Shown: piece after piece, positions 1 through 34,680 of the stretch
Numbering within the stretch: the first letter of the stretch is position 1
Layout: the number at the start of each line of letters is the position of its first letter
NCBI RefSeq assembly: GCF_000455285.1
Contig: NZ_HG005292.1
Span: 67,090 to 101,769 of the forward strand
Direction: 5' to 3'
Length of the DNA stretch: 34,680 nucleotides
From: Candidatus Stoquefichus massiliensis AP9
GTDB lineage: Bacteria; Bacillota_I; Bacilli_A; Erysipelotrichales; Coprobacillaceae
Notes under the pieces: model-generated
The model's input: only the letters and a program-made list of their open reading frames with translations
Databases searched by the model: none
Told to the model about the DNA's origin: nothing
Made by a program: the position numbers and the translations under genes

Positions 1-58
1 TAATCCCTAAAAAGGGATCTGTTAAAGTTCCATCCAAATCAAATAATATATTTAACAT
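1..58 (-). CDS. HAD-superfamily hydrolase, N-terminal fragment
   Basis: Only the first 19 codons are in the window; the rest lies beyond the left edge. The N-terminus reads MLNILFDLDGTLTDPFLGI. This contains the HAD motif I DxDGT, in which the first Asp is the nucleophile, and the following TD is typical of phosphoglycolate-phosphatase-like enzymes. A strong ribosome site (GGAGGGG, bases 61-72) sits about 7 bases before the ATG. The gene follows the amino-sugar kinase on the same strand but is separated by a terminator and has its own -10 box, so it may be expressed independently. Substrate cannot be judged from the fragment; a sugar-phosphate phosphatase role would fit the context but is inference. 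Confidence 0.75.
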   Translation of the reverse strand, partial: MLNILFDLDGTLTDPFLGI

Positions 59-83
59 AACTCTTCCCCTCCTATTTTGAGAC

Positions 84-89
84 ATTATA
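84..89 (-). promoter_or_regulatory. -10 box upstream of the HAD gene
   Basis: TATAAT on the minus strand lies between the terminator of the preceding kinase gene and the HAD ribosome site. No good -35 box is visible at 17 bases, so the call rests on the perfect -10 and its position. Confidence 0.4.
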
Positions 90-118
90 TCATTTTTTCA
101 TACAAAATAATAGTATTG

Positions 119-146
119 AAAAATGAGCCTTTAAAGACTCATTTTT
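119..146 (-). terminator. Rho-independent terminator overlapping the kinase stop codon
   Basis: An 11-bp stem (119-129 with 136-146, one G-U wobble on the minus strand) has a 6-base loop that contains the kinase stop codon, and a run of T follows on the minus strand. It would end much of the murQ-to-kinase transcript before the HAD gene. Confidence 0.75.
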
Positions 147-1018
147 GCATAAATATAAGCACCAGTTAGAGCATCATGTATAGGTTCTATACATTGATGA
201 GGATGTATTTGTGATTGAAAGGATTCTTTAAAAATTATATTTTGAAATACTCCTCCAAAATAAGAAATTTTTATATCTTCATCAAAACAATGATATAATC
301 CCTTAACAAGTTCTGAAACATGTACTCCTGCAGATTGTAAAATATAACAGCTTTTTTTGTGACCTAAATCAGCAAGTTCACTACAAATTTTTGATAATTT
401 CGCAATCTCTGTTCTTTCATTTGCTAGATTATGAACATGTTCTATCATTTGATACGGGTTATCTATTTGAAAATATTTCATTATATAATCATAAAGTTCA
501 CCTCGTGGTTGACGATTATCCGCCTGTTTACAAAATTCCTTCAAAAGTTGTTTCCCTATCCAATAAGCTGACCCTTCATCTCCTAACTGATAACCCCATC
601 CTCCACAACGATAAATGCAATTATTAGCCTGCGCCATAGCAATAGTTCCCGTTCCTGCTACCACTGCAATGCCATCTTGACCATTCAATGATCCTATCAT
701 AGCAATATGCATATCATTTGTTATTGAATATGGATACTCTTTTAGATTTGCTTGAATACTTTCTTCTAATTGTTTACGAATATTTTGGTCATTTCCATAC
801 CCTGCAATTCCAATCCCAATTTTTAATTCTTTTGGAGAAATATGAAATTGATGAACAAAGTCATCAACTCCCATTTTAAGAACATATGCACAACCATCAA
901 ACCCCACCTGTAAAAAATGACAGGTAGAATATTCTATACGCTTGAGACAAGTTCCTTCTTCATCAAACAATCCAAAAGCAGTTTTTGTCCCACCACCATC
1001 TATTCCAATGTAATACAT
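131..1018 (-). CDS. BadF/BadG-type amino-sugar kinase (GlcNAc/MurNAc kinase family)
   Basis: A 295-residue protein of the BadF/BadG/BcrA/BcrD ATPase family, the fold of N-acetylglucosamine kinases and of the clostridial MurNAc/GlcNAc kinase MurK. The phosphate-1 loop IGIDGGGTKT (residues 4-13), the second ATP loop VAGTGTIA (about 119-126) and GGWGYQLGDEGSAYWIG (about 138-154) are all present. The length is normal for a single-domain kinase. It begins directly after the mupG stop and is the last gene before a terminator. In this operon the likely role is phosphorylating GlcNAc, or MurNAc, released by the glycosidases so that it can enter MurQ/NagA metabolism. The family assignment is firm; the exact substrate is inferred from neighbours. 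Confidence 0.85.
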   Translation of the reverse strand: MYYIGIDGGGTKTAFGLFDEEGTCLKRIEYSTCHFLQVGFDGCAYVLKMGVDDFVHQFHISPKELKIGIGIAGYGNDQNIRKQLEESIQANLKEYPYSITNDMHIAMIGSLNGQDGIAVVAGTGTIAMAQANNCIYRCGGWGYQLGDEGSAYWIGKQLLKEFCKQADNRQPRGELYDYIMKYFQIDNPYQMIEHVHNLANERTEIAKLSKICSELADLGHKKSCYILQSAGVHVSELVKGLYHCFDEDIKISYFGGVFQNIIFKESFQSQIHPHQCIEPIHDALTGAYIYAKMSL

Positions 1019-2113
1019 CTATTTCACCTCTTGAAATCTGAATTTTTGCCATGGTTTTATATAATCAATTAAGAAACATTCACGTTCCACAATATGTCCT
1101 ACAACATTACTTTTACCACTGTTTTTCATTTTTGTTTTTGCAATCTGTAACTCACCTGCATAATGACCATATTCAGAACTTTCAATAATAAGATCTCCAG
1201 GATAAATATAGTCGGGTGTATTAATAACTTGAAAATCATAGCCTTTATATTTCACTCGACTCTGGGTAGAGCGAATCATATTTTGATTATAATCTCCCCT
1301 ATTAAAATGTAACTCTTCTAAAACTATTCTTCGCTCAACATCAGGTAAAGAAGGAATAAGTTTAATATCAAAGATGACCATTTCTAATGAAAGTTTAGAA
1401 ATTTTTTCTAGTTCTTTATCTGTTGGATAACAATTTGAAATAATAATATCATCAATAATATCCAATGCTATCATATGTTTCATTTGTATGTCAATTGGTA
1501 ATTCCCGATGCATCTCTAATGTCGGTAGTCCTTCTTTTGTTGGCCATGGACCAAAAGCATTATCATTATTTGATGACACAAAAGCTGCAGTTTTTAATCC
1601 ATATTTTTTAAAATTTTCTGTACACTGTAAAAAATGTTCTAATGACAATCCAGAATAGCGATGAGGATAAAAGTTATGACAGCCCACTAAACGATCTCGA
1701 CAAGGGCAATAATCCATAATAGTATCAATATAATGAGTATCATTACTCATATTAATTTCAATTTTCAATCCTTGTGGATTAAATGTCATTAAAGATTCTT
1801 CATTACCTGTGAATCCAGCATCTAATCTAATACCATCTGCTCCAATTTCTTTAAAAAAGCTTAAATCTTGATAACTTATTTCTAGAGTTTCAAAGACTTT
1901 GGGACTTACATCCACAAAAATTTCAAAATCTCTTTCATGGGCATAAGTATTGATTTCTAAAAAATCTTTCTTAATTTTCTCAGCACTCTCATTAACTGAT
2001 AATAAACATGAAAAAATCCGTCTAAATCCAGCTTGATAAGCTTTATCAATATATTCCTTCATTTCAGTCATACTTGATTTTTCAACATATAAAGAAATCC
2101 CTAGTTTTCTCAT
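1019..2113 (-). CDS. mupG: DUF871 protein, 6-phospho-N-acetylmuramidase (MupG-like)
   Basis: A 364-residue protein of the DUF871 family, with an N-terminal TIM-barrel opening LGISLYVEKSS and a smaller C-terminal beta domain that includes YPGDLIIESSEYGHYAGELQ. Staphylococcus aureus MupG of this family splits MurNAc-6-phosphate-GlcNAc into MurNAc-6-P and GlcNAc in the cytoplasm. Its ATG overlaps the stop of the upstream GH1 gene in an ATGA, and its stop abuts the kinase start, so the three are translationally coupled. With MurQ (MurNAc-6-P use), AnmK and an amino-sugar kinase nearby, a role in peptidoglycan disaccharide catabolism is well supported. Activity on this exact substrate is transferred from the characterised homologue. 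Confidence 0.85.
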   Translation of the reverse strand: MRKLGISLYVEKSSMTEMKEYIDKAYQAGFRRIFSCLLSVNESAEKIKKDFLEINTYAHERDFEIFVDVSPKVFETLEISYQDLSFFKEIGADGIRLDAGFTGNEESLMTFNPQGLKIEINMSNDTHYIDTIMDYCPCRDRLVGCHNFYPHRYSGLSLEHFLQCTENFKKYGLKTAAFVSSNNDNAFGPWPTKEGLPTLEMHRELPIDIQMKHMIALDIIDDIIISNCYPTDKELEKISKLSLEMVIFDIKLIPSLPDVERRIVLEELHFNRGDYNQNMIRSTQSRVKYKGYDFQVINTPDYIYPGDLIIESSEYGHYAGELQIAKTKMKNSGKSNVVGHIVERECFLIDYIKPWQKFRFQEVK

Positions 2114-3555
2114 CTTTCTTCCTCCTTCTCTTTATGGTATTGATTGATAAATTGTTGATACCATGAAAAACTATCTTTCTTATACCTCTGATAAGTTCCA
2201 TCACCATGATTATTTCCATCAACATAGATAACGCCATATCTCTTATCCATTTCACAACTTCCAGCTGAAACAATATCAATAATTCCCCACATACAATAAG
2301 CAATGATATCAACACCATCTTTTTGTGCTTTTATAATTTGTTCAAAGTGATCTTGAAGATATTGAATACGATATTGATCATGTATCTTAAAATCTAATTC
2401 TAATACATCCTCTGTTCCCATTCCATTTTCAGCAATGATAATAGGTTTTTGATAACGATCATAAAATTTATGCAATGTTGTACATAACCCTATAGGATCA
2501 ATTTGCCAACCCCATTTTGTTGACTGCAAATAGGGATTACGTGTTGTAACAACAAGATTTCCAGCTGTTTGAGGTGCTTCTTCAGTAGTAATAATACTAG
2601 ATGAGTAATATGAAAATGATATAAAATCAGAAGTATTTTCTAACAATATCTTTTTATCTTCATCTTCCATATAAATATGAATATCATGCTCTCTAAAAAA
2701 AGCAAACATATATGTTGGATAATATCCTCTTACTAAAACATCCATACAAAACCATTGATTTATATTCTCATCCTTTATCAGTTTAAGATTATCTTCAGGT
2801 CTTGATGTATATGCATAATAACAAAAACTTGCTATCATACATCCAAATTGCCCTTTTACCTTTTTATGCCCATATTGGATAACTTTTGCACTAGCAACAA
2901 ACTGATGATGTAATGATTGAAAGACATCAGATTGATTATATGACTTTTCATCTTCTTTGATAAGACCAACTCCATTATACGGGCTAAAATACCCTGCATT
3001 AATTTCATTAAATGGCAGCCAATAGTCAATATCATCTTTCCATCTATTCATAATTGTTATTGCAAATTTCATATAATAGTCTATCATTTTACGGTTTTTC
3101 CAACCACCATATGTTTCTACAAGATGTAATGGTATAGCATAGTGATTCATTGTTATAAATATTTTAATACCTGCTTTTTTTAATACTTTTATAATTTCAT
3201 CATAATACTTTAAGCCCTCTTCATTAGGCTCTTTTTCATCACCGTGAGGAAAAATACGTGCCCAAGAAATAGAAAAACGATAGATATCAATGCCTAATTC
3301 CTTTAACAATTCCAAATCCTCATGAAGATGAGAATAACCCTTGCTTCCTCTTCTAAAAGGATATTGTCCAATATCCTGACATACTTTTGCTTCATTAATA
3401 GTAGCAAAACTTAAAAGTCTTGTTTTAACTGTGGCATCAGATGTTCTTGGTAAGTATGGACGACAATCTTGAGTATCTAGTCCTTTATTTCCAACTTGAA
3501 ATGCACCTTCATATTGGCTAGCAGAAGTTGCTCCACCCCATAATATTTGTTTCAT
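2110..3555 (-). CDS. GH1 6-phospho-beta-glycosidase in the MurNAc operon
   Basis: A 481-residue family GH1 enzyme of normal length. The acid/base Glu is in FNEINAG (E184) and the nucleophile in IIAENGMG (E376). The C-terminal S430...K438-x-Y440 pattern (SAGSCEMDKRYG) matches the pocket that binds the sugar 6-phosphate in 6-phospho-beta-glucosidases and galactosidases. It should hydrolyse a PTS-imported 6-phospho-beta-disaccharide in the cytoplasm. An EIIC lies upstream and mupG overlaps downstream by 4 bp, so it may process a cell-wall-derived or co-available beta-linked disaccharide. The N-terminus is slightly unusual: a 20-40 segment rich in Asp and Arg replaces the usual GKG-type loop. The exact substrate is unknown. 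Confidence 0.88.
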   Translation of the reverse strand: MKQILWGGATSASQYEGAFQVGNKGLDTQDCRPYLPRTSDATVKTRLLSFATINEAKVCQDIGQYPFRRGSKGYSHLHEDLELLKELGIDIYRFSISWARIFPHGDEKEPNEEGLKYYDEIIKVLKKAGIKIFITMNHYAIPLHLVETYGGWKNRKMIDYYMKFAITIMNRWKDDIDYWLPFNEINAGYFSPYNGVGLIKEDEKSYNQSDVFQSLHHQFVASAKVIQYGHKKVKGQFGCMIASFCYYAYTSRPEDNLKLIKDENINQWFCMDVLVRGYYPTYMFAFFREHDIHIYMEDEDKKILLENTSDFISFSYYSSSIITTEEAPQTAGNLVVTTRNPYLQSTKWGWQIDPIGLCTTLHKFYDRYQKPIIIAENGMGTEDVLELDFKIHDQYRIQYLQDHFEQIIKAQKDGVDIIAYCMWGIIDIVSAGSCEMDKRYGVIYVDGNNHGDGTYQRYKKDSFSWYQQFINQYHKEKEEER

Positions 3556-3577
3556 TTTAACTCCTCTCTACAAATAT

Positions 3578-3600
3578 AAGCCTAGCAGTTTGCTAGGCTT
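3578..3600 (-). other. Intercistronic hairpin between EIIC and GH1
   Basis: A perfect 10-bp stem (AAGCCTAGCA with TGCTAGGCTT) has a 3-base loop. The minus-strand continuation, ATATTTG, lacks a real U-tract, so a processing or mRNA-stabilising hairpin is more likely than an efficient terminator. It could lower or separate expression of the glycosidases relative to the transporter. Confidence 0.55.
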
Positions 3601-3608
3601 ACTCATCG

Positions 3609-4907
3609 TCAGTTTTCAGCTATTTCTCCATTTTCTTCTTTTAGTAAATTATTATCATAAATCTTAAAGAATGGATACCATAGTACAACAGAAACTGCAA
3701 TCAATAATATATTTAAAACAGCAGCTCGCCAATCTCCTCCTGTAGCAAGATATGCTCCTACAGGACCAGGTAATGTCCATGGTGCAGTCATAACAACCCT
3801 ATCTACAAAATTGAGTGATGTCGCTATCCATGCTATTGTTGCTGTAATCATAGGTACTATAATAAAAGGAATAATAAGCACAGGATTCAAAACAATAGGT
3901 GTTCCAAATATAACAGGTTCATTAATGTTAAAGACCGATGGTAAGAAACATGTTTTACCTAAAGAACTTGCATATTTAGATTTTGCTCTAAATGCTAAGA
4001 GAATAGCTAATCCTATTGTACATCCTGACCCTCCTATCCATATAAACCATTGAAAGAAAGGCTCAGCAGCAATAGCTGTTGGTGTTCCACCAGATGCAGC
4101 AATAGCTGTATTTGCATCTATTAATTGTAACCACAACGGTCTTGCAAGTGATCCAATAATGGAAACACCATGAATACCAAAAGACCAAAAACCTGTGATT
4201 AAGAAAATCAACAACAATACACTTGGTAATGTATCAGCCGCTTTGACTAATGGTGAAACAATTGTAGCAACAGCCCCATGCCAATCAAATCCAGCAAAAT
4301 ATGTAATACATGCCATACCTACAATAACAACGATTGTCGGAGTCAAAGCCTCAAATGAACGTGCAACAGCAGGTGGTACCTGATCTGGCATCGTTATCTT
4401 AAATTTAGATTTTGAAGTTAAGCGATAAATTTCTACCGCTAAACAAGAAACAATGATTGAGACAAATAATCCTCCACCGCCAAGATTAGCCATTGGCATA
4501 ACCCAGCCAGAAACACCTGCTACTTCAGCCGCTTCTGCTGCCACAGAAACTGGAGTAATTGTACATAAGAAAGCAATCATTGCTAAAATTCCACCAGTTA
4601 ATCTATCTAACTTATAAGATTCTGCTAAACTATATCCAATTCCAAACGTCGCATAAACTGTCATAATAAACATTGTCATACGGTAAGGTAACATAATTGT
4701 AGCAGCATTACCGTTTAAAAACTGATATAATTCCCAATCTTGTGGAATTGGTGGCATTGCCACAATCAAGAAAAATGATCCTACAATAATCAATGGTAAA
4801 GTCGCAACAATACCATTACGAATAGCTTGAAGATGTCTTTGACGTCCTAATTTTTCCATAGGTCCAGATAATTTTTGATCAAAGAACATTGTTAATTTAT
4901 CTATCAT
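3609..4907 (-). CDS. PTS lactose/cellobiose-family EIIC permease
   Basis: A 432-residue polytopic membrane protein with the EIIC lactose/cellobiose/diacetylchitobiose hallmarks: SFGIHGVSIIG in mid-protein and FNINEPVIFGTPIVLNP, the substrate-site NEP loop. About ten membrane segments are visible. It forms the translocation channel of a sugar PTS. No EIIA or EIIB partner lies in this operon, so these must come from elsewhere. This is notable because the known MurNAc transporter MurP belongs to a different (glucose-type) family. The neighbouring murQ and mupG suggest a MurNAc-containing or other amino-sugar disaccharide. The ribosome site (AAAGGATGGG) lies about 15 bases before the ATG, which is long. 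Family certain, substrate inferred. Confidence 0.85.
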   Translation of the reverse strand: MIDKLTMFFDQKLSGPMEKLGRQRHLQAIRNGIVATLPLIIVGSFFLIVAMPPIPQDWELYQFLNGNAATIMLPYRMTMFIMTVYATFGIGYSLAESYKLDRLTGGILAMIAFLCTITPVSVAAEAAEVAGVSGWVMPMANLGGGGLFVSIIVSCLAVEIYRLTSKSKFKITMPDQVPPAVARSFEALTPTIVVIVGMACITYFAGFDWHGAVATIVSPLVKAADTLPSVLLLIFLITGFWSFGIHGVSIIGSLARPLWLQLIDANTAIAASGGTPTAIAAEPFFQWFIWIGGSGCTIGLAILLAFRAKSKYASSLGKTCFLPSVFNINEPVIFGTPIVLNPVLIIPFIIVPMITATIAWIATSLNFVDRVVMTAPWTLPGPVGAYLATGGDWRAAVLNILLIAVSVVLWYPFFKIYDNNLLKEENGEIAEN

Positions 4908-4928
4908 AAATTGAAATTCCCATCCTTT

Positions 4929-5282
4929 CTACATATAAAGTCCAATATATAACCAAAAATAACTAATTATTGATATTGCCATAAAGAAACATACATATAA
5001 CTTTATAAAAGGTTTTCCAAAACCTTTATCTGTTTCAATATAATAATGGCAATAACATACTGCTAGACTAATCAATATTGCATTTGCTATTAATGTTGTG
5101 ATTCTAGTATCAACCCCTAAAATTGCAAACATATTTGGGAGGAAAAAGCAAGACAGTGCTGTTGTTATGACAATAATAAAAGCACTTTTATAACCAAACT
5201 TTGGTATTATACTAGGTTCTATATTTTTAGTTTTTACTCTCTTTACTTTTTTATAATTTGGTGTTGCAACTCTAGTTGCCAT
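4929..5282 (-). CDS. Small three-helix membrane protein in the MurNAc operon, unknown function
   Basis: A protein of about 117 residues that I do not recognise. A basic, hydrophilic N-terminus (KKVKRVKTKN) is followed by three hydrophobic segments, around residues 33-50, 58-76 and 92-113. A GTG three codons upstream would overlap the ribosome site; AGGAG sits 8 bases before the ATG at 5282, which decides that start. It lies between murQ and the EIIC gene with short gaps, so it is co-transcribed. It could be an accessory subunit for the adjacent EIIC, but no motif shows this. Confidence 0.6.
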   Translation of the reverse strand: MATRVATPNYKKVKRVKTKNIEPSIIPKFGYKSAFIIVITTALSCFFLPNMFAILGVDTRITTLIANAILISLAVCYCHYYIETDKGFGKPFIKLYVCFFMAISIISYFWLYIGLYM

Positions 5283-5299
5283 ACATATCACTCCTATTC

Positions 5300-6211
5300 T
5301 TATTTTTTGAAATACTGTTTTAGTGCTTTAGCAATATTATTTTGATATTTTAATAATAAATCATGACTCTTTTGATAATCTAAGTCTGTCTTTTGACTTA
5401 GCACTGCACATTTTACATCATAATGATTGCTTTCTAATAGTCTTTGTGCTTCTACCTTAGAAACTCCTGTACATCTTTGCACAATACCAATTGCTCGCTC
5501 TTTTAATTTTGCATTTGTAGGCTGGACATCTACCATTAAATTTCCATAAACTTTTCCAAGTTTAATCATTAATGTAGTTGATAGCATATTCAATACCATT
5601 TTTTGTGCCGTTCCTGCCTTCATGCGAGTAGATCCTGTAATAACTTCTGGTCCAACTTTGACTTCTATCGGAAAATCTGCATATTGAGAAATCACTCCAT
5701 TATCAACACAGCAAATTGATAATGTAGTTGCATTTATACTTTGTGCATATTGAAGTCCAGCTATAACGTAAGGCGTTCTCCCTGAAGCAGCAAGACCACA
5801 TACAACATCATGTTCATTTAATTCTATGAATTTAAGATCATTGATTGCCAATTCTTCTGAATCTTCAGCCCCTTCAACAGCGTTTTGAAGAGCCGTCTTA
5901 CCTCCAGCAATAATCCCCTGAACAAGATGAGGAGATACCCCATAAGTCGGTGGACATTCAGATGCATCCAAAACGCCTAACCTTCCTGATGTTCCAGCAC
6001 CAATATATATTAATCGTCCACCGCAAGATACTTTTTCATAAATAGCATCAACAGCTCTAGAAATAGCAGCAAGCTCTTTTTCTACAGCTAAAGCAACTTT
6101 TTGGTCTTCCTGATTAATAACTTTTAAAATGTCATCAGTAGTCATTTCATCAATATGCAATGTATTGGCATTTTGTTGTTCAGTCATCAGCAAATTCAAG
6201 TCTTTGTTCAT
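5300..6211 (-). CDS. murQ: N-acetylmuramic acid 6-phosphate etherase
   Basis: A 303-residue, full-length MurQ. It cleaves the lactyl ether of MurNAc-6-P to give GlcNAc-6-P and D-lactate in the cytoplasm. The SIS-domain sugar-phosphate loop YIGAGTSGRLGVLDASECPP (residues 69-88) contains E85. E116 in AVEGAEDS matches the second catalytic Glu position of the family. The downstream MurQ signatures GPEVITGSTRMKAGTAQK and DVQPTNAKL are also present. It is the first gene of the operon, with AAGGAGGAG about 6 bases before the ATG. Transcription probably starts from the TTGAAA-17-TAGAAT promoter immediately upstream. Loss of the operon would be expected to block use of muropeptide-derived sugar. Confidence 0.97.
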   Translation of the reverse strand: MNKDLNLLMTEQQNANTLHIDEMTTDDILKVINQEDQKVALAVEKELAAISRAVDAIYEKVSCGGRLIYIGAGTSGRLGVLDASECPPTYGVSPHLVQGIIAGGKTALQNAVEGAEDSEELAINDLKFIELNEHDVVCGLAASGRTPYVIAGLQYAQSINATTLSICCVDNGVISQYADFPIEVKVGPEVITGSTRMKAGTAQKMVLNMLSTTLMIKLGKVYGNLMVDVQPTNAKLKERAIGIVQRCTGVSKVEAQRLLESNHYDVKCAVLSQKTDLDYQKSHDLLLKYQNNIAKALKQYFKK

Positions 6212-6234
6212 CCCCTTCTCCTCCTTTCAACATT

Positions 6235-6263
6235 ATTCTACCTTATTTAAAATAAAATTTCAA
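6235..6263 (-). promoter_or_regulatory. murQ operon promoter with overlapping candidate operator
   Basis: On the minus strand TTGAAA (6263-6258) is followed after exactly 17 bases by TAGAAT (6240-6235). The -35 box is the start of a sequence (6263-6248) identical over 14 bases (TTGAAATTTTATTT) to one at the anmK promoter. A regulator bound there would block RNA polymerase. Confidence 0.7.
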
Positions 6264-6374
6264 TATATTTTATAATTATTTGTTATTTTATTTTAAATAT
6301 AGTTATATTTTTTTAAAATTATATATCTAAATAGCAGTTAAATAGTATATTTTTACTAATTATACTTAATTTAA

Positions 6375-6403
6375 TTGAAATTTTATTTCATAAATAATAT
6401 ACT
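6375..6403 (+). promoter_or_regulatory. anmK promoter with overlapping candidate operator
   Basis: TTGAAA (6375-6380), 17 bases, then TATACT (6398-6403). The dyad TGAAAT-TTT-ATTTCA (6376-6390) overlaps the -35 box, and its TTGAAATTTTATTT core is repeated in mirror orientation at the murQ promoter. The MurR/RpiR-like regulator encoded downstream is the obvious candidate binder (inference). Confidence 0.7.
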
Positions 6404-6426
6404 ATATATAAAAAGGAGGCAATCAA

Positions 6427-7569
6427 ATGTATGGAGTAGGTATTATGTCTGGTACATCATTAGATGGAATAGACACGGTTCTTGTTAAAATCGATGGATA
6501 TAGCACAAATACAAAAATAGAGGTTATTGCTTATAATGAATATCCTCTTCAGGAAGAAATTGTTGATAAAATCAAATTAGCTTGTTCTGATGAACAATCC
6601 CACGCTGAACTTATCTGTAGTTTAAACTTTGAATTAGGTTATCTTTTTGCAAAGGCTGTTAAAGTATTACTAGATAAAGCACATTTTCCCATTGAAAAAC
6701 TTAATTACATTGCTAGCCATGGACAGACCATTTATCACATACCTGAAAAGAAAGGTCTTTCAATACCATCAACTTTACAAATTGGAGAAGCTGCAATGAT
6801 TGCATATGAACTGAAAACAACTGTTATTTCTAATTTTAGAGTTATGGATATGGCTAGTGGTGGTCAAGGAGCACCACTTGTCCCATATAGTGAATACATT
6901 TTATATAGTCAGCCAAAACAAAATATTGTTTTACAAAACATTGGAGGTATTGGGAATTTAACATTTCTTAATGGTTCATTAAATATAGATGATGTTTTTG
7001 CATTTGATACTGGTCCAGGTAACATGATGATAAATGAAGCTTGTCATATTCTTTATGGTATACCCTATGATAATCATGGGAGTATTGCAAAAAAAGGAAA
7101 GATTATTTTTTCTTTATTGGATGAATTAATGAGACACCCTTATTTACAAAGAACTTCACCTAAATCTACCGGTCGAGAAGATTTCGGAGAAGCCTTTGTT
7201 AAAGATATTCTTTTTCGCTATCAAAAATATAAAAGAGAAGATATTATTGCAACTTTCACCTTATATACAGCAAAGACAATAGCATTTCACTATCAAAGAG
7301 ACATTCTTTCTCAATATCATATAGACAAAGTGATTATTGGAGGAGGTGGAAGTCATAATGATACACTTATGGACTTCATAAAAAATGAATTATCTCCAAT
7401 CTCAGTTTATACTCAAGACGAATTAGGTTATTCAAGCGATGCCAAAGAAGCAATTGCATTTGCTATTCTTGGCAATGAAACACTTCATCAACATTATTCT
7501 AATGTCAAATCTTCTACTGGTGCTAAACGTAATGTTATTCTTGGTCAAATAACTCCTAAGCCATTTTAA
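6427..7569 (+). CDS. anmK: Anhydro-N-acetylmuramic acid kinase
   Basis: A 380-residue AnmK of normal length. It converts 1,6-anhydro-MurNAc, by ring opening and ATP-dependent phosphorylation, to MurNAc-6-P, the substrate of MurQ. The N-terminal ATP loop is GIMSGTSLDGIDTVLV (residues 5-20). The catalytic Asp is in FDTGPGNMM (D194). NIGGIGNLTF (171-180) and the late VIIGGGGSHN loop are also present. AAAAGGAGGC precedes the ATG by about 6 bases. It is transcribed divergently from murQ, probably under shared control. Firmicutes do not normally make much anhydro-MurNAc themselves, so the gene may serve scavenging from other bacteria (inference). Confidence 0.96.
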   Translation: MYGVGIMSGTSLDGIDTVLVKIDGYSTNTKIEVIAYNEYPLQEEIVDKIKLACSDEQSHAELICSLNFELGYLFAKAVKVLLDKAHFPIEKLNYIASHGQTIYHIPEKKGLSIPSTLQIGEAAMIAYELKTTVISNFRVMDMASGGQGAPLVPYSEYILYSQPKQNIVLQNIGGIGNLTFLNGSLNIDDVFAFDTGPGNMMINEACHILYGIPYDNHGSIAKKGKIIFSLLDELMRHPYLQRTSPKSTGREDFGEAFVKDILFRYQKYKREDIIATFTLYTAKTIAFHYQRDILSQYHIDKVIIGGGGSHNDTLMDFIKNELSPISVYTQDELGYSSDAKEAIAFAILGNETLHQHYSNVKSSTGAKRNVILGQITPKPF

Positions 7570-7581
7570 AATGGCTTTTTT
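7556..7581 (+). terminator. Terminator overlapping the anmK stop
   Basis: AAGCCATTT and AATGGCTT flank the anmK TAA and are followed by TTTTTT. The stem is short and A/T-rich but the geometry is typical of an intrinsic terminator. Confidence 0.65.
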
Positions 7582-7585
7582 CTAT

Positions 7586-7614
7586 AGAAAAAAGATAACA
7601 GCTCTGTTATCTTT
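7586..7614 (-). terminator. Terminator overlapping the RpiR-gene stop
   Basis: A 10-bp stem (AAAGATAACA with TGTTATCTTT) has a GAGC loop and is followed on the minus strand by T-rich sequence. It contains the regulator's stop codon and faces the anmK terminator. Confidence 0.7.
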
Positions 7615-8449
7615 GTATATCGTCTATAATTTTTCTTGTATTCACAATGCGTTTATGCGTTTCTTCTTTATCATGTCTAGCTATTGCATAATACAATAAA
7701 TCCACTATAATCAAGGAAGATAATCGTGAAGACATAGCTCCAATTCTTAATTCCTTTTCTTCTATTGGAATAGTTATAACCAAATCTACCAATTTACCTA
7801 ATTCATTATATGCAGATTGTGTAATAGCTACAGACTTTAATCCCATTTCCTTAATCCACTTTGCTGCAGTCACAATTTCTTTAGTCTTTCCACTATAACT
7901 GATAAGAATTGCTAGATCTTCTTTTTGCATATTAGGAACAACTGTTAATTGCAGATGTGTATCTGTGTAGTAAACAGATGTTTTACCAATTCTTAAAAGT
8001 TTATGTTGAAAGTCTTCACATACTGTTCCAGAACTCCCAATCCCAAACAAATAAACATTTCTTGCTAAAATGATTTCTTGGGCTACTCGTTCAATAATTA
8101 AGGGATCAAGAATCCCATATGTCTTCTCAATTGTTTGAATATTAGATTGATATGCTTTCTTTAAAAGTTCTTCAATACTTTCATTAGGATCAAGTAAATT
8201 ATCAAACTGCATAGAATCATTAGATAGATCCTTAGCCAATTCTATCTTTAATTGAGGAAATCCTGTAAAACCTACTTTTTTAGAGAAACGAATAATAGCA
8301 GCTGGTGATGTATCTGTCTTTTTAGCCAATGTTTGTGTCGAAGCATTAATCACCTCTGTTTTATGTTCTAATATAAAATCTGCTATTCCTAATTCAGTTT
8401 CAGTCATAATCGGCTTTGCTTCTTGAATTCTAATTATACAGCTCATCAT
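7607..8449 (-). CDS. RpiR-family transcriptional regulator (MurR-like)
   Basis: A 280-residue RpiR-family regulator. An N-terminal winged/HTH_6 domain (about residues 15-90, with TLAKKTDTSPAAIIRFSKKVG as recognition region) is joined to a C-terminal SIS sugar-phosphate-binding domain (about 115-255, YLFGIGSSGTVCEDF and ILISYSGKTKEI). MurR of E. coli belongs to this family, senses MurNAc-6-P and represses murQP. It sits downstream of anmK and convergent with it, so it probably governs the divergent murQ/anmK promoters. AAGGAAGTG precedes two tandem ATG codons; the first (8449) is used here but 8446 is equally possible. Family is certain; target assignment is inference from location. Confidence 0.9.
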   Translation of the reverse strand: MMSCIIRIQEAKPIMTETELGIADFILEHKTEVINASTQTLAKKTDTSPAAIIRFSKKVGFTGFPQLKIELAKDLSNDSMQFDNLLDPNESIEELLKKAYQSNIQTIEKTYGILDPLIIERVAQEIILARNVYLFGIGSSGTVCEDFQHKLLRIGKTSVYYTDTHLQLTVVPNMQKEDLAILISYSGKTKEIVTAAKWIKEMGLKSVAITQSAYNELGKLVDLVITIPIEEKELRIGAMSSRLSSLIIVDLLYYAIARHDKEETHKRIVNTRKIIDDIQR

Positions 8450-8468
8450 ATCACTTCCTTTATGTCTT

Positions 8469-8511
8469 AGTATAACATTTTCTTTTAAAAATAGGTATTC
8501 TTAATTAGAAT
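8469..8511 (-). promoter_or_regulatory. RpiR-gene promoter region with dyad
   Basis: A -10 TATACT (8474-8469) lies upstream of the regulator start. A dyad with perfect 5-bp arms, ATTCT-TAATT-AGAAT (8497-8511), lies at and above the expected -35. The -35 itself is poor. Autoregulation is possible, but the dyad differs from the murQ/anmK motif. Confidence 0.4.
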
Positions 8512-8512
8512 T

Positions 8513-8547
8513 AAAAAGTTTTTATCAATATTTCATGATAAAAACTT
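8513..8547 (-). terminator. Terminator after the VOC gene
   Basis: On the minus strand AAGTTTTTATCA, an 8-base loop, then TGATAAAAACTT and TTTAATT. The stem is 12 bp and A/T-rich, placed just past the stop of the AraC/DUF3795/VOC unit. Confidence 0.65.
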
Positions 8548-8551
8548 TCTC

Positions 8552-9022
8552 TTATTTCTTCATAAATCTTTCAACCATCTTTACAGAAAGCATAGTTTTC
8601 TGAGAAATATCCTCTACCCTCATACCTTCTTTATACAAACGTTGAATTGTTGCACTCAATTTCTCACTTACTTCAATAATATGAAGATCAGGATCATAAA
8701 AACGAATTCCTCTTTGCCCCCAATCATGAGTTATTAATGGATGTACATATACAATATCATTTTTATTTTCAATCTTTTTTAAGAATTCATCAAGATCCTC
8801 TGCTTCAAAATAGATTTCAGCATCATTTCCACCATAAACAATCTCACCACTATCTTTATGAATAAATTCTTTCCAGCTTTCTTTTGTTTGAAAAGAAATT
8901 CCACCTGTCATCACAAAATTAGCACCAAAATCCTGTATCACTCTTAAACCAAAGATTTCCTTATAGAACTCTTTTGTTCTATTAGCATCATCAACAACAT
9001 ATAAACTCCCACAGTATTTCAT
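8552..9022 (-). CDS. VOC/glyoxalase-fold protein
   Basis: About 156 residues. A vicinal-oxygen-chelate fold: MKYCGSLYVVDDANRTKEFY opens the first beta-alpha-beta-beta-beta module, and GQRGIRFYDPDLHIIEVSE ends the second. The tail (about 120-156, VEDISQKTMLSVKMVERFM) resembles a small helix-turn-helix. An upstream in-frame ATG at 9031 abuts the ribosome site GGAAGG, so the ATG at 9022, 9 bases after it, is the better start. The start lies one base past the DUF3795 stop, so translation is coupled. Such proteins are bleomycin/fosfomycin-resistance-like or unknown; substrate cannot be told. Confidence 0.8.
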   Translation of the reverse strand: MKYCGSLYVVDDANRTKEFYKEIFGLRVIQDFGANFVMTGGISFQTKESWKEFIHKDSGEIVYGGNDAEIYFEAEDLDEFLKKIENKNDIVYVHPLITHDWGQRGIRFYDPDLHIIEVSEKLSATIQRLYKEGMRVEDISQKTMLSVKMVERFMKK

Positions 9023-9023
9023 A

Positions 9024-9284
9024 TCATTCATCCTTCCACTTTTGACATTGTTCAATTCTCAAACCCTTATCACCTTGTTTTTCATCATAAGCAAAAGCTT
9101 TTAACTGTTCACAGGGAAATGTTTCACATTGACCACAGTGATCATGACCTTTGCTCTCACATGATTCTTTAATAACACATCGGTCACCCCAAAATGGTTT
9201 ACTTATGTTCATACACCCAGCGCATCCCATAGATTCCCTATATTCACACTCACTACATAAAATTCCACATCTTGACTCAATCAT
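9024..9284 (-). CDS. DUF3795 cysteine-rich small protein
   Basis: A protein of 86 residues with ten Cys, typical of DUF3795: MIESRCGILCSECEYRE, GCAGC, then CESKGHDHCGQCETFPC. The cysteine spacing suggests metal (zinc or Fe-S) binding, though the family function is unknown. A first ATG at 9290 directly abuts AGGAGG; the ATG at 9284, 6 bases from it, is more likely the start. It lies between the AraC gene and the VOC gene in one transcription unit. DUF3795 genes often sit beside AraC and VOC genes in clostridia (general impression, not checked). Confidence 0.8.
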   Translation of the reverse strand: MIESRCGILCSECEYRESMGCAGCMNISKPFWGDRCVIKESCESKGHDHCGQCETFPCEQLKAFAYDEKQGDKGLRIEQCQKWKDE

Positions 9285-9313
9285 ACTCATCCTCCTCTAT
9301 ACATTTATTATAA

Positions 9314-10138
9314 TTAAAATTTATATAATTCATTGTAAAAATCGGACATATTTTTTAGGTAATGTGATGGCGTTGTTTCACAAATTTCTTTAAATACATG
9401 ATTAAAATGTGATTGATCAAAATACTCATAATCATATGTTAAATCTATTAATTTTTTATCTGACATTTCTTGTATAACGCGATTCATATTCACTATCTTT
9501 GTAAATTTTTTTATACTCATTCCTACATATTTATGAAAATATCTGTTTAATTGTCTTTCGCTCATATGAATATTTTCAGTTATTTCTTTCATAGATATCT
9601 CACAAGTCGATAAATGAACTTCTTGTATCCACTTATAAATTGTTTCATTAATTCGATGTTTCTTGATTTCACGGCAAAGAATTCTATCTATATATTCAAC
9701 AATTTCATCAAAAGTATGAAACTCTTTCATTGAATTTTCGATTTCTTGATATAAGGACAAATTTATATCAGATAATTCTATTTTTAAGTCTAGCATTTCA
9801 TTAACTGCGTTACCTAAAACACGATGTAACCCTCCTGGTAAAAACTCTACAAAGAAACGACAAGGAAAAGTATTTAAATCATTAGGTAGAGTCACAACCT
9901 TCGTAGTCGGACCCCAAACTTTAATACTTAACTGATTAAAGAACTTAAAAACAAAACACCCACTCACATCTGGTATAAGATTTAAAACACTTCCTTCTGG
10001 TATTTCAATATCATGATTAGAAAAAGTAATTGTATAATGAGCTACAATATCTTCTAATTCATGTGAAGGAGCTATATACAAATGATTATTTGTCTTTTGG
10101 ATATATTCCCCTGTATAACTTTCTACATTAAAATTCAT
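9314..10138 (-). CDS. AraC-family transcriptional regulator
   Basis: A protein of about 274 residues. A beta-rich N-terminal sensor of about 150 residues is followed by a C-terminal AraC double HTH (about 175-265, with EITENIHMSERQLNRYFHKY and FDQSHFNHVFKE). The second HTH shows the canonical F-x-x-QSHF...F motif. A TTG six codons upstream falls before GTGAGG; the ATG at 10138, 7 bases after that site, is chosen. It heads an apparent unit with DUF3795 and VOC genes and probably controls it. A -10 TATAAT lies just upstream, next to the terminator of the preceding gene. Effector unknown. Confidence 0.88.
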   Translation of the reverse strand: MNFNVESYTGEYIQKTNNHLYIAPSHELEDIVAHYTITFSNHDIEIPEGSVLNLIPDVSGCFVFKFFNQLSIKVWGPTTKVVTLPNDLNTFPCRFFVEFLPGGLHRVLGNAVNEMLDLKIELSDINLSLYQEIENSMKEFHTFDEIVEYIDRILCREIKKHRINETIYKWIQEVHLSTCEISMKEITENIHMSERQLNRYFHKYVGMSIKKFTKIVNMNRVIQEMSDKKLIDLTYDYEYFDQSHFNHVFKEICETTPSHYLKNMSDFYNELYKF

Positions 10139-10187
10139 AACTTTTACCTCACACAATATCTATTATACGAAATTTTAATAAAGAAAA

Positions 10188-10213
10188 GAAGAACCAATCA
10201 ACATTGGTTCTTC
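10188..10213 (-). terminator. Terminator between the Pyr_excise-type gene and araC-type gene
   Basis: A perfect 11-bp stem (GAAGAACCAAT with ATTGGTTCTTC) has a 4-base loop; on the minus strand TTTTCTTTATT follows. It ends the transcript of the gene at 10332-10703. Confidence 0.75.
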
Positions 10214-10331
10214 CTTAGAATACATATTTTAAAGGGAGTTTTTATGAATTCTATTATCTTTACACCTATAATATACCTTGTCAATATGAACGATATATGA
10301 ACATCATTTGTAATTGTTGTGAATTTCACCA

Positions 10332-10703
10332 TCAAATATCGACACCTTTACGATGCAAATTATCAATACACTCTTGTAAATATGTATCATTATGTTCCTG
10401 ATATATAGGTCTATCAATAACAACCATACCCTGATTTAAAAGAAAAGTGTCAAATCCAATCCTTTTTCCTCTATAGCACATATTTTTCCATAGCTCATCC
10501 ACTTGATATCCCCTATTCTCCATTTCATTCATAACCAATAAATGAAATGCATATAAATACTCATATGGATATTCAAACACATAATCAACAACACTATGTC
10601 TTTTATTCCATCCTAACCCTCTCAACGCACAGAGTTCTCTGTGTTGTCCCAATAATTGTTGGGATGGTAATTTTATTATTAAATCCTGATGCCATAATCT
10701 CAT
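10332..10703 (-). CDS. TIGR02328 / Pyr_excise-domain protein
   Basis: A 123-residue protein opening MRLWHQDLIIKLPSQQLLGQ and followed by HRELCALRGLGW. This is the characteristic start of TIGR02328 proteins, which carry a domain related to T4 endonuclease V (pyrimidine-dimer glycosylase, Pyr_excise). The conserved HxE/CALRG segment is present. Enzymatic activity of this short bacterial branch has not been established to my knowledge, so only a possible DNA-repair link can be stated. It is a single gene downstream of the tdk terminator, with GGTGAG close before the ATG. Confidence 0.75.
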   Translation of the reverse strand: MRLWHQDLIIKLPSQQLLGQHRELCALRGLGWNKRHSVVDYVFEYPYEYLYAFHLLVMNEMENRGYQVDELWKNMCYRGKRIGFDTFLLNQGMVVIDRPIYQEHNDTYLQECIDNLHRKGVDI

Positions 10704-10749
10704 ATACTCACCACTTATTATTATGATTTAAATGAAAAAAACTAAACAG

Positions 10750-10788
10750 AAAAAAACGAAAGAGACGCTTTGGGGAGGCATCTCTTTC
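10750..10788 (-). terminator. tdk terminator
   Basis: On the minus strand an 11-bp stem (10778-10788 with 10758-10768, one U-G wobble) has a 9-base loop and is followed by GTTTTTTTC. This is a strong intrinsic terminator downstream of tdk. Confidence 0.8.
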
Positions 10789-10885
10789 TTAGGGATATAT
10801 GATAGATTTGAGGGGAATCAATACTATCGTATTTGTCTTTCGACACATATAATATAAATCAGAAATATGTCTTTATTATGAACTT

Positions 10886-11476
10886 TTAAAATTTATGTGG
10901 CTTATTTAATATTTCATGACAATGTCTACATCTTGGTTCATAATGTTCAACAGCACCTACCAGAACGATTGGATCCTCAAAAGAAGCCGGTTTACCATTA
11001 ACCAATCTTTGTGTACGAGTTGCTGGTGCTCCACATTTCGCACAAACAGCAGTCAATTTTGTCACAAACTCTGCACGTGTTAAAAGTTCTGGCAAAACAC
11101 CAAAAGGCTCACCTCTAAAATCTTTATCAAGTCCTGCAACCATAACACGTAATCCTTTATCAGCTAAATATTCACAAACATCTACAATATCACCATCAAA
11201 AAACTGAACTTCATCAATCGCTACAACATCAGTCTCTGGTTTAATATATCTTAAGATTTCTTTTGAATTCTCTACAACAATACAAGGAACTCTTGTTCCC
11301 GCATGAGAAACAATCTCTGTCTCAGAATAACGATTATCAATTTTTGGTTTAAAAACAATAATATTCTTTTTAGCAAAAGATAGCACATTAATACGTCTAA
11401 TTAACTCTTCTGTCTTTCCCGCAAACATACATCCACAAATAACTTCTAGCCATCCTTCGCGATATTGATTATACAT
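10886..11476 (-). CDS. tdk: Thymidine kinase
   Basis: A protein of about 196 residues, a type II (TK1-like) thymidine kinase that phosphorylates thymidine to dTMP in the salvage pathway. The P-loop is [14 protein letters not shown]. Walker B/catalytic DEVQFF follows. The lasso and zinc ribbon are seen as CAKCGAP...CRHC (four Cys). A GTG six codons upstream coincides with the ribosome site GGAGG; the ATG at 11476 is therefore preferred. Length and motifs are typical and complete. It is a single gene with its own -10 TATAAT and a strong terminator. Confidence 0.97.
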
Positions 11477-11572
11477 AATAGTCTCAACCTCCACAGAATA
11501 TCATTATACTATAAAATAAATCATATTTGTACATATTTCATTCATAATTCAACTTTATAATAGGGACAGGTG

Positions 11573-11965
11573 ATGAAAATGAAATGGCTTAGAAATTTTA
11601 TGTATGGAAGATATGGTGTTGACCAGTTTGGAAACTTTTTATTTGTGACTTATATTATTATGGCAATATTGTCACTCTTTTTCCCTATTCTTAGTTTTAT
11701 ATGTTATGCATTAATTATATACACATTGTTTAGGATGTTATCTAAACAATACTATAAAAGACGTGCAGAAAATGACTGGTACTTACAAAAAACTGAAGGA
11801 ATAAGAAAATTCTTAAAACGACAACAAAACAAATGGAAATATAGAAAAACTCATAAATATTTAAAGTGTCCTCACTGTCATCAATATTTAAGAGTTCCCA
11901 AAGGAAAAGGTGAAATCACAATCACTTGTCCATCTTGCCATCAACAATTTGATAAAACGACTTAA
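11573..11965 (+). CDS. Two-TM membrane protein with C-terminal zinc ribbon
   Basis: About 130 residues. Two hydrophobic segments (about 20-40 and 43-62) are followed by a basic stretch (RQQNKWKYRKTHKY). A zinc ribbon comes last: CPHCHQYLRVPKGKGEITI, then CPSC. The opening FMYGRYGVDQFG is a recurrent N-terminus in Firmicute proteins of this kind. Function is unknown. The start is ambiguous: GTG at 11570 and ATG codons at 11573 and 11579 are all in frame behind GGGACAGG. It has its own terminator overlapping the end. Confidence 0.75.
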   Translation: MKMKWLRNFMYGRYGVDQFGNFLFVTYIIMAILSLFFPILSFICYALIIYTLFRMLSKQYYKRRAENDWYLQKTEGIRKFLKRQQNKWKYRKTHKYLKCPHCHQYLRVPKGKGEITITCPSCHQQFDKTT

Positions 11966-11991
11966 ACGACATCAATCTGATGTCGTTTTTT
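11965..11991 (+). terminator. Bidirectional-looking terminator
   Basis: The 10-bp stem AACGACATCA with TGATGTCGTT is followed by TTTT on the plus strand. The convergent minus-strand gene ends inside the stem (stop at 11972-11974). Confidence 0.75.
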
Positions 11992-12336
11992 CGTCTAATG
12001 GAGCCATTATAACTAATCCATATAATCCATTATATGTATGTTTAAGATCTATGAATATCTGACTTCCAATCATAAATCCATCAATAAAACTTCCATCTAT
12101 CGTGCTTAGCGCAAGAATGTAGAGACTATCACTATCATCACTTATAACAACTCCTCCAATAACAACTTTTCCATTTCCATTGGCCTCTTTTGTCATTTCT
12201 ACTTTTGATAAGATTTCTGTTTTTTGAGTATTTGAATTTTGAGATAATTCTTTGCATATACTTAATCTTATCGTTTCACTCTCCTTCATTAAATATTGGG
12301 AAAATTTGGGATCTGCGAATTCATTTTTTTAGACAT
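11972..12336 (-). pseudogene. Unknown small protein, apparently frameshifted in an A7 run
   Basis: An uninterrupted reading frame from ATG 12289 gives 105 residues, but that ATG has no ribosome site and AAGGAG lies inside the coding sequence. Upstream, ATG 12336 has an excellent site (AGAGAGG, 7 bases away). It starts MSKK and then hits a run of seven A (12324-12330), after which it would end at a 15-codon peptide. Adding one A joins MSKK to NEFADPKFSQYLMKESE and onward into the long frame, giving about 121 residues. The segment between them reads as plausible protein. The C-terminal half includes SDSLYILALSTIDGSFIDGF. No family is recognised. Either a frameshift mutation, a sequencing error or slippage at the A-run is possible. 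Confidence 0.6.
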
Positions 12337-12423
12337 ATTTTGTCCTCTCTTTCTAGATGAGTTTTATACCTCTCTATTTCTTATATACGCAAAATTTTCC
12401 CATTTTTCTTTTTTTATTGAAAA

Positions 12424-12450
12424 AAAGTTAGAATTTTTTATTCTAACTTT
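12424..12450 (-). terminator. Terminator at the end of the ABC locus
   Basis: An 11-bp stem (AAAGTTAGAAT with ATTCTAACTTT) has a 5-base loop and is followed by a T-tract on the minus strand. It overlaps the stop codon of the membrane-anchored protein, so it closes the region 3 operon. Confidence 0.75.
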
Positions 12451-13192
12451 CAAAAACAACTTTTCCTTTCATATGAGCATATTTCTCTAATATCTGACTG
12501 TAGTGATCAAATAACAATTGTTTTGTTTGATCATATACTTGATGATTTATAGGTACCTCTTCAATATCTGAATGACTCGATAAATCAAAAGTGATATCAA
12601 AGAAATCATATTTATCTAAATCATTTAATTTTATCATATCTAAATCTTGATAATCCTTATAATCCTCAACCTTTTTTACATGCAATTCGGATTTAGCAGG
12701 AATAACCCCAAGACAACTATTAATCAAATTAAAGTGTTGATTATCTTCAGGAATAGCTGTTTGTAAAAAGACAATATAATCCTGTTTATCATCCATTGGT
12801 TTTTGCGCCCCAGAAATCATCAAATCTTCCATTTGAATTTCTATAGGTTCATAAATAACAATTTCCTTACTCTTCAAATCTCCTTTAAATGACTCTAGAA
12901 CTTTTACAGTTGAATAAAATGTTCCATATTTTTGTTGACGTTTGACTAAATGTACTCTTGCGATAACTTGGCTTTTTTGTTCAAGTTCTTCTATATTCTC
13001 AATATCTTGATAAATATCAAATTCATTAGCTCTAAATGGTCCAAAATTAAAGAACGTCATTGTAAAACTTACTTTTTTAATATTTTGATATTGTTCTTCA
13101 AAAGTTGTTGATACTGTTCTTGATTTCAGATAGAAACTTCCTGCAACAGTTAGAACAATTGTTAAAACAAAGACTATTATTTTTTTACTCAT
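12443..13192 (-). CDS. Membrane-anchored extracytoplasmic protein of the ABC locus
   Basis: A 249-residue protein with a basic start and one hydrophobic segment (about residues 4-23, KIIVFVLTIVLTVAGSFYL). No clear cleavage site follows, so it is probably anchored with the rest outside. The body is beta-rich and acidic (VIARVHLVKRQQKYGTFYST, DKQDYIVFLQTA) and lacks a recognised domain. It overlaps the ABC ATPase gene by 8 bp and is the last gene before a terminator. It may be an accessory or immunity component of the peptide/ABC system; that is inference from position only. Confidence 0.7.
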   Translation of the reverse strand: MSKKIIVFVLTIVLTVAGSFYLKSRTVSTTFEEQYQNIKKVSFTMTFFNFGPFRANEFDIYQDIENIEELEQKSQVIARVHLVKRQQKYGTFYSTVKVLESFKGDLKSKEIVIYEPIEIQMEDLMISGAQKPMDDKQDYIVFLQTAIPEDNQHFNLINSCLGVIPAKSELHVKKVEDYKDYQDLDMIKLNDLDKYDFFDITFDLSSHSDIEEVPINHQVYDQTKQLLFDHYSQILEKYAHMKGKVVFES

Positions 13193-13844
13193 TCAGCATC
13201 ACCGTCTGATTCTTAAACAAATAGATAACATCGCTCAATTCTTTAATATCTTCTTTTTGATGAGATGAAATAATAATTAATTTTCCTTTCGCTTTTTCTT
13301 CTTTCAAAATATCATATATTAATTGTACACCATCTTCATCTAACCCACCTGTTGGTTCGTCTAGAATAAAAACATCAGGGTTTTCCATAATTGCTTGAGC
13401 AATCCCCAGTCTTTGTCTCATACCTAAAGAATACTCACCTACTTTTTTGACATCACTTGCATTCAGACCTACCTTTTCAATAGCCTTAGCAACTTCCTCT
13501 TTACTTATCTTATGATTCAAATTAGCCAATGTCATTAAATTCTCTTGAGCATCCATTTCATTAAAAAACTCTGGCTTTTCAATAATCACACCTAATGAAT
13601 AAGGAACTCTCTTATGAAAATTAACTTCTTAATCATCACAAATTACTTTTCCATCACTTGCGTAAACAAGACCACATAAGATTCTCATCAACATTGTTTT
13701 CCCACTACCATTTGTTCCTACAAAAGCATAAATATGTCTACTTTCCATCTCCATGTTTACATTTTGTAATATAATTCTATTTTTAATAACTTTAGAAATA
13801 TTTTTAAGTTCAATTTTCATAATGACCTCCTTAATAATATTCAT
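13185..13844 (-). pseudogene. ABC transporter ATP-binding protein interrupted by one in-frame TAA
   Basis: Two half-genes lie in one frame. The first (13844-13629) has Walker A (GTNGSGKTMLMRILCG). The second has the signature region YSLGMRQRLGIAQA, Walker B VFILDEPTGGLDE and the switch His in IIISSHQ. A single TAA (13631-13629) separates them, and the 13 codons between it and the next ATG continue as normal ABC sequence (VPYSLGVIIEKPEF). The full frame of 219 codons is a typical short ABC-2/bacteriocin-type ATPase. As annotated the product is truncated before the signature motif and should be inactive unless the stop is suppressed or is an error. It is coupled upstream to a membrane protein (14-bp overlap) and downstream to the anchored protein. 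Confidence 0.8.
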
Positions 13845-15096
13845 GATGATTCATCAGATAGACTATGATATTATAAATAACAAATATAAAACAAAGATAA
13901 CATAATGTTGTTATAAAGCTATCATCTAACAATAAAAACTGTAATGGTGATATTCTCATAATCCCTACAAATGTTACAACAATAACGTAGACAATAGTCA
14001 TTGAATTAAATATACTTTCAGATCTTGTTATAATATAACCAACAATTAATAAACTTAACAAAACTACAATGTAAAGAAAATATTGGCAAGATACTAATAA
14101 TAATGATAAATCAAAAATCTGATAAAACAAACAATGAAATATAAGTTTACTACAAACAACAATCATTATAAACAAGTATATTTCCTTCATAATTTTATAA
14201 ACCCATTTTCTTTTGCTCTTAATTCTCACTGCATAGAAAGTATAATTTAATCTGTATCTTTCACAAAACATCATAAATCCAATATATAACAACATCATTT
14301 TTGGTATCATCCATAATAAAGTAATAAACAATTCATTACTTTGCATAAAACCAAAATAGTTATTTAATGACAATGATGTATCTACCAATGATTGATTACG
14401 TAGAAATAACTCAGAAACTATTTCTACAAAAACACACCCAACTAACATCACTATTTTTTTGTCTATTCTAATCTTTCTATTTTGTTGGAAGTAGACTTTA
14501 TTAATGACCATACAGCATATAATAACCAATAGATAAGCTATTATCAAAATATAATTTCCATCTAATCCTTCATATGTCAATGCATACGACCCTAAATGTA
14601 AAGAAGTTAAGACAATAATACGATACGCTATTAATAGAATTCCGCATGTTACAAAGGCATAATAATATTGCTTAGTGATTTCTAATATAGTTGTATAAAT
14701 CAATGTATAAGCAAGATACATCAACAATAGAGTCACAATAATAACTGCTAACGAATAAAAACTTTCTAATGTAAATGTATGAAATCCTAAAATAATCGCA
14801 ATAATCAACTGCCATACCAAAAACTCTAATGATTCTAAAATATTTGATTGGAAATGATGACGTCTCACTTCTTGTAAACTGCTATATCTTGTTTGTATAA
14901 ACGTATTATGATAATAGCGATAATGAAAATACATTAACCCAATCATAAACAACATAGGAATATATATAATCTGATTAATAACAGTAAAAGCAAATGGTCC
15001 ATCATCCTCAAAATAAGTCCATCGGATCACCACTGATATAATAAATGTTACGATGTAAACAACACTTTTTATCCTATTATACAATTGACTATTCAT
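13831..15096 (-). CDS. Polytopic membrane protein (ABC permease component, about 12 TM)
   Basis: A 421-residue protein with roughly twelve hydrophobic segments and very few charged stretches. No named motif is recognised. It overlaps the next permease gene by 4 bp and the ABC ATPase by 14 bp, so it is very likely the membrane partner of that ATPase. Length and helix number suggest a large, possibly fused, ABC-2-like export or immunity permease (inference). It appears intact, unlike the ATPase. Confidence 0.7.
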   Translation of the reverse strand: MNSQLYNRIKSVVYIVTFIISVVIRWTYFEDDGPFAFTVINQIIYIPMLFMIGLMYFHYRYYHNTFIQTRYSSLQEVRRHHFQSNILESLEFLVWQLIIAIILGFHTFTLESFYSLAVIIVTLLLMYLAYTLIYTTILEITKQYYYAFVTCGILLIAYRIIVLTSLHLGSYALTYEGLDGNYILIIAYLLVIICCMVINKVYFQQNRKIRIDKKIVMLVGCVFVEIVSELFLRNQSLVDTSLSLNNYFGFMQSNELFITLLWMIPKMMLLYIGFMMFCERYRLNYTFYAVRIKSKRKWVYKIMKEIYLFIMIVVCSKLIFHCLFYQIFDLSLLLVSCQYFLYIVVLLSLLIVGYIITRSESIFNSMTIVYVIVVTFVGIMRISPLQFLLLDDSFITTLCYLCFIFVIYNIIVYLMNHHEYY

Positions 15097-15908
15097 TTTA
15101 ACATAACGTCTTTTCTTACAAATATAATAGAGGCAATGACTGATATCATAAAAAATGCAATAGGATAAAAATATTGAGAATTGATGAGTTCTATTGAAAC
15201 ATATTTATATGGTGAAAGAAGTTCATAGAAAGGAACTATCATGGGATGAACAAAAACTGTTAACATTGACAACATAAACACGCCACCATATATAACAACT
15301 TTAAACTTTGTAAATAATGCAATAATCATTGTTAATTGCGCAACGATTCCCATCATTACTGATGATAATAAAGAATAGAGAACAAGATAAAGCATGGGAT
15401 TTAAAAAATAAAGATTATAATAACGTATTGTTGTTTTTATACCATCAATACTATAACCATAAAACAAAGTAGTAAATTGAATATAATAACTTTGTTCTTC
15501 TCCAAAAATAATATAACCAAATAAAATAGCTGCCACTAAAGTAATCAGCATCATCAAAAAACCTATTATAAATGATGTAATTAGTTTAGAAATAATATAG
15601 ACTTTTTTATTTTGTCTAACAAATATATTAATAAGACTTTTTCTTTCACTTGTCATCATGATTCCTATAGGAATGGCAATAAGCAATGGAAAAACCAGAA
15701 CTAATGATGTATAGCGAAATGGTGAATATTGGCTCATGATCAGATTAGCCATATATGCTGATCCATAGGATTGTAACTGAATATTATTTTTATCATACAA
15801 AGATGAAAAAGTTAACATAAAAATATAAAGGATAAGCATTGAACAGATGATTAAGAAAGGTGTCCTTTTTAGAAACATTGAAAAATCATAGCGTAATTGT
15901 CTAAGCAT
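15093..15908 (-). CDS. ABC-2-like membrane protein, 6 TM
   Basis: A 271-residue integral membrane protein. One N-terminal helix (about 15-35) is followed by an extracellular loop and then five further helices, the usual layout of ABC-2 permeases. The short cytoplasmic segment TSERKSLINIFVRQNKKVYIISKL is also in the expected place. GGAGG lies 8 bases before the ATG. The stop overlaps the following permease start by 4 bp, indicating coupling. It is the first transporter gene after the signal-peptide gene and probably moves or protects against a peptide (inference). Confidence 0.75.
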   Translation of the reverse strand: MLRQLRYDFSMFLKRTPFLIICSMLILYIFMLTFSSLYDKNNIQLQSYGSAYMANLIMSQYSPFRYTSLVLVFPLLIAIPIGIMMTSERKSLINIFVRQNKKVYIISKLITSFIIGFLMMLITLVAAILFGYIIFGEEQSYYIQFTTLFYGYSIDGIKTTIRYYNLYFLNPMLYLVLYSLLSSVMMGIVAQLTMIIALFTKFKVVIYGGVFMLSMLTVFVHPMIVPFYELLSPYKYVSIELINSQYFYPIAFFMISVIASIIFVRKDVMLK

Positions 15909-15922
15909 TTATATAACCTCCA

Positions 15923-15948
15923 ATCCTTTATATAAAGAGAAAAAGGAT
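15923..15948 (-). other. Hairpin between signal-peptide gene and permease
   Basis: A 7-bp stem (ATCCTTT with AAAGGAT) has a 12-base loop and ends directly before the permease ribosome site. It could be an RNA-processing site that sets different levels for the peptide and the transporter. Confidence 0.35.
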
Positions 15949-15958
15949 ACAATTATTT

Positions 15959-16381
15959 CTAATAATATCTAATATAGTCGTCAGTTGAATAATACAAACC
16001 TACTCCACCATCATAATCACCATAGGATATTGCAACTTTTGTCCCTGCACTAGAAAAACTTCCAGCAACATACTTATTTGATTGATATCCGTCATTTTCC
16101 CAAACAACAAGCCCTGCTTGATACAAACTTTTCATATCTTCGCTAAAAGTAGTAATAATAATACGTCTTGGTTTCCCATTTGTTAAAGTAAACTGAGCTC
16201 CAGTCAATGCATCGTTTGTAGTTTTGGTTTCAAAGAGAGTGTTTTTGCCATTATACATAATTCTAGTTATTGAAGTTTATCCAGCAAAAACATTTGCAAA
16301 CCCCAAGGTTCCAACAAGAGTAATAGTCAAAAGAGAAAGTTTTAATTTTTGTAAAAAGGTCATATTTTTTATGTGTTTCAT
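15959..16381 (-). pseudogene. Secreted small protein with signal peptide, interrupted by one in-frame TAA
   Basis: ATG 16381, preceded by AAGGTGGTG, starts a 34-residue signal peptide. It has a basic N-terminus (MKHIKNMTF), a hydrophobic core (LSLLTITLVGTLGF) and a cleavage motif ANVFA-G. TAA at 16279-16277 then stops it. The same frame continues without break for 105 more codons (after ATG 16258: MYNGKNTLFETK, ending GLYYSTDDYIRYY). The mature part would be about 105 residues, beta-strand-like, Gly/Tyr/Ser-rich and Cys-free. Placement after LytTR sites and before ABC permeases resembles bacteriocin or peptide-toxin loci such as the lactococcin 972 type, but I see no convincing sequence match. 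The signal peptide plus uninterrupted downstream frame strongly indicate one original gene. Confidence 0.75.
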
Positions 16382-16455
16382 AGAGACACCACCTTTCATG
16401 GTTGAACCATTTTTACCAATAAATAAATGTGAAATAAGTATTTTTTCTTTATTTC

Positions 16456-16523
16456 ATTATAACACATATTTTACTATTATTTTTCATGTCATAGTTATTC
16501 GTTGTCCTTTTATAGTTATTTGT
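16456..16523 (-). promoter_or_regulatory. LytTR-type activated promoter of the peptide/ABC operon
   Basis: On the minus strand two 12-base direct repeats, ACAAATAACTAT (16523-16512) and ACGAATAACTAT (16502-16491), are spaced 21 bases start to start, two helical turns. The -10 TATAAT (16461-16456) follows and the -35 is very poor (AAAAAT). This is the typical layout for LytTR-family response regulators that activate from paired direct repeats just upstream of a weak -35. The sites start 6 bases after the regulator gene. Confidence 0.7.
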
Positions 16524-16528
16524 TATTT

Positions 16529-17212
16529 TTATATATTAATTTGGCTATATTGAGCGAAAAGTTTTTTTATTTGACTTCTATTACGTACACTCACATCAAA
16601 TGCTTGTCTAATCCCCTCTATGTATACTTGATGAGTATTAGACTTATATATTTTACTTCTATTAACAATTGTAGATTTATCAACATAAATAAAACGATTT
16701 CTTAAAATTTCTTTCATTTTCTTAAGTGAGCATCCTTTATAAATATATTGTTGATTGTGATACACAAAAGCCACATTATTTCCCCCAATATATTGACAAT
16801 AGAGTATATCATCGATAAAGAAATACTTTTTCTCTCTACGAATCACTAAAGTAGCATATTCAAACTTAATTATATCAGTTAATGCTTCACTCACTCTTTG
16901 TTGAAATTCATCTAAAGTCTCTGTTTTTAATATAAATGCGAATACATTAGGTCCAAATGCATCCTTTATATTTTCATCTGAATCTGCAACAAATATAATA
17001 AATTTATTCCAATTAAGTTTACTATAATTTATTCCTGAAATTTGTGGATCATCTGCATTCAAGAATATTATTTTCAATTCTATTTCTGCATTTTCCATAT
17101 CATCAGTATTATCAAAAGAATGTGTAACCAATTCATTATTAAATAAATTCTTTATCATTTGTGATAGTCTATTACAAAATTCTCTATCCCCATCTACAAT
17201 AGCTATATCCAT
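16529..17212 (-). CDS. LytTR DNA-binding regulator with degenerate receiver
   Basis: A 227-residue protein. The N-terminal CheY-like domain (about 1-115) keeps an acidic start (IAIVDGD) and the late Lys in FILKTE, but the phosphoacceptor position (FLNADDP, residue 52) is Asn. The C-terminal LytTR domain (about 118-225) shows LYCQYIGGNNVAFVY, SLKKMKEIL, RFIYVDKSTIVNRSKI and a final basic DVSVRNRSQIKKLF. No histidine kinase gene is adjacent. AGGGG lies 7 bases before the ATG, and a -10 TATAAT (17244-17239) sits just after the dnaB terminator. It probably activates the peptide/ABC promoter immediately downstream. Confidence 0.85.
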   Translation of the reverse strand: MDIAIVDGDREFCNRLSQMIKNLFNNELVTHSFDNTDDMENAEIELKIIFLNADDPQISGINYSKLNWNKFIIFVADSDENIKDAFGPNVFAFILKTETLDEFQQRVSEALTDIIKFEYATLVIRREKKYFFIDDILYCQYIGGNNVAFVYHNQQYIYKGCSLKKMKEILRNRFIYVDKSTIVNRSKIYKSNTHQVYIEGIRQAFDVSVRNRSQIKKLFAQYSQINI

Positions 17213-17245
17213 ATTTTAACCCCTCACACTTTTTCTTTATTATAA

Positions 17246-17277
17246 CAAAAAAAGTAAAGATGATGAATCCTTACTTT
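17246..17277 (-). terminator. dnaB terminator
   Basis: A 9-bp stem (17269-17277 with 17251-17259, one wobble) has a 9-base loop and is followed by T-rich sequence on the minus strand. It overlaps the dnaB stop codon. Confidence 0.7.
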
Positions 17278-18646
17278 ATGTTCTAATATCTTTGACACCT
17301 TCAAGTGGATTGATTTGTTGATCTCCACGTGCAGGATTTGCAAATTTACTATATTGTTTCAAGAAAACAAGACGTATATCAGCTAATGCCCCATTACGAT
17401 GCTTCGCAATAATAATATCTGTTGCACCTTGAGTTTCTGCTTCTTTCTTTGGATCTTGATAATCTTCACGATGAATAAACGAAACAATATCTGCATCTTG
17501 TTCAATCGCTCCAGACTCTCTTAAATCTGATAAGACAGGTCGTTTATTATCACGTTTTTCAACTGAACGTGATAACTGACTTAAGGCAATAACTGGTACC
17601 TCCAACTCTCTGGCAATCATTTTTAATTGTCTTGAAATATCTGATACTTCTTGTTGACGTGATTCTCGACTATTAGCCGGTCCTGATATCAACTGCAAAT
17701 AGTCAATAACAACCAATTTGATACCATGATCTCTTTTTAATCTACGACATTTAGCAGCTATTTCACCTACACGAATACCTGGTGTATCATCAATATAGAG
17801 ATTACACTTAGAAACTTTATCAGCTGCTGCATAGTATCTTTCATTGTTTTCTTTAAGAATAGATCCAGAACGTAATGATTCTGCATTTAAGCTTCCTGCT
17901 GAACAAATAATACGTTGAATCAATTGTTCAGCTGGCATTTCCAATGAAAAGACAGCAACTGCTTCATCAGATTTATAAGATACATTATAAGCGACATTCA
18001 ATGCAAAAGCAGTTTTCCCCACTGATGGTCTAGCTGCTAAGATAATTAAATCACCTTTTTGGAATCCTGATGTTAATTTATCTAAATCATAATATCCAGT
18101 TTTTACTCCAGATATCTTTCCATCTGATTTTTGTAGCATCACAAGACGATCTGTAACCTTTTGAATGACTGATTTCACATCCTGAAATTCGCCAGCATTT
18201 CTATCTCTTGTAACATTTAGAAAATTCTTTTCAGCTTCACCTATAAAATCATTCAGATTACCAATATCTCCATAAGCTTGATCAATAATTTCTGTAGATT
18301 CTTGTATTAATTTTCTTAACAAAGATTTTTCATTCAATATCTTCAAATAATACTCACTATGTGCCGTTGTTGGTACTGATTCACTTAATTGCAATAAGTA
18401 TTCAACACCACCAACTTTTTCTAAAAGCTTCTTATCTATTAAATAAGATGTTAATGTGGTTACATCAACTGGATTATTTTGACTATCAATAGACTGCATA
18501 GCCTCAAAAAGAAGGCGATGGCTATCTAAATAGAAGTCTTCTTTTGTCGCAAGACTTAATATACTTTGACATGCATCACTAGATATCAGCATAGATCCTA
18601 ATAACGATCTTTCTGCTTCTATATCATGTGGATATTCTCTAGCCAT
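17276..18646 (-). CDS. dnaB: Replicative DNA helicase
   Basis: A 456-residue DnaB-family hexameric helicase (called DnaC in Bacillus). The N-terminal primase-interaction domain (MAREYPHDIEAERSLLGSM) is followed by a linker and a RecA-like domain with Walker A ARPSVGKTAFAL, the DnaB motif FSLEMPAEQL and Walker B LVVIDYLQLI. SQLSRSVEKRDNKRP and an arginine-finger region follow. It unwinds the fork for chromosome replication. AAGGAGG precedes the ATG, 12 bases after the rplI stop, so it is co-transcribed with rplI and gdpP. Confidence 0.98.
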   Translation of the reverse strand: MAREYPHDIEAERSLLGSMLISSDACQSILSLATKEDFYLDSHRLLFEAMQSIDSQNNPVDVTTLTSYLIDKKLLEKVGGVEYLLQLSESVPTTAHSEYYLKILNEKSLLRKLIQESTEIIDQAYGDIGNLNDFIGEAEKNFLNVTRDRNAGEFQDVKSVIQKVTDRLVMLQKSDGKISGVKTGYYDLDKLTSGFQKGDLIILAARPSVGKTAFALNVAYNVSYKSDEAVAVFSLEMPAEQLIQRIICSAGSLNAESLRSGSILKENNERYYAAADKVSKCNLYIDDTPGIRVGEIAAKCRRLKRDHGIKLVVIDYLQLISGPANSRESRQQEVSDISRQLKMIARELEVPVIALSQLSRSVEKRDNKRPVLSDLRESGAIEQDADIVSFIHREDYQDPKKEAETQGATDIIIAKHRNGALADIRLVFLKQYSKFANPARGDQQINPLEGVKDIRT

Positions 18647-18658
18647 CCTTTTTCCTCC

Positions 18659-19105
18659 TTATTTTTCTTGTAAATGCACTTTGATTGTTGCTATAACATC
18701 TTTATATAATTCAATATCTAACTTTGTATATCCAAGAGCCTGAATAGGTCTTGCATTAATAAATTTTCTTTTATCAATTTTAATATCATGCTTCTTTAAT
18801 AATTCTTCAGCAATGTTTTTTGTAGAAACACTTCCAAAAGTTTTTCCATCTTTACCAGAATTTAAATAAAATTCCAGTGTAATACTTTCTATAACTTTCT
18901 TTAATTCTTCTGCTTTTTTCTTGTTTTCTAAATCTTGTAAACGTTCTTTTTCTTTATTCTGTGCAACAATTTCCTTCCCATGCTCAGTTGCTAATACTGC
19001 TAATTTATTCTTAATCAAGAAATTTTGACCATATCCATCAGCAACATTAACAATTTCACCTTTCTTTCCTACTTTCTTTACATCCTGTGTTAAAATAACT
19101 TTCAT
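18659..19105 (-). CDS. rplI: 50S ribosomal protein L9
   Basis: A 148-residue L9. The N-terminal rRNA-binding domain opens [20 protein letters not shown] and includes [18 protein letters not shown] long connecting helix (about 43-75) and a C-terminal domain ([16 protein letters not shown]) follow. Its start ATG shares one base with the gdpP TAA stop (TAATG), giving tight coupling. This yybS-gdpP-rplI-dnaB order is common in Firmicutes. Confidence 0.98.
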
Positions 19106-21066
19106 TACACTTCACCTCTATCTTCTAAATATTCTTTAATCTTCTCTTCTAATAAAAGCCTTACATCTTCTATTGTTTGATTTTCAAATTGAGCAGCAGC
19201 CATACTAAAATGACCTCCTCCACCCATATTCTCCATAATAATTTGAACATTAATGTCCTTAGCACTTCTTGCACTAATCGCAACCACTGTTTTAGATACT
19301 CTACCAATTGTAAATGTGGCCTTAATACCTCTAACTTCTAATAATGAATTACTTGCTTTAGAAAGCATTGCTCTAGCATATTCTTCTTTTTCAGTTCCAC
19401 ATGCTATTAAAATATATGGATTATATTGGTATGCTGTTTGTGTCATCGAAAGTTTCTTCAATGTTTCGTCATAAGAATCTTCCAAAAATTCATATGCTTG
19501 TGTAACATTAGCTTGTAATTCTTTAAGATATGCAGCTGACTGAAAAGTACGTACTCCAACTCGCTGTTTAAAATTGTTCGTATCAACCAGCATACCAGCA
19601 TACATGACCGTTGCATCGAGTTCATTCATGCTCAAATCTATATTCTGATAATCGCACAATTCAACAACCAATTCAACTGTGCTAGATGCAGCTGGTTCTA
19701 AATAAGTGAGTACTGGAGCCTCTATGAATTCTTCACCTCGACGATGGTGATCAATAATCACTTTATTTCTCACACGTTCTAATAATGAATGAGAAATAGC
19801 TAAACTTGGCTTATGATTATCAACGATAATTAATAAAGTATTTTTATTGATTCGTTCCATTGCTTCTGTATAACTGACAATCAGTCCTTTATATCTTTCA
19901 TCAGACCTTACCAAATTGGCAACATTCTTTGTTTTTTGTTCAATTGAATCAAAATCCAGCACAATATTTGCTTTTTTACCATAAGCCATTGCAATCTTTG
20001 CAACACCAAGTGATGCTCCAAATGAATCTAAATCAGAATTCTTATGTCCCATTACAAGAACCAAACTAGAATTCTTCATTAATCCAGCTAATGACTGTGC
20101 AATAACTCTTGCACGCACTTTACTGCTCTTTTCAAACGTATCACTATTACCACCAAAGAATTTAACATTATCATCACCAGACTTCACAGCAACCTGATCT
20201 CCACCACGTGAATAAGTTAAGTTCAACGCATTAGAAGCCATATCATCAAGTTCTCTTAAAACACGAGAATCTCTACCAATTCCTATACTTAAAGTCATGA
20301 CTTCATCTAATTCTCTAGACATTTCTTTAAATGTATCAAGTATAGCAAATTTATTTTCAACTTGTTTCTTATAAATTCTTTCATTGAAAAATGCTAAATA
20401 TCCACCAGATTTAAATCTTCTAATAATAATTCCATTAGAATAGGCCCAATCAACAATAACTTGTCTAGATTTAGATTGAATCAAAGCCATCTTTGGTTCA
20501 TCTGCATTTTCTAATGTTTCTTCATAATTATCTATCGTAATATATGCCATACAAACCTGCTGATCTAGATAATCCTGTTGAAGAGATAGAAACTGAGTCA
20601 CATCTTTTAAATAAATTAATTTTGTTTCTTTACTGTTATAAGCCTCAAAACGTTTCCCTTTAATATCTATGACTTTGATATCTTCATCATCGAATAGTGA
20701 AGCCAAATGAGGTTGCCATTCTAACAATTTCACTCCCACAATATTAATATTCATTTCTTTAAACAAATCACTTGTCCAAACAACATTTCTAGTCTCATCA
20801 TATTGGATTAATGCAATCCCACCAAATATCAATGCATTTTTAATATCTACATTTAACGCATCCGAAACACTCATATTATTGGTTTCTAACAAATATGATA
20901 AATAAGCTAAAATAACAAACAAGATAATATTCTTAATTAAAGCATATACTGCAAAAGCAAACAACAATGAGTTATTAGTCAGAAGATACAATCCAAACAG
21001 AAAAACTGACTCACCAACAAGTAATGCTATTATCAGATTTCTCATCTGAATAATTCTTCTTGTCAT
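19105..21066 (-). CDS. gdpP: Cyclic-di-AMP phosphodiesterase GdpP
   Basis: A protein of about 653 residues. Two N-terminal TM helices (about 8-28 and 35-60) are followed by a PAS-like segment and a degenerate GGDEF domain ([10 protein letters not shown] in place of the active GGDEF). The catalytic DHH domain shows [26 protein letters not shown] and [11 protein letters not shown], and a DHHA1 domain carries [13 protein letters not shown]. It degrades c-di-AMP to pApA and so affects potassium balance, wall stress and beta-lactam tolerance in relatives. The ATG at 21072 abuts GGAGGG; 21066, 6 bases away, is the better start. All catalytic motifs look intact. Confidence 0.96.
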
Positions 21067-21078
21067 TATCATCCCTCC

Positions 21079-21990
21079 TTAATCGTTGCTATGTCTATTA
21101 TACAATATATTTTCACGTAAATCACTAAATATATCTAGGATTCCTATCACAACATATAAAGTATTCACCATTGGTACAAGTATACCAATAAAAACCAATA
21201 TCATCAACTTTGGTTTTTCTTTCATTATTAAAAACCATGATAAAAAAGCAAGTCCTTGTAATGCAAAAGCTACAATAGCAATTGTATAGGCATAAGATAA
21301 ATAAATATTTTGATATCCTGCATAATTTAAAATAACATATGATCCAAACAACATAACAGCAAGTATTATCCCTGTACTTTTCTTTAAATGCATTGTTGCT
21401 ATATGGAAAGAACCTGGAAATTCAATCTTTAATCTCATTAATGTGATTTGACATAACAACAAAATAACATACATTTCCATGACTGATGTTAATAAAATAA
21501 TCAATGGAGCCATAGATAAAAAGAAGTCTAATGATATCTTATCTGATAAAGCTGATATAGGTTGTATCATTGTCACATACATTTCTTCCATTTCAGCCAT
21601 AAAATTAATGCCTAATAATCCAGAAAAGACTTCATATATAAGTATATTATTAAGGAAAGTAATAATCAAAGTCCCAAATAAAATTGTTTCTTTCTTAGCT
21701 TTCCTTTTTAACGCTTCACCAATAAATATCCCTACAAAGCATGAAGAAATAGATGATATAACGAAAAAAGGCAGTCCCATCATCGCAATCACAATCATTG
21801 ATACAAAACAGACAATGATATTATCTTTTAATGTATATGTGTATCCATACCAAACAAGTGGAATAACCATTACATAACAAATAAAAATATCAAACATACT
21901 TCCTGTATAAGTATTAAACAAAGATAAAGCTCCAAAGATTGCTGCAATCATTGCTCCTTGAACCATCTTTTTAGTATCTGTATGTCCCAT
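21079..21990 (-). CDS. yybS: YybS-family (DUF2232) membrane protein
   Basis: A 303-residue protein with eight or so TM helices, starting GHTDTKKMVQGAMIAAIFGA. This is the DUF2232/YybS family, whose fold resembles S-component (ECF-type) transporters. AAAGGAG precedes the ATG by 6 bases, and the stop is 12 bases before the gdpP start. Position just upstream of gdpP-rplI-dnaB matches the typical Firmicute order. Ligand or role unknown. Confidence 0.85.
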   Translation of the reverse strand: MGHTDTKKMVQGAMIAAIFGALSLFNTYTGSMFDIFICYVMVIPLVWYGYTYTLKDNIIVCFVSMIVIAMMGLPFFVISSISSCFVGIFIGEALKRKAKKETILFGTLIITFLNNILIYEVFSGLLGINFMAEMEEMYVTMIQPISALSDKISLDFFLSMAPLIILLTSVMEMYVILLLCQITLMRLKIEFPGSFHIATMHLKKSTGIILAVMLFGSYVILNYAGYQNIYLSYAYTIAIVAFALQGLAFLSWFLIMKEKPKLMILVFIGILVPMVNTLYVVIGILDIFSDLRENILYNRHSND

Positions 21991-22016
21991 AATGTCTCCT
22001 TTCTAAAACAAAGCAT

Positions 22017-22022
22017 ATTATA
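22017..22022 (-). promoter_or_regulatory. Extended -10 promoter of the yybS-gdpP-rplI-dnaB operon
   Basis: TGA-TATAAT on the minus strand is an extended -10 (TGn), which compensates for the weak -35. It lies about 25 bases upstream of the yybS ATG. Confidence 0.5.
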
Positions 22023-22130
22023 TCACAATATTCATCATTAAACATATCTTTTAACCTTTATAGTATTCTCTTATAATCAAAAATATATATTATTTTCCTC
22101 TTTTCTAACACATCTTTCTTTATATTTACA

Positions 22131-22181
22131 AAAACATCCTATAGAATCTACACTTTCTGTTTTGTGTTCATTCTATAGGAT
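22131..22181 (-). terminator. Terminator after the second GH1 gene
   Basis: A perfect 12-bp stem (ATCCTATAGAAT with ATTCTATAGGAT) has a 22-base loop that can itself fold (ACAC with GTGT). GTTTTTGT follows on the minus strand. It ends the beta-glucoside operon. Confidence 0.75.
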
Positions 22182-22206
22182 ATTGTTTTAATTATTAATT
22201 TTTGTA

Positions 22207-23640
<1,434 letters not shown>

Positions 23641-23691
23641 TCAAAACAATTATATCGTATTAAAAAATCTATGACCTTATCATTTATTTCC

Positions 23692-25251
23692 TCATTTTTT
23701 AATTTTATTGAACACGATCTGATTATTGTTTTTCTCATAATTGATAAAAAATGGATAGTACAAACACATGTCTACAATTAATATTCCTATGCATAATAAT
23801 AATCCTAACCAACTATTATTGGTCAGTATTGCTCCTACTCCAAATGGCATATAAGTACTTATTTCAGCTCCAGTAGGAAAAGGAACTATTGGAATCAACT
23901 TCATAAAAATAATACATATCAATAAATTTATAAGCGGTATGATTGTAAATGGTATAAACATAAAAGGATTAAACACTATTGGAAACCCATAAATCAATGG
24001 CTCGTTAATATTAAATAATGAAGTCATTAATGCAAGTTTACCTAAAGTTTTTGTAGATGCCTGTTTAGATTTTACAATCATTAATACATTTAAAGCTAAA
24101 GTTGCACCTACTCCACCCATAAATACCCAGGGTATTAAAAACCAATAAGGGTATGGAGCAGGTAAATTTGAAGCAAAAGCAGTAATATTTGCATAATATA
24201 TTGTTGTATGCAAAGGAAGTATGAGTGTATAGATAAGTTGTGGTCCATGTATACCTATAAAATATAACAACGATGATAAAAATATAAAGACTGCAAATCC
24301 CCATACTCCCTCTGAAATAGGCTTTAAAAGCAGTGAGATAAATTGATTAAAATATATAAATATATTCTGATACGAGGTTAACATAAAAATATATCTTATA
24401 CATAAATAGATTGTTAATACAACAACACATGAAGCAGCCATCTTCATCAAGTCATCTTTTAAAAATTTCGACCTTAAAATATAATCATAAATCTTTGAAA
24501 ATATCAAAGAAGACATCATAGCTACAAATACTCCAGAAGAATTCACATATTGTAAATCAATCATTGCCGTATAAATACTAGTCAAACTTCCCTGTCGAGC
24601 AACATCAATAGGTATCAGCAATAAATAACAAGCCATACTTAAAAGTCCAGCAAACAGTTTATCTTTATAATCAATTCGATATTGATATGCGACAACAAAA
24701 CTAAAAATCAACCCTATAGAATTAGACAATACAACAATTGGTATTTCAAAAAAAGTTTTCAATCCTGATGAATCAAGGAAATTCTGATAGACCTCTAAAG
24801 GCAGAGACAAAATAAGCGAAAATAAGGCCTGAACGATCATTAAAGACCCCAAAGCAACAGAAGAATTAACCAATACTTTCACAAATCTATGTTTAGAAAT
24901 ATCTCTCATAACATGAACAAACCCAATAAAGTACTGTTTTTCCTCACTTCTTTTCATGGGACTTTCTATGAACTGAAACAATAATTGACAATCCATACTT
25001 GCATAAATATTTTCAGGAATTAATTTGATACATGAACACATATTATTAAGTGATTTTATTTGTTCTTGTGATGGCTTTGTTTGAGGTGCAAACAAGATCA
25101 TGTCATACTCTCTTGCATATTCATCTACAAATGTATCACTTATTGAAGAAAAATGATATGTCAATTGATTCAACTGAACATATTGATTCAATTTCCTGAT
25201 AAAAATCTTACTTGTAATTCCTCCACTACAACAAATCAAAATTTTTTTCAT
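23692..25251 (-). CDS. PTS EIIBC, lactose/cellobiose family (B domain N-terminal)
   Basis: A 519-residue protein. Residues 1-100 form an EIIB-like domain with the phospho-acceptor Cys in ILICCSGGITS (Cys8 the likely acceptor). Residues 130-510 form an EIIC domain with GIHGPQLIYT, the signature FNINEPLIYGFPIVFNP and about ten TM helices. In the known lactose enzyme the B domain is C-terminal, so a B-C order is unusual. The N-terminal domain has drifted: it lacks the usual CSAGMSTS and keeps only CSGGITS. It overlaps the regulator gene by 4 bp (ATGA). A separate EIIC lies upstream in the same operon. Substrate is probably a beta-glucoside, given the GH1 partner. Confidence 0.85.
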   Translation of the reverse strand: MKKILICCSGGITSKIFIRKLNQYVQLNQLTYHFSSISDTFVDEYAREYDMILFAPQTKPSQEQIKSLNNMCSCIKLIPENIYASMDCQLLFQFIESPMKRSEEKQYFIGFVHVMRDISKHRFVKVLVNSSVALGSLMIVQALFSLILSLPLEVYQNFLDSSGLKTFFEIPIVVLSNSIGLIFSFVVAYQYRIDYKDKLFAGLLSMACYLLLIPIDVARQGSLTSIYTAMIDLQYVNSSGVFVAMMSSLIFSKIYDYILRSKFLKDDLMKMAASCVVVLTIYLCIRYIFMLTSYQNIFIYFNQFISLLLKPISEGVWGFAVFIFLSSLLYFIGIHGPQLIYTLILPLHTTIYYANITAFASNLPAPYPYWFLIPWVFMGGVGATLALNVLMIVKSKQASTKTLGKLALMTSLFNINEPLIYGFPIVFNPFMFIPFTIIPLINLLICIIFMKLIPIVPFPTGAEISTYMPFGVGAILTNNSWLGLLLCIGILIVDMCLYYPFFINYEKNNNQIVFNKIKK

Positions 25252-27125
25252 AAAATATGAATCAACTCCTCATAAGAAGATATCTTATCCAATTCTTGAA
25301 GCCATTGATTATTCATAATCAAATCAATAATATTTTCATTGATAAATTCACTTTCTTCTTTAGAGTTTTTATTCCCAGAAATAAGAAATATATATTTAAC
25401 ATAATTATTTTTCCACAAAATACTTTTCTTTAATGTCATAATCATGATAATTGTTTGTTCTGTACATAATGAAGAAGGATGTGGCATTGCAACTAAGTTT
25501 CCAACTTCTGTAGAAGATAAAGCCTCTCTTTCTTCTATGAATTTTTGAAAAGAAAAAGGTAATGAATAAATATTCTCAATTTTATGACACATATCATTCA
25601 AGATATCTTCTTTTGTTTGAAATGTTTGCTGTAATAAAACAAGATCTTTATTAATAAATGATTGTAAATTTCTCATATGATGATTTTCCTGTAGCTCTAT
25701 ATCATCAAAAATATTTTCCATATATATAATAGGCTTATCTAACTTTAGATTTAATTTTACTGTACTTATTATATAATCAATATGACTTAAATTTACTAAT
25801 TGTATTGATTGAGAATCATAAACCTGAATATGTGAGTCATCAATATCAAACTTCTTCATCAATCGTTTCTTTAATATTGATGATGTTCCCATACCTGAAG
25901 AACAGATAATGACAATGTTTTTCATCTTTGTTTGTTCTTGCAATCTTTCAATTGCCATACTGTAATGCAAAGCAAGATACCCTAATTCACCTTCAGCAAT
26001 AGGCTTATGATATTCATCTTGAATAACTTGTGAAGCAATAACTGCACATTCATATGCATCAGCCATTTTCAGTTTAATATCCTTTATAATAGGATTAGGC
26101 ATATCTAGACCATATTGTATTCTGACTACTAAAGGCATCATATGTAATGCTAATAATGTAAACAATTCAAAATCTCCATCAAAATGATATCCCAGCTTCA
26201 TTAAAATCTGTTGATTGATTTTTTGTATCATCTGTTCCATTTCATGAGATATTTGCGCAATTTCTCCATCCACTTGTGTTAATTTCTTTCCAAAAAGATG
26301 TATTCTTACATATTCTATTTCTTCTTTCGGAAAAGTGATAGAGAAATAACCTTGAAGTTCTTCGACAATATCATTAGCTAATAAATATTCAATACTTACA
26401 TTATCAACTTGAATAGGATAAGTCGTAATTAATTGTTTCTCTTCAATTCTTTTTATTGCGACTATAAGATGAATAATGAGATTTTGAAAACCAATATCTG
26501 TTAACTTATAATTATATTTTTTGAGGCATCTTAAAACAATCTGCCTTATATATTGATGATTTTGTGAATCTATATGATATTCTTCCATAAAACGTTTTAA
26601 AGAACTTTCTCTTTTTTGAATACAATTATGAACCAAACAAATTCTTTTATCTATTTCATTTCCCTCTAACTTTAAACCATAAGAGGGCTTTGAAATAACT
26701 GTCAGATGATATAAAGCAAATTTCTTTTTCACTTCTTTAAATAATCTATTCATGGTCGGACGACTGATCCACAATTCATCACATAAATCATCTAATTTTA
26801 TATAGCCTTCTTCTAAAATAAACCGTTGAATGATATAAGTCATTTTATCTTCTGTCTCGCTTGGTATAATACTTCTATTCTCATCTAAAAGAGTTTTCCA
26901 ATTATTTCGATACTGATCTTCAATAGAAATGCTATAACCACTTTTAAAATGTGATTTTATTTCTATTCCAATCAATCTTAAATTATTTTTATTCTGATGA
27001 ATCGTTTCTCTTACAGTACGGCTGCTTATACCTATAATATTTGCAATCTCCTGACTGGTAACTGGCCTGCCATAAGACACTAAAATTTCAACTATTTTTA
27101 TTATTCTTTCATCTAGTGGCATCAT
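25248..27125 (-). CDS. LicR/MtlR-type PRD transcriptional activator with EIIB and EIIA domains
   Basis: A 625-residue, five-module regulator. HTH_11 is at about 5-60 and a Mga-like HTH at 92-145. PRD1 contains His219 (IIHL) and His276 (IHLFG), and PRD2 His328 (LALHMM) and His387 (LALHYS). A GatB-like EIIB (about 402-490) carries Cys408 in ICSSGMGTSS. An EIIA Fru/Mtl-like domain (about 495-625) carries His549 in VAMPHPSS. PTS-dependent phosphorylation of these residues controls activity in the family. GGAGG is 7 bases from the ATG. Placement between the EIIC and the EIIBC genes indicates local control. All expected histidines and the Cys are present. Confidence 0.92.
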   Translation of the reverse strand: MMPLDERIIKIVEILVSYGRPVTSQEIANIIGISSRTVRETIHQNKNNLRLIGIEIKSHFKSGYSISIEDQYRNNWKTLLDENRSIIPSETEDKMTYIIQRFILEEGYIKLDDLCDELWISRPTMNRLFKEVKKKFALYHLTVISKPSYGLKLEGNEIDKRICLVHNCIQKRESSLKRFMEEYHIDSQNHQYIRQIVLRCLKKYNYKLTDIGFQNLIIHLIVAIKRIEEKQLITTYPIQVDNVSIEYLLANDIVEELQGYFSITFPKEEIEYVRIHLFGKKLTQVDGEIAQISHEMEQMIQKINQQILMKLGYHFDGDFELFTLLALHMMPLVVRIQYGLDMPNPIIKDIKLKMADAYECAVIASQVIQDEYHKPIAEGELGYLALHYSMAIERLQEQTKMKNIVIICSSGMGTSSILKKRLMKKFDIDDSHIQVYDSQSIQLVNLSHIDYIISTVKLNLKLDKPIIYMENIFDDIELQENHHMRNLQSFINKDLVLLQQTFQTKEDILNDMCHKIENIYSLPFSFQKFIEEREALSSTEVGNLVAMPHPSSLCTEQTIIMIMTLKKSILWKNNYVKYIFLISGNKNSKEESEFINENIIDLIMNNQWLQELDKISSYEELIHIL

Positions 27126-27171
27126 TTGTTTTCCTCCATCTTTTCCCCATTATACATGATTTTATATGCAA

Positions 27172-27192
27172 CAAAAAGAGGATTTCTCCCCT
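27172..27192 (-). terminator. Attenuating terminator between EIIC and the regulator
   Basis: A 6-bp stem (one G-U wobble) has a GAAA tetraloop and is followed by TTTTTG on the minus strand. It starts in the EIIC stop codon. It would reduce readthrough into the regulator and EIIBC. Confidence 0.55.
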
Positions 27193-28520
27193 TATTCATT
27201 CACAACTTCTTGTTCACTTAATTGTATTTCATTTTTTAAATTTATTGAGTCTTGACGTTTAAAAAATGGGTAATAAATAATTAAGTCTATTGCAACTAAA
27301 GCAATTGCCCAAACAACACCTGTCCACGAACCATTATTTAGTGACTGATAAAAACCAAAGGGCATAAATGTATTGATAGCGGCACCTGTTGGAGCTGCAA
27401 CTAATCCAATTCTTGTGACCAATGACGATAAGAATAAATTGACCATAGGACAGGCAATAAATGGTATGGCCAAATTAATGTTCATAATAACTGGCGATCC
27501 AAACATAATAGGTTCGTTTATATTGAATAGTGATGTTGCGATTGTTAATTTCCCTAAAGTTTTAAATTGTGATGACTTTGCTCTTGTTAACATCAACAGA
27601 TTTAATGCCAATGTTGACCCTACTCCTCCAATAAGTGTATAACATAAGAAATTCCACTCTGGATATGGACAAGCTGTTCCTGCTGCAAATGCAGATAGAT
27701 TTGCCATTGCCATAGCATTATAAATAGGAGCCATAGCGGCATAAGTCACCATTGTCCCATGAACGCCAAACAACCATAAAATATGACCTATTAATGTATA
27801 AATAACAAATCCCCAGAATCCTCCACCAACATTAGTTAATGGCTGCTGCAATAATGTATAGATTAAATTTTGAGCAGTCCCATATGTAGTATAAGATAGT
27901 GCTGTTCTTATTAACATAAATATAATAAAGACCAATCCCGCTGGAATCATTGTTTCAAACATATTAGAAACATTTGGTGGAACTGATGCTGGCATTTTAA
28001 TCTTGATATTTTTATCTAAACACCAAACATAGATTCTTGCTCCAGCAATTCCTGCAATCATGGCTAAAAATAATCCAGTAGCTCCAAATGATGAAACTGG
28101 CAAAACATTGTTTACAATACCTGATACTTCTGCACCAGATGCATCCGTTAATATCGCCGTTGTCTCAAATGGAGTCAGTAATAATAATGCTCCTAAACTA
28201 ATCATTGCCCCTGAAAAAGGATTTTTACTAAATGACTTTGCAGTAAAATACCCCAAAGCGATAACCAAATATAACGAAATTAAATCACTCGTAATCATGA
28301 CAGGAAAGTTTAAAATATCTACCAAGCCTGTACTTGTTAAAAAATTTGTGTACCAATCTCCTAATGGTAAAGAACGAATTAACATGAAGATTGATCCTCC
28401 AATTGTTAATGCACTTACACCCATAAAACCATCCATAATAATCTTTACATATCTTGCATTTGTAAACTTATCAATATTAGGTACAATTTTTTCTTCAAAA
28501 TAATTTTTGAGTTTACTCAT
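27192..28520 (-). CDS. PTS lactose/cellobiose-family EIIC permease
   Basis: A 442-residue EIIC with FGVHGTMVTYAAM, the signature FNINEPIMFGSPVIMN and about ten TM helices. It is the first gene of the operon. It has no fused EIIB, so it must use an EIIB from elsewhere, or the EIIB portion of the EIIBC two genes on. GGGAGG lies before the ATG. A candidate promoter (TTGTTT-16-TATAAT) is about 180 bases upstream, leaving a long leader. Confidence 0.88.
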   Translation of the reverse strand: MSKLKNYFEEKIVPNIDKFTNARYVKIIMDGFMGVSALTIGGSIFMLIRSLPLGDWYTNFLTSTGLVDILNFPVMITSDLISLYLVIALGYFTAKSFSKNPFSGAMISLGALLLLTPFETTAILTDASGAEVSGIVNNVLPVSSFGATGLFLAMIAGIAGARIYVWCLDKNIKIKMPASVPPNVSNMFETMIPAGLVFIIFMLIRTALSYTTYGTAQNLIYTLLQQPLTNVGGGFWGFVIYTLIGHILWLFGVHGTMVTYAAMAPIYNAMAMANLSAFAAGTACPYPEWNFLCYTLIGGVGSTLALNLLMLTRAKSSQFKTLGKLTIATSLFNINEPIMFGSPVIMNINLAIPFIACPMVNLFLSSLVTRIGLVAAPTGAAINTFMPFGFYQSLNNGSWTGVVWAIALVAIDLIIYYPFFKRQDSINLKNEIQLSEQEVVNE

Positions 28521-28617
28521 TTTTATTCCTCCCTTTCTTTAATTCAATCATACCAACATATTGATTTAAGTTAAATTTCATTATTTTCCATAAATATTAT
28601 GCCTATTCAACATTTTT

Positions 28618-28636
28618 TGATAATCATCTCTTATCA
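28618..28636 (-). other. Leader hairpin upstream of EIIC
   Basis: A 6-bp stem (TGATAA with TTATCA) in the roughly 180-base leader lies between the candidate promoter and the EIIC gene. It is too weak to call an antiterminator site. Confidence 0.3.
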
Positions 28637-28696
28637 TTGATTGAAAGAAGAGAATCAAAAAACTCTTTTCTATCCTTTAACATAATGTTTACAATA

Positions 28697-28724
28697 ATTA
28701 TATACTATATGACTTCATAAACAA
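28697..28724 (-). promoter_or_regulatory. Candidate promoter of the beta-glucoside operon
   Basis: On the minus strand TTGTTT (28724-28719) and TATAAT (28702-28697) are 16 bases apart. It is the best pairing in the region; the -35 matches only TTG. Confidence 0.45.
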
Positions 28725-28781
28725 ATAAATATTCTTATCACTATAAGTAAGGACCTTTATTTATAATAGTATTCAAACGCA

Positions 28782-28809
28782 AAAAAGCCTTGAACTTACC
28801 ATCAAGACT
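28782..28809 (-). terminator. Terminator left behind by the decayed macrodomain gene
   Basis: A 7-bp stem (GTCTTGA with TCAAGGC, one wobble) has an 8-base loop and is followed by TTTTTTG on the minus strand. It lies just past the last recognisable macrodomain codons. Confidence 0.55.
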
Positions 28810-28857
28810 TTATAGCATTAATTATTTAGTATGAATAATATATTTTGATGGTAAGTT
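28793..28857. repeat. 13-bp perfect inverted repeat
   Basis: AACTTACCATCAA (28793-28805) and TTGATGGTAAGTT (28845-28857) flank 39 bases. One arm lies in the macrodomain remnant and the other in the terminator loop. Origin unclear. Confidence 0.6.
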
Positions 28858-29232
28858 GTAGGCACTTGTTATTTTGATTTTTCAGTAGGCTCAAGATAAT
28901 TCTGTTTACCATCAGTTTATGACATTAATTTCTTAATTGAACTTTGGCATATGTATGAATAGCATTATCTATGCAGGAATAACACGGAATATAACAGCCT
29001 TATAACTACTGATTAGCTACATTGACAATGGTATCTACTTGAAGTGTTGTTATATCACCTTGATATATTTCCATTCATGATTCATTATTAATAGGACTTG
29101 GTAATCTGACATTCACAAGAGAATGATACAAAGAAAATAATTCTTTCATGTGATGTTGGTAATGAAAAGTTATATTGTCCTTCTTTTAATAAGTATTAGA
29201 TAAGATATATAAATCTATCAATTTGTTTCATT
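28822..29232 (-). pseudogene. Decayed zinc-type macrodomain (ADP-ribosyl hydrolase) gene
   Basis: No long frame survives, but successive minus-strand pieces match the order of a Zn-dependent macrodomain protein. They are MKQIDRFIYLI (from 29232), MKELFSLYHSLVNVRLPSP (from 29149), MEIYQGDITTLQVDTIVNVA (from 29074; the ADP-ribose-binding GDIT...VNAAN motif), GCYIPCYSCIDNAIHTYA, YLEPTEKSK and AYNLPSKYIIHT (28863-28828). Intact relatives have a GCxxPCHxCIDNAIH zinc-site segment and an AYNLPSKYIxHT segment in this order. Several stops (TAA, TGA, TAG) and frameshifts break it. Intact members reverse protein ADP-ribosylation. Here it cannot be made. Identification is by memory of the family motifs. 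Confidence 0.75.
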
Positions 29233-29299
29233 GTTTTTACATCTTTTATAAACAGATTAATGAATAAATATATTTTTTTGAACAGTATTCAATGATATT

Positions 29300-29564
29300 G
29301 TTATATTATTCTACATTAACCATTTCACGATTTATCTTATAAAATAGAACTCTTGAAATTTACTTTTATTTAAATATCATTCTTCTCAAGATTTCATAAA
29401 CCTTGCTTTCTCAAATAATATAAATCTCTTATTCCAATATATTCTGTAATTTCTGAACCCTTATATGCTTTATAATAGCAGAACGTCAAAGTCTTTTCAT
29501 CAAATTTAGTTCCATTTGGTACTGGAGAAAATATAATAAAAGCAACATTACTTTCTACCTAAAA
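29300..29564 (-). pseudogene. Decayed coding remnant, unidentified
   Basis: Immediately downstream of the DUF4143 gene, a minus-strand frame reads as protein-like for about 55 codons (SPVPNGTKFDEKTLTFCYYK, then GSEITEYIGI and YYLRKQGL) before stops. Other pieces continue in different frames (ISRVLFYKINREM). The ending looks like a winged-helix C-terminus found in some AlbA_2/AAA_4-type proteins, but this is a weak impression. No intact gene is present. Confidence 0.3.
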
Positions 29565-30899
29565 TCATTCCTTTTTAATAAATGGAGCCATATACATTGG
29601 AAGCATTTGTATATCTTCTATTTTTTGATAATCTTTTTGTGAGAGAATCAAACATGAATCAATATGTTTAGAATATTTTTTCTTGAATTCAGTGATTGAT
29701 TCATATTTTCCTAATCCAGATGATTTTACTTCTATTGCAGATATTTTTGAACCTTGTGATATTAAGAAATCAATTTCATAATAATGAGTACTTCCTTCTT
29801 TTTCCCAAGTATGATAATAGAGTTCTCTATCTTGAGAAACTAAAATTTGAGCAATTAAATTTTCATATAAATATCCCAAATTAGCAGGTAATTTATCTGA
29901 TAATAGTTTTGCATAGATATTATTATCAACGGATGGTCTATCCATTAATAAAAGAGTCACAAATAATCCAGTATCAGATAAATAAAGTTTATAACTATCT
30001 AAATCTTTTGTTAAAGATAGACTCACTTTCGGATCAGTTGAATTGTAACAAGATAAAACAGTTTTAGAATCAAGTAAATCAAACAATAATTCTCTTTCTC
30101 TATTTGTTGGTCTTTTTCCTATAGCTGTTGATAGTCGATATTTCTTTGTTCCTTTAGCTAACTGAGCTGGTATTGAATGATATAACGCAGATATTCTACC
30201 AGATTGATCTATTTTTTTAAAATCTTCTTCATATAAATTGATGATTTGTCTTTTCATATAATCAATAGTCGAAAAATCTTTTCCATCTATGTATGCTTCA
30301 ACAGCTTGGGGCATACCTCCTACCGCCATATAGATTCTTAAATCTCTCATAAGCTTTCTATTTATAGCTTGACCCACACTTCTTTTCAAATGATATAATT
30401 GTTCTAATGCATGATAGTTAGTGTTCGTTGCATTACAAAATTCTTCATAATCCATTGGATATATTTGAATCTTCATTTCTTCAGAGGGAATCAAAATATC
30501 TTTTACATTTTTTTTAATTGAAATCAAAGACCCAGTTTCAATATAATGATATTTACCATCTTTAACCAAATGTTTTATTGCTTGTCTTGCTTTAGGGAAC
30601 AATTGAACCTCATCAAATATAATAACAGATTCATGTTTATATAATGTTACTCCTGTTATTGCTTGTAATCTTAAAAAGAATATATCCAAATCATTTATAT
30701 CATCAAAACATGATATAACATCATTTGAGGCAATTGAAAAATCTATAAGAATATAAGTTTTATATTCGTTTTCAGCAAACGACTTTGCAATTGTTGACTT
30801 CCCAACACGTCTAGCCCCTTCTAGAAGTACAGCATATTTATTTGCATATTTTGATTTCCATTCTAATAATTTTTCATATCCTTTTCTTTTAAAATACAT
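29565..30899 (-). CDS. AAA ATPase with DUF4143 domain
   Basis: A 444-residue protein of the large AAA_14 + DUF4143 family. It has Walker A LEGARRVGKSTIAKSF (about residues 27-42), Walker B SVIIFDEVQLFP, sensor region YHYIETGSLIS, a middle segment YPMDYEEFC and a C-terminal DUF4143 nuclease-like fold (YYEIDFLIS...AIEVKSSG). That last piece holds the E...D...ExK pattern of PD-(D/E)xK enzymes. The family is widespread and often mobile or duplicated; its function is unclear. AGGAGAG precedes the ATG. It starts next to a set of 33-bp repeats holding its promoter. No partner gene is visible. Confidence 0.88.
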   Translation of the reverse strand: MYFKRKGYEKLLEWKSKYANKYAVLLEGARRVGKSTIAKSFAENEYKTYILIDFSIASNDVISCFDDINDLDIFFLRLQAITGVTLYKHESVIIFDEVQLFPKARQAIKHLVKDGKYHYIETGSLISIKKNVKDILIPSEEMKIQIYPMDYEEFCNATNTNYHALEQLYHLKRSVGQAINRKLMRDLRIYMAVGGMPQAVEAYIDGKDFSTIDYMKRQIINLYEEDFKKIDQSGRISALYHSIPAQLAKGTKKYRLSTAIGKRPTNRERELLFDLLDSKTVLSCYNSTDPKVSLSLTKDLDSYKLYLSDTGLFVTLLLMDRPSVDNNIYAKLLSDKLPANLGYLYENLIAQILVSQDRELYYHTWEKEGSTHYYEIDFLISQGSKISAIEVKSSGLGKYESITEFKKKYSKHIDSCLILSQKDYQKIEDIQMLPMYMAPFIKKE

Positions 30900-30917
30900 A
30901 AACTTTACACTCTCCTA

Positions 30918-31049
30918 TCGTTTCTTCAATACTATTATATCAGATTATTTACATTTCTTCAAAGTTATATTTAACCAAAAACGACATTTCTTCAAAACTA
31001 TTTTTAATTAAATATGACATTTCTTCAATGTTTTTATAATATATCTATT
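30918..31049. repeat. Four 33-bp tandem repeats upstream of the DUF4143 gene
   Basis: ACATTTCTTCAA occurs at 30951, 30984 and 31017, and as TCGTTTCTTCAA at 30918, exactly 33 bases apart each time. The units at 30951 and 30984 agree over most of their length; the outer two match mainly in the 12-base core. On the minus strand the core is TTGAAGAAATGT. The period is a whole number of codons, and one frame reads SFEEMSFLVKYNFEEM, ending in TAA. Confidence 0.8.
30934..30962 (-). promoter_or_regulatory. Promoter of the DUF4143 gene, built into the repeats
   Basis: On the minus strand TTGAAG (30962-30957, part of the repeat core) is followed after 17 bases by TATAAT (30939-30934). The start codon is about 35 bases further on. 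Each repeat core therefore carries a potential -35 element or operator. Confidence 0.65.
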
Positions 31050-31090
31050 ATACCCTTTTATTTAAAAATAATATCAATAGTTTATCTAAA

Positions 31091-31117
31091 AGAAAAAACC
31101 TTGATTTCATCAAGGTT
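31091..31117 (-). terminator. rpsF-ssb-rpsR terminator
   Basis: An 8-bp stem (AACCTTGA with TCAAGGTT) has a 5-base loop and is followed by TTTTTC on the minus strand, just past rpsR. Confidence 0.8.
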
Positions 31118-31129
31118 TCCAGTCTTTAA

Positions 31130-31360
31130 TTATTCACCAGTATATGGTAATAATGCCATTTGTCTAGCACGTTTAATAGCAGTTGCTAATTGTCTTTGGT
31201 ATTTAGCGCTTGTTCCTGTTACACGTCTAGGAATGATTTTTCCATTTGCAGAAACGAATCTTTTTAATAATTCAACATCTTTATAATCGATGTAATCAAT
31301 CTTGTTTTTTGTAAAGTAGCAAACTTTCTTTCTACCCATTCTTTGTCTTTTGAATGCCAT
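31130..31360 (-). CDS. rpsR: 30S ribosomal protein S18
   Basis: A 76-residue S18 with the family core [20 protein letters not shown], then [19 protein letters not shown] and [11 protein letters not shown] near the C-terminus. It binds S6 and 16S rRNA in the platform of the small subunit. AAGGAGG precedes the ATG, 14 bases after the ssb stop. Last gene of rpsF-ssb-rpsR. Confidence 0.98.
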
Positions 31361-31374
31361 AAGTCTTATCCTCC

Positions 31375-31830
31375 TTAAAATTGAATATCATCTTCCATGA
31401 TATTAAATGAATCAAAAGAATTATCAAAATCCTTTTCTAAATCCACTGTTTTCATATCATAGAAATTATTTTGTTCCACTTGAGGTTGTTGTTGCTGTGC
31501 TTTTTCCCTAGCAGCTTTTGTTTCTAGGAATTGAACACTATCACAAACAACTTCTACAACATAAACTTTTTGTCCTTGTGCATTATCATAACTACGAGAA
31601 CGTAGTCTTCCTTCTACACCAACTAAAGATCCTTTAGAACAATACTTTTCAACATTTTCAGCCACTTTATTCCAAACAACACAGTTAATATAATCTGCTT
31701 GTTGTCCATCTGCTGAATTGTAATTACGATTCAACGCTAAAGTGAAACTTGTCACTGCTGCACCTGTATTTGTTCTTCTCAATTCTGGGTCTCTTGTCAT
31801 TCTTCCAACGAGTACGACACGATTAATCAT
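31375..31830 (-). CDS. ssb: Single-stranded DNA-binding protein
   Basis: A 151-residue SSB. The OB fold spans about residues 1-106 ([40 protein letters not shown]). A Gln-rich linker (QQQQPQ) and an acidic tail ending MEDDIQF follow, the binding site for repair and replication partners. The last residues vary from the usual DDDIPF but keep the acidic-then-Phe end. It lies between rpsF and rpsR in the standard order. Confidence 0.97.
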
Positions 31831-31844
31831 ATATTACGCACCTC

Positions 31845-32129
31845 TTAATCTCTTCTAAGAGTTAAATGACGTAACATGTTTGCATTAATACGTGATAAAC
31901 GTTCGAATTCAGCAATATTTGCAGGAGTCGTTGTTGTATCAATAACAACATAATATCCTTTAGTATAATCTTTGATTTCGTAAGCTAAATCACGTAATCC
32001 CCATTCGTTAACGTTATCTACAGTTCCTTCATTAGTAGTTAATACTTTTTTGTAACTTTCGATAAGTGCATTTCTTGCATCTTCTTCAACGTCTGGTTTT
32101 ACAATAAACATAATTTCATATTTGTTCAT
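31845..32129 (-). CDS. rpsF: 30S ribosomal protein S6
   Basis: A 94-residue S6 (MNKYEIMFIVKPDVEEDAR, GLRDLAYEIKDYTKGYYVV). It pairs with S18 on the 30S platform. It heads rpsF-ssb-rpsR with GGAGGAGG before the ATG and a good promoter about 100 bases upstream. Length is normal. Confidence 0.98.
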   Translation of the reverse strand: MNKYEIMFIVKPDVEEDARNALIESYKKVLTTNEGTVDNVNEWGLRDLAYEIKDYTKGYYVVIDTTTTPANIAEFERLSRINANMLRHLTLRRD

Positions 32130-32206
32130 CTTTTTACCTCCTCCTATGGTCTATGGTCTGCATCTTACATGTAGACAGGCAGTAAATATTTTTTACATGC
32201 TTATGC

Positions 32207-32235
32207 ATTATAGCACAACATAATTGAAAATACAA
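32207..32235 (-). promoter_or_regulatory. rpsF-ssb-rpsR promoter
   Basis: On the minus strand TTGTAT (32235-32230), 17 bases, then TATAAT (32212-32207). The roughly 70-base leader that follows can form a CATGTA/TACATG stem. It lacks the CCG loop elements expected of the S6:S18 autoregulatory leader, so that leader is not called. Confidence 0.7.
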
Positions 32236-32252
32236 TGAGTTTATCAATATTT

Positions 32253-33122
32253 TTACACATTCTCAAGTTTTAAAATTGATTCATCAATGAGTGAAAATAT
32301 CCATTGTTTTAATGGTTGAAAATAAAAACCAAATGTTTCTGCTTTTAAGACACAAATACTATGAGACTGGATACTATTATAAGGTGCAATATCTCCGTTA
32401 TTGGCTGGAACATAGCCTTTATTTGTTTTCTGTTCTACATATTGAATAATCTCTGCTAATGATATTGTCCCCTCTGAACTTCCATTATATATTTCACGAT
32501 GTCCTTTGTCTGCTAAAAATGCTAAAAACTTGCCCGCATCACTTGCTAAAACAAAACTAAGCTGTTCATTGATATTATTAATAAGCATTGGTTTGCTATC
32601 ATAAATATGCTTAACATAGAAATCCAAACGTTCTGTATAATCATTATGGCCTAGCACAACTGGGAATCTCACAATCACAAAATCTTGTTGTGGATAAATT
32701 TGTGTAAGAACTGCTTCTGCTTGTCGCTTTCCTTCATCATAATCAAAATCTTCTCGTTGACCCCATTTTATCAAATAATGATAAGGATCAAAATCTGTTT
32801 CTATAGTCTTTTCATGTAAATTATAAACAGCTGTCGAAGATACTAAAATATATTTTTGGCAATGAATAGTATCCAGTGCAATTTTTACAGCATCAGAACA
32901 ATAAGCTAAATTATCATAAACAACATCATATTGCTTATTTTTAAACGCTCTTGCCATACTATCTGCATTATTCCTATCAACTATGATTCTTGATACACAA
33001 TCACCAAAATCATCTGGTGATTTTCCTCTTGTTGCAATTGTTACAGAATAATCTTTCTGTAATAAAGACTTGACTAACTCTATACCAAAAAAACGTGTTC
33101 CTCCTAATACCAATACTTCCAT
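32253..33122 (-). CDS. NAD-dependent epimerase/dehydratase-like SDR protein
   Basis: A 289-residue atypical SDR. The dinucleotide motif is LVLGGTRFFG (residues 4-13). SSTAVYN contains the Ser of the catalytic set, but the usual YxxxK is replaced by the region DYDEGKRQAEAVL (Y...K with altered spacing). The protein is close to the plant CSP41/Rossmann-type branch that often lacks epimerase activity. It starts with LRS-like strong beta-alpha alternation. Substrate unknown. No operon partner is evident, although the next gene upstream is close on the same strand. Confidence 0.8.
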   Translation of the reverse strand: MEVLVLGGTRFFGIELVKSLLQKDYSVTIATRGKSPDDFGDCVSRIIVDRNNADSMARAFKNKQYDVVYDNLAYCSDAVKIALDTIHCQKYILVSSTAVYNLHEKTIETDFDPYHYLIKWGQREDFDYDEGKRQAEAVLTQIYPQQDFVIVRFPVVLGHNDYTERLDFYVKHIYDSKPMLINNINEQLSFVLASDAGKFLAFLADKGHREIYNGSSEGTISLAEIIQYVEQKTNKGYVPANNGDIAPYNSIQSHSICVLKAETFGFYFQPLKQWIFSLIDESILKLENV

Positions 33123-33168
33123 ACTTATCCATCTCCTATAGATTTATCTTATACTTATACATCATCAA

Positions 33169-33594
33169 TTACAATTCTTTTTTATGAATTACATAATGAT
33201 GCTTCTCTATCTCAATAATGACATATGTTAACGGCAATGAAAAACGTCTTCTTCCGCAACTTCCAGGATTTATATACTGAACTCCTTCTTCCTTATAACA
33301 TGTATATTGATGAGAGTGACCAAAAATATAGAAATCAACATCTTTCCTCCCACCAATCTGATGAATCATATAGAAATGAAAGCCACCTATTTCAAAAGAT
33401 TCTTCTTCATTTAAACTCAATTGATCATTATTCCCCTTCACTGCAATGACAGGTGCAAGTTCTCTTAATTGAATGAGAATTTCTTCCTTCATAATATCTC
33501 CAGCATGTAAAATATAATCACATTTTTTTAAGTCATTAATTACTTCTTCCCTTAATACATTATGAGTATCAGAAATCACACCAATTCGATACAT
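33169..33594 (-). CDS. YfcE/MJ0936-family metallophosphoesterase
   Basis: A protein of about 141 residues. Metal ligands appear in order: ISDTHN (D-x-H), LHAGDI, KGNNDQ, FGHSHQ and the final INPGSCGRRR. This is a compact calcineurin-like phosphoesterase of the YfcE/MJ0936 family, active on phosphodiesters in tests of relatives; the physiological substrate is unknown. An upstream ATG at 33615 precedes the ribosome site; AAGGAGTG lies 5 bases before 33594, which is preferred. Confidence 0.9.
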   Translation of the reverse strand: MYRIGVISDTHNVLREEVINDLKKCDYILHAGDIMKEEILIQLRELAPVIAVKGNNDQLSLNEEESFEIGGFHFYMIHQIGGRKDVDFYIFGHSHQYTCYKEEGVQYINPGSCGRRRFSLPLTYVIIEIEKHHYVIHKKEL

Positions 33595-33615
33595 TTTTTC
33601 ACTCCTTATCCTCAT

Positions 33616-33932
33616 AATTTTTCTATAAAATTCATATCATATAAAGATTATGATTTTTAATATGTCTTTTTATACTATTCCTCAACAATAATATTCAAAC
33701 GAATACAGATAACATATATGGTCTGTACAATTTAGTTATACCATTTCTATATAAAATGTAAATATACTGATTATCCATATAAATACGGGCAATCACTAAA
33801 AGAGTTATTTTATGAGTCAAATAACTTTTATTCTACAAAATATTAATCATTTCTTAAAAACTTATTTTATATTTATTAATACTTTTCTATGATTTTATGT
33901 CATAATAAGATTACAGTAAATGGGGTGTAAGA
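33616..33932. other. 317-bp intergenic region, no gene seen
   Basis: A very AT-rich gap between divergent genes. The only notable structure is an 8-bp hairpin (AGTTATTT 33803-33810 with AAATAACT 33819-33826) followed by TTTATT on the plus strand, which looks like an orphan terminator without an upstream plus-strand gene. A plausible -10 (CATAAT) for the amidase gene lies near 33900. No open frame with a ribosome site was found. Confidence 0.5.
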
Positions 33933-34538
33933 ATGGTAAAAAAGAAAAAAAGATTAAAGAAAGGGATATTATTTTTATTGGTTATTATTTTGACAGCTGG
34001 TATTGCTGGGGGTTATTACATTACGACAAGACATAATGATATTGAAGAATATAATGTCGATGGTTTATCAATACAGCATCAGTTTTTAACTGTCAATCCA
34101 TATTCAAGAAGCGGCAAGAATTTACCTAGAATTAAAGGCATTGTTGTACACTATACAGCTAATCCTGGTTCCACAGCTCAAAATAATCGTAATTATTTTG
34201 AAAATTTAAAAGATAAACATACAACATCAGTATCAAGTCATTTTATTATTGGACTCAAGGGAGAGATTATACAATGTATTCCATTGAATGAAATTGCTTA
34301 TGCCTCTAATAATCGAAATAAGGATACAATTTCTATAGAGTGCTGCCATCCTGATAAAAGTGGAAAATTTAATGATGAAACTTATCAGTCATTACAAAAA
34401 TTAGTTCAGGCTTTGATGTCTACATATCATTTAGATAAAAATGACATTATTAGACATTATGACGTTACTGGAAAAAGTTGTCCAAAATATTTTGTTGATT
34501 ATCCTAAGGAATGGGAAAAATTTCTCAATTCACTGTAA
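33933..34538 (+). CDS. Membrane-anchored N-acetylmuramoyl-L-alanine amidase (amidase_2/PGRP fold)
   Basis: A 201-residue protein. A basic N-terminus (VKKKKRLKKG) and one TM/signal anchor (about 11-30) precede an amidase_2 domain (about 65-195). Zn ligands are in VVHYTANPG (H73), IIRHYDVTGKSCP (H175) and the Cys183 of KSCP. E136 (SIEC) and K181 stand where catalytic residues are found in the T7-lysozyme family. It should cut the MurNAc-L-Ala bond of peptidoglycan outside the membrane. GGGGTG lies 8 bases before the ATG. It is away from the MurNAc locus but could feed the same recycling. Confidence 0.9.
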   Translation: MVKKKKRLKKGILFLLVIILTAGIAGGYYITTRHNDIEEYNVDGLSIQHQFLTVNPYSRSGKNLPRIKGIVVHYTANPGSTAQNNRNYFENLKDKHTTSVSSHFIIGLKGEIIQCIPLNEIAYASNNRNKDTISIECCHPDKSGKFNDETYQSLQKLVQALMSTYHLDKNDIIRHYDVTGKSCPKYFVDYPKEWEKFLNSL

Positions 34539-34541
34539 AGT

Positions 34542-34572
34542 AAAAGAAAGATGAAAAATCATCTTTCTTTTT
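34542..34572 (+). terminator. Terminator of the amidase gene
   Basis: A stem of up to 13 bp (34542-34554 with 34559-34571) has an AAAA loop and a T-tract. It is symmetrical enough (A-run on the left) to work on both strands. Confidence 0.75.
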
Positions 34573-34579
34573 AACATCC

Positions 34580-34624
34580 ATCTATTTCTCGACACCTAAT
34601 ATAGGCGAAATAGATTTTATGTCG
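34580..34624. other. Structured stretch at the right edge
   Basis: ATCTATTTC (34580-34588) pairs with GAAATAGAT (34607-34615), enclosing CCTA-ATA-TAGG. CGACA (34590-34594) pairs with TGTCG (34620-34624). The two pairings cross, as in an H-type pseudoknot or alternative folds. On the minus strand a TTGACT (34662-34657) and TATACT (34637-34632) lie upstream, but 19 bases apart. Confidence 0.4.
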
Positions 34625-34680
34625 GCTCACTAGTATAATAACAGAACTCATGCAAAAGTCAAGTATTATTGGTATGGATG

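Follow-up and report, generated by a model that had tools for sequence, protein, structure and literature searches.

A broken LytTR-linked cassette in Candidatus Stoquefichus massiliensis that may encode a bacteriocin-like secreted protein and ABC-based self-protection

We examined an operon of Candidatus Stoquefichus massiliensis AP9 that lies within a 34,680-nt stretch of contig NZ_HG005292.1. We call this whole stretch the window, and all cassette coordinates are positions within it. The reading that we consider best, although we would put it at about even, is that the operon was acquired as a cassette for a bacteriocin-like protein, Sec-exported and apparently unmodified, together with ABC-based self-protection, and that this cassette is now decaying. 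In such a system, an orphan LytTR regulator would bind paired repeats and thereby switch the operon on, and a protein of ~105 residues would exit via Sec and act, as an antibacterial, on the envelopes of competitors. An ABC complex (an ATPase dimer, permease A and a B1-B2 fusion) and an anchored protein would shield the producer's membrane from the secreted protein. Both this protein and the ATPase would have been lost from the present strain through nonsense mutation.

Table 1. Features of the cassette, given as window positions.
Feature	Position	Strand	Basis or remarks
LytTR regulator, 227 aa	16529..17212	-	LytTR domain above Pfam cut-off, 32.6 bits; receiver alignment; 62% identical in G033
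Direct repeats, 13 bases each (16512-16524 and 16491-16503), period 21	16491..16524	-	Candidate LytTR site; both kept in G033
TATAAT, candidate -10 element for the operon that starts with the peptide gene	16456..16461	-	Sequence reading; kept in G033 alignment
Secreted-protein gene, signal peptide and ~105-residue mature part	15959..16381	-	In-frame TAA, codon 35 (16277-16279)
Permease A, 271 aa, ABC-2-like	15093..15908	-	Homologue of the first DUF2712-cassette permease
Permease B, 421 aa, apparent fusion of B1 and B2 half-permeases	13831..15096	-	Half-by-half comparisons
ABC ATPase, 211 codons	13185..13820	-	In-frame TAA at codon 64 (13629-13631); G033 copy intact
Membrane-anchored protein, 249 aa	12443..13192	-	One N-terminal transmembrane helix, without lipobox
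Hairpin followed by T-run, likely operon terminator	12420..12449	-	Sequence reading

The cassette is an operon of six genes, all on the minus strand (17212-12443) and most of them either overlapping slightly or separated by short gaps (Table 1). A check of the open reading frames and the sequence bore out the gene order, strand and coordinates of the original prediction, and the two nonsense codons that it reported in the peptide and ATPase genes are both in frame. When the operon was scanned with Pfam and NCBIfam models, only the LytTR domain and the ATPase gave matches, and PADLOC returned nothing but generic ATPase matches for the cassette. Between the cassette and a zinc-ribbon gene lies a 105-codon ORF with no family match (11972-12289, minus strand).

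The original prediction also proposed paired LytTR sites, and repeats are indeed present between the regulator and the secreted-protein gene, upstream of the TATAAT. The two copies, AACAAATAACTAT and AACGAATAACTAT, are 13 bases long, differ by one mismatch and lie 21 bp apart; an equally good pair arose in 17 of 2000 dinucleotide shuffles, and the sister species G033 retains both copies and their spacing. In an alignment of receiver domains, the phospho-acceptor Asp is replaced by Asn in the window regulator, and by Gly and Glu in the regulators beside the cassettes of G006 and of contig C14 of the window's own genome, respectively, whereas Asp is retained in most of the genome's other LytTR receivers. 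Because the receivers of the cassette regulators lack this residue, the window regulator is probably not kinase-driven. The genome (3.5 Mb) contains 23 LytTR domains. Its C14 locus (L144:3712-6959) is a third related transporter set, without a peptide gene and divergent from its LytTR regulator, with a repeat of 21-bp period between that regulator and the transporter genes.

The secreted protein probably starts at 16381, behind a ribosome-binding site, which makes the in-frame stop codon 35; the TAA falls right after the likely signal-peptide cleavage site. Judged from its sequence, the protein likely follows the Sec route. Homologues with an intact frame are found in G217 and G306. Neither the window peptide nor these homologues matched a known family, secreted or not, among Pfam and NCBIfam models, and thus no non-secreted family, which the original prediction had named as telling against it, was found. 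PF10916 (DUF2712) has no match in the window or its genome, and hmmscan, hhalign (7-10% for the window peptide against DUF2712) and the shuffled controls run alongside could not establish kinship between the two. The structure predictions that had been suggested for the mature peptide and the 249-residue anchored protein, each made from a single sequence, reached mean pLDDT values of only 43.5 and 33.5, too poor to use. Among solved structures, neither protein has a match and the ATPase matches ABC proteins only generically. The peptide and the anchored protein therefore remain unrecognised, as originally stated; the '12-TM protein', also listed as unrecognised, resembles a fusion of half-permeases.

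The evidence for this fusion comes from comparing permease B half by half. Its C-terminal half matched the separate last permease (B2) of G006 at 95.2%, and its N-terminal half matched the B1 type weakly, at only 31.6%, so that the 421-aa protein looks like two half-permeases joined. Against PF10920 the C-terminal half reached 42% with one sequence set and 1.4% with another, the N-terminal half stayed under 3% against WxPxxD, and two scans of genome contigs with permease B gave no match. For permease A, an hhalign comparison established homology with the first permease of the DUF2712 cassettes (99.0% over 251 columns, E 3.8e-18). The description of the membrane proteins as unfamiliar in type thus needs correction: by sequence comparison, the ABC core (ATPase and first permease) is kin to DUF2712/DUF2705 cassettes of the B. 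subtilis yybN-yybMLKJ (YybM/YybJ) type.

The ATPase points to the same kinship. Read from its start at 13820, it is interrupted downstream of Walker A, and it is 47% identical to the ATPase of a Listeria DUF2712 cassette. In a phylogenetic tree, the ATPases of window-type and DUF2712-type cassettes form one group (91/90), from which 17 other ABC ATPases of the window's own genome are separate (99/98); those of the C11 and C14 cassettes of that genome lack firm placement with the rest. The best NCBIfam model is TIGR03740, a lantibiotic-protection subfamily, below whose cut-off of 309.75 bits the window ATPase falls with 55 and 107 bits, scores of two fragments that are lowered by the break in the gene. 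Kinship of the anchored protein to its counterpart in DUF2712 cassettes was not shown.

We then considered how the cassette is distributed. In G033, the other species of the genus examined, the whole operon occupies the same site behind dnaB, with an intact ATPase gene and a peptide gene frameshifted by two single-base indels, both in homopolymer runs. In the close relative G028, a zinc-ribbon gene directly follows dnaB and is itself followed by tdk, with no cassette between, and dnaB is followed by tdk in many genomes of the family; on this gene order, the cassette reads as an insertion at the dnaB junction. The same junction in G027 holds a different cassette of the kind, in which the peptide gene is reduced to a 43-codon remnant. 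Of 315 genomes of the order searched with a profile of the anchored protein, 21 contain relatives (in one, G180, outside any cassette), as does G347, of another family. An intact peptide gene precedes the pump in seven cassettes (two copies in G217 and one each in G306, G006, G039, G235 and G347), although both permeases are frameshifted in one of the G217 copies. Eleven cassettes whose upstream region is in view encode the pump and anchored protein without a peptide gene (three in G100, two in G217, and one each in G209, G314, G010, G031, G032 and G039), and some of these pumps adjoin a LytTR regulator and a kinase (G031/G032 and one G100 copy). Damage to the peptide gene takes a different form in each of the window, G033 and G027. 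The cassette genes accordingly co-occur in other genomes, as the original prediction had proposed to check, and the cassette is conserved in several genera and one other family.

Several individual loci illustrate the variety of these cassettes. In G217, two cassettes of the window's lineage lie in tandem (L029:5758-14642); one of them has no peptide gene, and an AgrB gene adjoins the peptide. In G010, a transposase-like gene lies within the cassette and separates permease A from the next permease (L168:7561-8874). A second related cassette of the window's own genome, on contig C11 (L143:5067-8020), encodes a different secreted protein of 143 aa, whose gene is intact, together with an ATPase and two or three membrane proteins, and lacks the anchored protein. 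On a Lactococcus lactis plasmid (L112:3366-8187), a cassette of this kind with an unannotated 134-aa secreted product lies beside a peptide cleavage/export ABC transporter and an HlyD-family gene.

Between the window and G033, dN/dS was lowest in the ATPase gene (0.07), intermediate in the two permease genes (0.15 and 0.13) and highest in the genes for the peptide (0.25), the anchored protein (0.26) and the regulator (0.28). dN was highest in the regulator, peptide and anchored protein and lowest in the ATPase. The low ratios in both broken genes indicate purifying selection on them until recently, and back the original suggestion that a once-selected system was lost. This faster change of the peptide, regulator and anchored protein fits a bacteriocin-like protein with self-protection. 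So does the loss of the peptide where the pump is kept, without proving it; the window, in which the peptide and ATPase genes are both dead, would be a plausible end point of such a loss. The bacteriocin-type export system on the Lactococcus plasmid and the agrB gene of G217, each beside a related cassette, also fit. Further points in favour are the best NCBIfam model of the ATPase, even below its cut-off, and the conservation of the cassette across genera and in one other family. Against this, no member has known antibacterial activity, the literature searched assigns no function to the kindred yyb operon, the mature peptide yielded no usable fold prediction, and the pumps without a peptide gene could equally be general resistance pumps.

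A less probable account, which we hold at rather long odds, is an envelope-stress or peptide-sensing module. Here the secreted protein would serve as a cue or as a sensor for the cell's own envelope, and the ABC complex, with the anchored protein as its accessory, would be a pump that confers resistance to foreign antimicrobials. The many pumps without a peptide gene, some of them beside a LytTR regulator and kinase, are what such a module would lead one to expect. However, the peptide and anchored protein change at about the same rate while the ATPase is conserved, which suits a pair of partners, and the peptide has been repeatedly lost while the rest was retained. We also consider it unlikely that both stops stem from sequencing errors or represent rare variants, with the system still functional in the species. 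In favour of this, dN/dS stays low before the ATPase stop (0.052) as well as behind it (0.076), and the G033 indels sit in homopolymer runs; but a very recent loss would yield equally low dN/dS, and in G033 the two indels both fall within the 0.4 kb of the peptide gene, whereas the genes for the pump and the anchored protein have none. The window has two in-frame stops within the cassette, yet six genes that neighbour it align with their orthologues over all or nearly all of their length, which makes generally poor sequence unlikely. Finally, it is very improbable that the ABC complex exports the secreted protein and has no immunity role, for although the genes are adjacent in one operon, the product has a Sec-type signal peptide and pumps persist without any peptide gene. 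Since the signal peptide makes the Sec route likely, the pump more likely serves protection than export.

Returning to a bacteriocin-like protein with self-protection, we tentatively suggest, at somewhat less than even, that the cassette belongs to a superfamily of Sec-secreted, unmodified antibacterial proteins of ~100 residues, so far unrecognised as weapons, each paired with a self-protection ABC pump of the YybJ type and, in most cases, with an anchored protein as partner. Several peptide lineages across Bacilli would be included: that of the window, the G347/G039 type, DUF2712, the C11 type and that of the Lactococcus plasmid. The G347/G039-type peptide has no close relative in phage and plasmid collections. 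The cassette links a number of small orphan proteins, secreted by Firmicutes of gut and soil, to a single transporter lineage; should these proteins prove to be bacteriocins, a widespread but uncharted means of competition would be opened.

Three known systems resemble parts of the cassette. LytTR Regulatory Systems have 9-bp direct repeats ~12 bp apart upstream of the promoter, a period of 21 bp, and some are linked to ABC genes (PMC6193735). The window matches this period; unlike them, it has the secreted-protein gene in place of a membrane inhibitor gene directly downstream of the regulator, and its regulator has a degenerate receiver domain. The lantibiotic immunity system LanFEG shares the small ABC-2 type ATPase, with TIGR03740 as best model, and the adjoining secreted product, but the window ATPase is below the curated cut-off, there are an extra permease and an anchored protein, and the operon holds no lantibiotic precursor or modification enzyme gene. 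In the lactococcin 972 system, which works in a comparable way, a small Sec-secreted protein is accompanied by an ABC pair; the window peptide and its homologues match no such Pfam or NCBIfam model, and the membrane proteins differ.

The closest likeness is to the DUF2712/DUF2705 cassettes. One on a Priestia plasmid is annotated as DUF2712, DUF2705, WxPxxD, DUF2705, ATPase and a small anchored protein, and similar DUF2712 loci occur in Listeria and, as far as the contig extends, on a prophage-like contig. The latter, behind lysis genes (L147:7956-11401), is the only DUF2712 relative in the viral contigs searched; DUF2712-type cassettes may thus travel as prophage cargo. B. subtilis has a DUF2712 match as well, which we take to be YybN. 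Rok targets the yybN operon along with several operons for antimicrobials (PMC2978689), YybJKL is an ABC system of unknown function (PMC11466899), and our literature search found no function given for this kindred operon. In the window, the second and third permeases appear fused and a LytTR regulator is added, and the peptide and anchored protein are not demonstrably related to theirs. The plan is nevertheless the same, with a secreted protein of ~115 residues, three membrane proteins, an ATPase of ~210 aa and an anchored protein; permease A is homologous to the first permease and the ATPases fall in one clade. Because the unexplained B. subtilis operon belongs to this transporter lineage, the function of the whole group becomes testable in a laboratory strain.
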